Below, in pieces: positions 1 through 54,219 of a stretch of 54,219 nucleotides of DNA; position 1 is the first letter of the stretch, and every line of letters begins with the position of its first letter. This DNA comes from an uncultured Sphingomonas sp. (GTDB taxonomy: Bacteria > Pseudomonadota > Alphaproteobacteria > Sphingomonadales > Sphingomonadaceae), in NCBI RefSeq assembly GCF_902806265.1, contig NZ_CADCVZ010000014.1, positions 1 through 54,219 of the forward strand, given 5' to 3'. The notes below the pieces were generated by a model. It ran no database searches. It was not told the origin of the DNA and was given only the letters and a program-made list of their open reading frames with translations. Both the position numbers and the translations under genes were made by a program.

Positions 1-1
1 C

Positions 2-517
2 CCCCCCCCCCCCGGGGGGGCGCGCCGCGGGGGCGGGGGCCGCTTGCTGCTCCGGGCGGCGGAGCTCCGCTTTTCCAGGCCCGGCGGCGGCCCCGTCGGG
101 ATCGCGGCCGACGACGCCCGGTTCGGTTTGCCCGAAGTCCGGCGCGGCCTGATCGCGTCGGCGGGCGGCCTGTACCGACTGCCGAGGATCGTTCCCCGCG
201 TGGTTGCAATGGAGATGATTACCACCGGCCGTCCGATCAACGCCGCTGAAGCACTTGGGTTTGGGTTGGTGAATCGAGTGGTGCCGTCCCATGATGTCTT
301 GGCCGAAGCTATGAAACTCGCTCGCGAAGTGCGCGCGAACGCGCCGCTAGCGGTCCGTGAAAGCGTTCGCATTGCACGGATCGCAAGCGGCTTCGATGAC
401 GCTGTGCTGCGTTCGGATGCTGAGCAAAGCCAGTCCTCGCTGCAGCAGACGTCCGACTACATGGAGGGGGCAGTGGCTTTTTTGGAGAAGCGCGCGCCAC
501 GGTGGCATGGTCGTTAG
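2..517 (+). CDS. Enoyl-CoA hydratase/isomerase (crotonase) family, 3' part only
   Basis: This is the C-terminal part of a crotonase-fold protein that would hydrate or isomerise acyl-CoA thioesters. The stretch IAADDARFGLPEVRRGL matches the second oxyanion-hole and helix region of the family, followed by the usual GRPINAAEALGFGLVNRVVP trimerisation segment and a C-terminal helix ending in EKRAPRWHGR. The frame is open to the left edge, but bases 1 to about 95 are runs of C and G whose translation does not resemble the family. The N-terminal half is therefore missing, and the junction is probably a sequence artefact rather than biology. A gene converging from the right ends 56 bases downstream. 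The family call is secure; the substrate is not visible. Confidence 0.8.
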   Translation, partial: PPPPGGARRGGGGRLLLRAAELRFSRPGGGPVGIAADDARFGLPEVRRGLIASAGGLYRLPRIVPRVVAMEMITTGRPINAAEALGFGLVNRVVPSHDVLAEAMKLAREVRANAPLAVRESVRIARIASGFDDAVLRSDAEQSQSSLQQTSDYMEGAVAFLEKRAPRWHGR

Positions 518-572
518 AGCGAGCAGGGCCTTGCTTCAGCGAATCCCTGAAACTCAGGCTGGCCAAGACATT

Positions 573-1670
573 CTAGCAACTCGCCAGAACGGCTTGCACG
601 ACCTGCTCGACTTCGCCGTCGCTCATGTGCGGGCCGACAGGCAGACTGAGGACCGTGTCGGCAAGCCGTTCAGCGATCGGCAGGCTCCCGCGCGCAAGGT
701 TCATGTCGGCATAGGCCTGCTGGAGGTGCGGCGGGACCGGGTAGTGGATCAAGGTCCCGATGCCTCGTTCCGCCAGTCGCGACTGGAACCCGCCGCGGTC
801 GCTGTGCTGCACCACGTACAGGTGCCATGCCGGATCGGCCCAGTCCGGCACGTACGGCAGCGTCAAGCCAGCACCAGACAGCCGATCGTTGTAGTAGCCA
901 GCGACCGCCTTGCGACGGTCGTTCCAGCGGTCCAGGTGCCGAAGCTTCACTGCCAGGATGGCGGCTTGCATCGGGTCGAGGCGTGAGTTCAGTCCGCGGA
1001 CTTCGTTGATGTACCGGCGGGACGAGCCGTAGTTTCCGAGTACTCGCACCCGCTGCGCGAACTCGGGATCGTTCGTCGTGATCGCCCCTGCGTCGCCGAG
1101 CGCACCCAGGTTCTTACTGGGATAGAAGCTCCACGCCGTGATGTCGGCGGAGGCACCCACTCGTCGACCCCTGTAACGTGCACCATGCGCCTGCGCGGCG
1201 TCGTCGATAACGCGCAATCCATGGCTGCCGGCCAGCGCCAGAAGCGCATCCATGTCGGCCGGCTGGCCATAGAGGTGGGTAGGTAGCAGTGCTCGCGTGC
1301 GCGGGGTGAGCGCCGCTTCGATCCGGCGGGGATCCAAGTTGTGAGTGGCAGGATCGGGCTCCACCAACACCGGCGTGGCTCCGGCCATGGTGATGGCCAG
1401 CACGGTGGCGATATAGCTGTTGCTGGCGACGATCACCTCATCGCCCGACCCAATCTCTAGCGCTCGCAATGAGAGATGAAGGGCGTCCAACCCGTTGCCC
1501 ACGCCGACGCAATAAGCCGCGCCGCAGTAAGCGGCCCATTCCTCCTCGAAGCGCGTGACCGCCGGTCCGCCGATGTACCAGCCTGAGGCAAGCACCTCCG
1601 CCAGCGATTCGTCGATCTCGCCTCGCAATTCACGCGTTGCCGCGCCGAGATCGAGAAAGGCAACGCTCAC
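573..1670 (-). CDS. DegT/DnrJ/EryC1/StrS family sugar aminotransferase (FdtB/QdtB-like)
   Basis: PLP-dependent aminotransferase of about 365 residues that transfers an amino group to a nucleotide-linked keto sugar. The PLP lysine is visible in SFYPSKNLGALGDAG (about K186), with the family motifs GNGLDAL near residue 60 and DDAAQAHGA near 157. The frame continues upstream, but the protein homology begins at VSVAFLDL. The GTG start at 1670 overlaps the stop of the upstream ketoisomerase gene as GTGA, so the two are translationally coupled. Ketoisomerase followed by aminotransferase is the arrangement of the FdtA/FdtB and QdtA/QdtB pairs, which make dTDP-3-amino-3,6-dideoxyhexoses. Here it probably supplies an amino sugar to the neighbouring exopolysaccharide. 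The exact sugar cannot be read from sequence. Confidence 0.9.
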   Translation of the reverse strand: MSVAFLDLGAATRELRGEIDESLAEVLASGWYIGGPAVTRFEEEWAAYCGAAYCVGVGNGLDALHLSLRALEIGSGDEVIVASNSYIATVLAITMAGATPVLVEPDPATHNLDPRRIEAALTPRTRALLPTHLYGQPADMDALLALAGSHGLRVIDDAAQAHGARYRGRRVGASADITAWSFYPSKNLGALGDAGAITTNDPEFAQRVRVLGNYGSSRRYINEVRGLNSRLDPMQAAILAVKLRHLDRWNDRRKAVAGYYNDRLSGAGLTLPYVPDWADPAWHLYVVQHSDRGGFQSRLAERGIGTLIHYPVPPHLQQAYADMNLARGSLPIAERLADTVLSLPVGPHMSDGEVEQVVQAVLASC

Positions 1671-2131
1671 CCGCGCACCATCGCGAGGAAGCGGGAATAA
1701 TCGCGAATATAATCGCCCTCGTCGTAGATCGCGTCGGCCAGTACAAGCAATACGCAGCCCGGCGTGAACGCGCGCATTTCGTGCCACACCATGGGACCGA
1801 TGGTCAGCCCCCGGCTGGGGCGGTCGAGGCGGACTTCGGCGCGCTCTTTCCCGTTGTCCAGGACCATGGTGCACCCGCCGCTTACCGCCACCGCGAACTG
1901 CTTGAGCTTGCGGTGGGCGTGGAAGCCGCGGTCGACGTTCGGCTGCGTCGCATACACGTAATAAACGCGCGCGATCTCGAACGGCACGTCGCCGCCTCCT
2001 TCCAGTGCAATCAGCGATCCGCGGGAGTCGCCCTTCACGGGCAGGTCGACGAGGGCGCAACCGGGCGGCAGGTCATGGCTCACCTGCAAGCTCTTACCGG
2101 CAGGCGGCAGGCAGGCAAGCGGCAACGGCAT
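1667..2131 (-). CDS. WxcM/FdtA-like sugar 3,4-ketoisomerase (cupin)
   Basis: Small double-stranded beta-helix protein related to dTDP-4-keto-6-deoxyglucose 3,4-ketoisomerases, cytoplasmic and feeding the aminotransferase downstream. The active-site strand is recognisable as VDRGFHAHRKLKQFAVAVSG, with its paired histidines, followed by the family's IGPMVWHEM segment. The ATG at 2131 has no clear ribosome binding site. A GTG at 2083, giving 138 residues starting VSHDLPPG, is closer to the usual family length and has AAGAG upstream, so either start is possible. The gene is divergent from asnB, and the shared 62-base interval contains an 8-base inverted repeat. Confidence 0.85.
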   Translation of the reverse strand: MPLPLACLPPAGKSLQVSHDLPPGCALVDLPVKGDSRGSLIALEGGGDVPFEIARVYYVYATQPNVDRGFHAHRKLKQFAVAVSGGCTMVLDNGKERAEVRLDRPSRGLTIGPMVWHEMRAFTPGCVLLVLADAIYDEGDYIRDYSRFLAMVRG

Positions 2132-2152
2132 TGCAGGCGTGGGCGCGGTCGG

Positions 2153-2181
2153 CCAGGAAACGGGTGAGCGCTCTTTCCTGG
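2153..2181. promoter_or_regulatory. 8-bp inverted repeat upstream of asnB
   Basis: CCAGGAAA (2153-2160) and TTTCCTGG (2174-2181) are perfect inverted copies separated by 13 bases. They lie between the divergent ketoisomerase and asnB genes, ending 12 bases before the asnB ATG. This could be a dimeric regulator's operator for both directions, or an RNA hairpin covering the asnB translation start. No regulator gene is adjacent. Confidence 0.35.
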
Positions 2182-2193
2182 TGAACCAACCCG

Positions 2194-4155
2194 ATGTGCG
2201 GACTTGCCGGTTATCTGACTGCGGGCGGCGTGAGCGACGAGCTGCTGCGGCGCATGGCAGGAAGCATCGCGCATCGGGGGCCGGATGACGAAGGGCTGTG
2301 GTGCGACGGCGATGCCGGGATCGGCCTGGCGCACCGGCGGCTGGCGATCGTCGACCTCTCGCCCCAGGGTCACCAGCCGATGGGCTCGGCCGACGGGCGC
2401 TGGCTGATCGTCTTCAACGGTGAAATCTACAATCACCGCGCGGTGCGTGCGGCGCTGGAGCGGGAAGGGGCGGTGCCTGCCGGAGGGTGGCGGGGGGCGA
2501 GCGACACGGAGACCCTGCTGCAGGCCGTTTCCGCCTGGGGCCTCGAGCGTGCGCTGGAGGTATCGGCCGGCATGTTCGCGCTGGCGCTGTGGGATCGGCG
2601 CGAGCGGCTGCTCCACCTGGTCCGCGATCGCTTCGGGGAGAAGCCGCTCTATTATGGATGGGCCGGGGGCGATTTCCTGTTTGCGTCAGAGCTCAGGCCG
2701 CTGCGGTGCCATCCCGAGTTCCGTGGCGAGATCGATCGGGGTGCGCTCGGCCTGTTCGCCGCACGCGGCTATGTTCCGGCGCCCGCGACCATCTACCGCC
2801 GCATGTATAAGCTGGAGCCAGGGTGCATCCTGACCGTTTCGCGCGGGGCGGTTGGCCGGGCCCTGGACGAGGCGCCCGCGGCGGGGTCGCCCGGCCATGC
2901 GGACGTGCGGCTGCGGCGCTACTGGAGCTACCGCCAGGTGGTGGAGCAGGGCCTGGCCGAACCGATCGCGGACGGGGCCGAGTGCCTCGACAGGCTCGAT
3001 GCAGTGCTTGGCCAGGCGATCGCCGAGCAAGCGGTCGCGGACGTTCCGGTCGGCGCCTTCCTGTCGGGCGGGATCGACAGCTCGGCCGCTGTCGCATTGT
3101 ACCAACGGCATTCGGCCTCGCCCGTGCGGACCTACACCATCGGCTTCGACGAAGGCGGGTTCGACGAGACGGCGGCTGCCCGCGCCGTAGCCAAGCAGCT
3201 GGGCACCGTTCATCATGAACATCGGGTCGGTCCGGCCGAAGCCCTCCAAGCCATTCCGCTGCTTCCCAGCATCTACGACGAACCGTTCGCGGACAGCTCT
3301 CAGATCCCGACCTTTCTGGTGAGTCGCTTCGCCCGCCGCGAGGTCACCGTAGCCCTGACCGGCGACGGCGGTGACGAACTATTCGGAGGCTACCATCGCC
3401 ACTTGGCCGGGCCGCGGCTGTGGCGCTCGCTGGCCCGCATTCCCCGACCGATCCGTGCTCTCGCTGGTCCGCTTGGGCGTCTTCCGTCAAGCCTTTGGCA
3501 AGGGCTGCTGCCGGGTCCGCGGGCCCATGCGGGCGCCAAGATCGCCAAGGGGCTGCGAGTCGCCGCCACCGCGCGGAGCCTCGACGACGTTTATGGGAGC
3601 TTCACGGACGAGTGGCGCTTCGAGCCGCCCCCAGTGCTGGGCGCGGGTGGCGCGGCGTCAGGTCACTTCAACCCGCTCGTGAGCGCTCCTGATGCCGTGC
3701 GCCTGATGTACGCGGACGCGGTGAACTATCTGCCGGGCGACATCCTGTGCAAGGTCGACCGCGCCGCCATGGCGGTCAGCCTGGAGACGCGGGTTCCGTT
3801 CCTCGACCACCGCGTGGCGGAGCTCGCCGCTCGCATCCCGCTCCCGTTCAAGATCGTTGGGAGCAAGGGCAAGTGGATCCTGCGCGAGCTCCTGGCCCGC
3901 CACTTGCCGCGCGGCCTGTTCGACCGCCCGAAGACCGGCTTCGCGGTGCCCGTCGGCGAGTGGATCAAGGGCCCGCTGCGACCCTGGGCCGAGGCGCTCC
4001 TGGACCCGGCAAGGATGCGCTCGGAAGGCTATTTCGATGCCGATGTTATTCAGGCGCGCTGGCGCGGTCACCTGAGCGGCCGCCAGAACGCCACGGCCGC
4101 GATCTGGTCGATCCTCATGTTCCAGGCATGGCTGGACCGGCAGCGCGAGGGCTGA
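2194..4155 (+). CDS. asnB: Asparagine synthase (glutamine-hydrolysing), EPS-associated
   Basis: A complete class B amidotransferase of 653 residues. The N-terminal glutaminase domain starts MCGLAGYL, exposing the catalytic Cys2, with the expected HRGPDDEG and FNGEIYN motifs. The C-terminal synthetase domain has the ATP-pyrophosphatase loop SGGIDSS (about 291-297) and TGDGGDELFGGY. It would transfer glutamine ammonia to aspartate or, as suspected for homologues in polysaccharide loci, to a carboxyl group such as a uronic acid of the EPS. Context (sugar aminotransferase, glycosyltransferase, Wza/Wzc) favours the latter role, but the sequence does not decide it. It contrasts with the Cys-less homologue at 15750-17633. 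Confidence 0.93.
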   Translation: MCGLAGYLTAGGVSDELLRRMAGSIAHRGPDDEGLWCDGDAGIGLAHRRLAIVDLSPQGHQPMGSADGRWLIVFNGEIYNHRAVRAALEREGAVPAGGWRGASDTETLLQAVSAWGLERALEVSAGMFALALWDRRERLLHLVRDRFGEKPLYYGWAGGDFLFASELRPLRCHPEFRGEIDRGALGLFAARGYVPAPATIYRRMYKLEPGCILTVSRGAVGRALDEAPAAGSPGHADVRLRRYWSYRQVVEQGLAEPIADGAECLDRLDAVLGQAIAEQAVADVPVGAFLSGGIDSSAAVALYQRHSASPVRTYTIGFDEGGFDETAAARAVAKQLGTVHHEHRVGPAEALQAIPLLPSIYDEPFADSSQIPTFLVSRFARREVTVALTGDGGDELFGGYHRHLAGPRLWRSLARIPRPIRALAGPLGRLPSSLWQGLLPGPRAHAGAKIAKGLRVAATARSLDDVYGSFTDEWRFEPPPVLGAGGAASGHFNPLVSAPDAVRLMYADAVNYLPGDILCKVDRAAMAVSLETRVPFLDHRVAELAARIPLPFKIVGSKGKWILRELLARHLPRGLFDRPKTGFAVPVGEWIKGPLRPWAEALLDPARMRSEGYFDADVIQARWRGHLSGRQNATAAIWSILMFQAWLDRQREG

Positions 4156-4254
4156 GCTCGATCAGCGGAAGCCCGCCGCGCCTCCCAAGCAAGTCGCCGC
4201 CGCCCTAACCAATCCTTTACCGCCGATCCGCCTTTGTCGGCAGAGGAGGGCGTT

Positions 4255-4791
4255 ATGCTGAGTCTGCTTGCAGCGATTGCCATGGCTACGAGTGCGGGCA
4301 GCGCCAGCCCTACGCTTCGGCTGCAGCCGCAGCCGGGGCTGCCGGTCGAACAGCGACTGCTGGCCGCGCACAATGTCGAGCGCAGCAGGGTGGGTGCCGC
4401 ACCGCTCGCGTGGGATCCGGCGCTCGCAGCCTCGGCAGCAAGCTATGGTCCGGCGTTGGCGTTGCTCGGCCGACTGGTCCACTCGCCTCGTGCGAGCCGT
4501 CCCGGGCAGCGCGAGAATTTGTGGATGGGCAGTCGCGGCGTCTACAGCCCGGAGCAGATGGTCGGGCGGTGGATTGACGAGCGGGCCTTGCTTCGGCCCG
4601 GCATCTATCCCGCGGTCAGTTCGACCGGTCAGTGGGAAGATGTGTCCCACTATACGCAGGTGGTGTGGCCGAGCACGACTCGGGTCGGATGCGCGGTCTA
4701 CTCCAGCATCGCCACCGACTATCTGATCTGCCGCTACAGCCCGCCCGGCAACAAGGACGGCTTGCCTATTCCGACGGCCTGGCTCCGCTGA
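4255..4791 (+). CDS. CAP-domain (SCP/PR-1-like) secreted protein
   Basis: A 178-residue protein with a short N-terminal signal sequence (MLSLLAAIAMATSAGSAS) followed by a single CAP domain. Family landmarks include LLAAHNVERSRVGAAPLAWDP, SHYTQVVWPSTTRVGCA and LICRYSPPGNKDG, which form the conserved CAP cavity histidine/glutamate region. The start is set at the ATG at 4255 because AGAGGAGG (4242-4249) lies 5 bases before it; an upstream TTG would destroy the signal sequence. It probably acts in the periplasm or outside the cell, and the molecular role of bacterial CAP proteins is mostly unknown. It sits between asnB and a convergent membrane-protein gene whose 3' end it overlaps by 26 bases. 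Confidence 0.85.
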   Translation: MLSLLAAIAMATSAGSASPTLRLQPQPGLPVEQRLLAAHNVERSRVGAAPLAWDPALAASAASYGPALALLGRLVHSPRASRPGQRENLWMGSRGVYSPEQMVGRWIDERALLRPGIYPAVSSTGQWEDVSHYTQVVWPSTTRVGCAVYSSIATDYLICRYSPPGNKDGLPIPTAWLR

Positions 4792-5095
4792 ACAGCGAAG
4801 GCCGGTACCGTCCCGCCAGCATGAGGGCGGTCGGCAAGGCCATGGTCAGCACAAGGTCGTTGGCCGCTTCGCCCACCTGCATGCCGGGGTGCGGCCAACG
4901 CTCGACCAGCAGGTCCGCAGCCTCGTTCAGCAGTTCAAGGCCAAGCACCGCCAGCCACGGGCGCCAACTCCCCACGGACATCCGCAGCACGGCCGCAACG
5001 AGCAGCTGAACGGCAACTCCGGCAATGACGTGCAGCGCATCCATGCTGGCGCCGCTGGCATGAGCGAGGAACAGCTTGAGCTCGTACCAGATCAA
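4766..5095 (-). CDS. Small integral membrane protein, function unknown
   Basis: A 109-residue protein with three likely membrane segments (around DALHVIAGVAVQLLVAAVLR, SWRPWLAVLGLELLNEAADL and NDLVLTMALPTALMLAG). The spacing recalls VanZ-like or other small EPS-locus membrane proteins, but no diagnostic motif is present. The start is a TTG at 5095 without a strong ribosome binding site; an internal ATG at codon 18 would remove only the amphipathic N-terminus. It converges on the CAP gene with overlapping 3' ends. Hydrophobic pattern and codon use support a real gene. Confidence 0.6.
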   Translation of the reverse strand: MIWYELKLFLAHASGASMDALHVIAGVAVQLLVAAVLRMSVGSWRPWLAVLGLELLNEAADLLVERWPHPGMQVGEAANDLVLTMALPTALMLAGRYRPSLFSGARPSE

Positions 5096-5135
5096 TGTGC
5101 CGGCTGACGCGAGAGAGCGTTGCCGCCGTTACGGC

Positions 5136-5609
5136 TCAGCCTTGGGTGATCGGCTCGACGTCGATCTCATCCTCGTCGTCGTCGCCCGCAAGAAGAAGCG
5201 CGGCAATGGCGGCGGCACCTGCCAGGCCAAGCAGCAGCGGCAGGACACTGAACCCTGCCGCCGTCGCCGGCGCGGCAGCTAAGGAGACTGGCGCTGCGTC
5301 CGGAACCTGCGCGATCGGCGGCGGCGCGTCGATCGCCGGTAGGACGCATCCGGGGGCCGGGGCTTGCGCAGCACTGCTTGCGGCGGCAGCAGCCGATGCA
5401 CAGACGGCGGCACTGGAACTGGAGGACCCCAGAGCGCTAAGTGCCACCCACGGGCTGAGTGATGCGCGTTCCACCGACACCGCTGGAGCGATGGCGGAGG
5501 ACGTCCGTGAGGCGGCGGTAGCCGGCGAAGCAAAGCCAAACGCAACCATCACCAAGCCGGTCGTAAGCTTGCTCAACTTCGAACGCTTCACCAGCGGTCT
5601 CCCCTGCAT
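5136..5609 (-). CDS. Secreted Ala/Ser/Pro-rich protein with C-terminal membrane segment and acidic tail
   Basis: Unrecognised 157-residue protein. The ATG at 5609 gives a typical signal sequence (MQGRPLVKRSKLSKLTTGLV, cleaved after SPATA), then a low-complexity Ala/Ser/Pro segment with two isolated cysteines, a hydrophobic helix (VLPLLLGLAGAAAIAALLLAG) and the acidic tail DDDEDEIDVEP. The C-terminal layout is tripartite-like, but it is not PEP-CTERM: there is no PEP motif, and the tail after the helix is acidic rather than Arg-rich. It is divergent from the glycosyltransferase gene. It may be a surface or envelope protein tied to the EPS; no function can be assigned. Confidence 0.6.
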   Translation of the reverse strand: MQGRPLVKRSKLSKLTTGLVMVAFGFASPATAASRTSSAIAPAVSVERASLSPWVALSALGSSSSSAAVCASAAAAASSAAQAPAPGCVLPAIDAPPPIAQVPDAAPVSLAAAPATAAGFSVLPLLLGLAGAAAIAALLLAGDDDEDEIDVEPITQG

Positions 5610-5767
5610 TCCGACACCGTTTACCGTGGATTTTACCCAATTGCCAGTAGACCAACGCATTTGGGTGACCTGTGTTGCGCAAAGCTCAACATCGATGGTC
5701 GATGGTTCGCCGAGGCGCCGCAAGATAACGGGCTGGCGCAGCGGGGCGGGCAGCTTATGAGCCCGTC

Positions 5768-6907
5768 ATGGCGCATGTCGGGCAACCCCGTACCATCCTG
5801 GTTTCGGCGAACTCCCTATGGAACATCCAGAACTTCCGCGGGCGTCTGCTCGAGCGGCTGGCCGAAGCAGGTTACGCGGTGGCAGTGGCTGTGCCTCGGG
5901 GCGAAGCCAACGGCGAGACGCCGGCGCAGTGGAATGCGCAGCATGATATGCGGATCAATAGCGATGGACTGAACCCGATCCATGATGGATCGCTGGTCCT
6001 CGCCTACCTGCGCCTGTTTCGTAAGACTCGGCCATTGGCTTACCTTAGCTTCACGGCCAAGCCGAACATCTATGGCGCACTGGCGGCGGGTCTGGCGGGC
6101 GTACCCGCGCTGCCCAACGTAAGCGGACTGGGCACGGCCTTCATCCGCCGCGGAGCACTGCAGCGCCTGATCAGCCTGATGTACCGGGCGGCCTTTCGCT
6201 GCGCGCCAGTTGTCTTCTTTCAGAACGGCGAAGACCTGGACCTGTTCGTTAGCCGCAAGTTGGTTCGCCCGGGCCAAGCCCGGTTGCTGCCGGGGTCCGG
6301 AGTCGATCTCGTGCGCTTCCGGCCTTCGTCTGAACTGCCAAAGCAAGAGCGCTGCTGCACCTTTCTCTTTGTTGGCCGGATTCTTGGCGACAAAGGCGTG
6401 CGCGAATTCGTTGAGGCTGCCCGGTTGGTCAAGGCCACGGAGCTGCACGCGCGTTTTCAGCTGCTGGGCTTTGCTGGTGCCGCGAATCGTTCTGCCATCG
6501 GCACGGAGGAACTTGGCAGGTGGGAACGGGACGGTCTTATCGAATATCTGGGGGCTGCGGATGACGTTCGCCCCTTTCTCGCGGCGGCGGACGCGGTGGT
6601 CTTGCCATCTTACCGTGAAGGCTTGCCGCGCTCCCTGCTCGAGGCGGCTGCGATGGGCAGGCCATTGATCGCGACCGACGTGCCGGGGAACCGCGAGGTG
6701 ATTGTTGAAGGTTGTAACGGTTTACTCTGCACGGTCCGCTCGGCCCCGAGCCTCGCGAACGCGTTGCTGCGCTTCATGAGCTTGCCCCCTGCCGAGAAGC
6801 GGCGGATGGGCGAAGCTTCGCGCCGGCTCGTGGAGGAACGCTTCAGCGAGGAAAAAGTGGTTACCGCCTATCTGGAGGCTATCAGCGAGGTCGCGGGCGA
6901 GCGATGA
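5768..6907 (+). CDS. Glycosyltransferase family 4 (GT-B fold)
   Basis: A 379-residue cytoplasmic-face glycosyltransferase that would add a sugar to a lipid-linked EPS intermediate. The N-terminal half begins with a Rossmann strand (TILVSANSLWNIQNFRG). The C-terminal donor domain has FLFVGRILGDKGVREFVEAA and the E-x7-E type signature around EGLPRSLLEAAAMGRPLIA, followed by DVPGNREVI. It resembles PglA/WbpY-type enzymes, but acceptor and donor cannot be read from sequence. It follows a divergent 158-base interval and is trailed after 22 bases by the metallophosphoesterase gene, so it is probably the first gene of a rightward EPS transcript. Confidence 0.9.
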   Translation: MAHVGQPRTILVSANSLWNIQNFRGRLLERLAEAGYAVAVAVPRGEANGETPAQWNAQHDMRINSDGLNPIHDGSLVLAYLRLFRKTRPLAYLSFTAKPNIYGALAAGLAGVPALPNVSGLGTAFIRRGALQRLISLMYRAAFRCAPVVFFQNGEDLDLFVSRKLVRPGQARLLPGSGVDLVRFRPSSELPKQERCCTFLFVGRILGDKGVREFVEAARLVKATELHARFQLLGFAGAANRSAIGTEELGRWERDGLIEYLGAADDVRPFLAAADAVVLPSYREGLPRSLLEAAAMGRPLIATDVPGNREVIVEGCNGLLCTVRSAPSLANALLRFMSLPPAEKRRMGEASRRLVEERFSEEKVVTAYLEAISEVAGER

Positions 6908-6929
6908 GAAGAGCAAACGGAGCGTCCGG

Positions 6930-7706
6930 ATGATCCTGCAGCGATGGCGGGGCGAGCGAGCGAAGGCGCCGGCACGGAACGGCGCTGCGGGCCACCGGGC
7001 GTATGCGATCGGCGACGTCCACGGCCGGCTCGACCTTCTGGATGGACTGTTGCAGCAGATCGACGGCGACCATCGCGCCCGCGGCGGTGAAGCTCAGCCG
7101 TTATTGATATTCCTGGGCGATCTGATCGACCGCGGCCCGCACTCCAGCCAGGTCGTGGAGCGGGTGCGGGGCGGGGCGCTTCCGGGCTTCCGGACGGTGG
7201 CTCTTCTCGGCAATCATGAGGAGGTCCTGCTTCGCCTGCTTGACGGGGAAGAAGGCCTTCTGCGGCAATGGTTCAGCTTTGGCGGGGCGGAATGTCTTGC
7301 CAGCTACGGCGCAGACGCCATGTCCCTGCTGACGATGCCCGAGCAAACGGCTCTGGAGCATATCCGACACGCGATCCCGGCCGAGCATCAGGCTTTCCTG
7401 CACGGAATGGGCGACAGCTTCCGGTTCGGCAGTTACCTGTTCGTTCACGCAGGAATCCGGCCCGGGGTGCCGCTGGAGCAACAGTCCTCGATCGATCTTC
7501 GCTGGATCAGGCAGCCCTTCCTGGGCGACCGCCGCGACCACGGAATGATTGTGGTTCATGGGCACACCATCTCCAAGGCGATCGACGAGCGCGCCAATCG
7601 CATCGGCATCGATACCGGAGCCTTTCACTTCGGCGTGCTGACGGCGCTAGGGTTTGAGGGGGAGGAGCGATGGTTCATGCAGCAGATGGAGGATGGCCCA
7701 GCGTAG
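6930..7706 (+). CDS. Metallophosphoesterase (Ser/Thr protein phosphatase-like)
   Basis: A 258-residue calcineurin-like phosphatase. All metal-binding blocks are present: GDVHGRLD near residue 28, GDLIDRGP near 65, GNHEE near 96, and the C-terminal VHGHT. This is the PP1/PphA-like bacterial family, which hydrolyses phosphoproteins or symmetrical dinucleotides. GGAG lies 8 bases before the ATG. Its position between a glycosyltransferase and the Wza/Wzc genes suggests it may counteract a kinase of the locus. The Wzc autokinase or the HPr-kinase-like enzyme at 14490 would be candidates, but this is inference only. Confidence 0.88.
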   Translation: MILQRWRGERAKAPARNGAAGHRAYAIGDVHGRLDLLDGLLQQIDGDHRARGGEAQPLLIFLGDLIDRGPHSSQVVERVRGGALPGFRTVALLGNHEEVLLRLLDGEEGLLRQWFSFGGAECLASYGADAMSLLTMPEQTALEHIRHAIPAEHQAFLHGMGDSFRFGSYLFVHAGIRPGVPLEQQSSIDLRWIRQPFLGDRRDHGMIVVHGHTISKAIDERANRIGIDTGAFHFGVLTALGFEGEERWFMQQMEDGPA

Positions 7707-7833
7707 GGTCGCCGTCCCGGGCAGCTTCTCGAAAGCGGCACGGCGATCGAGCAACCCGCTCGACGAAGGGCGGAAACAATGCCTATGAAGCCAGCCTAGA
7801 ACTCACCAACGGCTCAGGTGGAGAAAGGCATCC

Positions 7834-8538
7834 ATGGCTGCCATGACGACGAAAGCTGCAATCCTGCTTTTGCCGGCGGCACTGCTTCCGCTGCTCGCGA
7901 CGGGCTGCTCGGAAGGTCGGGGCGGGCCGATTCCGTACGACGTTCCGCTTGCCGCGCCCGACGCGCCAACCATTGTTCCACTTGAGTCCAGCTACCGCAT
8001 TGCGCCGATGGACACAGTGAGCGTCAAGGTGTTCAAGATGCCGGACTTGTCGGGCGACTATGAGGTGGACCTAACGGGGCAGATAGCGATGCCGCTGATC
8101 GGCAGCGTCCCTGCCGCCGAACTGACCACCACGCAGCTCGACCAGGCGCTGACCAGCGCATACGGCGTCAAGTATCTGGAGAACCCCGACATCAGCGTCG
8201 GGGTCAAGGCGTCCACCCGGCGCAGCGTAACGGTGGACGGGTCGGTCAAGAACTCGGGCTCGTTCCCGGTGACCGGGCCGATGACCTTGATCCAAGCCGT
8301 GGCCCTAGCCGGTGGCACCGGCGAGGATGCCAACTCACGCCGGGTGGCGGTGTTCAGAACCGTCAGCGGCAAGCGGCAGGCAGCGGCGTTCGACCTTACC
8401 GCCATTCGCCGCGGTCAGGCCCCGGACCCGCAGATCTACCCCGGCGACATCGTCGTGGTCGATGGCTCGGCCATCAAGGCCACCCAGAAGTCGATCCTCA
8501 ACAGCCTGCCTATCTTCTCCATCTTCCGCCCGTTCTGA
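7834..8538 (+). CDS. Polysaccharide export lipoprotein, Wza/GumB family
   Basis: A 234-residue outer-membrane export protein with a lipoprotein signal sequence ending in LATGC (lipobox). It continues with the Poly_export domain (YRIAPMDTVSVKVFKMPDLS) and one SLBB-like domain (SVTVDGSVKNSGSFPV, then MTLIQAVALAGG). GGTGGAGAAAGG lies 5 bases upstream of the ATG at 7834, a strong ribosome binding site. It is shorter than E. coli Wza and closer to GumB in size. It forms the export channel together with the polysaccharide co-polymerase encoded immediately downstream. The preceding 127-base gap from the phosphatase gene probably contains a promoter, though none is obvious. Confidence 0.93.
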   Translation: MAAMTTKAAILLLPAALLPLLATGCSEGRGGPIPYDVPLAAPDAPTIVPLESSYRIAPMDTVSVKVFKMPDLSGDYEVDLTGQIAMPLIGSVPAAELTTTQLDQALTSAYGVKYLENPDISVGVKASTRRSVTVDGSVKNSGSFPVTGPMTLIQAVALAGGTGEDANSRRVAVFRTVSGKRQAAAFDLTAIRRGQAPDPQIYPGDIVVVDGSAIKATQKSILNSLPIFSIFRPF

Positions 8539-8576
8539 CGGGCCACCGCAAATCGGTCGAAGCCTAGGGGTTACGC

Positions 8577-10778
8577 GTGAACAGGGACGTGGCGATCACC
8601 GCCGACAATCGGAGCCTCAGCGATCGCGTGACTGTGTCGCGCAGCCCGGCCCAGGCGGAGGTGCGGCTTCACCATGCGCCCAAGCTGGACCTGCCGACCC
8701 TGCTTAGGATCGTGCGGGAATGGCGCTGGCTGATCCTCGGCGCGATCGCCCTGGGCCTGGCTGGCGGAGTCATCGCGACGGTCCTCACCACCCCCCTTTA
8801 CAAGGCGTTTGTCACGCTGGAAGTGAACCCGCCCGTGGTCGAGGTGAGCGACGAGCAAACACGCCAGCGGGCCCAGTCGGGCGACACTTGGGACTTCCTG
8901 CAGACGCAGGTCGGACTACTCGGGAGCCGCAGCTTGGCCGAGCGGGTCGCCCAGGATCTCAACCTGGCCGGCAACCCGCGATTCGCAGGGGAAGGCGGCA
9001 GCGTTGCGGACCGGCTCAAGACGGCCACCGCGCGGGTAGCGGGCGGGCTGGCGGTGCAGGCACCGGAGGAAGGCCGGCTGGTGCGCTTCAGCTATACGTC
9101 GGACGACCCGCAGCTCGCAGCGCAGGTGGCCAATGGTGTTGCGGACAGCTTCATCAACTCCAACCTGCAGCGCCGGTTTGAAGCTTCCGCCTACGCCCGC
9201 CGCTTTCTTGAACGCCAGATCGCCAAGACCCGCAACGACCTGGAGCGGTCGGAGCGCCAGCTGGTTGCCTATGCGCAGAGCCAGGGGATCATCAGCCTTG
9301 GCACCGGCGTCGGCAGCGACGGCAAGTCCGAGTCCACGGGTTCGCTCCAGGGTGAGTCGCTGGTGGCCTTGAACCAGGCACTGGCGACGGCGACCGCCCG
9401 CCGCGTGGCCGCGGAAGGGGCCTACCGGTCCGCGCAGGCGTCGGGAGCAACCAGCGAAGTGAACACCAGCACCCAGCCGATGCGCCAGGCGCGCGCCGGC
9501 CTGGAAGCGGAATATCAGGAAAAGCGCACGCTGCTGAAGCCCGATCATCCGGACATGGTGAGCCTGCGCTCACGCATTGAAGAGCTTGACCGGCAGATTG
9601 CGCGCGAAACATCGCAGGTGGCGGGTGGGCGCAACAACTCGCTTGCCCAGGAATACCGCGGCGCCCTGTCGGCGGAGCAGGCGCTGCAAAGCCGCGTCAA
9701 CGCGCTGCGGGGTTCGGTTCTCGACCTCCGCGGGCGCAGCGTGCGCTACAACATCCTCCAGCGGGAGGTAGACACCAACCGCGGCCTGTATGACGCGCTG
9801 CTGCAGCGCTACAAGGAGATCGGCGTGGCTGGCGGCATCGGCGCCGCCCCGGTCTCCATCGTCGACCGTGCCGAAGTGCCGGGCGGTCCGTTCAAGCCGA
9901 GCCTGCCGTTCAACCTGCTGGCAGGTCTCGGCGTGGGCTTGCTGGGCGGGCTCGGACTGGCGGTCGGGCTTGAGTTCCTCAACGACACAGTGAAGACCCG
10001 TGAGGACGTCCGCACCAAGCTGCAGCTTGCCGCGCTTGGTGCAGTTCCGCGCCGGTCCGGCAAGGGCAGCTTCGTTGAGGACCTGCAGGATCCGGGTTCG
10101 GCGGTCTCTGAAGCGTACGCCGCCATCGCCGCGTCGCTGCGGTTCAGCACGGAAGAGGGGGTGCCTCGGTCGTTGCTGGTGACTTCAACCGAAGCGGGGG
10201 AGGGCAAGTCTTCCACTGCGCTGGCCTTGGCGCAGAATTTTGCGCGGCAGGGCCGCACGGTGCTGTTGATCGACGGCGATCTTCGCAAGCCATCGTTCAA
10301 GGCGGCGGACGACGACCAGGGCCTGACCAAGCTCCTCACCAACCATGACGATGTCGGCTCCCATGTGCTGCCAACCCAGTTCGAGAGCCTGTGGCTGCTG
10401 CCGTGCGGCCCGCTGCCGCCTAACCCCGCGGACCTGCTCTCCACCCCGCGCTTCGGGCAAGTGTTGAGCGAGGCAACCAGCCAGTTCGATGCGGTGATCG
10501 TCGATGCGCCGCCCGTGCTGGGCCTGGCCGATGCACCGCTGCTGGCTTCCCTGGTCGCCGGTGTACTGTTCGCGGTCCAGAGCGGCAAGACCCGCACCCG
10601 CGCTGCGGTCGAGGCCCTCAACCGGCTCGAGGCTTCGGGCGCGCACATACTTGGCGCAGTGCTGACCAAGTCGGCGGAAAATGAGTCGGGGTACGGCTAC
10701 TACAACTATCGCTATGGCGCCGTTGAGGACGGCCGGCGCGAGAAGATCGTCATGATCCCACATCGGGCGGACGTCTGA
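8577..10778 (+). CDS. Polysaccharide co-polymerase / tyrosine autokinase, Wzc/ExoP family
   Basis: A 733-residue inner-membrane protein controlling EPS chain assembly and export. It starts with GTG. A Wzz domain is bracketed by membrane helices near residues 51-71 and 440-468, with a coiled-coil periplasmic region between them. The C-terminal BY-kinase has Walker A (STEAGEGKSS, about 537), Walker A' (LLIDGDLRKPS, about 563), Walker B (VIVDAPPVLG, about 640) and a terminal tyrosine cluster, YGYYNYRYG, as the autophosphorylation tail. Fusion of the Wzz and kinase domains is the usual Gram-negative form. It is separated from the export lipoprotein gene by 38 bases and is presumably in the same operon. 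Confidence 0.95.
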   Translation: MNRDVAITADNRSLSDRVTVSRSPAQAEVRLHHAPKLDLPTLLRIVREWRWLILGAIALGLAGGVIATVLTTPLYKAFVTLEVNPPVVEVSDEQTRQRAQSGDTWDFLQTQVGLLGSRSLAERVAQDLNLAGNPRFAGEGGSVADRLKTATARVAGGLAVQAPEEGRLVRFSYTSDDPQLAAQVANGVADSFINSNLQRRFEASAYARRFLERQIAKTRNDLERSERQLVAYAQSQGIISLGTGVGSDGKSESTGSLQGESLVALNQALATATARRVAAEGAYRSAQASGATSEVNTSTQPMRQARAGLEAEYQEKRTLLKPDHPDMVSLRSRIEELDRQIARETSQVAGGRNNSLAQEYRGALSAEQALQSRVNALRGSVLDLRGRSVRYNILQREVDTNRGLYDALLQRYKEIGVAGGIGAAPVSIVDRAEVPGGPFKPSLPFNLLAGLGVGLLGGLGLAVGLEFLNDTVKTREDVRTKLQLAALGAVPRRSGKGSFVEDLQDPGSAVSEAYAAIAASLRFSTEEGVPRSLLVTSTEAGEGKSSTALALAQNFARQGRTVLLIDGDLRKPSFKAADDDQGLTKLLTNHDDVGSHVLPTQFESLWLLPCGPLPPNPADLLSTPRFGQVLSEATSQFDAVIVDAPPVLGLADAPLLASLVAGVLFAVQSGKTRTRAAVEALNRLEASGAHILGAVLTKSAENESGYGYYNYRYGAVEDGRREKIVMIPHRADV

Positions 10779-10792
10779 CCGTTCGACGGCTG

Positions 10793-11977
10793 GTGGACTC
10801 CTCCGCGACTTGGCGGATCGTCGTTGTCGCGTTGGCGGCTGTGCTGGTCAGCGTAGTCGCCATCCGGAACGCCGTCGTTCAAGCCCTTGCCGAGAAGCGC
10901 CCAGAGTTGGCGGCAAAAGTCTGGCCCAGCCATCCAAGAGTGGCAACGCAGATCTCCTTGATTGATATCGGCCGAGCCACTGCCGAGGGACGGCCACCCG
11001 ATGCAACCGTCTTCCGGCGGTTGAATGCGGTGCTCGCCCGCGACCCACTCGCGGCCGAACCGTTCCTGGTGGCGGGCACGAATGCCTTTAGCCAAGGGCA
11101 GCTGGAACGCGCCGGTGCGCTGTTGCGGGAGGCGGCGCGGCGGGATCCACGGTCTCCGGCAGCACGCTACCTGCTGGCGGATCTTTATCTGAGGCAAGGC
11201 CGAACGGCAGACGGCTTGCGGCAGGTCGGAGCCCTGATCCGGCGCTTGCCCAAGGCTGCAGGCCCGCTAACCCCGTCGCTGGCGGCATTTGCCACGCAAC
11301 CGGGAGCCGCGGACCAAGTGCGCGCCATTCTGAGCGAGAATCCTCAGCTGCGCGGCAATGTGCTGGCGACGCTCGCCGAGAACCCGGCTAATGCCGCGTT
11401 GATACTCGATTTGGCGGGTGAGCAACCACCGTCCGGTCCGCCGCCAGACTGGCAGTCGCGTCTGGTGCGAAGCCTCGTCCAAGCAGGTGATTACCGCCGG
11501 GCCTACCAGTTGTGGGCCAGGTTCGCTGGGGTTGCTCCATACGCGCAATCGGGGCTCTTCAACGCGAGCTTCAATTCCTCGCGCGCGCCGCCGCCGTTCA
11601 ATTGGACGCTGGCCGCCGGAGCCGCCGGGATCGCGGAGGCCGCACCGAACGGCGGGCTGCGCATCCTCTTCTACGGTCGCGAGGCTGCCGTGCTCGCCGC
11701 CCAGCTGATGCTGCTGAGGCCAGGGCGCTATCGGCTGCGCTACCGGCTCAGCGGGTCTCCGCCTAACGACATACCCTTGTCATGGGGAATCAACTGCCTT
11801 CCCGGCAACGAACAAGTGGCGGAAACGGCTGTCGCCGATGGAGGTGATCTGACCTTTACGGTTGGGGCAGGCTGCCGTGCGCAGGAGCTGCAGTTGCGCG
11901 GCTCCCCTGCGGAGCTGCCAGCGAACGTGGACCTCACCATCACTGGGCTCGAGCTCGTTCGAGAGGGCGCAGGATGA
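10793..11977 (+). CDS. EPS-locus TPR protein with N-terminal anchor and C-terminal beta domain
   Basis: A 394-residue protein: an N-terminal membrane anchor (WRIVVVALAAVLVSVVAIRNAV), two or more TPR-like helical pairs around residues 80-150 (DPLAAEPFLVAGTNAFSQG, SPAARYLLADLYLRQG), a linker, and a C-terminal region rich in beta strands from about residue 255 that resembles a carbohydrate-binding-like fold (RILFYGREAAVLAAQLMLL, GRYRLRYRLSG). The start is a GTG. The stop overlaps the next gene as ATGA, so it is coupled to the O-antigen ligase. It is probably a periplasmic partner of polymerisation or export. No named family was recognised with certainty. Confidence 0.75.
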   Translation: MDSSATWRIVVVALAAVLVSVVAIRNAVVQALAEKRPELAAKVWPSHPRVATQISLIDIGRATAEGRPPDATVFRRLNAVLARDPLAAEPFLVAGTNAFSQGQLERAGALLREAARRDPRSPAARYLLADLYLRQGRTADGLRQVGALIRRLPKAAGPLTPSLAAFATQPGAADQVRAILSENPQLRGNVLATLAENPANAALILDLAGEQPPSGPPPDWQSRLVRSLVQAGDYRRAYQLWARFAGVAPYAQSGLFNASFNSSRAPPPFNWTLAAGAAGIAEAAPNGGLRILFYGREAAVLAAQLMLLRPGRYRLRYRLSGSPPNDIPLSWGINCLPGNEQVAETAVADGGDLTFTVGAGCRAQELQLRGSPAELPANVDLTITGLELVREGAG

Positions 11978-13329
11978 GCGAGCGGGCGCGCCAGTTCGCC
12001 GTGCCGGCTTACGTCCTCCTCTGCCTGCTGCTGGGCGGCAGTACTCAGGGGATCCTCGGCAACCTGCTGCTTCAGCTTGGCGCGATCGCGCTTCTAGCGT
12101 GGGCGGCCCTTACCCGAAGACCATCGGTTCTAACCGACGATGCCCGTGCGCTCGGCTGGCTGAGCGCCGCCGCCGTGTGCTTGGTCGCGGTGCAGCTCCT
12201 GCCACTTCCGCCCGCGATGTGGACGATGCTTCCCGGACGGGAGTCGATCGCGCAGGGCTATGCTTCGCTGGGTCAGGAGCTGCCGTGGCTGCCCTGGTCG
12301 CTGGCGCCCTACGACACGCTGGCGAGCGGATTGTCGCTGCTGCCTCCGTTGGCGGTCGTGGCCGGCATCGTTCGGCTCGGAGCGCATCGTGGTCGTTACC
12401 TGGCGATGGCCATCGTGGTCGGGACCGTAGCGGGGATCTTGCTCGGCGCGGTTCAGGTCAGCAGTCGATGGGGCTACCTGTACAGCTTCACGAGTCGAGG
12501 GCAGGCGGCTGGGTTCTTTAACAACGCCAATTACATGGGCACGCTGCTGCTGACCGCCATCCCGTTCACCCTGGCCCTGCTGGCGCGGTATCGGGCAGGA
12601 GGAGGCCAAGCCTGGCGCAAGCGGTTCGGGGTCTATGGGTTGATCGCGGGCGCCTTTGCGCTGCTGCTGCTAGGACTGGCGCTCAACCGGTCCATGGCGG
12701 CCATGCTGCTGAGTGTTCCCACGCTGCTGGCCAGCGCGGCGCTGTTGGTTGCGCCAGGGAGCAGGGCGCGGCTCGCGTTGGCCGGAGTGGCTCTCGTGAC
12801 CGGCGCGGTCGGGTGCATTGCGATAGCCAGCACGACCGCCCTGGTGCGCGGCGAGGCGGCCGTGTCCGTTTCCACCCGGCAGGACATCTACGCGCGCTCG
12901 GCCCAGATCGCGGGCGACATGTTCCCCGCCGGCGCGGGTCTCGGCGCCTTCCCGCGGGTCTATCCCTGGTATGAGAACCCCGACATTGTCGACTTCGTGT
13001 ACGTCAACCATGTCCATAACGATTATCTGGAGCTGGTGCTCGAGGCCGGGCTGCCGGGCGCGCTGCTCCTGCTCGCGGCGCTGTTCTGGTGGGTACGGCG
13101 CAGCGTGCAAGTGTGGCGCTCGCCGGTCAGCGGGCGTTTCGCACAGGCGGCGACGATCGCTTCGGCGGCCATCCTTGCGCACAGCGCGGTCGACTTCCCG
13201 ATCAGAACCGCAGCCATCGCCGCAGTGTTCGCCACATTGATCGCGCTGATGGCGGAGCCGCGGGTCCGTCGAACCCCGGAGCCGGAAGGGGTCAGGACTC
13301 GTCCTGCCCGCCACCTGAGTCTGGACTAG
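11974..13329 (+). CDS. O-antigen ligase / Wzy-type polymerase family protein
   Basis: A 451-residue polytopic inner-membrane protein of the Wzy_C family with about ten hydrophobic helices. The large periplasmic loop carries the family's landmarks: RGQAAGFFNNANYMGTLLL and, later, VNHVHNDYLELVLEAGLPGA (the conserved H-x-x-H-N-D-Y block). It would polymerise EPS repeat units or ligate chains on the periplasmic face. The start overlaps the upstream TPR gene (ATGA). Its last 38 bases overlap the 3' end of the convergent nucleotidyltransferase gene. It is the last recognisable gene of the EPS transcript. Confidence 0.9.
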   Translation: MSERARQFAVPAYVLLCLLLGGSTQGILGNLLLQLGAIALLAWAALTRRPSVLTDDARALGWLSAAAVCLVAVQLLPLPPAMWTMLPGRESIAQGYASLGQELPWLPWSLAPYDTLASGLSLLPPLAVVAGIVRLGAHRGRYLAMAIVVGTVAGILLGAVQVSSRWGYLYSFTSRGQAAGFFNNANYMGTLLLTAIPFTLALLARYRAGGGQAWRKRFGVYGLIAGAFALLLLGLALNRSMAAMLLSVPTLLASAALLVAPGSRARLALAGVALVTGAVGCIAIASTTALVRGEAAVSVSTRQDIYARSAQIAGDMFPAGAGLGAFPRVYPWYENPDIVDFVYVNHVHNDYLELVLEAGLPGALLLLAALFWWVRRSVQVWRSPVSGRFAQAATIASAAILAHSAVDFPIRTAAIAAVFATLIALMAEPRVRRTPEPEGVRTRPARHLSLD

Positions 13330-14470
13330 CTCGGCGATTGACTATGATTGACTTGAGCTGCCGCCGAGCTTCGCGCGCGGCAAAGCCGAGACCGGGCTTG
13401 AGCAGTAGCTGCGCATAGTGAATGCGACGCGTCCCCAGCAGTCGCCCAGTGGGTTCAGCTTCGTCCGCCAACTCCGCCAGGCCCAACCGCAACAGCTGGC
13501 GATGCGTAGGATGGTGCGCGAGTCCCAGGCGCTCGACGCTTGCTCCGGCTACGCCGAGCAGCCGCTGGCACAGCAGCAACGCCCAGGCAGAGGCGCGGCC
13601 TGCGCCCAACTCAGACGCGCGTCGATGCAAGCGCTCGATTTCCGCCTCGGACTTCGCGGCGATCAGCGCGGCGAAGTCGCACAGCCATTTCAGCCGGAAC
13701 CAAGCACTCGATGCCCCATGAACCGCGAGATAGGCAAACAGCTTTTCCGGATGCAGGGTAGGGAGCGTCACGCCCGGCAACACCTCCACCAACTGAGTTG
13801 CCGAGAAGGGGTTCAGCTCGTCGAGCAGCTCGGGGTTGTCCGCCAGCCGGGTGTGCAGTTCGATGGTCAGGCCACCGTCCCTGACCCAGACGGACTCCTT
13901 GTTGCGGCGATGCCATGCGGCGATGGCGCGAACATCCAGGGGGAGGATGGCCGCATAGCCGAGCCGCTGCAGAAGCACCGCGGCGGCCGGCAGGTCGGCG
14001 GGTTGGACGAGGATGTCGACGTCCCACCCCATCTTCACGAACGGGTCGCCATAGGCCAGCTGCCCGACTGTGATCCCCTTCAGGAACAACAGGGGAAGTG
14101 AGGCCTTATCGAAGGCCGCCCGGAGGTCGCCGCACAGGCTGACTGCGCGCAGCCCGTCTGCTGCGATCGTGCGCCGGTCCGCTTGCAGGGCGGCCCGGAC
14201 CGCTGCCGGCACGCCCACACGCAGTTGTTCGAGACCTGCGGAGCAAAGACCCTGGACGCGGTGGCGTCGCGCAAGCGCCAAGAAGCGATCCCAGTTGAGA
14301 TCGGTCAGGTCGTCCAGAACCGGAGCGCCGCTCCTGGGGAAAGACGCCGCACAGCTCTGGCGCAGCAGCCGGAACTCGGCAGTCTCTATGGACGTGAACG
14401 ACAATCGCGATGGCGCTCCGGTTGCGCTTGCCATGGGCAGGCGCGATGGAAGATCGGGTGACGCCCTCAA
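13292..14470 (-). CDS. Nucleotidyltransferase family protein (PF14907-type), RiPP/EPS associated
   Basis: A 392-residue protein of the uncharacterised NTP_transf_5 family. The nucleotidyltransferase core is visible as LPLLFLKGITVGQLAYGDP followed by MGWDVDILV, supplying the two aspartates (about D150 and D152). The Arg usually seen just before the D-x-D is Gly here. Members recur next to HPr-kinase-like genes in lasso-peptide clusters and EPS loci, where their substrate is unproven; the peptide or its phosphate is a plausible target. The start is uncertain: TTG at 14470 has AGGTG nearby, while the ATG at 14434 has no ribosome binding site. It is divergent from the kinase gene with almost no space between them. 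Confidence 0.8.
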   Translation of the reverse strand: MRASPDLPSRLPMASATGAPSRLSFTSIETAEFRLLRQSCAASFPRSGAPVLDDLTDLNWDRFLALARRHRVQGLCSAGLEQLRVGVPAAVRAALQADRRTIAADGLRAVSLCGDLRAAFDKASLPLLFLKGITVGQLAYGDPFVKMGWDVDILVQPADLPAAAVLLQRLGYAAILPLDVRAIAAWHRRNKESVWVRDGGLTIELHTRLADNPELLDELNPFSATQLVEVLPGVTLPTLHPEKLFAYLAVHGASSAWFRLKWLCDFAALIAAKSEAEIERLHRRASELGAGRASAWALLLCQRLLGVAGASVERLGLAHHPTHRQLLRLGLAELADEAEPTGRLLGTRRIHYAQLLLKPGLGFAAREARRQLKSIIVNRRASPDSGGGQDES

Positions 14471-14489
14471 TCAACACCTACGGCGCGTG

Positions 14490-15407
14490 ATGGGCAACTT
14501 CGTTTATCGTGCCTTTGGCCTGACGCTTTGGAGCGGATTCCCGCTGGAGGGTCTTGCCCGCGGCGACCCGGCGGCGCCCACCGACCTCGTCATCGCGCAA
14601 GCGACGTTCGGCCCGGACTGTCCAAGCGAGCCTGGCCTGCACCAATGGGGTGGCGGCGCCTTGTTGTCCGTTCCTCGGGCAGGACGCTTTCTTTGCACTG
14701 GCGGTTCCCGGATCGCCGTAGAGCCTGAAGCGCACGCGCCGCAGGGCAACGTCCAGCTGTTCCTGTTTGGCTCGGCGATGGGCTTGATCCTGCATCAGCG
14801 TGGCCTGCTGCCGCTCCACGCCAATGCCCTGCAGGTCGGCGCGCAGGCGATCGCCTTTATGGGCCCGAGCGGCGCCGGCAAGTCGACGCTTACCGCTTGG
14901 TACGCCGAGCAGGGCCACCGGATCATCGCCGATGACGTCAGTGTCGTGGGGACCGACGGGGCTGGACGCCCGTTCGTTCAGCCGGGGCTGGCGCGTATCC
15001 GGCTGTGGCGGCAGGCGCTCGAAAGCTTGGGCGGCAATCCGGACAATCATTCGCGATCGCTCGTGGGCAACGCTGGTTTCGACAAGTTCGACGTGGCCGT
15101 GTCCCCGTGCAGCATCAGCGACGGGCCCGTGCCGCTTCGTGCAATCTGCCTGCTGCAGTTCGGGCCTGCTCCCGCCGTGACGCGGCTCACCGGCATCGAC
15201 GCACTCGAGGCGTTGTACGAGAACACCTACCGGGGCGCGTTCGTCACGGTGACGGGCGCCGCGCAGCCGCATTGGGAAAGCTGCGTCCACTTGAGCAGGA
15301 CGGTGCCAGTGCTGAGAACGGTTCGGCCGGAGTCCTTGCCTGACCTCGGCCAACACGCCCGCGCGATGATTGCCGAGGTGCTGAAGGCAACCGAGCGTCA
15401 GGCCTAG
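14490..15407 (+). CDS. HPr-kinase-like peptide/protein serine kinase
   Basis: A 305-residue protein whose C-terminal half is an HprK-type kinase domain: P-loop MGPSGAGKST (about 124-133), then HRIIADDVSVV with the paired acidic residues (about 148-149). The N-terminal half (YRAFGLTLWSGFPLEGL) is typical of HprK relatives found in lasso-peptide clusters and EPS loci, not of true HPr kinases, which carry a different regulatory domain. In characterised lasso clusters such as paeninodin, kinases of this type phosphorylate the C-terminal Ser of the precursor; the precursor here also ends in Ser. An HPr-rel-A-type role is the alternative. It is transcribed opposite to its putative partners and ends 10 bases from the convergent PqqD-like gene. 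Confidence 0.85.
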   Translation: MGNFVYRAFGLTLWSGFPLEGLARGDPAAPTDLVIAQATFGPDCPSEPGLHQWGGGALLSVPRAGRFLCTGGSRIAVEPEAHAPQGNVQLFLFGSAMGLILHQRGLLPLHANALQVGAQAIAFMGPSGAGKSTLTAWYAEQGHRIIADDVSVVGTDGAGRPFVQPGLARIRLWRQALESLGGNPDNHSRSLVGNAGFDKFDVAVSPCSISDGPVPLRAICLLQFGPAPAVTRLTGIDALEALYENTYRGAFVTVTGAAQPHWESCVHLSRTVPVLRTVRPESLPDLGQHARAMIAEVLKATERQA

Positions 15408-15417
15408 TCGGGCACGA

Positions 15418-15738
15418 TCAGCGCGCGTCGGCAGCCGCCTCGACCTGCTCAGCCAATCCCGTCTCGACCAACTCGTGCAGGAGCGCCGCAAGTTCCTCCG
15501 TGCAGCGTTCGGCGTTGACCTCATACTCCTCCATCAACTCCCGACGAAGCTCAGCAAAGCTGCGGGTCTGAGCCAGCAGCTTCCAAGTCGAGGTGGCAAC
15601 AGGGTTGAAGCCGAAGCACTTGCCGAGTTTCACGTCGAGCGCGACCAACTCGTCATCCACCTCGGCTTCTAGCAGGCTGGTCGCACGGGCAAACAGGGTG
15701 TCTTCGCTGATCCGCATACCTGCTCTTTCTGCTGTCAT
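15418..15738 (-). CDS. PqqD-like RiPP recognition element protein (lasso B1-like)
   Basis: A 106-residue PqqD-family protein: three beta strands (DTLFARATSLLEAEVDDELV, ALDVKLGKCFGFNPVATSTW) followed by helices (SFAELRRELMEEYEV, CTEELAALLHELVETGLAEQ). The GFNPVATSTWKLL stretch corresponds to the conserved leader-binding face of RiPP recognition elements. It would bind the leader of the precursor at 17715-17846 and present it to the cyclase-like enzyme. It starts 11 bases after the stop of the upstream synthetase-like gene, so the pair is clearly an operon; an alternative ATG lies at 15717. No peptidase domain is fused, as in split B1/B2 lasso systems. Confidence 0.88.
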   Translation of the reverse strand: MTAERAGMRISEDTLFARATSLLEAEVDDELVALDVKLGKCFGFNPVATSTWKLLAQTRSFAELRRELMEEYEVNAERCTEELAALLHELVETGLAEQVEAAADAR

Positions 15739-15749
15739 CACCGGGCCGT

Positions 15750-17633
15750 CTAGTTGGTGCCTTTCACCTTGCGCATGAAATGACCGGCGGAAAGACCCCG
15801 CAGAAGTCCCAGGCGGTAGCGGTCCCGTGTCGCGGCCTGCGACCAGTCGCTCGGCCAGTCGGCCAGAGCCTCGTCCACCCAGGCCAGCTCCAACGCCTCC
15901 GCCGCCTCTGGGCAACGCGCGATCGCCGCGACTTCCTGCTCGATCTCGGGGCGGGCAAGGTCCATCGCCTCGTACCAGTCGGCGGATTGATACCCGCGCA
16001 GCGCGAAGCCGGCGACCTCCGGCGGCAGCCGATCCGCAAAGGCTCGCCTTGCCAGCGATCGTGCAATGCCATCGCGGACGAACTCCTCGGGCGGAGCAGC
16101 AAGGCAGTATTCGATGATGCGGCGATCGGCGGTCGGGTCACGGACGCTCAATCCCCATTCGCCCAGCACGCCCTTGTAAGCGTTTCCTCCATCCGCGCGG
16201 CGCAGCGCCCAGAGTCGCGTCTCGAACGGCTTTCCAGCCGGGCGACCCGCATGGTCCAGCTCGAGCGACTCGGCGCGCATCCTGCTGACGGCCGACATGG
16301 CCAGCGTATCCTCGACCCTGCCGGTCATCTTCCGGAGCGCCCGCCATATGGCTGGCGGGACGAACGGGCCAACGGCATGCGCTCCCAGCGACGTCAGCGA
16401 CCGGCCTCGACGCGCCAGGGCAAGGCTGATCCCGGCAAGCTTCAGGAGCTGGCCGCTCGTCAGCAGCTGCGCCAGCCATTCCAGTCCTGAGTAGCTGATC
16501 GTCAGATTGCCAGCCGATGCCTTGAAGATGACCTTTGAACCACTGGCACGCGAAGCGGCATGGATGGCCTGTCCCCAGACGGCGTTGGTGAGGTTCGCCA
16601 TCGGTTGCTGCTGGTAAGCGAAGTTCCGGTCGAGCCATCGCATTGGGGACTCCGGCCGGCCTTCGATCCGTACATGTTCAACGTTCGGGTATCTGCGGGC
16701 CGTCGCGGCGGCGAGCTCCCACTCGTTCGCGATGGTGCCGGGGGGTATGGGGCCGGCGAAGCCCGCTCGGGGCACCGCGGTGTAGGCGATGACCTGCGCG
16801 TCGGGCCGGTTCTTGGCCACCGTTGCCGTTACGGTCGAGCTGTCGAGACCCGCGCTGAGCTGCGTTGCAATGGTGTCGCCGGCGCCGCGCAGCTGAGCTG
16901 ATACGACCTCATCGAGCAATGCCCGCAGCCCAGCCGCATGATCCTGTGGCGAGCCGGTCGTGTTGGCGGGCCGGGGAGGGTTCCAATAAGCTTGCGAACG
17001 CGTGCCATGCACGGTGACTCGCAGCAGGTGCGCAGGCTCCACCCGTTCGATCCCCGTGAAGAAGGTCTCCGACCCCGTCCGCGGGGCAAGTGCAAGATGC
17101 TTCATCATGCAGCCCGTGTTCAGGTCGTAAGGGACGTCGGCAAGTGCATGCAGGCCGCTCGGCATGGAGGCGAATGCAAAGAAGCCCGGACCGCGATGAA
17201 AGCAGAGCGGACGCAGGCCGAGGATGTCCCGGCCAAGCAGCAGCTCGCCAGCGTCGGCGTTCCAAAAGGCGAAGGCGTACTCGCCGGCCAGGTGATCAAC
17301 CGTCGCGGCACCCCACGCGAGCAGAGCTTCAAACAACAAAGCCGCGTCGCACAGCCGGGCCTGTTCGACCCGCGACAAGCCTAGCTTGGCGGCAAGCTCC
17401 AAACGGTTGTCCAGCCGGACGTCCGCCACGAGGCGGAAGTTGGCGCGCTGTTGCGGTCCGCGATCGAACCTGTCTTCGGGAAGGATGGCGAACAGGTTGC
17501 GGCCGAGCGCAAGGACGCCGTCGTCGTTCAGCGCGCGATGGCTGCCGTACAGCGCTTGCCCTTGAAGCATGCGCTCACAATCCTGGCCCGGCGGCTTGCC
17601 GTTGAAGGACCAGAAGCCGGCAAGGGCCGTCAA
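15750..17633 (-). CDS. Asparagine-synthetase-like protein, lasso cyclase (C) homologue without glutaminase Cys
   Basis: A 627-residue homologue of AsnB with the two-domain layout. Position 2 is Thr (MTALAGFW), so the glutaminase nucleophile is absent, as in lasso cyclases that activate an Asp/Glu side chain with ATP. The pyrophosphatase loop is QLSAGLDSS (about 258-266). The block matching GDGGDELFGGY in AsnB reads SAGNLTISYSG (about 373-383), losing the acidic residue, so the active site is a variant. The start is a TTG at 17633, supported by GGAG 7 bases upstream; the nearest ATG is out of frame. It lies 81 bases downstream of the precursor gene and 11 bases upstream of the PqqD-like gene. 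Confidence 0.85.
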   Translation of the reverse strand: MTALAGFWSFNGKPPGQDCERMLQGQALYGSHRALNDDGVLALGRNLFAILPEDRFDRGPQQRANFRLVADVRLDNRLELAAKLGLSRVEQARLCDAALLFEALLAWGAATVDHLAGEYAFAFWNADAGELLLGRDILGLRPLCFHRGPGFFAFASMPSGLHALADVPYDLNTGCMMKHLALAPRTGSETFFTGIERVEPAHLLRVTVHGTRSQAYWNPPRPANTTGSPQDHAAGLRALLDEVVSAQLRGAGDTIATQLSAGLDSSTVTATVAKNRPDAQVIAYTAVPRAGFAGPIPPGTIANEWELAAATARRYPNVEHVRIEGRPESPMRWLDRNFAYQQQPMANLTNAVWGQAIHAASRASGSKVIFKASAGNLTISYSGLEWLAQLLTSGQLLKLAGISLALARRGRSLTSLGAHAVGPFVPPAIWRALRKMTGRVEDTLAMSAVSRMRAESLELDHAGRPAGKPFETRLWALRRADGGNAYKGVLGEWGLSVRDPTADRRIIEYCLAAPPEEFVRDGIARSLARRAFADRLPPEVAGFALRGYQSADWYEAMDLARPEIEQEVAAIARCPEAAEALELAWVDEALADWPSDWSQAATRDRYRLGLLRGLSAGHFMRKVKGTN

Positions 17634-17714
17634 CGCGGTACTCCGTTACTCATCTCCGAAGCAGGCGATAACGCCGCGTCGTCGCAGCATCGGATCTGCG
17701 GCCCGGACCTTCAG

Positions 17715-17846
17715 TTATGAGTTGTTGAGAGCACTGCCGTTGTCGCCGTCGTCGCGCTGTCCGTTGTTGAACTCGGCCGCACCAGCTCGCATTCGCCTGA
17801 CCTCCGGCTTGCGCCACACCTTTTTCGACATCGGCTTGTCCGGCAC
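17715..17846 (-). CDS. Putative lasso-like RiPP precursor peptide
   Basis: Very short gene just upstream of the cyclase and PqqD-like genes on the same strand. From the ATG at 17831 it encodes 38 residues starting MSKKVWRKPEVRRMRAG. From a GTG at 17846 it encodes 43 residues and gains AGGGAG exactly 7 bases upstream, so the GTG is preferred. An in-frame stop lies 8 codons further up. The leader motif W-R-K-P-E-V fits the (Y/W)-x-x-P-x-(L/V) signal read by PqqD-like recognition proteins, followed by A-G-A-A-E. The C-terminal part is Asn/Asp/Gly-rich (GQRDDGDNGSALNNS) and ends in Ser. There is no Thr at the usual position -2 and no unambiguous core start. Identification rests on motif and location, not homology search. 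Confidence 0.72.
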   Translation of the reverse strand: MPDKPMSKKVWRKPEVRRMRAGAAEFNNGQRDDGDNGSALNNS

Positions 17847-17967
17847 CGGCGATCTCCCTGCAGCTTCAAGTTAATTGCACTGCGATTAGCGGGTTTTCGG
17901 CTCAAAAGCTACCCGCTCGCGTGCGGCTGAACGAGCGCGGCTGGGAAGTTTCGTCCAAGGCTGAAGC

Positions 17968-18044
<77 letters not shown>

Positions 18045-18078
18045 ACCGGGCGCGGTTAGCACCGCTTTGCTGCCGCGG

Positions 18079-18399
18079 CTAGCGCCCGTCGTTGCGGGTG
18101 GTGACATCCACGTCGACGTCCGTGTTCTCCACGGCGCTCTCAACTCGTTCGCCCGCGCGCTCGGCTGCGGCGCCCGTCTTCTCCGCGGCGTTTTCCAAAA
18201 CGGGCGCGGCCCGGTCTGCGGCCTGCTCAACCTCGCCAGCAGCCCTTTCCAGCGCGTTGCCGGCTTGGTCCACTCCTTGTTCGACACCCTGCTCGACCGC
18301 CTCGCCGTTCACGGAGATCACGGTCGTGCCATTGCCTTCATCGCGCGCGTTGCAGGCGGTGAGCGCCAGTCCTAGCAGCAGTGCCGGATACTTGGTCAT
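18079..18399 (-). CDS. Small lipoprotein with Ala/Glu-rich helical repeats
   Basis: A 106-residue protein with a lipoprotein signal ([16 protein letters not shown], cysteine at 16). A long amphipathic helical region follows with roughly seven- to eleven-residue periodicity ([39 protein letters not shown]), ending in an acidic DVDVDV tail. It is probably anchored to a membrane and elongated or self-associating; no enzyme motif is present. Its ATG overlaps the stop of the upstream lipoprotein gene (ATGA). It is the last gene of a three-gene operon begun by the M28 peptidase. Confidence 0.7.
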
Positions 18400-18596
18400 C
18401 GTCCATCTCCTTGGTTGGCGTCCGGTAAGTCTTGGGAGCGCCCCTCAGCGTTGTCGGCTGCGCGCACCGCTTCGTCCATCAGGCGATCCGAACTTTGCGC
18501 TTCCGATACCGAGGGCGGCTCGATCGCGTCCTGTCCTTGCGAGCCGCAAGCGACCAGCAGCACGGCAAGAATGCCCGACGCGACGGGGCGAATCAA
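18396..18596 (-). CDS. Small lipoprotein coupled to M28 peptidase
   Basis: A 66-residue protein starting at a TTG (18596) that overlaps the stop of the peptidase gene as TTGA. From there it begins LIRPVASGILAVLLVACGSQ, a clean lipoprotein signal with lipobox LVAC. The longer upstream frame would add an Arg/Pro-rich extension antisense to nothing recognisable and would hide the signal. The mature part is short, acidic and without a known motif (SSDRLMDEAVRAADNAEG). The stop overlaps the next lipoprotein gene (ATGA), so both are translationally coupled. Confidence 0.6.
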   Translation of the reverse strand: MIRPVASGILAVLLVACGSQGQDAIEPPSVSEAQSSDRLMDEAVRAADNAEGRSQDLPDANQGDGR

Positions 18597-19975
18597 CGGC
18601 GGCGACCTCGCGCGGGCGGCTGGACGCCCCCGGACAGCACCGCGAGCGTTGCCGTCCAAGCCGCGACGTTCTGCCGCATCTGCTTAAGGTCGACCTTGTC
18701 CAGCGTATCGTCCGGCGTATGGTGGAGATCAAAGTAGCGGGTACCGTCCTGGTTGAGGCCGACACCGGGGAGGCCGTCTTGCAACAGCGGACCGATGTCT
18801 GAACCGTCGGCTTCTTCGAGGCTGCCGGGAACGATGCCGAGCGGCTGCAGGGCCTGCCTCAGGGCATCCGCTTCTGCCTTCCGGGCGGGCCCGAGCCGGC
18901 TGTCCACCTTCCAGATGCGGTCCGCGCCGAAATCGCTTTCGGCGATCGCGTGGTGCGGCTGCTTCCCGTACTTGGCGCGGTAGTCGAGGCCGCCGAACAG
19001 TCCGACCTCTTCTGCCCCGAACCAGACGATGCGAATCGGGCGCAAAGGGCGGCCGGCACCCATGATCCGCTTGGCTGCGGCGGTGACGATCCCGCACCCC
19101 GCGGCATCGTCGACCGCTCCCGTACCCTGGTCCCAGCTGTCGAGGTGACAGGCCACCAGCACCGGTGCGGCCGTGCGGTCGCGTCCGGGTACCTCGGCGA
19201 TGACGTTGCCCGAAGACTGGTTGGCGAGGGTCGTCGATTGCAGCACCAGGCGCATCGAAGCACGCCCTCGCTTCAGGATGCGCTCGAGCTGATCGGCATC
19301 CGGGTTCGAGAGAGCACCGGCCGGGATGGGCTGCGCGCCGTCTGCGAAGTTCATGACCCCAGTGTGGGGATTGCGGTGCCAGTCAGTGCCGATCGAACGG
19401 ATAACAATGGCTGCGGCGCCTTTCTGGCTGGCGACCGTCGGACCTTGCCGCCGCGGCGCGCCGAACACGCCGTAGCCGGAGCCATCTTGCGTCTGGGGCA
19501 TCGCGTGGGTGATGTAAACGATCTTGCCGCGAACCTGCTCGACTGGCGCGGCCCGGAGGGCGTCGACGCTGGGGAAACCGATTACCTCCGCGGTGATGCC
19601 ATTCGGCGGCGTGGAAGCGCTGTTGCCGAGCGCGGCGATCGCCAGCTTCTGCGGGAAAGGCGACATGATGTCCGCACTTTCCGCACCGCGAACCCACACC
19701 GGCATGGTGAAGGGATCCACCCGGACGTTGGCGAAGCCGAGCTGGCGAAGCCGCCGCACGGCCCAGTCCCGCGCCCGAGCCTCGGCCGCCGTTCCCGCCA
19801 TCCTCTGTCCGACCTCCGTCGTCAGCCCTTCGGTGATTGCATAGGCGAGATCGTCGGTCAGCGCTGCATCACGCAGCTGAGCGACACGGTCCATGTCGAC
19901 CGCCGGAGAAGCTGTTTGGGCATGGACGGGCAGTGAGGTGGCGGTGAGTAGAAGCGCGGTGAATGCTTTGTTCAT
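18593..19975 (-). CDS. Secreted M28 family metallopeptidase (aminopeptidase)
   Basis: A 460-residue zinc peptidase with a Sec signal (MNKAFTALLLTATSLPVHAQ). A protease-associated domain occupies about residues 130-240. The M28 catalytic core has its metal ligands in VACHLDSWDQGTGAVDDAAG, then the catalytic glutamates in WFGAEEVGLFGG, a later Asp in ESDFGAD, and a C-terminal YFDLHHTPDDTLDKV with the last His ligand. It would act in the periplasm, trimming N-terminal residues from peptides. It is the first gene of an operon with two lipoproteins. All ligands appear intact. Confidence 0.92.
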   Translation of the reverse strand: MNKAFTALLLTATSLPVHAQTASPAVDMDRVAQLRDAALTDDLAYAITEGLTTEVGQRMAGTAAEARARDWAVRRLRQLGFANVRVDPFTMPVWVRGAESADIMSPFPQKLAIAALGNSASTPPNGITAEVIGFPSVDALRAAPVEQVRGKIVYITHAMPQTQDGSGYGVFGAPRRQGPTVASQKGAAAIVIRSIGTDWHRNPHTGVMNFADGAQPIPAGALSNPDADQLERILKRGRASMRLVLQSTTLANQSSGNVIAEVPGRDRTAAPVLVACHLDSWDQGTGAVDDAAGCGIVTAAAKRIMGAGRPLRPIRIVWFGAEEVGLFGGLDYRAKYGKQPHHAIAESDFGADRIWKVDSRLGPARKAEADALRQALQPLGIVPGSLEEADGSDIGPLLQDGLPGVGLNQDGTRYFDLHHTPDDTLDKVDLKQMRQNVAAWTATLAVLSGGVQPPARGRRR

Positions 19976-20158
19976 GGCCGCTGCCTAGCCGGATGCCCGG
20001 CATCAAGTCGAGTAGCTGGGACCCGTAAGGCCTCCCAGACCGCCCCGGACGCATTAAGGGCGTTTGAACGGGCTGTTCCGTTTCGCGACAGGCGCAAGAT
20101 GGCAGTGGCGCCGCTGCATCGTGCTTGGTTACGCCAGCGACGGAACAGGGGAATGGTT

Positions 20159-20335
20159 GTGAACATCTGGATTATTGGGCTGCTGCTATGGATTGCACCA
20201 GCGATCATCCTCGCTGCTGCACTGCTGTGGGTTCGTCTGAAGAGCAAGGCGCCGACGTCCTCGGATGAGCCCGCAAGAGCAGCTGACGGGAAGGCGTTAG
20301 GAAGAAGCACGCACGCGCCGGTCGCTGCGGAGTAG
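20159..20335 (+). CDS. Small single-pass membrane protein
   Basis: A 58-residue protein consisting of one strong membrane helix (IWIIGLLLWIAPAIILAAAL) and a hydrophilic C-terminal tail. The GTG at 20159 is preferred because AGGGG lies 7 bases upstream; an ATG at 20153 is in frame but too close to that site. Function is unknown. It is divergent from the M28 peptidase. Confidence 0.55.
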   Translation: MNIWIIGLLLWIAPAIILAAALLWVRLKSKAPTSSDEPARAADGKALGRSTHAPVAAE

Positions 20336-20355
20336 ACCGCTAGCGAGCGCGAGGG

Positions 20356-20475
20356 TCAGACGAGCGCAGCAGCCGCCGCGAGGAGCATCGTCCATACTAC
20401 TACAGACGCCCCGACAACGCTCACCAAGTTCCGTCGGTGCAGTCGGACGCCCTCGACGTCAGGGAAGAATCGCAT
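20356..20475 (-). CDS. Possible 39-residue membrane peptide
   Basis: A short frame from ATG (20475) to TGA (20358-20356) encodes a peptide starting MRFFPDVEGVRLHRRNLVSV with a C-terminal hydrophobic segment (GASVVVWTMLLAAAAALV). The basic-then-hydrophobic pattern suits a small membrane protein. The ribosome binding site is weak (GGGA directly before the ATG), and only 20 bases separate it from the convergent membrane-protein gene. It may be chance. It occupies the left part of the 325-base interval between the neighbouring genes. Confidence 0.35.
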   Translation of the reverse strand: MRFFPDVEGVRLHRRNLVSVVGASVVVWTMLLAAAAALV

Positions 20476-20514
20476 TCCCAGTCAATAACTTAAGTTACGT
20501 CAGCGAACATGCGT

Positions 20515-20615
20515 GGTGGCTCGGCTCAGCGCGCAATCCGCACTTGTTACCGCTAACGGCGAACTTAACATGTTCCTTGTGCGCGTGCCGCCTGCCGGTT
20601 GGTAGCCGAGCCACC
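20515..20615. repeat. 12-bp inverted repeat in a gene-free interval
   Basis: GGTGGCTCGGCT (20515-20526) and AGCCGAGCCACC (20604-20615) are perfect inverted copies separated by 77 bases, just beyond the 3' end of the radical SAM gene. The loop is too long for an ordinary terminator. The rest of 20476-20660 contains no gene I can support. A second short palindromic stretch around CCTGCAGGCG and CACCTGCAG lies beside the right arm. Confidence 0.45.
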
Positions 20616-20660
20616 CGCCTGCAGGCGCAAGCACCTGCAGCGTAGATGCTGCGGAAGGTG

Positions 20661-21731
20661 CTACAACAACCGCATCTGTCGTTCGTTCGGTGGTCGGAAG
20701 AGGTCCCGGCGGAGCACCGTCCTGCCAGTGCCCAGGCCAAATTGCTGGGCTGCCTTTGCAAAGCGGGTGCGGAGAAGGTCGGCGTAGGGGCCGTAGCCCT
20801 GCATGCGGGTGAAGTAATCAGGATCGTTGTCGCGCCCATCGCGCATCGAGCGGATGGTGGCCATTACCTTGGCGGCTCGCTCCGGGTAGTGCTCGTCCAG
20901 CCAGGCGCGGAACAGAGGCGCGACTTCATGAGGCAGGCGGACAGGCAGGTAGAAGCCAGCCCGTGCGCCGGCCTCAGCGCCAGCCTCGACGATGGTTTCG
21001 AGTTCGTGATCGGTAATCTGCGGGATCACAGGCGCGACCGCCAGCAGCGTGGGAACACCGGCTTCGTTGAGGGTGCGGACCGCTTCCAGCCGCTTGCGGC
21101 CGGCCGGAGCGCGGGGTTCCAGCGTCCGGCTGATCGCGGGGTCAAGCGACGTCACCGATACTGCAACCGCCGCCAGTCCTTCGTGCGCGGCGGGGGCAAT
21201 CAGGTCCAGGTCACGCAGCACACGATTGCTCTTGGTGGTGATGGTGAAGGGATGCTTGGTCTCCGCCAGTACCTCCAGCACCGAGCGCGTGATCTTCCAT
21301 CGCTCCTCAATCGGCTGGTATGGGTCGGTGTTGGTGCCGAGCGCGATAGGCGCGCAATCATAGCCTGGACGCGACAGGGCCGAGTGGAGCAGCTTGGCCG
21401 CGTCCGGCTTGGCGAACAGACGGCTTTCGAAGTCCACGCCCGGCGATAGGTCGTGGTAGGCATGGGTCGGCCGGGCGAAGCAGTAGATGCAGCCATGCTC
21501 GCAGCCGCGATAGGGGTTCACCGAGCGGTCGAAGCCAATATCGGGCGAGCGGTTGAACGTCAGGATCGACTTGGGCTTTTCGACGGTCACGCTGGTGCGC
21601 CGTGCCGTTATGCCGTCAAGAGCTTCGACCTGGTCAAGCCAGTCGCCGTCCGCCTGCCGCTCCGCCAGGTTGAAGCGGGTGGGGGTTACGTTGCGGGTGG
21701 CCCCGCGGCCGTGCAGCGACTCGTGCGGCAT
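20661..21731 (-). CDS. PA0069 family radical SAM protein
   Basis: A 356-residue radical S-adenosylmethionine enzyme. The cluster-binding motif is CEHGCIYC (Cys77, Cys81, Cys84; C-x3-C-x2-C), preceded by the family-typical NPYRGCEHG and followed by ARPTHAYHDL. Downstream, LGTNTDPYQPIE and the TTKSNRVLRDLDL strand are shared with spore-photoproduct-lyase-like SplB relatives. The reaction of this widespread subfamily is not established. It stands alone, with a divergent 106-base gap to the lytic transglycosylase end. Confidence 0.9.
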   Translation of the reverse strand: MPHESLHGRGATRNVTPTRFNLAERQADGDWLDQVEALDGITARRTSVTVEKPKSILTFNRSPDIGFDRSVNPYRGCEHGCIYCFARPTHAYHDLSPGVDFESRLFAKPDAAKLLHSALSRPGYDCAPIALGTNTDPYQPIEERWKITRSVLEVLAETKHPFTITTKSNRVLRDLDLIAPAAHEGLAAVAVSVTSLDPAISRTLEPRAPAGRKRLEAVRTLNEAGVPTLLAVAPVIPQITDHELETIVEAGAEAGARAGFYLPVRLPHEVAPLFRAWLDEHYPERAAKVMATIRSMRDGRDNDPDYFTRMQGYGPYADLLRTRFAKAAQQFGLGTGRTVLRRDLFRPPNERQMRLL

Positions 21732-21837
21732 GGCTGCAGCCTACGCCAAAGCCGAGAACAGAACAAGAACGCACTTCCAGGCAGACGCCTGAGCTGGCGG
21801 TCTCGGGAAGCCCTCAGCGTTCGCCGGTTTGCAATTG

Positions 21838-23571
21838 CTATCGTCTGGCTACCGGGAGCGCCGGCCACTTGTGCTGAGCCAGCTGCGTCAGCGTCGGCAT
21901 CTGCCCACCCGTGAAGCCTTCATAGACCCACATGTTGCGGAGCACCGTCGGCACGTAATAGCGGGTCTCCCAATAGGGGATGCTCTCGATCCACAGCAGC
22001 GGGTCGCCGCGGTCGAGATAGGCCCAGCGGCCGACCGGCAACGGCCCGGCGTTGTAGCTGGCGACAATCTTGGGAAGATGACCCTGGGTGGCGCCATGGC
22101 CGCGCATCCACTCGATCCAGCTCTGGCCGAACTCCATGTTGGTCGCGGGGTCCCGCAGGTCGCCGGCTGCCAGCCCGCGATTGCGCGAGATCAGGGTCAT
22201 GGTGGTGGGCAGCACCTGCATCAGGCCGACCGCGCCGGCCGGGCTGACCGCCTCGGCGCGGAAGCTGGACTCCTGAAGGGCATGCGCCATCCCAAGAGCG
22301 GGATCGATCCGCCAGCCGCCCCGCGGAGCCCAGTTGGGCCGAGGATAGCGGGCGGCAGCGGGAACCCTGGTGCCGGGCTGGCCGAAGTGCGCCAGTATGT
22401 GCTGTGTCGCAGGAAGGTCGAGCCGGCGGGCAACGGCGATCAGGCCGAGCTGGTCCTGCGGGCGGCCGAGCCGCGCCTGATGGCGGAGGTACTGGCCGGC
22501 GAGATCGCGCTCGCCGATCCTCGCCAACTCGACTGCGCGCTGGACATTGGGCAGCGACTCCACCCGCGGGTCGCTCACATCGGAGAGCGGTGCAAACCGC
22601 GCGTCCATGCCAAGGGTCCGCCTGGCGAGCATGCCGTAGAACGTCTCGTTCATGGCCGCCGCAGCGCGCATTAGGGGGGTGACCGCGCCGGGCCGGCGGC
22701 AGGCCATTTCCGCGCGGGCCGCCCAATAAAGCCCGCCGGCACGAAGCGATTGCTCGCCGGCGCGCTGGCCGACCGTGCGGAAGTTGGCGGAGGCGGTGTT
22801 GCAATCGTTCTGGCGCCATGCCGCCAGCCCGGCAACCCAAGCGTTCTGCACGGCCCACTCACCGATCGAGGACATGCGACCGATCTCGGCCACTCGGCGG
22901 GCATTCGCGTCGTCGTTGCGGGTATAGTGCATCCAGGCGATGCGTTGACTGACCTCGGCTCGCGCTTCCGGGCTGAGATAGGGCGCTCGCGACTGCAGCA
23001 GCAGCTCCGCTCCCGCCGCGTCGTCGGCCTTGACGTAGGCTTCCAGCTCGGCGCGAAGGCGGTCCGCCTCGACTTCGCCGCTGACTGGCCGGGCACGCAC
23101 CCGCCGGGGCGAGTGGCCGATCTGAACTTGCGGGTAGCGACCGGCGATCTGCGGAAGGGCGGTGGCCCCGCGGCTTTGTGCAAGCCGTAGCAGCTGGTCG
23201 GCTCCCGGCAGTTCCGGCGCTTGCGCTAGCAAGGCGACCAGCGGCTCGGCAGGGACCGCGGGCGATCCTCGAGCCGTGAACAGCTCCGCCTTCGCCACGG
23301 CACTCAGCGGGCCGGGTGGCAACGCGGCAATCCCCGCGGAAGCGGCCGCCCATTGGCCCGAACGGATCGCGTCGAACACTCCGCGCCAATCCCGCGGCAC
23401 CGCCACGATGACCGGCGGAGGCGCGACCGGAGCGGGCGTCAGAACTTGCGCGGTCGGCTGGGCAGGGAGGATCTGCAGCCCGGGTTGGACCTGCTGCGAG
23501 ACCGGCGCAAGCGGATCGGCCTGCTGAGTTGCGGCAAGAACAGCGGCGGACAAGCTAAATAAAACGCTCAT
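21838..23571 (-). CDS. Soluble lytic murein transglycosylase (Slt70-like)
   Basis: A 577-residue periplasmic enzyme that cleaves peptidoglycan glycan strands with formation of 1,6-anhydro ends. There is a signal sequence (MSVLFSLSAAVLAATQQADP), a long alpha-superhelical region of about residues 60-390 (LAWHYT-like repeats such as RIAWMHYTRNDDANARRVAE), then the SLT domain with catalytic Glu in HALQESSFRAEAVSPAG (about E432) and GLMQVLPTT, ending with SYNAGP. Its ATG overlaps the stop of the uracil-DNA-glycosylase-like gene (ATGA), an unexpected functional pairing but a clear translational coupling. Confidence 0.92.
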   Translation of the reverse strand: MSVLFSLSAAVLAATQQADPLAPVSQQVQPGLQILPAQPTAQVLTPAPVAPPPVIVAVPRDWRGVFDAIRSGQWAAASAGIAALPPGPLSAVAKAELFTARGSPAVPAEPLVALLAQAPELPGADQLLRLAQSRGATALPQIAGRYPQVQIGHSPRRVRARPVSGEVEADRLRAELEAYVKADDAAGAELLLQSRAPYLSPEARAEVSQRIAWMHYTRNDDANARRVAEIGRMSSIGEWAVQNAWVAGLAAWRQNDCNTASANFRTVGQRAGEQSLRAGGLYWAARAEMACRRPGAVTPLMRAAAAMNETFYGMLARRTLGMDARFAPLSDVSDPRVESLPNVQRAVELARIGERDLAGQYLRHQARLGRPQDQLGLIAVARRLDLPATQHILAHFGQPGTRVPAAARYPRPNWAPRGGWRIDPALGMAHALQESSFRAEAVSPAGAVGLMQVLPTTMTLISRNRGLAAGDLRDPATNMEFGQSWIEWMRGHGATQGHLPKIVASYNAGPLPVGRWAYLDRGDPLLWIESIPYWETRYYVPTVLRNMWVYEGFTGGQMPTLTQLAQHKWPALPVARR

Positions 23572-24353
23572 GAAATCTCGTCACTCATCATCAACAGGAG
23601 GTCGCGCCAGGCGTGCGCCTTATCGGACGGGCGTTGCAGCAGCTGCCGCGGGTGGAGGGTCGCCACTGCAGGTACGCCATCAATGCGATGGGTCCGCCCA
23701 CGCGCCTGAACAGCGGCTTGACCGAGCAGCGCCCGGGAAGGGCCATCGCCCAGCAGAAGAATGCGCTTGGGGCCGACCAAGGCGATGTGCTGCCGCATGG
23801 TCTGGGCGCAGCGTTCCAGGCTTGGTGCGTCGATGCGCTGACCTGGCGCCGGAAAGCAGGACAAGGAGGCGACATAGGCTTGTTCTGGCGCCAGCCCGGC
23901 CGCCTTGAGCATGCGGGTCGTAAGCTCCCAGGCCTCGCCGCCGATCGGCTTGCCTTCCGCCGCGCACTCCCGGCTGGGCAGGTCGCTGATCAACATGACC
24001 TCGGCTGCGGCCGGCCCGTGAGGCAATGCGCGAGCCGCTCCCGAGTGGAACAGCGGAAGGTCGCTGGCTTGCTTCAGCCAGGCATGAAAGGCCTGAAGGC
24101 TGTCGGGAGCGCTTTCCCGCTGCGCGTCGGCCCCATGCCTTGGATGGAGGTCGCCGCCTGGCTGATCACGTCCATCGCTGGACGCTGCCGGGAACGGGAC
24201 AGGTGAGGCTTGCTTCAACCAATTGCGCGGCCGCTCGGCCACCGCAACATCGACGCCTGCGTCCAGCCACCAGCTCAACAAGCTGGCCGCTTCCGCTTGA
24301 TCGAAGCGTCCGGACTCCCCACCCATAGGGTGTAGCATAGCGCCCGCAGCCAT
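23568..24353 (-). CDS. Uracil-DNA glycosylase family protein (family 4-like, divergent)
   Basis: A 261-residue protein with the UDG fold. The motif 1 region (VMLISDLPSRECAAEGKPIG, then GEAWELTTRMLKAAGL) is divergent from the canonical GEAPG. The C-terminal part has LVGPKRILLLGDGPSRALLG, and TLHPRQLLQRPSDKAHAWRD matches the motif 2 histidine-proline loop. The start is taken as ATG 24353 (AAGGCGG upstream); ATGs at 24338 and 24326 are alternatives, and anything further upstream runs antisense into the ETF-QO gene. It may excise deaminated bases, but the weak motif 1 leaves activity open. The stop overlaps the transglycosylase start. Confidence 0.8.
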   Translation of the reverse strand: MAAGAMLHPMGGESGRFDQAEAASLLSWWLDAGVDVAVAERPRNWLKQASPVPFPAASSDGRDQPGGDLHPRHGADAQRESAPDSLQAFHAWLKQASDLPLFHSGAARALPHGPAAAEVMLISDLPSRECAAEGKPIGGEAWELTTRMLKAAGLAPEQAYVASLSCFPAPGQRIDAPSLERCAQTMRQHIALVGPKRILLLGDGPSRALLGQAAVQARGRTHRIDGVPAVATLHPRQLLQRPSDKAHAWRDLLLMMSDEIS

Positions 24354-24414
24354 TGACGCCACCGCCTTGTGAGGGGCAGGGGACCAACTTGCTGCCAAGT
24401 CGAGAGAATTGCCC

Positions 24415-26067
24415 GTGAGCCATCGCGAGTCCATGGAATATGACGTTGTTATCGTCGGGGCTGGTCCCGCCGGGCTGTCAGCGGCAATCCGGCTGAAGCA
24501 GCTGGCGAACGAAGGCGGGCGCGATCTCTCGGTCTGCATTCTGGAGAAAGGCTCGGAGGTCGGCGCGCACATCATGTCGGGCGCGGTGATCGATCCCAAG
24601 GGGCTCGACGAGCTGCTACCCGACTGGCGGGAAGACGAGAGCTGCCTGCTCAATCGGGTGCCGGTGACGTCCAACCAGCACTGGGTACTGACCAAGGCGA
24701 AGAGCTTCAGCTTTCCGCACCTGATGATGCCGAGCTTTCTCGACAACAAGGGCATGTTCACGGGCAGCCTGGCGAACCTGTGCCGCTGGCTGGCCGGCAA
24801 GGCGGAGGAGCTGGGAGTTGAGATCTTCCCCGGCTTTCCCGCTGCCGAGGTGCTCTACAACGAGGACGGCTCGGTCAAGGGCGTGGCGACTGGCGACATG
24901 GGAATTGCGCGCGACGGCACGCACCGTGCCGACTACCAGCCGGGCATGGAGATCCACGCTCGCTACAGTTTCTTCGCGGAAGGCGCGCGGGGGAGCCTGA
25001 CCAAGCAGCTCAAGCGCGCCTTTGATCTCGAAAAGAACTGCCAGCCGCAGGTCTACGGGATTGGCATCAAGGAGCTGTGGGACACCGATCCGGCCAAGCA
25101 TGTGCCGGGGACTGTGGTCCATACGCAGGGCTGGCCGCTGGATGATGCCTGGGGCGGTGGGTGGATCTACCACCAGGCCAACAACCAGGTCTCGATCGGG
25201 TTCGTGGTGGCGCTATCGTACAAGAACCCGCACCTCTCGCCGTTCGACGAGATGCAGCGGTGGAAGCAGCACCCGGCGATCCGCCCATTGCTGGAGGGCG
25301 GCCGGCGCGTGTCCTACGGGGCACGGGTGATCAACGAGGGCGGTTACCAGTCCATTCCGCAGCTGGCGTTCCCTGGCGGCGCGCTGATCGGCTGCTCGGC
25401 CGGCTTCGTGAACGTGCCGCGGATCAAGGGCACGCACACTGCGATGAAGTCGGGCATGCTGGCGGCTGAGGCGGCGTTCGAGGCGATCGCTGCGGATCGC
25501 CGCGGCGACGTGCTGGAGGGCTACGAGCCGGCGGTTCGCAACGGCTGGATCGGGCAGGAATTGCAGAAGGTCCGCAACGCAGAGCCTGCGGTGGCCAAGC
25601 TCGGCTCAACCATCGGCACGCTGGTCGCCGGCACCGACATGTGGATGCGGCAGCTGAAGATCGGCCTGCCGGTCACCATGAAGCATGTGCCTGACCACAC
25701 CACCCTGCTGCGCCGGGACATCGCGCCCAAAATCAATTATCCCAAGCCCGACGGTGTCATCAGTTTCGATAAGCTGTCCTCCGTGTTCATCTCGAACACC
25801 AACCATGAGGAGGACCAGCCGATCCACCTGACGCTCAACGACCCGGCGATCCCCACGCGGGTAAACCTGCCCGACTACGACGGTCCGGAGCAGCGTTACT
25901 GCCCCGCGGGCGTGTACGAGTACGTCGAGGAGGATGGAGCGCCCAGGCTGCAGATCAACGCGCAGAATTGCGTGCACTGCAAGACCTGCGACATCAAGGA
26001 TCCTCGCCAGAACATCAACTGGGTGACTCCGGAGGGCGGCGGTGGCCCCAATTACCCGAATATGTAG
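24415..26067 (+). CDS. Electron transfer flavoprotein-ubiquinone oxidoreductase
   Basis: A 550-residue membrane-associated flavoprotein passing electrons from ETF (fatty-acid and amino-acid dehydrogenases) to ubiquinone. The N-terminal FAD site is DVVIVGAGPAGLSAAIRLKQ; the middle has GAHIMSGAVIDPKGL and the quinone-domain GWPLDDAWGGGWIYHQ. The C-terminal [4Fe-4S] domain has CPAGVYEY and the CVHCKTCDIKDPRQNI cluster. The GTG at 24415 is chosen (GAGAGA 8 bases upstream, giving MSHRESMEYD), although ATG 24433 is possible. The length fits the family. It is divergent from the UDG gene and overlaps the next gene by 26 bases. Confidence 0.96.
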   Translation: MSHRESMEYDVVIVGAGPAGLSAAIRLKQLANEGGRDLSVCILEKGSEVGAHIMSGAVIDPKGLDELLPDWREDESCLLNRVPVTSNQHWVLTKAKSFSFPHLMMPSFLDNKGMFTGSLANLCRWLAGKAEELGVEIFPGFPAAEVLYNEDGSVKGVATGDMGIARDGTHRADYQPGMEIHARYSFFAEGARGSLTKQLKRAFDLEKNCQPQVYGIGIKELWDTDPAKHVPGTVVHTQGWPLDDAWGGGWIYHQANNQVSIGFVVALSYKNPHLSPFDEMQRWKQHPAIRPLLEGGRRVSYGARVINEGGYQSIPQLAFPGGALIGCSAGFVNVPRIKGTHTAMKSGMLAAEAAFEAIAADRRGDVLEGYEPAVRNGWIGQELQKVRNAEPAVAKLGSTIGTLVAGTDMWMRQLKIGLPVTMKHVPDHTTLLRRDIAPKINYPKPDGVISFDKLSSVFISNTNHEEDQPIHLTLNDPAIPTRVNLPDYDGPEQRYCPAGVYEYVEEDGAPRLQINAQNCVHCKTCDIKDPRQNINWVTPEGGGGPNYPNM

Positions 26068-27700
26068 CTTGGCGGGGGTGCTGCTGTGCTGCGCTGACCC
26101 GGCCTCCGCACGGATCGATCTGGCGCGGCCGAGCGGTCCGACGACTTTTGTCGGCGCACGCGCGGCGGAGCTGACCGGCGACCCGCGCCGCGCCGCTCTG
26201 CTCTACGCGGCGCTGGCCGCCAGCGAGCCGGGCAACCAGCTTGTCGCCGATCGCGCGATCAGCCAAGCGATTGCGGCTGGCGATCTCAAGCTTGCCCTGC
26301 AGCTTACGGGCCGGCGCTCGCCCGCGAGCCTGCCGGTCGACGCCCGCCTGCTGCTCGCCGCCGACCGGCTCAAGAACGGCAAGGAGCGGGACGCCGTCGC
26401 CATTCTCCGCCTCCGCGGAGGTGGAGCGGAGCTCAACTTTCTGGCGCCCTTTGTCGAGGCCTGGAGCGAGCGAAGGATCAGGGCTGCCCTCGACCGCTTG
26501 AACTCGGTTCCGCCGGCAAGCGCGACTGCGGCCTACGTACCCGAACATCGCGCTCTGCTGCTCCTCCGAGCGCGCCGCATCGCCGAGGCCGAGCCGTTCG
26601 TGACGCAGGCGCTCCAGGTGGGCGGTGGGCGCGAGACCCGGCTACGGCTGGCGTTTGCCGACGCTTACTACCGCGCAGGCGATCGCGCCCGGGCAGCGCG
26701 GATGCTGGTGGCGCGAGACGTAGCGCTTGACCCGGCGCGCAGGCAGGTCGTGGCCGGCTCGGCGCCGGGAGCCGGCGTCACGACGCCGGCCGAGGCATTT
26801 GCCGAGCTGCTGACGGCGCTGGCGATCGATCTCCAGCGGGCCGAGATCGGCGGTCTGCCGCTTGCCGCCATGCAGGTCGCCCGGCATGCGGCGCCACGCA
26901 CTCCGACCACCCCGGTGCTGCTTGGCATATTGCTGACCGAGGCGGACCGGCTCGATGACGCGCTGGTGCTGTTGCGGTCCGTTGAAGAGGGCGCCCCCTT
27001 CGCGGCGCAAGCGCGCGATGCCGAGGTGCGGGCGCTCACCCGCGCCGCCCGGCTGGAGGAGGCGTTGGCGCGGGCAAGGGCCTTTGTGGCGTCGGGCACA
27101 GCCAACGCCAACGACTGGTCGCGCCTGGGCGACGTGCTGGACGAGATGGGCCGGTCAGGCGAAGCGGCCGATGCGTTCGGCCGTGCGGTCGCGCTGGTCG
27201 AAGCCGGTGGCTCCGGGCCCGAGCTGTGGCAGCTCCATCTGCTGCGCGGCGCGATGCTGGAGGAAAGCGACCGCTGGCCGCAAGCCAAGATATCGCTGGA
27301 GGCAGCCCGGCGCCTGGCCCCGCGTAACGCGATGGTGCTCAACTATCTCGGCTATGCGCAGCTCGAACGTGGGGAAAACCTGGACGGTGCGGAAGCACTG
27401 ATTGCCGAAGCGCACCGGCTCGCGCCGGATGATGCCTCCATCACCGACTCGCTTGGTTGGGCTCAGTTCAAGCGCGGACGGCAACAGGAGGCGATCGCCA
27501 CCCTGCAGCGCGCTGCGGCGGCCGACCCAAGCGAAACCGAGATCCACGAGCATCTGGGAGATGCCCTTTATACCGTGGGCCGGAAGTTCGAGGCGCGGCA
27601 TGCCTGGCAGGCGGCGCTGCTTACTGCGGAAGATGACGTCAAGGCGCGGATCGAAGGCAAGCTTGGCGCTGGGCTGAGCGCCGCCAACGCCGCTCCTTGA
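26042..27700 (+). CDS. Secreted tetratricopeptide-repeat protein
   Basis: A 552-residue protein with an N-terminal signal (MAPITRICSLAGVLLCCADP, cleaved near ASA) and many TPR-like helical pairs. The best are in the last third: AKISLEAARRLAPRNAMVLN, YLGYAQLERGENLDGAEALI, AHRLAPDDASITDSLGWAQF. This matches the alphaproteobacterial TPR proteins that commonly follow ETF-QO; they probably scaffold envelope complexes. The start (GTG) lies inside the ETF-QO gene and its stop overlaps the ispE ATG (TGATG), so expression is coupled on both sides. Confidence 0.85.
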   Translation: MAPITRICSLAGVLLCCADPASARIDLARPSGPTTFVGARAAELTGDPRRAALLYAALAASEPGNQLVADRAISQAIAAGDLKLALQLTGRRSPASLPVDARLLLAADRLKNGKERDAVAILRLRGGGAELNFLAPFVEAWSERRIRAALDRLNSVPPASATAAYVPEHRALLLLRARRIAEAEPFVTQALQVGGGRETRLRLAFADAYYRAGDRARAARMLVARDVALDPARRQVVAGSAPGAGVTTPAEAFAELLTALAIDLQRAEIGGLPLAAMQVARHAAPRTPTTPVLLGILLTEADRLDDALVLLRSVEEGAPFAAQARDAEVRALTRAARLEEALARARAFVASGTANANDWSRLGDVLDEMGRSGEAADAFGRAVALVEAGGSGPELWQLHLLRGAMLEESDRWPQAKISLEAARRLAPRNAMVLNYLGYAQLERGENLDGAEALIAEAHRLAPDDASITDSLGWAQFKRGRQQEAIATLQRAAAADPSETEIHEHLGDALYTVGRKFEARHAWQAALLTAEDDVKARIEGKLGAGLSAANAAP

Positions 27701-28515
27701 TGCAGGTCGAGGCCGGCCGCTGGAGCGAGCTTGCTCCGGCCAAGCTCAACCTCGCGCTGCACGTGCGCGGCCGGCTGGCGGACGGGCGGCATGCGTTGGA
27801 AACGCTGTTTGCCTTCTGCACGGACGGCGATCGCCTGTGGGCGGAGCCTGCGGACGAACTCAGCCTTGCCGTTCGAGGCCCCTTTGCGGACGCGCTGACG
27901 GGCCACGACAATCTAGTCATGCGCGCCGCGAAGATGTTGCAGCGACGCGCGGACACCGAGCAAGGCGCTGCGCTGACTCTCGACAAGGCGTTGCCGGTCG
28001 CTTCGGGCATCGGCGGCGGGTCGGCGGACGCCGCGGCGGCGTTGCGCCTGCTTTCCGACATGTGGAGCATCGATCCGGCCCATGCCGCGGCGATCGCACC
28101 GGAGCTCGGCAGCGACGTTCCGGCCTGTCTGCTCAGCATGACAACGCGGGGCGAAGGCGCCGGCGACCGGCTCGAGCTGGTCGATGCTGCGGTGGCCGGC
28201 ACGCCGGTGTTGCTGGTCAATCCGGGTGTCGCGCTGTCCACGGGCGGGGTCTTCGCGCGGTGGAGCGGGCAGGACCTTGGCCCGCTGACCGAGTGGCGTG
28301 CCGGGCGCAACGATCTCGAGCCGGCTGCGCGGAGCCTGGTGCCCGAGGTGGGCAGCGTGCTCGACTGGCTCGCCGGGCAGGATGGCGCACAGCTGGCGCG
28401 CATGTCGGGTTCGGGGGCGACCTGCTTCGCGCTGTTCGAAAACGAAGCCTGCCGTGACCTTGCGGGGGGCTGCTGCCCACCGGAGTGGTGGCATCTGGCG
28501 ACCAGCTTGCGCTAG
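27700..28515 (+). CDS. ispE: 4-diphosphocytidyl-2-C-methyl-D-erythritol kinase
   Basis: A 271-residue GHMP kinase of the non-mevalonate isoprenoid pathway, phosphorylating CDP-methylerythritol at the 2-hydroxyl. The substrate-binding lysine region is LAPAKLNLALHV near the N-terminus, the ATP loop is LPVASGIGGGSADAAAALRL (about 98-117), and the C-terminal GHMP motif is ARMSGSGATCFALF. All are intact. The ATG at 27700 overlaps the upstream stop. It is the third gene of a compact rightward operon. Confidence 0.95.
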   Translation: MQVEAGRWSELAPAKLNLALHVRGRLADGRHALETLFAFCTDGDRLWAEPADELSLAVRGPFADALTGHDNLVMRAAKMLQRRADTEQGAALTLDKALPVASGIGGGSADAAAALRLLSDMWSIDPAHAAAIAPELGSDVPACLLSMTTRGEGAGDRLELVDAAVAGTPVLLVNPGVALSTGGVFARWSGQDLGPLTEWRAGRNDLEPAARSLVPEVGSVLDWLAGQDGAQLARMSGSGATCFALFENEACRDLAGGCCPPEWWHLATSLR

Positions 28516-28524
28516 GCCGCGTTG

Positions 28525-29883
28525 GTGACCGGACGCCCAATCCTGACCGCTGCTCGAATGCGCGCCGCTGAAGAGGCCGTGATCGCGGCGGGCACCTCGA
28601 CCGAGCGGTTGATGGAGCGGGCTGGCGCCTGCCTCGCCGAGGCTGCCCTGCGCTTCGCCGGCCCTGCCGACACGCTGCTGCTGTGCGGGCCCGGCAACAA
28701 CGGCGGCGACGGCTATGTTGCGGCACGCCTGTTGCGGGAACGTGGGGTAGGGGTCCGGGTGGCATCCCTCGGCGCTCCGGCAACGCCTGCGGCGAAGTGG
28801 GCTAGAGCCGCGTGGGATGGCACGATCGAGCCGATCGCGGCAGCGCCGCCCGCTCCGCTGCTCATCGATTGCCTGTTCGGCATCGGCCTCAAGTGCGGCC
28901 TGGACGATGCCCTTGCGAGCGATCTGCGCCGGCTCAGCGATGGAGCGCGGCTCCGGATCGCCTGCGACCTTCCGAGCGGGGTGGATGCGGACACAGGCGA
29001 GCTGCTGTCTTCCATTCCGGATGCCGACATGACCGTGGCCTTTGGCGCGCTGAAGCCGGCGCACCGGCTGATGCCGGCCATGGCGCAGATGGGTAAAGTC
29101 GTCTCGGGCGACATTGGCGTGCCGACAGGCGGAGGCTGGCTGGAAATCGGCCGTCCCGAGCTGCCTGGGTTGGACGTGGGGGGGCACAAGTTTACCCGCG
29201 GGCTAGTCCATGCGTTGGCCGGCAAGATGCCGGGCGCGATCGCCCTCGCGGCCACCGCTGCTGCCCGGACCGGAACCGGCTATGTGCGCGTCAGCACGTC
29301 GCGCGCGATCGATGGCCTGCCCGCGGCCGTGGTGCAGACCGACACCGCCATGATCAACGATCCCCGGATCGGCTGCCTGCTCGTCGGGCCGGGCATGGGC
29401 GATCTTCCCCAAGTCCTGACGCTCGCGCTGACGTCGCATGCACCCAAGGTGATCGATGCCGATGCAATCGGCCAGGTTGGCGAGCCGGAGCGGCTGCGCG
29501 GGCATGACGCCATCCTTTCTCCGCACGCCGGTGAGTTCGCACGGCTGTTCGGCGAGCTGCCTGGAAGCAAGTCGGAGCGCGCCCTTGCCGCCGCCGAAAA
29601 ATCGGGCGCAGTCGTCGTCTACAAGGGTCCGGATACACTCGTGGCAAGTCCCGACGGGCGGCTCGGCTTCGCTCCGCCGGCACCCGCCTGGCTGGCGAGC
29701 GCGGGCACGGGCGACGTGCTCGCCGGGATGATCGCGGCGCTGCGGGCACGCGGGATGCCGAGCTTCGATGCCGCTTGCGCAGCGGTCTGGCTCCACGGGC
29801 GAGCGGCCGAGCTGGCTGGCCCGCAGATGATCGCCGACGATCTCGCCGCCGCCATCCCCCACGCGCTCGCACTCTGCCCGTGA
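28525..29883 (+). CDS. nnrDE: Bifunctional NAD(P)H-hydrate repair enzyme
   Basis: A 452-residue fusion of an NAD(P)HX epimerase (N-terminal YjeF_N; GPGNNGGDGYVAARLL near residue 60 and ACDLPSGVDADTGE near 150) and an ADP-dependent NAD(P)HX dehydratase (C-terminal carbohydrate-kinase-like; LSPHAGEFARLFG, VYKGPDTLVASPDG, SAGTGDVLAGMIAAL). It repairs hydrated nicotinamide cofactors. The start is assigned to GTG 28525 (MTGRPILTAARM). The stop overlaps the next gene as GTGA. Both active-site regions look complete. Confidence 0.93.
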   Translation: MTGRPILTAARMRAAEEAVIAAGTSTERLMERAGACLAEAALRFAGPADTLLLCGPGNNGGDGYVAARLLRERGVGVRVASLGAPATPAAKWARAAWDGTIEPIAAAPPAPLLIDCLFGIGLKCGLDDALASDLRRLSDGARLRIACDLPSGVDADTGELLSSIPDADMTVAFGALKPAHRLMPAMAQMGKVVSGDIGVPTGGGWLEIGRPELPGLDVGGHKFTRGLVHALAGKMPGAIALAATAAARTGTGYVRVSTSRAIDGLPAAVVQTDTAMINDPRIGCLLVGPGMGDLPQVLTLALTSHAPKVIDADAIGQVGEPERLRGHDAILSPHAGEFARLFGELPGSKSERALAAAEKSGAVVVYKGPDTLVASPDGRLGFAPPAPAWLASAGTGDVLAGMIAALRARGMPSFDAACAAVWLHGRAAELAGPQMIADDLAAAIPHALALCP

Positions 29884-31052
29884 GCGAGCCGATCGTCCGT
29901 ATCGCCGCCCGCGGGGATGGCGTGACTGCGTCCGGCCGGCATGCGGCGCTGGCCGCACCCGGCGACCTTCTCCATGAGGACGCCACGTTGACGCCCGGAC
30001 CGATGCACCAGGCGCCGCCATGCCGCCACTTCCCACAATGCGGGGGGTGCCAGCTGCAGCATGTCGCCGATGCCGCCTACCGCCTGTACCTGCGAGACCG
30101 CGTCGCATCGGCGTTGGCCCAGCATGGGCTCGAGACTGAGGTGCGCGAGCCGCACCTGTCCCCGCCCAATAGTCGCCGCCGCGCGACGCTGAGGGCGATG
30201 CGCCTTCGCAAGGGCGTGGCGATTGGTTTCAACGAAGAGCGATCGCACCGCATTGTCGACATTCGCGAGTGCCATATCCTTCGTCCGGAACTGTTCGCCT
30301 TAGTGGCGCCGCTGCGCCGATTGCTGGGTGAGCTGGCAGGAGGCGACCGGATTTCCGAGGTGCGGCTTACCTTGTGTGATCAAGGCGTCGACTTGGCGCT
30401 CTCCAAGGTCGCAGTTAAAAGCCTGGCGGCAGCCGAAGCACTCACCGGCTTTGCCGAGCGGCATCGGCTGGCCCGGCTCAGCCTGGACGAGGGTTTTGGT
30501 GCGGAGATCCGCTACGAGCCCGTACCTGCAACTGTGACCCTGTCCGGCGTGCCCGTGCCGCTGCCTCCCGGCGCGTTCCTGCAGGCCACGGAGGATGGCG
30601 AGGCTGCGCTGGTCGAAGCCGTGCGTGAAGGCACTGGCGGAGCTCGCCGGGTGGCCGACCTGTTTGCAGGCCTCGGCACCTTTGCGCTTTCACTTGGTCA
30701 GCTGGTGTACGCAGCCGAAGCTTGGCAAGCCGCGGTTGTGGCGCTGAGGGCGGCACGGCCCGATATGGCTACTGAGCACCGCGATCTTTACCGCCGCCCC
30801 TTGTCCGCGGATGAGCTCGGGCGGTTCGAGGCGGTTGTCCTTGATCCCCCCCGCGCCGGCGCGGCCGAGCAGGTGCGGGAGCTTGCCGGCTCAGCCGTTC
30901 CGCGGGTCGCCTACGTCAGCTGCAACCCCGCGACGTTCGCCCGCGATGCACGGACCCTGGTCGATGGCGGCTTCCGGCTGAATTGGGTGCAGCCGGTGGG
31001 TCAGTTCCGCTGGTCGACCCATGTGGAGCTTGCCGCCGCCTTTGCGCGCTAG
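29880..31052 (+). CDS. Class I SAM-dependent RNA 5-methyluridine methyltransferase (RlmD/TrmA family)
   Basis: A 390-residue protein with a reduced N-terminal TRAM-like segment and an iron-sulfur motif (CRHFPQCGGCQLQH plus the Cys in RECHIL). The catalytic domain has the SAM site VADLFAGLGTFALSL, the conserved VLDPPRAGA, and the nucleophilic cysteine in YVSCNPATFARDAR. This is the RlmD/RlmC/TrmA fold methylating U5 of rRNA or tRNA; which uridine cannot be decided. The GTG start overlaps the nnrDE stop. The 3' end overlaps the convergent MAPEG gene by 4 bases. Confidence 0.92.
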   Translation: MSEPIVRIAARGDGVTASGRHAALAAPGDLLHEDATLTPGPMHQAPPCRHFPQCGGCQLQHVADAAYRLYLRDRVASALAQHGLETEVREPHLSPPNSRRRATLRAMRLRKGVAIGFNEERSHRIVDIRECHILRPELFALVAPLRRLLGELAGGDRISEVRLTLCDQGVDLALSKVAVKSLAAAEALTGFAERHRLARLSLDEGFGAEIRYEPVPATVTLSGVPVPLPPGAFLQATEDGEAALVEAVREGTGGARRVADLFAGLGTFALSLGQLVYAAEAWQAAVVALRAARPDMATEHRDLYRRPLSADELGRFEAVVLDPPRAGAAEQVRELAGSAVPRVAYVSCNPATFARDARTLVDGGFRLNWVQPVGQFRWSTHVELAAAFAR

Positions 31053-31480
31053 TGCCAGAGGCGCAAGGCCGCATGCACCGTCAGGCTGACGAGACAGAGC
31101 GTCGACAGCAGGAACAATGGGAAGCGCACGCGGACATCGTTGAAGGTCGCCTGCACCAGGCTGTGCAGCACGCGAAAGCCGACGTAACCCCATGCCAGCC
31201 AGACGTTGATCGGGTCATCGAAGTTCATCAGGATCAGTGCGAATACGATCGCGTAGAAGATCGTTGGCTGCTCCAGCAGGTGCATGTAATTGTGCGCGGG
31301 CCAGTTCGCCCGGTCGGGCAGCACGCCCTCGAGCTGTTGCCCGCGGCCGCCGCGCTTTGCGGTGAGATTGATGCCGGCGCGCTTGGCCGCGAGACCGCGC
31401 ACGATCGCTAACCAGAACAGCATGAGCAGGGTCCAGGCGACCAGCGCCACGATCGGGCCGAGCAATGGACTATGCGGCAT
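31049..31480 (-). CDS. MAPEG family membrane protein
   Basis: A 143-residue four-helix membrane protein of the MAPEG (membrane-associated eicosanoid/glutathione metabolism) family. The typical RANWPAHNYMHLLEQPTIFY segment between helices 1 and 2 and VGFRVLHSLVQATFNDVRVR are present. Bacterial members may be glutathione S-transferases, but the substrate is unknown. It lies downstream of the deoxyhypusine-synthase-like gene, separated by an intrinsic terminator, so it presumably has its own promoter or low read-through expression. Confidence 0.88.
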   Translation of the reverse strand: MPHSPLLGPIVALVAWTLLMLFWLAIVRGLAAKRAGINLTAKRGGRGQQLEGVLPDRANWPAHNYMHLLEQPTIFYAIVFALILMNFDDPINVWLAWGYVGFRVLHSLVQATFNDVRVRFPLFLLSTLCLVSLTVHAALRLWH

Positions 31481-31481
31481 G

Positions 31482-31516
31482 AAAAACCCTCCCCCGTGTT
31501 GCTGCGGAGGAGGGTT
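31482..31516 (-). terminator. Intrinsic terminator after the deoxyhypusine-synthase-like gene
   Basis: In the leftward transcript, AACCCTCC pairs with GGAGGGTT (arms 31509-31516 and 31485-31492, 16-base loop), immediately followed by a run of T residues (complement of AAAAA at 31482-31486). This is a classical stem plus U-tract, 29 bases after the stop codon at 31545. Confidence 0.75.
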
Positions 31517-31544
31517 AGTTCATTCCGTTACAAGCGCAACGTGC

Positions 31545-32600
31545 TCAGTCGAACAGCTTGGCGAAACGCCGCGGTTCACGGTTGCGCCAATGACCGCGAT
31601 GGTAAGCATCGGACGCCAGCAGCGGCAGCACCGAAGTCGCCTCCGCGAACACCATCTGCTCGAGCGCAGTCGAGACCTTGCCCCAGCTCGCCGCCTCCTG
31701 CAGCGTCGAGGAGGAGCAGGCGCCGTCGCGCACGTCGGCGACCGTGATCTGCACGGCGTACTTGTGCACCTCGACGTCCTCGTGCCCGAGGATCTCCGCG
31801 CAGACCACCGTGTCCTGGGTGAAGTTCTTGGGCACACCGCCGCCGATCATCAGCAGGCCGGTGGTGCCCGCCTTGATCTTGATGTCGGTCAGCTCGCGGA
31901 AGTCGGCGATCGAGTCCATCGTCATGTAGCGCCGGCCTGCCTTCATCGCGTCGACCTGATGCTTGACGAGGCCGAAGCCGGCCGAGCTGTCGGTGAACGC
32001 CGGGCAGAAGATCGGCACGTCATGCTCGTAGGCGAGCTTGACGAGGCTGTTGTCCTTCTTGCCATTCTCCATAAGCCACTTGCCCATCTCCTTGATGAAC
32101 TCGCGGCTGCTATACGGACGCGGCTCGAGGGCGCTGGCGATGTCGCCGATCGTGTGATCGGTTTCCTGCAGCTTCTCTTCGTCGATGTAGGTGTCGTAGA
32201 TGCGGTCGATGTAGAGCGAGCGCAGCGTATCGTCGTCAGGGATTTCAAGCGCTTGGTAGTGCTTGTGGCCAAGCGCTTCGAAGAAATCCATGTCGACGAT
32301 GGTCGCACCCGTAGCGACGATCGCGTCGACCATGTTGTTGCGCACCAGCTCGGCGTACAGGTCCATGCAGCCGCCGGCCGAGGTCGAGCCGGCGACTACC
32401 AGTATGACCGAGCAATCGGGATCGGCAAGCATCTGGTTGTAGATGTCGGTTGCCCGGGACAGATCGCGGCTGGTGAAGCTCATCTTGCCCATCGCCTCGA
32501 CGATCGGGCGCGCGTCGAACTTGGTGATGTCGATATGCTCGACCGTGCTCGACAGCAGTTCCGCCTTGCGCGTGTCGTTGATCTTGGTCTCGGTATTCAT
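31545..32600 (-). CDS. Deoxyhypusine synthase-like protein, probable homospermidine synthase
   Basis: A 351-residue NAD-dependent enzyme of the deoxyhypusine synthase family. The catalytic lysine context EAASWGKV (about K308) is intact, as are AGSTSAGGCMDLYAELVRN and IGGGVPKNF. Bacteria lack eIF5A, so the substrate must differ; the adjacent ornithine decarboxylase supplies putrescine, pointing to aminobutyl transfer between two putrescines to give sym-homospermidine, a hallmark polyamine of Sphingomonas. The ATG at 32600 has CGGAG 6 bases upstream; the longer frame upstream runs through a palindrome and is not coding. An intrinsic terminator follows. Confidence 0.88.
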   Translation of the reverse strand: MNTETKINDTRKAELLSSTVEHIDITKFDARPIVEAMGKMSFTSRDLSRATDIYNQMLADPDCSVILVVAGSTSAGGCMDLYAELVRNNMVDAIVATGATIVDMDFFEALGHKHYQALEIPDDDTLRSLYIDRIYDTYIDEEKLQETDHTIGDIASALEPRPYSSREFIKEMGKWLMENGKKDNSLVKLAYEHDVPIFCPAFTDSSAGFGLVKHQVDAMKAGRRYMTMDSIADFRELTDIKIKAGTTGLLMIGGGVPKNFTQDTVVCAEILGHEDVEVHKYAVQITVADVRDGACSSSTLQEAASWGKVSTALEQMVFAEATSVLPLLASDAYHRGHWRNREPRRFAKLFD

Positions 32601-32617
32601 CTGATACTCCGATGCAT

Positions 32618-32642
32618 GCCCTCCCGGGCGCGCCGGGAGGGC
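32618..32642. terminator. 10-bp perfect hairpin between decarboxylase and DHS-like genes
   Basis: GCCCTCCCGG (32618-32627) and CCGGGAGGGC (32633-32642) form a perfect 10-bp stem with a 5-base loop, 90 bases after the decarboxylase stop and 18 bases before the next ATG. There is no U-tract in either direction, so it may be a weak terminator, an mRNA-stability element or an attenuator setting the ratio of the two polyamine enzymes. Confidence 0.5.
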
Positions 32643-32731
32643 CTTACACAAAGGCGTGTCGTTGGTCTCATCGGAGGGGACAGCCTCACCCTCCATGCCG
32701 CTCCGCCCATCAGGGCGAGAGCGTGTTCCGT

Positions 32732-33973
32732 TTACAGCTTCACCACGTTCGAGCGCGCCGCCTCGCGGGTGACCTCGCCGTACAGGCTGGCCATCGGCTC
32801 GTCTTCCACGATCACGCGCCACTCCGAGCCGAACCCGTTGAAGCCGGTCCGCATCGCGCAACCATAAGCGCCGAGCATGCCGACCTCGATATAGTCGCCG
32901 GCAGCCACGTCTCCGGGCAGCTCGAACGGTCCCGTCATATGATCGAGATCATCGCAGGTCGGACCGTAGAAGCTGAATGGCATCGCGCGGATGTCGGACG
33001 ATTCTGCCCGCACCAGCTCGACCGGGAAGCGCCAGCCAATATGGGCTGCATCGAACAGGGCACCGTACGCACCGTCGTTGATGTACAGCTCGTCGCTGCG
33101 CCGCTTCTCGACCCGCACCAGTACGGACGCATATTCAGCGCACAGCGCGCGTCCGGGCTCGCACCACAGCTCCGCCGAGTAGCTGATCGGCAGCTTCTCG
33201 AAGGCATCATGGATCACCGAGAAGTACGCCTCCAGCGGCGGCGGCTCCATGCCCGGGTAGGTTGATGGAAAGCCACCGCCGACATCGACGATGTCCACGG
33301 TCACCGCCGCCTCGACGATCGCATCGCGGACGCGGCCCATCGCCTGGGCGTAAGCCGCCGGGGTCATCGCCTGGCTGCCGACATGGAAGCAGATGCCGAG
33401 CGCGTCCGCAGCCTGGCGGGCGGCGAACAGCAGCGGCCTCACCTCTTGGGGCTCCGCACCGAACTTGGCCGCAAGGCTCAGCTTGGCATGCTCCGAACTC
33501 ACCCGCAGGCGGACCAGTAGGTTAAGGTCGCTCGCCGGAACGCCATCGCGGGCGGTCGCCTCGACAATCTTGCCCAGCTCCTCAAGCGTGTCGAGGCTGA
33601 AGGTGCGCACGCCATGCTCAAAGTAGGCCTCGGCGATAGCCTCCTCGGCCTTGACCGGGTGCATGAAGCACAGGGTCGCGGCCGGCAGCGTCTCGCTGAC
33701 CAGGCGAACCTCCCCGATCGACGCGACGTCGTAGTGAGTTACGCCGGCATCCCACAGTACCCGCAGCAGGTCGGGCGACGGATTAGCCTTGACCGCATAA
33801 AGCGACCGACCGGGGAACCGCTCCACGAAGAAGCGGGCGGCGCGGTGCGCGGCGTGCGGCCGAAGAAGCGTTACCGGCTGAACCGGCTTAAGCTTCGCGA
33901 TCTCGGCAGCACCAGTGGCGGCAGTGCCGAACGGGGCGGTCGCTAGCCCCAGCGCGCGATGATGCTTGTGCAA
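32732..33973 (-). CDS. Ornithine decarboxylase (alanine-racemase fold, group IV)
   Basis: A 413-residue PLP enzyme decarboxylating ornithine (possibly lysine) to putrescine (or cadaverine). PLP lysine is in SLYAVKANPSPDL (about K62), the glycine loop is VDVGGGFPSTYPG, and the C-terminal active-site elements are WCEPGRALCAE and the catalytic cysteine in SFYGPTCDDLDHM. The start is assigned to TTG 33973 (LHKHHRALG), because GGAGG lies 9 bases upstream. In-frame ATGs at 34033 and further up would be read through a strong hairpin in the leader. The downstream DHS-like gene makes this a two-gene polyamine operon. Confidence 0.92.
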   Translation of the reverse strand: MHKHHRALGLATAPFGTAATGAAEIAKLKPVQPVTLLRPHAAHRAARFFVERFPGRSLYAVKANPSPDLLRVLWDAGVTHYDVASIGEVRLVSETLPAATLCFMHPVKAEEAIAEAYFEHGVRTFSLDTLEELGKIVEATARDGVPASDLNLLVRLRVSSEHAKLSLAAKFGAEPQEVRPLLFAARQAADALGICFHVGSQAMTPAAYAQAMGRVRDAIVEAAVTVDIVDVGGGFPSTYPGMEPPPLEAYFSVIHDAFEKLPISYSAELWCEPGRALCAEYASVLVRVEKRRSDELYINDGAYGALFDAAHIGWRFPVELVRAESSDIRAMPFSFYGPTCDDLDHMTGPFELPGDVAAGDYIEVGMLGAYGCAMRTGFNGFGSEWRVIVEDEPMASLYGEVTREAARSNVVKL

Positions 33974-33978
33974 CTCAA

Positions 33979-34031
33979 GGGACCTCCAACGGGGTAGTTT
34001 CGACAAGAGCTGCCTTGCGGTTGGAAGTCCC
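33979..34031 (-). promoter_or_regulatory. Leader hairpin sequestering the decarboxylase ribosome binding site
   Basis: In the leftward mRNA, GGGACTTCCAAC (34031-34020) pairs over 12 consecutive positions, with one G-U, with GTTGGAGGTCCC (33990-33979). The second arm contains the GGAGG ribosome binding site of the decarboxylase. The 29-base loop holds a further small stem (CAAG/CTTG). Folding would block initiation at the TTG at 33973. Alphaproteobacterial ornithine decarboxylase genes are known to carry the conserved speF RNA motif in this position, and this leader may belong to it. The first arm also lies within an in-frame upstream reading frame (MGLPTARQLLSKLP). Confidence 0.6.
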
Positions 34032-34162
34032 ATGGGGCAGCGGAGGCGCATATATGGAGGGGGGTACCCGCGTGCAACAAGTTTTCGGCAGATATGGGAC
34101 GCGAGCACGCGGCCCGTCGCTCCTCTGCAACAGCCCGGCTAAGTCGTTGGCGGGAAAGCCGA

Positions 34163-35143
34163 ATGGCTGCGGCTGAGCCGACCCGCAGCGCCGTCCTCGC
34201 GGCGGCGGCGCGGATTGCGGGTCATATCCGGTGCACCCCGCTGCTGCGTACGACCATCCACGGCGCGCCCGTGTGGCTCAAGGCCGAGTGCCTGCAGACC
34301 GGTGGGGCGTTCAAACTGCGGGGGGCGAGCAACCGGCTGCTGCAACTGTCGCCCGACGAGCGCCGGCGCGGGGTGGTCGCCTTTTCGTCCGGCAACCATG
34401 CGCAGGGGGTGGCGATCGCCGCCAAGCGGCTCGGCATCCCGGCAGCGATCGTCATGCCGTCGGATGCACCCGCGCTCAAGGTCGAAGGGACGCAGGCGCA
34501 AGGCGCGGAGATCGTCTTCTACGATCGAGTCGCTGAGGACCGAGTGGAGATCGCGACCCGGCTCGCCACCGAGCGCGGGGCGACGCTGGTGCCGAGCTTC
34601 GACGACCCGCACATCGTTGCCGGGCAGGGGACGGCCGGGCTCGAGATCGTTGGCCAGCTCGGCGCGGCGCCGAGACGCATCCTGGTGCCGACGGGCGGCG
34701 GTGGGCTCGCCGCCGGGATCGCGCTGGCTTGCCCGGAGGCCGAGATCGTCTGCGTAGAGCCGGAAGGGTGGGACGACATGGGGCACTCGCTGGAACAAGG
34801 CCGCGTCGTTTTGGTAGCGGCCGACGCTCCGCCGACGCTGTGCGACGCGCTTCAGACCACCCGAGTATCATCGATCACCTTTGGGGTGCTCCATGCGCGG
34901 GGCGCGAAAGCGGTCGCAGTCAGCGAGATGGAGACCCGGGCGGCGATAGCGCTCGCGTGGCGGGAGTTGCAGCTGGTCGTGGAGCCGGGGGGCGCGGTCG
35001 CGCTTGCGGCACTGCTGAGCGGCCGGGTGGCTGCCGAGCACGGCACGGTAGCGGTGCTGTCGGGCGGAAACATCGACCCGGCGCTGCATGCCGAGATCTT
35101 GGAGGCTTCAGCCGCCTCCAGTTACGCTACCGCGGTACGGTAG
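34163..35143 (+). CDS. Threonine/serine dehydratase (fold-type II PLP enzyme)
   Basis: A 326-residue catabolic-type dehydratase without a C-terminal ACT domain, converting threonine or serine to a 2-oxo acid and ammonia; serine racemase activity is possible. The PLP lysine is in GGAFKLRGASNRLL, with SSGNHAQGVAIAAKRLG and the phosphate loop PTGGGGLAAGIAL. The start is set at ATG 34163, just ahead of the family's first helix, with GGGAAAG upstream; the longer frame adds an Arg-rich tail. It is divergent from the decarboxylase. Confidence 0.88.
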   Translation: MAAAEPTRSAVLAAAARIAGHIRCTPLLRTTIHGAPVWLKAECLQTGGAFKLRGASNRLLQLSPDERRRGVVAFSSGNHAQGVAIAAKRLGIPAAIVMPSDAPALKVEGTQAQGAEIVFYDRVAEDRVEIATRLATERGATLVPSFDDPHIVAGQGTAGLEIVGQLGAAPRRILVPTGGGGLAAGIALACPEAEIVCVEPEGWDDMGHSLEQGRVVLVAADAPPTLCDALQTTRVSSITFGVLHARGAKAVAVSEMETRAAIALAWRELQLVVEPGGAVALAALLSGRVAAEHGTVAVLSGGNIDPALHAEILEASAASSYATAVR

Positions 35144-35373
35144 CGACCGGGCTCCAGGTTGACGGGCGAGCTCCGCTCCACCGTTTGGGTGAGCTCCTCC
35201 AGTTCGGCCGCGAGGATCTGAAGCTCGGCGGCAAGTGCCTTGGGATCGACTTCCGCGAGGCTGGCCGACGCGTCCAGCAGCGTGTCCAGCATCATGGCGA
35301 TGCACGGCAGGATCGTTTCCTCGATCCGTTCAAATGCTTCGGCCAGCTTGTGCTGTTGTTCGCACGGGCTCAT
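35122..35373 (-). CDS. Small coiled-coil protein, function unknown
   Basis: An 83-residue acidic, leucine-rich helical protein (KLAEAFERIEETILPCIAMM, then DPKALAAELQILAAELEELT) with heptad-like spacing that suggests a coiled coil or helical hairpin. There is no recognised domain. Its 3' end overlaps the dehydratase gene by 22 bases. Amino-acid composition and frame length support a real gene more than chance. Confidence 0.55.
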   Translation of the reverse strand: MSPCEQQHKLAEAFERIEETILPCIAMMLDTLLDASASLAEVDPKALAAELQILAAELEELTQTVERSSPVNLEPGRYRTAVA

Positions 35374-35421
35374 CCCGCGTCATTGCACCGAAACCGGTTA
35401 AGTTTGTCTAAAAGGAGACAA

Positions 35422-35589
35422 ATGGAAGCAGTGGCGGCCACGACCATGTCGATCGCAATGATCGCGGCGTTCGTGCTTGTAGGGATGGGCGTCCGCTTCG
35501 TGCTTCGCCCAGAGCAGCGCAAGCACGGCGCGTTGATGATCGTCGCCGGGCTGGTGATCCTGGCGAACGTGCTGATCTGGACGTTGTAG
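35422..35589 (+). CDS. Small two-helix membrane protein
   Basis: A 55-residue protein with two hydrophobic helices (TMSIAMIAAFVLVGMGVRFV and GALMIVAGLVILANVLIWTL) joined by the basic loop RPEQRKHG. The ATG at 35422 has AAAGGAGA 3 to 4 bases upstream. Function is unknown. It ends 4 bases before the convergent hydrolase gene. Confidence 0.65.
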   Translation: MEAVAATTMSIAMIAAFVLVGMGVRFVLRPEQRKHGALMIVAGLVILANVLIWTL

Positions 35590-35593
35590 ACGG

Positions 35594-36256
35594 CTACCTT
35601 TTGCCCGCGGGTACCGGTTGGGCGAGCCGCATGTCGAGGTAACCGTCCACGCTCTTCATCAGCAGATCGAGCTCATTGGCGAAGAAGTGGTTGGCGCCGG
35701 GGATGACGTCATGGTGGACGGTGATGTGCCGCTGGGTGCGGAGCTTGTCGACCAGCTTCTGCACGGCGGATGGCGTGACCACCTCGTCCTCCTCGCCCTG
35801 AATGATGATGCCGGACGACGGACAGGGGGCGAGAAAGCTGAAATCATACATGTTGGCGGGCGGCGCGATGGAGATGAAGCCCTTGATTTCCGGCCGCCGC
35901 ATCAGCAACTGCATGCCGATCCAGGCGCCGAAGCTGACGCCCGCCACCCAGGTCTGCTCGGCCTCCGGATGGATCTGCTGCACCCAGTCAAGCGCGCTTG
36001 CGGCGTCCGACAGCTCGCCGACTCCGCTGTCGAACAAGCCCTGGCTCTTGCCCACGCCCCGGAAGTTGAAGCGAAGGGTGGCAAAGCCGCGTTTCACGAA
36101 CGTCTGGTAGAGCAGTTGCACGATCTTGTTGTTCATCGTGCCGCCGGCCTGCGGGTGCGAATGGAGGATCAGCGCAACGGGCGCCCGCGGACGCAGTCCC
36201 GGGTGAAAGCGGCCTTCAAGACGGCCTTCGGGACCGGGAAAGATGACTTCGGGCAT
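35594..36256 (-). CDS. Alpha/beta hydrolase (dienelactone hydrolase-like)
   Basis: A 220-residue alpha/beta hydrolase of the small family often annotated from sphingomonads and rhizobia next to cysteine desulfurase genes. The nucleophile elbow is GVSFGAW (Ser), an acidic residue lies in QGEEDEVVTP, and the histidine in GANHFFANE completes the triad. LHSHPQAGGTMNNKIV near residue 35 is the family signature. The start is taken at ATG 36256 (AGAGG upstream) instead of a TTG five codons earlier. Substrate unknown. Confidence 0.88.
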   Translation of the reverse strand: MPEVIFPGPEGRLEGRFHPGLRPRAPVALILHSHPQAGGTMNNKIVQLLYQTFVKRGFATLRFNFRGVGKSQGLFDSGVGELSDAASALDWVQQIHPEAEQTWVAGVSFGAWIGMQLLMRRPEIKGFISIAPPANMYDFSFLAPCPSSGIIIQGEEDEVVTPSAVQKLVDKLRTQRHITVHHDVIPGANHFFANELDLLMKSVDGYLDMRLAQPVPAGKR

Positions 36257-36354
36257 TGAGCCTCTCGGCAAGAGGTGGTGGGCGGCAGGGCGGAGCGCCT
36301 ATATAGGCGGAGTCAACAACAGGCAATCGGCGGCTTTTTCAGGCGAGTCCAGCA

Positions 36355-37446
36355 TTGAAGCAGCGCATCTACCTCGATCATGCGGCGACCACGCCGGTGC
36401 TGCCGGAAGCGCGCGCGGCGATGGGCGAAGGGCTGGAGCGCTGGGCCAACCCATCGTCGCCGCATGCGGACGGACGGATTGCCAAGCGTGTACTGGAGGA
36501 CGCCCGCGAGCGGATCAAGGCCGCGCTTGGCTGGAATGGCGACCTCGTGTTCACCGCCAGTGCGAGCGAAGCGGCGGCCTTAGCCTTCGCGCGCTGTCGA
36601 GCCGCCGGTCCCAAGCCGGCGCTGTCGGCCGTCGAACATGACGCCATCCGACGCCAGGTCCCAGCCGGTGAGGGCTTCAGCCTGCCAGCCAATAGCGATG
36701 GGCTGGTCGACCCCGAAGGGCTCGCCACCTGGCTGCGGCTCGCGCCCGGCGGGCTCGTCGCCGTTCAGCACGTCAACAGCGAAACCGGGGTGGTGCAGTC
36801 GATCGGCGAGCTCATCGAAGCGGTCGATGCGGCGGGAAGCCATCTCTTGGTGGATTGCGCCCAGAGCGCGGGCAAGCTGCCCCTGCCGTCTGGCGACCTG
36901 CTGATCATCAGCGCGCACAAATTCGGCGGCCCGCCGGGCGCGGCTGCGCTGCTGGTGCGGGACCTTAAGCTGTTGATGCCGACCGGCGGTCAGGAGCGGG
37001 GCTACCGCGGCGGCACCGAGAACCTCCCCGCAATCATGGGCATGGCAGCGGCGCTTGAAGTGCGAGCGCGTGACGCTGAGGCCGTGGAGCGACAGCTGCA
37101 CAATCGTGCGATCCTCGATGCGTGGGTGGAAGCGCAAGGGGGAACGGTGATCTGCCGCGACGGCGTCCGCTCACCCTTCGTAGCATCATACGCGATGCCG
37201 CACATGTCGGCGCAGGCGCAATTGGTCCGCTTCGACGGCATGGGCTTCAGCGTGTCGGCGGGCAGCGCCTGCTCGTCGGGCTCCATGAAGCCGAGCCATG
37301 TGCTGGAGGCGGTCGGAATATCTCCCGACGTCGCCGCACGGGCCGTGAGGGTCAGCTTCGCGCCGAAGACGCTGGACGAAGACGTCCTCGCCTTCGCCCG
37401 GGCATGGCAGTCGCTGGCGGCCGAAGCCGCGAGCCGCGCCGCATGA
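36355..37446 (+). CDS. Cysteine desulfurase-like aminotransferase class V (first copy)
   Basis: A 363-residue PLP enzyme of the NifS/IscS group. PLP lysine is in ISAHKFGGPPGAA, the conserved His in SAVEHDAI, and the mobile-loop catalytic cysteine in SAGSACSSGSMKPSHVL. All are intact, although the protein is shorter than IscS and carries a reduced substrate helix. It starts with TTG (AGGCGAG 7 bases upstream) and ends in ATGA overlap with a second desulfurase. It is divergent from the hydrolase. Confidence 0.9.
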   Translation: MKQRIYLDHAATTPVLPEARAAMGEGLERWANPSSPHADGRIAKRVLEDARERIKAALGWNGDLVFTASASEAAALAFARCRAAGPKPALSAVEHDAIRRQVPAGEGFSLPANSDGLVDPEGLATWLRLAPGGLVAVQHVNSETGVVQSIGELIEAVDAAGSHLLVDCAQSAGKLPLPSGDLLIISAHKFGGPPGAAALLVRDLKLLMPTGGQERGYRGGTENLPAIMGMAAALEVRARDAEAVERQLHNRAILDAWVEAQGGTVICRDGVRSPFVASYAMPHMSAQAQLVRFDGMGFSVSAGSACSSGSMKPSHVLEAVGISPDVAARAVRVSFAPKTLDEDVLAFARAWQSLAAEAASRAA

Positions 37447-38546
37447 TCTACCTCGATTACCAGGCGACCACTCCGCTCGCGCCGGAGGTGCGCGCGGCGA
37501 TGGAGCCGTGGCTCGACAAGTTCGCCAATCCGCACAGCCCCAACCGGTGGGGGCGAGAAGCCGCCGCGGCGATCGCGGTGGCACGCGAGCAGGTCGCTGC
37601 CGCCATGCCCCCAGATGGAGAGCTGATCTTCACTTCGGGCGCGACGGAGGCGATCAACTGGGCGATGAAGGGCCTCCGCGTGCCTGGCCGCAACAAGGTG
37701 GTGACGGTCGCGACCGAGCATGCCGCGGTGCTCGATTGCTGCGAGTGGCTCAAGACGCAGGGACATGAAGTGGTCAGGCTGCCGGTCAGGCCCGACGGTC
37801 TGGTTGAGCTGGACGAGGTCGCGGCTGCGGTGGACGGGCGCACGCTGCTGGTCGCGGCCATGCTGGTCAACAATGAGGTCGGGGTGATTCAGCCGGTCGG
37901 CGAGATCGCCGCAATAGCGCACCGGGCAGGCGCGCTCATGCTGTGCGACGCCGTTCAGGGCTTCGGCCGGATGAACGTGCCCGACGGCCCGGACTTGGTC
38001 GCGGTGTGCGCACACAAGCTGCACGGGCCCAAAATGATCGGGGGCTTGTGGCTGAAGTCCGGCTTGCAGCTCGAGCCCTTCCTCCACGGCGGCGGGCAGG
38101 AGCAAGGGCTGCGTTCCGGAACGCTGTCGCCGATGCTTTGCGCGGGGTTCGGCAGTGCGGCGGCGCTGGCGGCAGCGAGGCGCGCGGCGGATCGGCAGCA
38201 TATTGAGCGCTTGTGGAGTGCAGCAATGCACGTGCTTGGTCCGGGATGGAAGATCAACGGCAGCGCCGAGCAGCGCTACCGCGGCAACCTTAACATCCGC
38301 CGCGATGGCCTGGACGGGGCGCGCCTGATGGGCGACCTGCGCGAGATCGCTTTCAGTCTGGGCTCCGCCTGCGCCAGCGGTTCGGGCCGGCCGAGCCACG
38401 TCCTACGCGCGCTTGGACTGACCGACGCACAGGCGCGCTCGTCCCTACGGCTGGGCTTTGGCCGCTACACGACGGAGCAAGAGCTGACGGATGCGTGCCG
38501 CAAGATTGCTGCGGCTGCGGACGCACAGGCGCGGTTCGCCGCGTGA
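37443..38546 (+). CDS. Cysteine desulfurase (second copy)
   Basis: A 367-residue NifS/IscS-type enzyme. It starts MIYLDYQATTPLAPEVRAAM, with the His in TEHAAVLDCCEW, the PLP lysine in CAHKLHGPKMIGG, and the catalytic cysteine loop SLGSACASGSGRPSHVL. It differs throughout from the preceding gene product, so this is an old duplication or a functional pair. It probably supplies persulfide sulfur for iron-sulfur clusters or tRNA thiolation; the ferredoxin that follows by GTGA overlap favours the former. Confidence 0.92.
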   Translation: MIYLDYQATTPLAPEVRAAMEPWLDKFANPHSPNRWGREAAAAIAVAREQVAAAMPPDGELIFTSGATEAINWAMKGLRVPGRNKVVTVATEHAAVLDCCEWLKTQGHEVVRLPVRPDGLVELDEVAAAVDGRTLLVAAMLVNNEVGVIQPVGEIAAIAHRAGALMLCDAVQGFGRMNVPDGPDLVAVCAHKLHGPKMIGGLWLKSGLQLEPFLHGGGQEQGLRSGTLSPMLCAGFGSAAALAAARRAADRQHIERLWSAAMHVLGPGWKINGSAEQRYRGNLNIRRDGLDGARLMGDLREIAFSLGSACASGSGRPSHVLRALGLTDAQARSSLRLGFGRYTTEQELTDACRKIAAAADAQARFAA

Positions 38547-38854
38547 CGGTGGTGCGGTTCCTCAGGAGCGACGGCAGCCTCGACCGGGAGATGGACGCGC
38601 CGGGCGACGCGATCCTGCTGCAGGTCGCACAGGACGCCGGCCAGCCGCTCGAAGGCACCTGCGGCGGGCAGATGAGCTGCTCGACCTGCCATGTGATAGT
38701 CGCCTCGGACGACTTTTACCGCCTGCCGCCGGCAAGCGAGGAGGAAGATTATCTGCTCGACTTTGCGGCAGGCGTCACGCCGACCAGCCGCCTGGCTTGC
38801 CAGATCGTGCTGAGGGAGGAGGTTGGAGCGCTGACGGTGCGGATGCCGGGGTAG
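38543..38854 (+). CDS. 2Fe-2S ferredoxin (adrenodoxin type)
   Basis: A 103-residue electron carrier. The cluster ligands are arranged as in ISC-type ferredoxins: Cys in GTCGGQMSCSTCHV (three cysteines) and the fourth in RLACQIVL. It starts with GTG overlapping the desulfurase stop as GTGA. In ISC systems such a ferredoxin supplies electrons for cluster assembly; here it is linked to two desulfurases but no scaffold gene is present in the window. Confidence 0.92.
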   Translation: MTVVRFLRSDGSLDREMDAPGDAILLQVAQDAGQPLEGTCGGQMSCSTCHVIVASDDFYRLPPASEEEDYLLDFAAGVTPTSRLACQIVLREEVGALTVRMPG

Positions 38855-38946
38855 TATCAACTCGATGGGCAAGCCGGCCGCGGAGTAAATTCGCGGCGTC
38901 GGTCCTGTCGGTTGCGCCGCACGCCGGCCGCGCTTGCGCGTCTCGT

Positions 38947-38965
38947 CAGCAGCTTGGTGCTGCTG
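38947..38965 (-). terminator. Hairpin just beyond the SRP RNA gene
   Basis: CAGCAGC (38947-38953) and GCTGCTG (38959-38965) form a 7-bp stem with a 5-base loop, 13 bases after the predicted 3' end of the leftward SRP RNA. No U-tract follows, so it is a possible terminator only. Confidence 0.4.
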
Positions 38966-38978
38966 TCGTGTGCGCTGC

Positions 38979-39074
38979 GCGGTGGGAGCCGGAACGACCC
39001 GGGACGGAATCGTTGTGGCTGCTTCCTTCCGGACCTGACCAGGTTGGCGACAGTCCCGTCCGCCCGACTCCCGC
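38979..39074 (-). ncRNA. ffs: Signal recognition particle RNA (4.5S RNA)
   Basis: Read leftwards, the apical hairpin of bacterial SRP RNA is present (CCTGGTCAGGTCCGGAAGGA, followed by AGCAGCC), the most conserved part of the molecule and the Ffh binding site with its GGAA tetraloop. Flanking sequences pair as expected: CGGGAC with GTCCCG, then an outer GCGG...CCGC stem enclosing GGGAG/CTCCC. That gives about 96 nucleotides, normal for the short alphaproteobacterial form. Exact ends are approximate. It lies upstream of dnaX in opposite orientation. Confidence 0.93.
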
Positions 39075-39078
39075 GGCG

Positions 39079-39107
39079 CATATGGCGGGAGGTTTAGAGC
39101 AAGGCAA
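39079..39107 (-). promoter_or_regulatory. Probable ffs promoter with -35 inside the GCAAG repeat
   Basis: On the leftward strand, TTGCCT (39107-39102) and CATATG (39084-39079) are separated by exactly 17 bases, placing the transcription start near 39072-39074 at the predicted SRP RNA 5' end. The -35 hexamer is supplied by the first units of the pentanucleotide repeat. The match to consensus is partial. Confidence 0.4.
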
Positions 39108-39133
39108 GGCAAGGCAAGGCAAGGCAAGGCAAG
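39099..39133. repeat. Pentanucleotide tandem repeat (GCAAG)7
   Basis: Seven perfect head-to-tail copies of GCAAG, 35 bases, between ffs and dnaX and ending 47 bases before the dnaX ATG. A unit that is not a multiple of three in a non-coding promoter region suits slipped-strand length variation. Confidence 0.95.
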
Positions 39134-39180
39134 CGGCGGCGACATGACATGGACCGACTGACAATCTAGAAAGGTCCATA

Positions 39181-40830
39181 ATGGATGAACTCGAATCGCC
39201 TGGGCTTGGACTCGACGTGCCCGCGCAGCCGCTGGAGAAGAGCGCGGCCGCCTCGCCCTATCGGGTGCTCGCCCGCAAGTACCGGCCGCAGAGCTTCGCC
39301 GAGCTGATCGGCCAGGATGCGATGGTGCGCACGCTGGGCAACGCCATCGCTTCCGGCCGGATCGCTCATGCCTTTCTGCTGACGGGCGTGCGCGGGGTCG
39401 GCAAGACCTCCACGGCGCGGCTTGTCGCCAAGGCGCTGAACTGTATCGGTCCGGATGGGCACGGCGGGCCGACCATCGATCCGTGCGGCGCGTGCGAACC
39501 GTGCCGGGCGATCGCCGAAGGACGGCACATCGACGTCATCGAGATGGATGCCGCCAGCCATACCGGCGTCGACGACGTCCGCGAGATCATCGACGCGGTA
39601 CGCTATTCGGCGGTAAGCGCGCGCTTTAAAATCTACATCATCGACGAAGTGCACATGCTGTCCAAGAACGCTTTCAACGCGCTGTTGAAGACGCTCGAGG
39701 AGCCGCCCCCGCACGTCAAATTCCTGTTCGCCACGACCGAGGTGCAGAAGGTACCGGTGACCGTTTTGTCGCGGTGCCAGCGCTTCGACCTCAAACGCAT
39801 CGGGGCCGAGCAGTTGGCCGACCACTTCGCGCGGGTGGTGGAGGCGGAACAGGTCGAGGTCGAGCCCGAGGCTTTGCGGGTGATTGCCCGGGCTGCCGAA
39901 GGGTCCGCCCGCGACGGTCTGTCCATCCTCGACCAGGCGATTGCGCACGGACACGGCAGGGTCGACGCCGCCCAGGTCCGCGACATGCTCGGGCTGGCCG
40001 ATCGCGGGCGCATCCGGGCGCTTCTCGGCAGCATCCTCAACGGCGATGCCGGAGCAACTCTGGCGCAATTGGACGAAGCCCACGCGCTTGGCATTGATCC
40101 CACTGCGTTGATGCGTGGGCTGATGGAGCACCTCCACGCAGTCACCCGGGCCAAGGTCGGCAGCAACGGCGACGTGCTGGCGTCGGCGGAGGAGCGCGAG
40201 GCGGCGGACGAGTTGGCGGGCAAGCTCGGCTGGAGCAGCCTGCACCGACTCTGGCAGATGCTCCTGAAGGGCCTGAGCGACGTGCAGATTGCCCCCGATC
40301 CGCAGGAAGCTGCGGCTATGGCGCTGCTGCGGGTCATCCATGCGGCCGAACTGCCCGACCCCGCAACGGTGCTTGCCCGCCTTCAGAACGGAGAGGCCGT
40401 TCCAAACGCCGCTCCGCTTGCGCGCTCTCCGGTGCCGACTCCTGCGGCGATGGCTCAAGCCAGTTCCGAGCCCGCCACCTTCGTTCAGCTCGTGGAGGCA
40501 CTGGAGAAGTCCGGCAAGCAGTTGCTGGGCTTGCAGTTGCGCGACCAGGTCGGCGTGGTCCGCTTCGCTTCGGGCGAGCTGGTTCTCCGCCCGCTGCAGC
40601 CGCTCGGCGCCGACTTCCCGCGCGCGCTCGCGGACGCGCTTCGGCAGGTTATGCAACGCGCGTGGCGGGTCGAGTTGTCGAACGAAGACGGGCAGCCGTC
40701 GTTACGTCAGCAGGACCAGATGGCCGAGGATCGGGCTCGAGCCGCCGTGCTCGCGGACCCGAACGTCGCCGCCGTGCTTTCCGCCTTTCCCGGCGCTCAA
40801 CTCGAGTCCGCAACCGCCAAGGAAGCCTGA
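39181..40830 (+). CDS. dnaX: DNA polymerase III subunits gamma/tau
   Basis: A 549-residue clamp-loader ATPase. Walker A is GVRGVGKTSTAR (about 63-74), the zinc-binding cysteines are in CIGPDGHGGPTIDPCGACEPC, Walker B is YIIDEVHMLS, the sensor region is CQRFDLKRI, and the domain III hinge follows EGSARDGLSILDQAIAHG. An extended C-terminal tau region is present. No A-rich slippery heptamer comparable to E. coli was seen, so a separate gamma form would have to arise otherwise. It is followed directly by ybaB, the conserved neighbour. Confidence 0.96.
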   Translation: MDELESPGLGLDVPAQPLEKSAAASPYRVLARKYRPQSFAELIGQDAMVRTLGNAIASGRIAHAFLLTGVRGVGKTSTARLVAKALNCIGPDGHGGPTIDPCGACEPCRAIAEGRHIDVIEMDAASHTGVDDVREIIDAVRYSAVSARFKIYIIDEVHMLSKNAFNALLKTLEEPPPHVKFLFATTEVQKVPVTVLSRCQRFDLKRIGAEQLADHFARVVEAEQVEVEPEALRVIARAAEGSARDGLSILDQAIAHGHGRVDAAQVRDMLGLADRGRIRALLGSILNGDAGATLAQLDEAHALGIDPTALMRGLMEHLHAVTRAKVGSNGDVLASAEEREAADELAGKLGWSSLHRLWQMLLKGLSDVQIAPDPQEAAAMALLRVIHAAELPDPATVLARLQNGEAVPNAAPLARSPVPTPAAMAQASSEPATFVQLVEALEKSGKQLLGLQLRDQVGVVRFASGELVLRPLQPLGADFPRALADALRQVMQRAWRVELSNEDGQPSLRQQDQMAEDRARAAVLADPNVAAVLSAFPGAQLESATAKEA

Positions 40831-40831
40831 C

Positions 40832-41164
40832 ATGCCCGAAATGCCCGACCTGAATGCGATCCTCGAGATGGCGCAGAATGCCCAAGCGGAGCTGCAGAAG
40901 GCGCAGGACAACCTCGACAAGATCGAGGTGGAGGGTCAGTCCGGCGGCGGCCTCGTTAAGGTGCGGGCGTCGGCCAAGGGCCGGATCATCGCGGTGACGC
41001 TGGATGACAGCCTGCTGCAGCCGTCCGAGAAGACCATGGCCGAAGACCTGATCGTTGCGGCGTTGAACGACACCCGCGCCAAAGCCGACCAGGCGGCGAA
41101 CGCGGAGATGGAGAAAATGCAGTCGAGCCTGCCGATGCCGCCCGGGTTCCAGATGCCGTTCTAA
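40832..41164 (+). CDS. YbaB/EbfC family nucleoid-associated protein
   Basis: A 110-residue DNA-binding protein starting MPEMPDLNAILEMAQNAQ, with the conserved coiled-coil arm (ELQKAQDNLDKIEVEGQSGG) and core KVRASAKGRIIAVTLDD. It forms tweezer-like dimers on DNA. AAGGA lies 9 bases before the ATG. It is adjacent to dnaX, the standard arrangement (dnaX-ybaB-recR), although recR does not follow here. Confidence 0.94.
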   Translation: MPEMPDLNAILEMAQNAQAELQKAQDNLDKIEVEGQSGGGLVKVRASAKGRIIAVTLDDSLLQPSEKTMAEDLIVAALNDTRAKADQAANAEMEKMQSSLPMPPGFQMPF

Positions 41165-41178
41165 CGGCTTCGTTACAT

Positions 41179-41264
41179 GGTCACCCCCGGCGAAGGCTGG
41201 GGTCCATACTGCCTCAGCCTGCGACACTAGCTGGGCTGGGTGCCAGCTTGCGCTGGCATGACGG
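41179..41264. repeat. REP-like intergenic palindromic elements
   Basis: Two palindromes lie in the gap between ybaB and the ligase gene: ACCCCCGGCGAAGGCTGGGG with GGTC/GGTCCA flanks (41179-41206), and TGCCAGC-TTGC-GCTGGCA (41241-41258) within GCTGGGTGCC...ATGACGG. The GGCGAAGGC and CCAGC..GCTGGCATGACGG shapes resemble dispersed palindromes common between genes in sphingomonads. No other copy was noticed in this window. Confidence 0.55.
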
Positions 41265-41323
41265 CATTGCGCTTGTCGTCCGCCCCCGCCACTCTCCTGC
41301 TTGAAAGAGGGAGGATCGACGCC

Positions 41324-42931
41324 ATGAAGCTCGGCGCGATGCAGGACTGGCCGCTGCGGGTCACCCGCCTGGTTGACCATGCCGAGCGCGAGCATGGCGC
41401 GCGGGAGATCGTCTCCGCGTGGGGTGACGGCTCGCTGACCCGCACAAACTGGCGGGAGGTCGCGGCGCAGGCACGGCGGATGGCGCGGGCGCTGGAGCGG
41501 CTCGGCATCGGGCGCGGCGACCGGGTCGCCACCCTGGCAATGAACCATGCCCATCACCTGACGTCATGGTACGGGGCGGTCGGGATGGGCGGCGTCCTGC
41601 ACACCATTAACCCGCGGCTGTTCGCGGACCAGCTCGCCTTTATCGCCAACCATGCCGAGGACCGCGTGCTGCTCTACGATGCGGCGTTCAAACCGCTGGT
41701 CGACGCGCTAAAGCCGCAGTGGAGCACCATCGAGCAGTACATCTGCTTCGACGACGGCGAGTTCGCGCAGTGGCTGAGCACGGAGGACGACGACTACCGC
41801 TGGATCGACGGCGACGAGCGCGAGCCGATCGGGCTCTGCTACACCAGCGGCACGACCGGCAACCCCAAAGGCGTACTGTACGAGCATCGTTCGACGATGC
41901 TCCACGCGCTAATGGAGGTGACTCCCGACGTGTTCGGCCTGTCCGCGCGCTCCGTGGTGCTGCCGATCGTCCCGATGTTCCACGCCAACGCCTGGGGAGT
42001 GCCGTGGGCGGCGCCGCTGGTCGGGTGCAAGCTGGTACTCTCCGCTGACTATCGGCCCCAGCAAATGTGCGACCTGTTCCGCGACGAAGGGGTGACCCAC
42101 TCCGCCGGGGTGCCGACCATCTGGCTCGGCATGATCGAGCATATCGAGCGCACCGGCGCCGACCTCGGCTCGCTGCAGAGCGTGACGATCGGCGGCTCCG
42201 CTGCGCCGCGAGCGATGATCGAGTGGTTCCGCCGGCGTGGGCTCAACGTCGGCCACGCCTGGGGTATGACCGAGACCTCGCCCATCGGAACGTGTGGAGC
42301 GCCGCCGGCGAACTGGGACGAGATGACCGATGTTGAGCAGCTCGACTACGTCGCGCGGCAAGGGCGGGTGCCGTTCGGGGTCGAATTGAGGATCATCGAC
42401 GACGAGGGTCGCGGGCTGCCGCGCGACGGCGTGGCGTCGGGCCGGCTGCAGGCGCGGGGACCATGGATCGTGCAGCGCTACTTCAAGGAGGATGCGGACA
42501 GCGCCGATGCGGTGGGCTGGTTCGACACCGGCGACGTGGCCGCGCTGCACCCCGACGGCACCATGCAGATCACCGACCGCGCTAAGGATGTGATCAAGTC
42601 GGGTGGCGAGTGGATCAGCTCCATTGAACTGGAGAACTGCGCGGTCGGCTGCCCAGGAGTGGCCGAAGCCGCTGCGATCGGCATCCCGCATCCGAAGTGG
42701 GACGAGCGGCCGCTGCTGCTAGTGGTTCGCGCCGGCGGCAGTGCGGTCGGCGAGCCGGACATCCGCGCCCATCTGTCGCGCCACATCGCCAAGTGGTGGC
42801 AGCCGGACGGGATCGAGTTCGTCGACGAACTGCCGCACACCGCCACGGGCAAGCTCAGCAAGAAGACGCTGCGCGAGCAGTTCCGCGACTACCGCTTCAA
42901 GGATGCCGAGGCGATGGTCGGGCGCGACTAG
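41324..42931 (+). CDS. Long/medium-chain acyl-CoA synthetase (AMP-forming)
   Basis: A 535-residue adenylate-forming enzyme activating fatty acids to acyl-CoA. The P-loop-like motif is [17 protein letters not shown] (about 174-190), followed by the A5 motif [10 protein letters not shown] and the C-terminal hinge [15 protein letters not shown]; the catalytic lysine region is [15 protein letters not shown]. The ATG at 41324 follows GGGAGGA; an upstream frame begins within the palindromic repeat and is spurious. It is a FadD3/AlkK-like type. Chain-length preference cannot be read. Confidence 0.92.
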
Positions 42932-43013
42932 CGCGCATCTGGATTCCGGTTGCGCCATCCCCTAAGTGGCGCGGCAACTCTCGACACCGCCAGACACAAG
43001 GACCCGCGACCCG

Positions 43014-44693
<1,680 letters not shown>

Positions 44694-44702
44694 TTGTAAT
44701 GC

Positions 44703-44728
44703 CGCGGAGTGGCCCGCGCTACTCCGCG
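44703..44728. terminator. Bidirectional hairpin between ettA and doxX
   Basis: CGCGGAGT (44703-44710) and ACTCCGCG (44721-44728) form an 8-bp stem with a 10-base loop, 9 bases after the ettA stop and partly inside the last codons of the convergent DoxX gene. No strong U-tract is present. Confidence 0.5.
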
Positions 44729-45210
44729 ACCCTCGCGCCGTGGTGCGTGCCGCCCCGACGCAGGCCCTCGTAGTAGCTGTCTGGTCCTTCCTCTGCTCGC
44801 CGCCGCCGCAGCCACGCGTCCACGCTCCAGGGCCCTGGTCCCGCGAAGACCGTGTAGAGGAAGATGAAGCAGAACAGGATGGCGGTCTCGCCGCGGTTGA
44901 GGGCGGGCCAGAAATTGTCGGGGGCGTGGACCAGCCAGTAGGCGACCGCCATCTCTCCGGCGAGGATAAAGGCGGTCGGGCGGGTGAACAGGCCGATCAG
45001 CAATAGCGTGCCGCCGATCAGCTCCAGCATGCCGGCCACCCAGAACTGAGTCCACGGCGGCGGAAAGCTGGCGGTGCTCAGGGGCACGCCGAGGATCTTG
45101 GACGTGCCGTGCGACAGGAACAGCAGCGCCGTCATTATCCGTAGCACGGACAGGAACGTGGGTGACCAGCGGTCGCACCAGCCGCCTTCTTCGAACATCG
45201 GGTTCTGCAT
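44719..45210 (-). CDS. DoxX family membrane protein
   Basis: A 163-residue protein with four membrane helices (FLSVLRIMTALLFLSHGTSK, FWVAGMLELIGGTLLLIGLF, TAFILAGEMAVAYWLVHAPD, TAILFCFIFLYTVFAGPGPW), the DoxX/DUF417-type layout. Its role may be in redox or membrane stress; no catalytic residue is diagnostic. The ATG at 45210 follows AAAGGAGG, a very strong ribosome binding site, so the longer upstream frame is discarded. Confidence 0.9.
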   Translation of the reverse strand: MQNPMFEEGGWCDRWSPTFLSVLRIMTALLFLSHGTSKILGVPLSTASFPPPWTQFWVAGMLELIGGTLLLIGLFTRPTAFILAGEMAVAYWLVHAPDNFWPALNRGETAILFCFIFLYTVFAGPGPWSVDAWLRRRRAEEGPDSYYEGLRRGGTHHGARVAE

Positions 45211-45331
45211 CGGCTGCCTCCTTTGATGGTGGGCAGGACTCTGGCACTGATCTTCTTGTACCACGTCGCGGATCGGGACCCAAGCGCAGCACTCTTCCGC
45301 GCTGCAGCATCCTCATGATAGAGGCGCGACC

Positions 45332-47977
45332 ATGACGTCGACCAATGACATCCGCCGCAGCTTCCTCGACTTCTTCGAGCATGCCGGCCACTCGCGCCAG
45401 GCCTCGGCGCCGCTGGTGCCGCAAAACGATCCCACGCTGATGTTCGTCAACGCGGGCATGGTGCCGTTCAAGAATGTGTTCACCGGCCTGGAGACCCGGC
45501 CCTACTCGGCCGCGACCAGCAACCAAAAGTGCGTCCGGGCCGGGGGCAAGCATAACGACCTCGACAACGTCGGCTACACCGCGCGGCACCACACCTTCTT
45601 CGAGATGCTCGGCAACTTCTCCTTCGGCGATTATTTCAAGGATCGCGCGATCGAGCTCGCCTGGAGCCTGGTCACGAAGGAGTGGGGGCTTTCGCCCGAC
45701 CGCTTGACCGTCACCGTCTACCACACCGACGACGAGGCGTTCGACTTGTGGAAGCGGATCGCGGGCCTGCCTGACGAGCGCATCATCCGCATCCCGACCA
45801 AGGACAATTTCTGGGCGATGGGCGACGACGGCCCGTGCGGCCCCTGCTCGGAGATCTTCTTCGATCATGGCGAGCATATCCCCGGCGGACCTCCCGGCAG
45901 CCCGGACGAGGATGGCGATCGCTTTGTTGAGATCTGGAACCTCGTGTTCATGCAGTATGAGCAGGCGGGCGGCGAGATCGTGTCCGAGCTGCCGAGTAAG
46001 AGCATCGATACCGGCATGGGTCTCGAGCGCATCGCCGCGGTGCTGCAGGGGACGCACGACAACTACGAGACTGATACGTTCAAAGCGCTGATTGGCGCCA
46101 GCGAGGAGCTGACGAGCAACAACAGCCCGGACATGGCGGCCAGCCACCGGATCATCGCCGATCATCTGCGCACGTCGGGCTTCCTGGTCGCGGATGGCGT
46201 GCTGCCAGCCAACGAGGGCAGGGGCTATGTGCTTCGGCGGATCATGCGGCGGGCAATGCGCCACGCCCATCTGCTGGGCGCAAGCGAGCCGCTGATGCAC
46301 CGGCTGGTGCCCGCGCTGGTCGCGGAGATGGGGGCCGCTTATCCCGAGCTGGTCCGGGCGCACTCGCTGATCGAGGCGACGCTGAACCAGGAGGAGACCC
46401 GCTTTCGGCAGACGCTGAGCAACGGCCTCAAGCTGCTGGACGAGGCCACGGCGGAGCTGCCGGCGGGCGGTACGCTGCCCGGCGCGACGGCCTTCAAGCT
46501 CTACGATACCTATGGCTTCCCATACGACCTAACGGAAGACGCGCTGCGCGCCCGTGGCCTGCAGGTCGACCGCTCGGGCTTTGACGACGCCATGACGGCG
46601 CAGAGGGCGGCGGCGCGGGCGGCGTGGAAGGGCTCGGGCGACAAGGCTTCGGACGAGCTGTGGGTCGATCTCGCTGAGGAATTCGGCGCGACCGAGTTCA
46701 CCGGCTACACCGCTGAGGAAGGTGAGGGGATCGTCCTTGCGATCGTCCGCGATGGTTCGCGGGTGGACGGCGCGGCAGCGGCACAGACGGTGCAGGTGAT
46801 CACCAACCAGACGCCCTTCTATGCCGAGAGCGGAGGCCAGGTCGGTGATCAAGGGACGCTGCGTGGGGAGGGTGGCACGCAGGCCCGAGTGCTCGATACG
46901 CAGAAGCAGGCTGGCAAGCTCCATGTGCATACGGTGGTATTGGAGCTCGGCGAGCTCAGCGTCGGTGCTCCTGTGCGGCTGGAGGTCGACCACGCACGGC
47001 GAGATGCGGTTCGGGCGAACCATTCGGCGACGCACCTGCTGCACGCCGCGCTGCGCGAGCGGCTGGGCAAGCATGTCGCTCAGAAAGGCTCGCTGGTCGC
47101 TCCCGACCGGTTGCGCTTCGACATCTCGCATCCGAGCGCCATCGCCGGGTCCGAGCTGGCGACGGTGGAAGCGGAAGTGAACGGGCAGATCCGCGCGAAC
47201 ACGCCGGTTTCGACGCGCCTGATGACGCCCGACGACGCGATCGCCGAGGGCGCGATGGCCTTGTTCGGCGAGAAGTATGGCGATGAGGTGCGCGTCGTGT
47301 CCATGGGCACCGACGGCGGGCGCTACTCGGTCGAGCTCTGCGGGGGCACGCACGTCGGCGCTTTGGGTCAGATTGGTCTGTTCAAGATCGTGTCGGAAGG
47401 CGCGGTCGGTTCGGGCTTGCGCCGCGTAGAGGCATTGACCGGAGAATCAGCACGGCAGTGGTTGCTCGGCCGCGACCAGCGGCTGCGCGAGATCGCCGCC
47501 AGTTTAAAGGCGACGCCAGACGAGGCGCCCGCCCGCGTCGTCGCTCTGGTCGAGACCACTCGCAAGCTGGAGCGTGAGCTGGCCGAGGCGCGGCGGCAAC
47601 TTGCGCTGGGTGGCGGCAAGGCGGAAGCAGCAGGGCCGGAGGAGGTCGCCGGCATCAACTTCCTCGGCCGAGTGGTCGAGGGGCTCGATCCCAAGTCGCT
47701 CCGTTCGGAGGTGGACGCCCTCAAGAAGCAGCTCGGCTCGGGCGTCGGCGCGCTGATCGCCGTCAACGACGGCCGCGCCAGCGTGGCGGCAGGAGTCACC
47801 GACGATCTCGCGGGACAGGTCAGCGCCGTGAACCTCGTCAAGGCGGCCGTGGCGGCGCTCGGCGGTCAGGGCGGCGGTGGCCGGCCCGACATGGCGCAGG
47901 GCGGTGGTCCGGAAGGGAGCAGGGCGTCAGAGGCGCTGGCCGCGATCAGGCAAGTGCTGGCGAAGGTCGCGGCCTAG
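45332..47977 (+). CDS. alaS: Alanine--tRNA ligase
   Basis: An 881-residue class II synthetase. The catalytic domain begins [20 protein letters not shown] with motif 2 [18 protein letters not shown] and [11 protein letters not shown]. The editing domain has the zinc ligands in [16 protein letters not shown] and [13 protein letters not shown], and the C-terminal DHHA1 domain ends with [18 protein letters not shown]. Full length with all domains. The preceding 121 bases hold no T-box or other leader that I could recognise. The 3' end overlaps the convergent antiporter by 4 bases. Confidence 0.98.
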
Positions 47978-49704
47978 CGCCGCCGGCCCAGCGCCGGCTC
48001 GGCGGCGAGATCGCCTTCCCGCATGATGGCGGCCCGCAGCTCGCTTCGCTTCTCGTGGATCGAGGCGATTACCGGTCCCATCGCCACGCCGATGTCCACT
48101 AGGACCGCTTCCGACATCTGCAGCGAGCCCTCCAGCGTCTCCGGCACGGCGTCGGTGGCACCCGCGCGGTAGAGCTCGGCGGCATGGCTGTTGTCCCGGG
48201 CCCGCGCGACAATGGTCAGCTCCGGGCAGGCACGACGCATGGCGCGGGTCAGGCGGATGGTGAGCACCGGTTCGTTCATGGTCAGCACGGCGGCGGCAGC
48301 CTCGCCGCAGCGGAAGCGCTCCACTACGTCGCCGCGGCTGACGTCACCGAACACGACCCGATAGCCGGCAGCCCGGGCATCGGCGACCGCATCAACGTCG
48401 CCGTCGACACCCAGGTACGGGCGGCCGTGCGCGCTCAGCATGTCGGCGACCAGGCGCCCAACCCGGCCGAACCCGAGGATAACCGTCTGCTCAGGCTCCG
48501 GGGCAGATCCCAATGCAAGCGCGTCGGCGTCCACTTGGCGGGACAGCCTGCGGCCTAGCGCCGCCAGCAGCGGCGTCACGGTCAGGCCCAAGGCGGTGAC
48601 GATGGTCCAGAAACTCGCCTGCGCCCCGCTGATCGCTCCTGCCGCAAGCGCGCTGCCGAGCACGATCAGCGTCAGCTCCGACGGGCTTGCCATGAGGAAA
48701 CCCGTCTCGACGGAGGTTGAGGCGCGCGCGCGCCGCCAGCGCAGCAGCAGGAAGATCAGCAGGCTCTTGGCGGCCAGCAGCGACAGCGTGGCGGCAAGCA
48801 AGGCTGGCCATGCCGCAGCCAGAGCGGCGACGTCCAGCCGCATGCCAACGGTGATGAGGAAGATCCCTAAGGCAAGGCCGCGGAGCGGGGCGGTGATGGC
48901 CTCGACCTCGCCATGGTAGTCGGTTTCGGCGATCAGCAGTCCGGCGATCAGTGCCCCCATGACGGCACCGAGTCCCGCCGCGCCCGTGGCAAGGCTGGCC
49001 AGCAGAACCACGAGCAAGCTGGTTGCCAGGAACAGTTCGGGGCTCTTGGTCCGCGCTGCCTGCGCGAACAGGCCGGGCAGTAGCAGGCGTCCAACGACCA
49101 GCAGCCCGGCGACCGCCGCCGCCCCGCCCAGGACCACCTGTGCTACTTCGCCCGCGGACCCCTTGGCATCGAGCAGGAACAATATCGGCACCAGGGCCAA
49201 GTCCTGGAACAGAAGCATGGCAAGCGCCGCCCTGCCGGTGGCGGTGCCGGTCCCCACCAGCGGCATGACCAGCGCGGTGGAGGACATGGCCAAAGCCAGG
49301 CCGAGCACTGCCGCGCTGATCGGGGATGCCTCGGCAAGCAGCAGCACGCCGCCGACAAGGGTAGCGGTGGCCAGCATCTGGAGGCCGCCCAAGCCGAACA
49401 CCGCCGATCTCATCCCCCACAGTCGGCGGAAGCTCAGCTCGAGCCCAATAGCGAACAGCAGCAGCAGGATGCCGAACTCGGCGAACGGCTCGATCCTGGT
49501 GCGATCGGTAATGGTGACCGCTTCCAGCCAGGGATGACGGGGCACCAGCGCACCAAGGCCCGCCGGTCCGATCGCCGCACCTACCAGGATGAACCCGATC
49601 ACGGGCGAGACCCTCAGGCGCGCAAAGGCGGGAATCACCACCCCGGCGGCGCCGAGGATCACCAACGCGTCGCGGATGCCGCCGCCGCCGAGTTCGCCTG
49701 CCAT
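47974..49704 (-). CDS. Kef-type monovalent cation:proton antiporter
   Basis: A 576-residue CPA2 transporter: about twelve membrane helices in the first 380 residues (ending near [20 protein letters not shown]), then a C-terminal RCK/TrkA-N domain ([35 protein letters not shown]) sensing nucleotide. This is the KefB/KefC/YbaL layout, exporting K+ in exchange for protons. No separate KefF/KefG-type ancillary gene is adjacent. Confidence 0.93.
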
Positions 49705-49780
49705 GCCCCATTAAGCAGGGGGGACCGGTGGAGCCAAGCGCAGCGTTACTCGTTTGCGCCTAGGTTGCAGGAGAAAACCG

Positions 49781-49993
49781 ATGACCGAGAAGACGTTCAA
49801 GAAGGGCGACAAGGTTCAGTGGGACTCGAGCGGAGGACACTCCGTGGGCAAGGTCGAGAAGAAGCTGACCAGCCCCATGCAGATCAAGGGCCACAAGGTT
49901 GCCGCGTCGAAGGACAATCCCGAATACCTCGTCAAGAGCGACAAGAGCGGCAAGGAAGCCGCGCACAAGCCGAGCGAGCTGAAGAAGGCTTGA
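49781..49993 (+). CDS. HVA1 (DUF2945) Tudor-like small protein
   Basis: A 70-residue lysine-rich protein: FKKGDKVQWDSSGGHSVGKV, then AASKDNPEYLVKSDKSGKEA and HKPSELKK, matching the hypervirulence-associated protein / DUF2945 family with a Tudor-like fold. The ATG follows AGGAGA by 6 bases. Bacterial function is unknown; it is a common stand-alone gene in sphingomonads and rhizobia. Confidence 0.9.
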   Translation: MTEKTFKKGDKVQWDSSGGHSVGKVEKKLTSPMQIKGHKVAASKDNPEYLVKSDKSGKEAAHKPSELKKA

Positions 49994-50043
49994 TTTCGCA
50001 GCGTCGCGCCCGACTTCCCGCGTGCGGGAGTGACGAGCGAGCA

Positions 50044-51252
50044 ATGAGCACGGATTTGTTGATCGTCGGCGGCGGCCCGGCCGGATTGATGGCTGGGCTG
50101 CTGTTCGCCCGTGCCGGCGCGTCCGTGCGGGTGGTCGAGAAGCACCCCGACTTCCTTCACGATTTCCGCGGCGACACCGTTCATCCCTCGACCATGGAGG
50201 TGCTCGCCGGGCTTGGCCTGCTCGACCGCTTCCTCCAGCGCCCGCACCAGCGGCTTCAACGTGCTGAGCTCCGCATTGGCGGGCGCGACATGGTGGTCGG
50301 CGACCTCAGCCGGGTGCGGAGCCGAACGCCGTTCATCGCCATGATGCCGCAATGGGAGTTCCTTGACTTCCTCCGTGCGGAGGCTTCGCGTTACCCCGAT
50401 TTCCGCCTGGATATGGCCACGCCGGTCGCGGCTTATCTCCAAGAGGACGGCAGGATCGCCGGGGTCAGGCTCGCGAACGGCGAGGAGGTCCGGGCGACGC
50501 TTACGATTGCGGCGGACGGGCGGCACAGCCTGGTGCGACGGCACGAGCTGCTGCCCGTCAAGGATCTCGGTTCACCGATCGACGTCTTCTGGTTCGAGCT
50601 GCCCAAGCGCACGGCCGAGGCGGGGACGCTGCGGATCGCGGTCGACCGCGGCCGCATCCTGGTCCGCGTGGATCGGGGCAGCTATTGGCAATGCGCCCTG
50701 GTGTTTGCCAAAGGTGGCGCTAACGACCTCAAGGCCCGGGGGATCGGGGCGATCCGGTCGGAGATCGAGGCGATCGAGCCCAGGCTGGGCAGCATCGCAG
50801 GCGACCTTGTCGAGCTCGACCAATTGCACCTGCTGGAAGTCAGCCTCGACCGGCTGAAGCGGTGGCACCGCCCGGGCCTGCTAGCGATTGGCGACGCCGC
50901 GCATGCCATGTCTCCCATGGGCGGCATCGGCATCAACCTCGCCATCCAAGACGCGGTCGCGGCGGCGAACCTGCTGGCCGAACCGCTCGCGAAGGGGGAG
51001 AACGTCGACCGCTTGCTCCAGCGGGTGCAGCGCCGACGCGAGGGCTCCACCAAGCTGATCCAACTGGTGCAGAAGATCACCCAGGATTGGGTGCTTGCGC
51101 CTGTCCTCCGTCGGAACCAGCTCCTCAGCAAGCCGCCGCTGCCGTTGCTGGTGCTGGAACGCTTCCCCGCACTCCGCCGCATCCCCGGCCGGGCCATCGC
51201 GCTCGGCATCCGACGGGAACGGGTTGAGCCGTTGGTAGCTAAGGCCGCTTAA
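50044..51252 (+). CDS. FAD-dependent monooxygenase (group A flavoprotein)
   Basis: A 402-residue hydroxylase of the PHBH/UbiH-like family. FAD motif 1 is LLIVGGGPAGLMAGLLFARA, the DG motif is LTIAADGRHSLVRR, and the second FAD motif is GLLAIGDAAHAMSPMGGIGI. It would hydroxylate an aromatic or related compound with NAD(P)H and oxygen; the substrate is unknown. GGGAG is 13 bases upstream of the ATG, so initiation may be weak. It converges on icd across a hairpin. Confidence 0.9.
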   Translation: MSTDLLIVGGGPAGLMAGLLFARAGASVRVVEKHPDFLHDFRGDTVHPSTMEVLAGLGLLDRFLQRPHQRLQRAELRIGGRDMVVGDLSRVRSRTPFIAMMPQWEFLDFLRAEASRYPDFRLDMATPVAAYLQEDGRIAGVRLANGEEVRATLTIAADGRHSLVRRHELLPVKDLGSPIDVFWFELPKRTAEAGTLRIAVDRGRILVRVDRGSYWQCALVFAKGGANDLKARGIGAIRSEIEAIEPRLGSIAGDLVELDQLHLLEVSLDRLKRWHRPGLLAIGDAAHAMSPMGGIGINLAIQDAVAAANLLAEPLAKGENVDRLLQRVQRRREGSTKLIQLVQKITQDWVLAPVLRRNQLLSKPPLPLLVLERFPALRRIPGRAIALGIRRERVEPLVAKAA

Positions 51253-51263
51253 GCGAAAGCGGA

Positions 51264-51291
51264 GAGCGCCGCTTGGAGGGAGCGGGCGCTC
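51264..51291. terminator. Bidirectional hairpin between the monooxygenase and icd
   Basis: GAGCGCC (51264-51270) pairs with GGCGCTC (51285-51291), extended inward by GCT/AGC with one bulged G. It sits between two convergent stop codons (51252 and 51307), the expected place for a shared terminator. No U-tract. Confidence 0.5.
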
Positions 51292-51306
51292 GCCGGACTC
51301 AAGGGC

Positions 51307-52542
51307 CTAAGCCGCCTGACCGATGCCTTCCGCCTGCATGGCCCGATCGAGATTTGCGCGAATAGCTTCGAAAAACTGCTCGGTAGTCATCCAGGGCTGG
51401 TCGGGGCCGACCAGGATCGCCAAGTCCTTGGTCATCTGGCCGTTCTCGACCGTCTCGACGCAGACGCGCTCGAGCGTCTCAGCGAATTTCACCACATCCG
51501 GCGTATCGTCGAACTTACCGCGGTACTTGAGGCCGCCGGTCCAGGCGAAGATCGACGCAATCGGATTGGTCGAGGTCGCCTTGCCCTGCTGGTGCATGCG
51601 GTAATGGCGGGTGACGGTGCCGTGCGCGGCCTCCGCTTCCACCGTCTTGCCGTCTGGGGTCATCAGGATCGACGTCATGAGGCCAAGCGAGCCGAAACCC
51701 TGAGCTACCAAGTCCGATTGCACATCGCCGTCATAGTTCTTGCAGGCCCAGACGAACTTGCCCGACCACTTGAGAGCCGAAGCGACCATGTCGTCGATCA
51801 GGCGATGCTGATACTCGATCTTCTTGGCTTCGAAGTCGGCCTTGAACTCGGCTTCGAAGATTTCCTCGAAGATGTCCTTGAAGCGGCCGTCATAAGCCTT
51901 GAGGATGGTGTTCTTGGTGCTGAGGTAAACAGGCCAGCCGCGCTGCAGGCCGTAGTTGAGGCAGGCGCGCGCGAACTCGCGGATGCTTTCGTCGAGATTG
52001 TACATGCCCATGGCGACACCGGCGCCGGGGAACTCGAACACCTCGTGCTCGATTTCCTCACCGTTCTCGCCGGTCCACTTCAATGTCAGCTTGCCTGCGC
52101 CCGGCACCTTGAAGTCGGTCGCCTTGTACTGGTCACCAAAGGCATGACGGCCAACCACGATGGGGTCAGTCCAGCCGGGGATCAGCCGCGGCACGTTGGC
52201 GATCACGATCGGCTCGCGAAAGACCACGCCGCCCAGGATGTTGCGGATGGTGCCGTTGGGCGACTTCCACATCTTGGTCAGCTTGAACTCCTCGACGCGC
52301 GCCTCGTCGGGAGTGATGGTGGCGCATTTCACGCCCACGCCGTGCTGCTTGATCGCGTTGGCGGCCTCGATCGTGACCTTGTCTTGCGTCGCATCGCGGT
52401 TCTCGACGGACAGGTCATAATATAGGAGGTCGATGTCGAGATACGGCTGGATCAGCCGCTCGCGAATCCACTGCCAGATGATGCGGGTCATCTCGTCGCC
52501 GTCGAGCTCGACGACCGGGGTCTTCACCGTGATCTTGGCCAT
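51307..52542 (-). CDS. icd: NADP-dependent isocitrate dehydrogenase (eukaryotic-type)
   Basis: A 411-residue TCA-cycle enzyme converting isocitrate to 2-oxoglutarate with NADP. It belongs to the homodimeric eukaryote-like subfamily typical of alphaproteobacteria, not the E. coli type: [17 protein letters not shown] at the N-terminus, [19 protein letters not shown] (phosphate-binding loop), [15 protein letters not shown], and the metal-binding region [20 protein letters not shown]. The cofactor loop [10 protein letters not shown] is present. Complete. Confidence 0.97.
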
Positions 52543-52648
52543 GTTCGGTCCTGCGCATGTCTGGAGGTTGGCGGCGCTCTATCGGCGCGGGGCGGCGCTG
52601 GCAACGGCGGCGGTTGTTCGCTTGGCAAGCGGAGGGTAGGGGGGCTTC

Positions 52649-53377
52649 ATGGCGCATATCGAGAACCCAGACAGTCAGTTGACCGCCGTCAAATGGCGTT
52701 TCCCGTCCGTACATCCGGAGGGGCGCAAATATGTGATGATCGCCGCGGGTGTCGCGCTGCTGACCTATTGGGCGATCAGCCAGTTCCTCGGCTGGCTGCT
52801 CATCGGGGTGACGATCTGGGTCGCCGCCTTCTTTCGCGATCCGGTCCGCACCACGCCGGTCAGCCCGCGCCTGATCGTTGCGCCCGCTGACGGGCTGGTC
52901 ACCATGATCACCCGCGTGCCGGCACCGCCGGAGCTGCGTTCTACCCTCGGTGAGGGCGAGTTCACCCGCGTGTCGATCTTCATGAGCGTGTTCGACGTGC
53001 ACATCAATCGCTCGCCGATTGCCGGGACCGTCCGCCGCATCGCCTATGTCCCGGGCAAGTTCGTCAACGCCGACCTCGATAAGGCGAGCGAGGACAACGA
53101 ACGGCAGCACCTCGTAGTGGAGGCAGCGGATGGGCTGAAGGTAGGCTTCACTCAGATTGCGGGCCTGGTCGCGCGGCGCATCCTGTCGTTCGTGGCAGAG
53201 GGAGATCGGGTGACGGCCGGCGAGCGCATCGGCTTGATCCGCTTCGGCAGCCGAGTGGATGTGTTCCTGCCAGCCGGCACCGGCTCGCGCCTGCTGCTCG
53301 GCCAGCGTGCCATCGCCGGCGAAACGGTAGTGGCCGAACTCGGAGTAGACCCGGGGCTGGCCGGGGCGAGCCAGTGA
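52649..53377 (+). CDS. psd: Phosphatidylserine decarboxylase proenzyme (short type)
   Basis: A 242-residue membrane-linked pyruvoyl enzyme making phosphatidylethanolamine. An N-terminal membrane helix pair ([35 protein letters not shown]) precedes the catalytic core [18 protein letters not shown]. The self-cleavage site is the GS in [11 protein letters not shown] (about residue 200), where Ser becomes the pyruvoyl group. This is the short, type II-like form common in alphaproteobacteria. A GGAGGG-containing purine tract precedes the ATG. The stop overlaps pssA as GTGA. Confidence 0.96.
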
Positions 53378-54141
53378 TCGATCGACCGGCCGCGCCGGGC
53401 GGCATTGCGTTTCGGGCGATGGTACCCAACGCGGTCACCGCCCTAGCGCTCTGCCTTGGCCTGACCGGCGTCCGCTTCGCGGTTGGAGGCGAATGGGACA
53501 AGGCATTGGGGTCGGTGGTCCTCGCCGGGGTCCTCGATGGAATGGACGGGCGCATCGCCCGGTTGCTGCGCGCGCAGAGCAAGTTCGGGGCGGAGCTTGA
53601 CAGCTTGGCCGACAACATTGCGTTCGGCACGGCGCCGGCCTTGATCCTCTTCATGTGGTCCTTGAGCAGCGCTCCGCGGTTCGGCTGGATCGCCGCGCTC
53701 GCGTTGGCGGTCTGCTGTGCTCTGCGCCTCGCGCGCTTCAATTCGCGCATCGACGTCGCCGAACAGCCGCACAAGTCCGCGGGCTTCAACACGGGGGTTC
53801 CCGCTCCAGCCGGCGCTGGGTTGGCCTTTGTGCCCGTCTACCTGTGGCTGGTCACCGGCAATGAGCTGTTCCGCAGTTGGCCGCCGGTGATGGCATGGAC
53901 CTTGTTCATCGCGCTGCTGATGATCTCCAACATCCCGACTTTCAGCTGGTCGTCGATCCGGATCCGGCGCTCCATGCGCTTGTTCGCGCTGGCATTCGTC
54001 GCTCTGCTAGGCGCAGCGCTGGTGATCGAGCCATGGTGGAGCCTGCTCGGCGTGTCTGCGCTGTACCTGCTATGTCTGCCGTGGGCGCTGCACAGCTACG
54101 CCCGGGTCAAGCAGCGACGCGCAACTCCGCGGCCGGCTTGA
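53374..54141 (+). CDS. pssA: CDP-diacylglycerol--serine O-phosphatidyltransferase
   Basis: A 255-residue polytopic membrane enzyme making phosphatidylserine, the substrate of the psd product encoded just upstream. The CDP-alcohol phosphotransferase signature is complete: [20 protein letters not shown] followed by LDSLAD (Asp58, Gly59, Ala62, Arg63, Gly72, Asp76, Asp80). Five or so further helices follow. The GTG start overlaps the psd stop. Confidence 0.96.
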
Positions 54142-54219
54142 CCGTCGCACGCATGGGCGCAGGCCGGGGCGCATAACGGACCGTCACCGGCCGGGTAGCA
54201 ATCGCCGCTTCCGCCAAGG
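54106..54219 (-). CDS. Partial 3' end of a leftward gene, unidentified
   Basis: A frame open from the right edge of the window to a TGA at 54108-54106 encodes a tail ending [18 protein letters not shown]. It overlaps the last 36 bases of pssA. The composition (Ala, Val, Pro, Arg) is compatible with a real C-terminus, but too little is present to identify it; it could also be chance. Confidence 0.3.

Follow-up and report, generated by a model that had tools for sequence, protein, structure and literature searches.

A likely paeninodin-type phosphorylated lasso-peptide pathway, with genes split across the genome, beside an exopolysaccharide locus in Sphingomonas

Judged from gene content and sequence motifs, the locus described here very likely encodes a phosphorylated lasso-peptide pathway of the paeninodin type, with genes split across the genome of an uncultured Sphingomonas sp., and the peptide is probably phosphorylated at its tail. 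In the window, i.e. the whole analysed stretch of 54,219 nucleotides, a sequence-only reading had placed five adjacent genes at 13292-17846, and all five were found at those positions and on the strands given, with open frames. Its assignment of a paeninodin-type peptide-modification system is supported by the kinase, the nucleotidyltransferase, the recognition protein (B1), the cyclase and a precursor that follows the lasso rules. The cluster lies, as had also been proposed, between exopolysaccharide (EPS) genes, which span 7834-13329 ahead of it, and a tRNA-Pro (TGG) at 17968-18044 on the minus strand, which forms its border. The EPS genes, all on the plus strand, encode a Wza-like polysaccharide export protein (7834-8538; PF02563, 75 bits) and, in the EPS operon, a Wzc-like chain-length/tyrosine-kinase-type protein (8577-10778; PF02706 and PF13807), both with gene order kept in relatives, as well as a TPR protein (10793-11977; assigned by family search and conserved gene order). 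An O-antigen-ligase/Wzy-like EPS gene (11974-13329; PF04932, 43 bits) is the conserved neighbour of the nucleotidyltransferase gene.

The precursor gene (A; 17715-17846, minus strand) encodes 43 aa, with a leader of the form W..P...AGAAE, a predicted core FNNGQRDDGDNGSALNNS, a predicted ring acid at Asp8 and a C-terminal Ser; the core has Asp at both positions 7 and 8. Translation would start at a GTG at 17846, which has GGGAGA six bases upstream, and an alternative ATG lies at 17831. The 43-aa product has no family match in NCBIfam or Pfam. In lasso peptides, an Asp or Glu at core position 7-9 is the ring acid, and Thr is classical at position -2, a residue read by B1 and B2. Among the loci examined, 33 distinct cores (the window's and 32 others, several of them near relatives and four, L054, L055, L067 and L095, from beyond the genus set) fit the pattern W..P...AG.AE, and 32 of them have Asp or Glu exactly 8 or 9 residues past the AG.AE junction, compared with a mean of 5.2 and a maximum of 13 for shuffled cores (20,000 rounds). 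The acid stands at 8 or 9 in 18 of the 19 cores outside the profile-building set, and Ser is the last residue in 32/33 distinct cores. The 33 do not count two matches with E ≤ 1e-3 that have no AG.AE pattern (L088 and L056), nor any with E > 1e-3; by eye, L088 and L056 likewise place an acid 8 or 9 residues beyond the corresponding AE or AQ. Other cleavage registers (a core from the Ala of AE, with the acid at 9, or from two residues later, with the acid at 8) were rejected, as reading down the list gave a family-wide acid at 8 or 9 only after AE.

Across 14 aligned precursors, the W..P of the leader, with Trp where Tyr is usual, and Ala(-2) and Glu(-1) are invariant. The leader Trp at -15, compared to -17 for the bsf-type YxxPxL motif (PMC10368454), and Ala in place of Thr at -2 count against the lasso assignment; the same paper describes Ile at -2 as shown and Ile, Val or Ala as predicted elsewhere, so that Thr is no strict criterion. 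A simple pattern for finding further precursors is the AE junction followed by an acid at position 8 or 9. In 26 of the 27 same-genus genomes with a precursor match, 23 to 341 bp separate the precursor from a cyclase. The earlier reading had named homologous loci consistently lacking the tiny gene as evidence against it; when this was checked, a precursor match was present in 26/30 same-genus genomes with a cyclase of at least 270 bits, and the remaining four (G003, G381, G256 and G372) have, by eye, a different small W/Y..P gene beside the cyclase. A spurious ORF was rejected, since 33 related cores share lasso-like position rules.

The Asn-synthetase-like macrolactam synthetase (C; 15750-17633, minus strand) matches the lasso cyclase model NF033535 with 204.6 bits (E 2.9e-60, under the cut-off of 525) and Asn_synthase PF00733 above its cut-off. 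Its ATP-binding motif SAGLDSS is intact, with S260, G262, D264 and S265 invariant in 12 aligned cyclases. The protein had been described as Cys-less; Cys at position 2 occurs in 0/12 of these sequences, and because the missing Cys is common to the aligned relatives it does not set this cyclase apart. The PqqD-like discrete RiPP recognition element (B1; 15418-15738, minus strand) scores 51 bits against PF05402 (cut-off 23), with the lasso-specific NCBIfam models under cut-off, and its profile matches solved structures, including the lasso protein TbiB1 (E 7e-13), TfuB1 and two further PqqD-family chains. For the HprK-like kinase (K; 14490-15407, plus strand), the best NCBIfam match was TIGR04352 with 33 bits, far under the cut-off of 200, and all Pfam matches were below cut-off. 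H110, K131, D148 and D149 are invariant in nine sequences, forming the His-Lys-Asp-Asp motif reported for lasso kinases (PMC9266682), and the predicted model (pLDDT 91.9) has PEP carboxykinases as its best solved folds. That the cyclase, B1 and kinase all fall under the curated NCBIfam cut-offs of their families weighs against the lasso assignment.

The nucleotidyltransferase gene (N; 13292-14470, minus strand) was correctly placed and oriented by the sequence-only reading, but the start used is probably too far upstream, with a Met 12 codons in. Its product scores 164 bits against NTP_transf_5 PF14907 (cut-off 31), and D119 and D121 are invariant in seven sequences. The predicted model shows part-length likeness to the nucleotidyltransferases MenT1 and ANT(2'') and a weak likeness to FKRP; this fold search supports a nucleotidyltransferase fold and says nothing on the substrate. 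We propose the protein as the counterpart of PsmN and BsfN. Searches of PDB sequences with the nucleotidyltransferase and B2 profiles returned nothing useful.

The key departure from such clusters was the lack of a B2 leader peptidase. B2 is missing from the window, yet a whole-genome search found a single lasso B2 on a different contig from the cluster (G000:C59:58272-58694), so the departure disappears. This B2 scores 62.2 bits against NF033537 (cut-off 33), its Cys78 and His112 are invariant in 10/10 sequences, and it is flanked by an EpsG polymerase and rhamnose-type genes; in the related genome G385 a B2–EpsG pair likewise lies on a separate contig from the cluster. The idea of a new, B2-less RiPP class was rejected, as B2 is encoded in trans above the NCBIfam cut-off and the precursor obeys the lasso ring-acid rule.

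Dispersal and EPS linkage were surveyed in the 27 same-genus genomes with a precursor match, drafts included, with genes on separate contigs counted as not close. One match per gene was counted for each genome; of two cyclases or precursors the best was used, except in G367, for which the pair adjoining Wzy was taken instead of the higher-scoring cyclase. In 10/26 genomes, B2 and the cyclase are no more than 5 kb apart. Locus L075 of Sphingomonas cremea, a cultured relative, contains EpsG, B2, PqqD, the cyclase, K and N next to the EPS operon. The genes of a lasso pathway can therefore be scattered, B2 and even B1 being remote from the precursor and cyclase, and genome mining that requires B2 to be linked will overlook or misinterpret such pathways. 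Two precursor matches accompany a single B2 and a single B1 in five genomes (G020, G023, G031, G362 and G367), each with one kinase match, G023 having a second of 42 bits. N adjoins the EPS ligase/polymerase (Wzy) gene at a distance of 3 to 409 bp in 24/25 genomes, even where the precursor and cyclase are distant, and K is within 5 kb of Wzy in 23/26. N, and mostly K too, sits at the end of the EPS operon, which hints at a peptide that works within or upon the exopolysaccharide or is produced alongside it. The association holds across a genus distant from Bacilli and is tightest for the nucleotidyltransferase and kinase, which makes a polysaccharide role directly testable by gene deletion. The link to EPS or capsule is not new in principle, because a 2026 paper already reports phosphorylated lasso peptides in capsule loci of Bacilli, and speculates about a link to biofilms (PMC13381572). 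Among the matches listed from the open-licence literature, we found no description of genus-wide conservation in an alphaproteobacterial genus, of the gene dispersal or of the AE junction.

It is possible, although we lean against it, that the lasso pathway is an ordinary one and owes its place in the EPS locus to history, without functional meaning. The cyclase is more than 5 kb from Wzy in 12/26 genomes, and in G014 a complete cluster, which includes an ABC exporter of its own, lies 178 kb from Wzy. A close Wzy (at least 270 bits) is also present in 20 of the 44 genomes without a precursor match; the resulting table of precursor against close Wzy (26/1/20/24 genomes) gives a Fisher p of 6.6e-6 with relatedness ignored. 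A strong nucleotidyltransferase (at least 195 bits) occurs in eight genomes with no precursor match; of these, only G372 has it beside a close Wzy, four have 11 to 28 kb between it and a Wzy match, and three (G379, G003 and G381) have no Wzy match near it. Furthermore, among the 16 B2 genes unlinked to the cyclase (more than 5 kb away), 5 have neither EpsG nor the kinase or nucleotidyltransferase close by. However, the remaining 11 are found in EPS surroundings: in five genomes (G004, G019, G020, G028 and G031) B2 adjoins N or K of the EPS operon, and in six (G000, G359, G362, G365, G380 and G385) it is beside EpsG. N also keeps its place beside Wzy though other pathway genes have moved, and the same association is described in Bacilli (PMC13381572), both of which argue against a position without meaning. 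At the opposite end, we give little credence to the bolder idea that the finished, phosphorylated lasso peptide is built into the EPS as a structural component: the nucleotidyltransferase would join its C-terminal phospho-Ser to an EPS sugar, the peptide would cap, prime or decorate the polymer and exit via Wza/Wzc, not an ABC exporter, and one tailoring set fixed at the EPS locus (N, mostly K, often B2) would serve several roaming precursor–cyclase pairs.

The nature of the product allows another reading, which we regard as unlikely: an unthreaded (branched-cyclic) macrolactam, or a peptide held by a modified C-terminal Ser and not by a bulky plug. Beyond the ring acid, many tails are short with abundant Gly, Asn and Ser, and a plug for threading is not obvious because 19/32 have no F, W, Y, H, L, I or M; against this, Lys or Arg near the last Ser is common among the cores and could plug, and both the cyclase and B1 are homologous to lasso proteins. 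It is very improbable that the cluster is decaying and, with B2 lost, no longer works. There is no B2 between the nucleotidyltransferase and kinase genes, its place in G025, but all frames and checked catalytic motifs are intact and B2 is present in trans, as it is in G385. Finally, it is hardly credible that the genes serve polysaccharide assembly and that the tiny gene is spurious. While the neighbours are EPS genes and an Asn-synthetase with Cys2 lies in the same locus (2194-4155), the 33 cores with their position rules speak against it, precursor–cyclase pairs occur away from EPS genes too, and TIGR03108 (the XrtA/PEP-CTERM EPS amidotransferase) scores 79 bits against a cut-off of 816.9.

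No ABC exporter was found in the window's cluster, a point against the favoured pathway. The best own-genome match to the G014 exporter is 36% identical (176 bits) and lies on another contig, C62. Loci L107-L112 carry relatives of this exporter next to PqqD, and L048, L116 and L120 carry them close to an EPS Asn-synthetase; since any ABC exporter scores to some degree, we draw no conclusion from them. The exporter, D, is common in lasso clusters and not universal, being absent from mmv as described in PMC10368454.

For the favoured phosphorylated lasso-peptide pathway, the presence of the genes, the intact motifs, the precursor rules and the gene linkage are read from the DNA, and the chemical steps and their order are modelled on characterised relatives. 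The PqqD-like B1 would bind the W..P leader of the 43-aa precursor, and the HprK-like kinase would phosphorylate the C-terminal Ser. The candidate B2, encoded in trans beside EpsG, would then cleave after AGAAE, and the cyclase would activate Asp8 with ATP and link it to Phe1, the new N-terminus, to close an eight-residue ring. Lastly, the nucleotidyltransferase may put a further group, probably a sugar or a nucleotide, on the phosphate.

The closest known systems are those of paeninodin, ThcoK and SyanK, the last from the sphingomonad Sphingobium yanoikuyae, which share the C-terminal Ser precursor, B1, B2, C and the His-Lys-Asp-Asp HprK-like kinase; in paeninodin, the C-terminal Ser is the kinase target (PMC9266682). 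Compared to these systems as described there, B2 is unlinked here, Ala is at -2, the cluster has no ABC exporter and gene dispersal is seen across the genus. Pseudomycoidin also combines a kinase (PsmK) with a nucleotidyltransferase (PsmN), which adds a hexose to the phosphorylated Ser in a heterologous host (PMC9266682); its cluster is from Bacillus, and the comparison with the window is at the level of gene families. The bsf cluster of Bradymonas has A, B1, B2, C, K and N, a residue other than Thr at -2 and the ring acid at 8, but differs in Ile(-2), phosphorylation at Ser3, an ABC exporter within the cluster and genes that are clustered (PMC10368454). The linear polyphosphorylated peptide (LPP) class, which has no macrolactam cyclase, does not match the window, where an intact cyclase is present. 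The paeninodin-like and LPP clusters of Bacilli likewise hold a kinase, an NTP transferase, an RRE and lasso genes within polysaccharide loci; these clusters are from Bacillota, and the LPP ones include an SpI peptidase (PMC13381572), whereas the pathway described here belongs to an alphaproteobacterial genus and its genes are dispersed.

All five genes claimed by the sequence-only reading are open in the window between the exopolysaccharide (EPS) genes and a tRNA-Pro, in the order nucleotidyltransferase (NTase, −), HPr-kinase-like kinase (+), PqqD-like recognition protein (B1, −), Cys-less asparagine-synthetase-like cyclase (−) and a 43-aa precursor gene (−). Its family assignments agreed with profile matches, several of which score below curated cut-offs, and Pfam matches agreed for the adjacent EPS genes. 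Precursor, cyclase and PqqD genes share one direction and likely form an operon, and the NTase and kinase are divergently oriented. A second asparagine synthetase (2194-4155) precedes the EPS genes; it has Cys2 and scores strongly for PF00733/GATase, and in several relatives a cyclase-profile match of this kind and an ABC exporter are separated by a few kb.

For the kinase, the predicted structure has high confidence (pLDDT 91.9); PEP carboxykinases, which are related to HPr kinase, are its best solved matches in the fold search, and HPr kinases top the list in the sequence search. The catalytic part of the NTase model (pLDDT 80.8) resembles MenT1 and ANT(2'') nucleotidyltransferases, and the PqqD-like protein matches solved lasso B1 proteins. 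According to the review PMC9266682, the paeninodin kinase modifies the precursor's C-terminal Ser prior to maturation and PsmN puts a hexose on the phosphorylated Ser; PMC10368454 describes B1 as assisting the kinase as well as the leader peptidase (B2). By analogy, the order and chemistry of the steps here would follow those of characterised relatives.

Among 30 same-genus genomes with a cyclase match of at least 270 bits, 26 have a precursor match and the other four have, as read by eye, a different small W/Y..P gene near the cyclase, so homologous loci do not consistently lack the tiny gene. A related cyclase and kinase also occur on a contig titled as an Akkermansia muciniphila MAG (L060), which is possibly misbinned. 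In the profile search of the compared loci, 33 distinct cores, counting that of the window, followed W..P...AG.AE; of these, 32 carry Asp/Glu at position 8 or 9 (shuffled cores, 20,000 rounds: mean 5.2, maximum 13) and 32 end in Ser; 18 of 19 cores outside profile building also have the acid. The lasso rule, as given in PMC10368454, places the ring acid at 7-9. Asp7 and Asp8 are both present in the window core, FNNGQRDDGDNGSALNNS; Asp8, standing before Gly, would be the acid in the usual family context. Bulky residues are absent from 19 of 32 tails.

The sole exception among the 33 cores (G028, L046) has Gln at 8. At their thresholds the B2 and kinase profiles match 49/71 and 48/71 genomes, among them genomes without an AG.AE-family precursor, in which other lasso-like sets occur. 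A sister lasso-like set, kinase-PqqD-B2-precursor-cyclase-NTase, occurs in four same-genus genomes (L127-L130), with no B2 match in that of L128. Its precursors (L127 9309-9509; L128 8554-8676; L129 11063-11251; L130 near 11600-12100, minus strand) all lack Asp/Glu in the predicted core, and the eighth residue after VA is Gln. Counting that of G028, five acid-free cores were seen, each with Gln8; lacking an acid, they would put the usual bond out of reach for a lasso cyclase. The cyclase is split into two frames in L048 (9571-11480, G023) and L127 (9625-11507, G373), where the adjoining lasso genes still match profiles.

The absence of B2, the key departure among those behind the suggestion of a possible new RiPP class, holds for the window cluster but not for the genome. 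Both the family search of the whole genome and a genus-level profile returned the same single gene, on another contig (C59), which scores 62.2 against a cut-off of 33 (NCBIfam lasso B2), retains Cys and His, and adjoins an EpsG-family polymerase and dTDP-rhamnose-type genes. The window is all of its contig (C14) and its cluster is 13 kb from one end and 36 kb from the other, while B2 is 19 kb from the nearer end of C59; the two loci are therefore at least ~32 kb apart. The closest relative identified is an uncultured Sphingomonas genome with 74% cyclase identity (L052; G356 and G385, taken as one genome for their identical contig places). There, B2 was not found on the 10.9-kb contig carrying the cluster, and a B2-EpsG pair lies on another contig. 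In G025 (64% cyclase identity), B2 is placed between NTase and kinase. Of 16 unlinked B2 genes, five adjoin the NTase or kinase in the EPS operon and six adjoin EpsG; no profiled EPS or lasso gene is close to the remaining five (G008, G010, G016, G363, G367).

This dispersal extends across the genus. A precursor match is present in 27 of 71 genomes, and in counts that take in some draft genomes, the precursor lies within 341 bp of the cyclase in 26/27, B1 within 5 kb of it in 15/27, B2 within 5 kb in 10/26, and the full six-gene set (NTase, kinase, B2, B1, cyclase, precursor) within 15 kb of the cyclase in 8/27. Five genomes have two precursor matches each, with a single B2 and a single B1 match. 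In three genomes (L043, L045, L047), roaming precursor-cyclase pairs occupy a similar site, near genes of glmM-like and parC-like type.

The tailoring genes mostly stay with the EPS genes. Of 25 precursor genomes having both an NTase and a Wzy-like gene, 24 have the two separated by 3 to 409 bp, and the kinase is within 5 kb of Wzy in 23/26. In 12 genomes the cyclase and Wzy are over 5 kb apart; in 11 of these the NTase is still 3' of the Wza-Wzc-TPR-Wzy operon, the exception being G014, whose complete cluster is at another site and has its own ABC exporter. Close homologues of Wzy are present in 26/27 precursor genomes vs 20/44 others, and in only one (G372) of the eight genomes that have a strong NTase match and lack a precursor match is the NTase beside Wzy; these Wzy genes without precursor, and the one in eight, count against a general EPS link.

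In the mostly open-access literature searched, we found no report of an association in this genus between tailoring genes and EPS, of a pathway scattered so that B2, and in some cases B1, is in trans, or of the AE junction. Kinase/NTase lasso clusters are already known, and a kinase-bearing cluster has been described in a sphingomonad too. A residue other than Thr at −2 also has precedents, and co-localisation with capsule loci is already known in Bacilli (PMC13381572).
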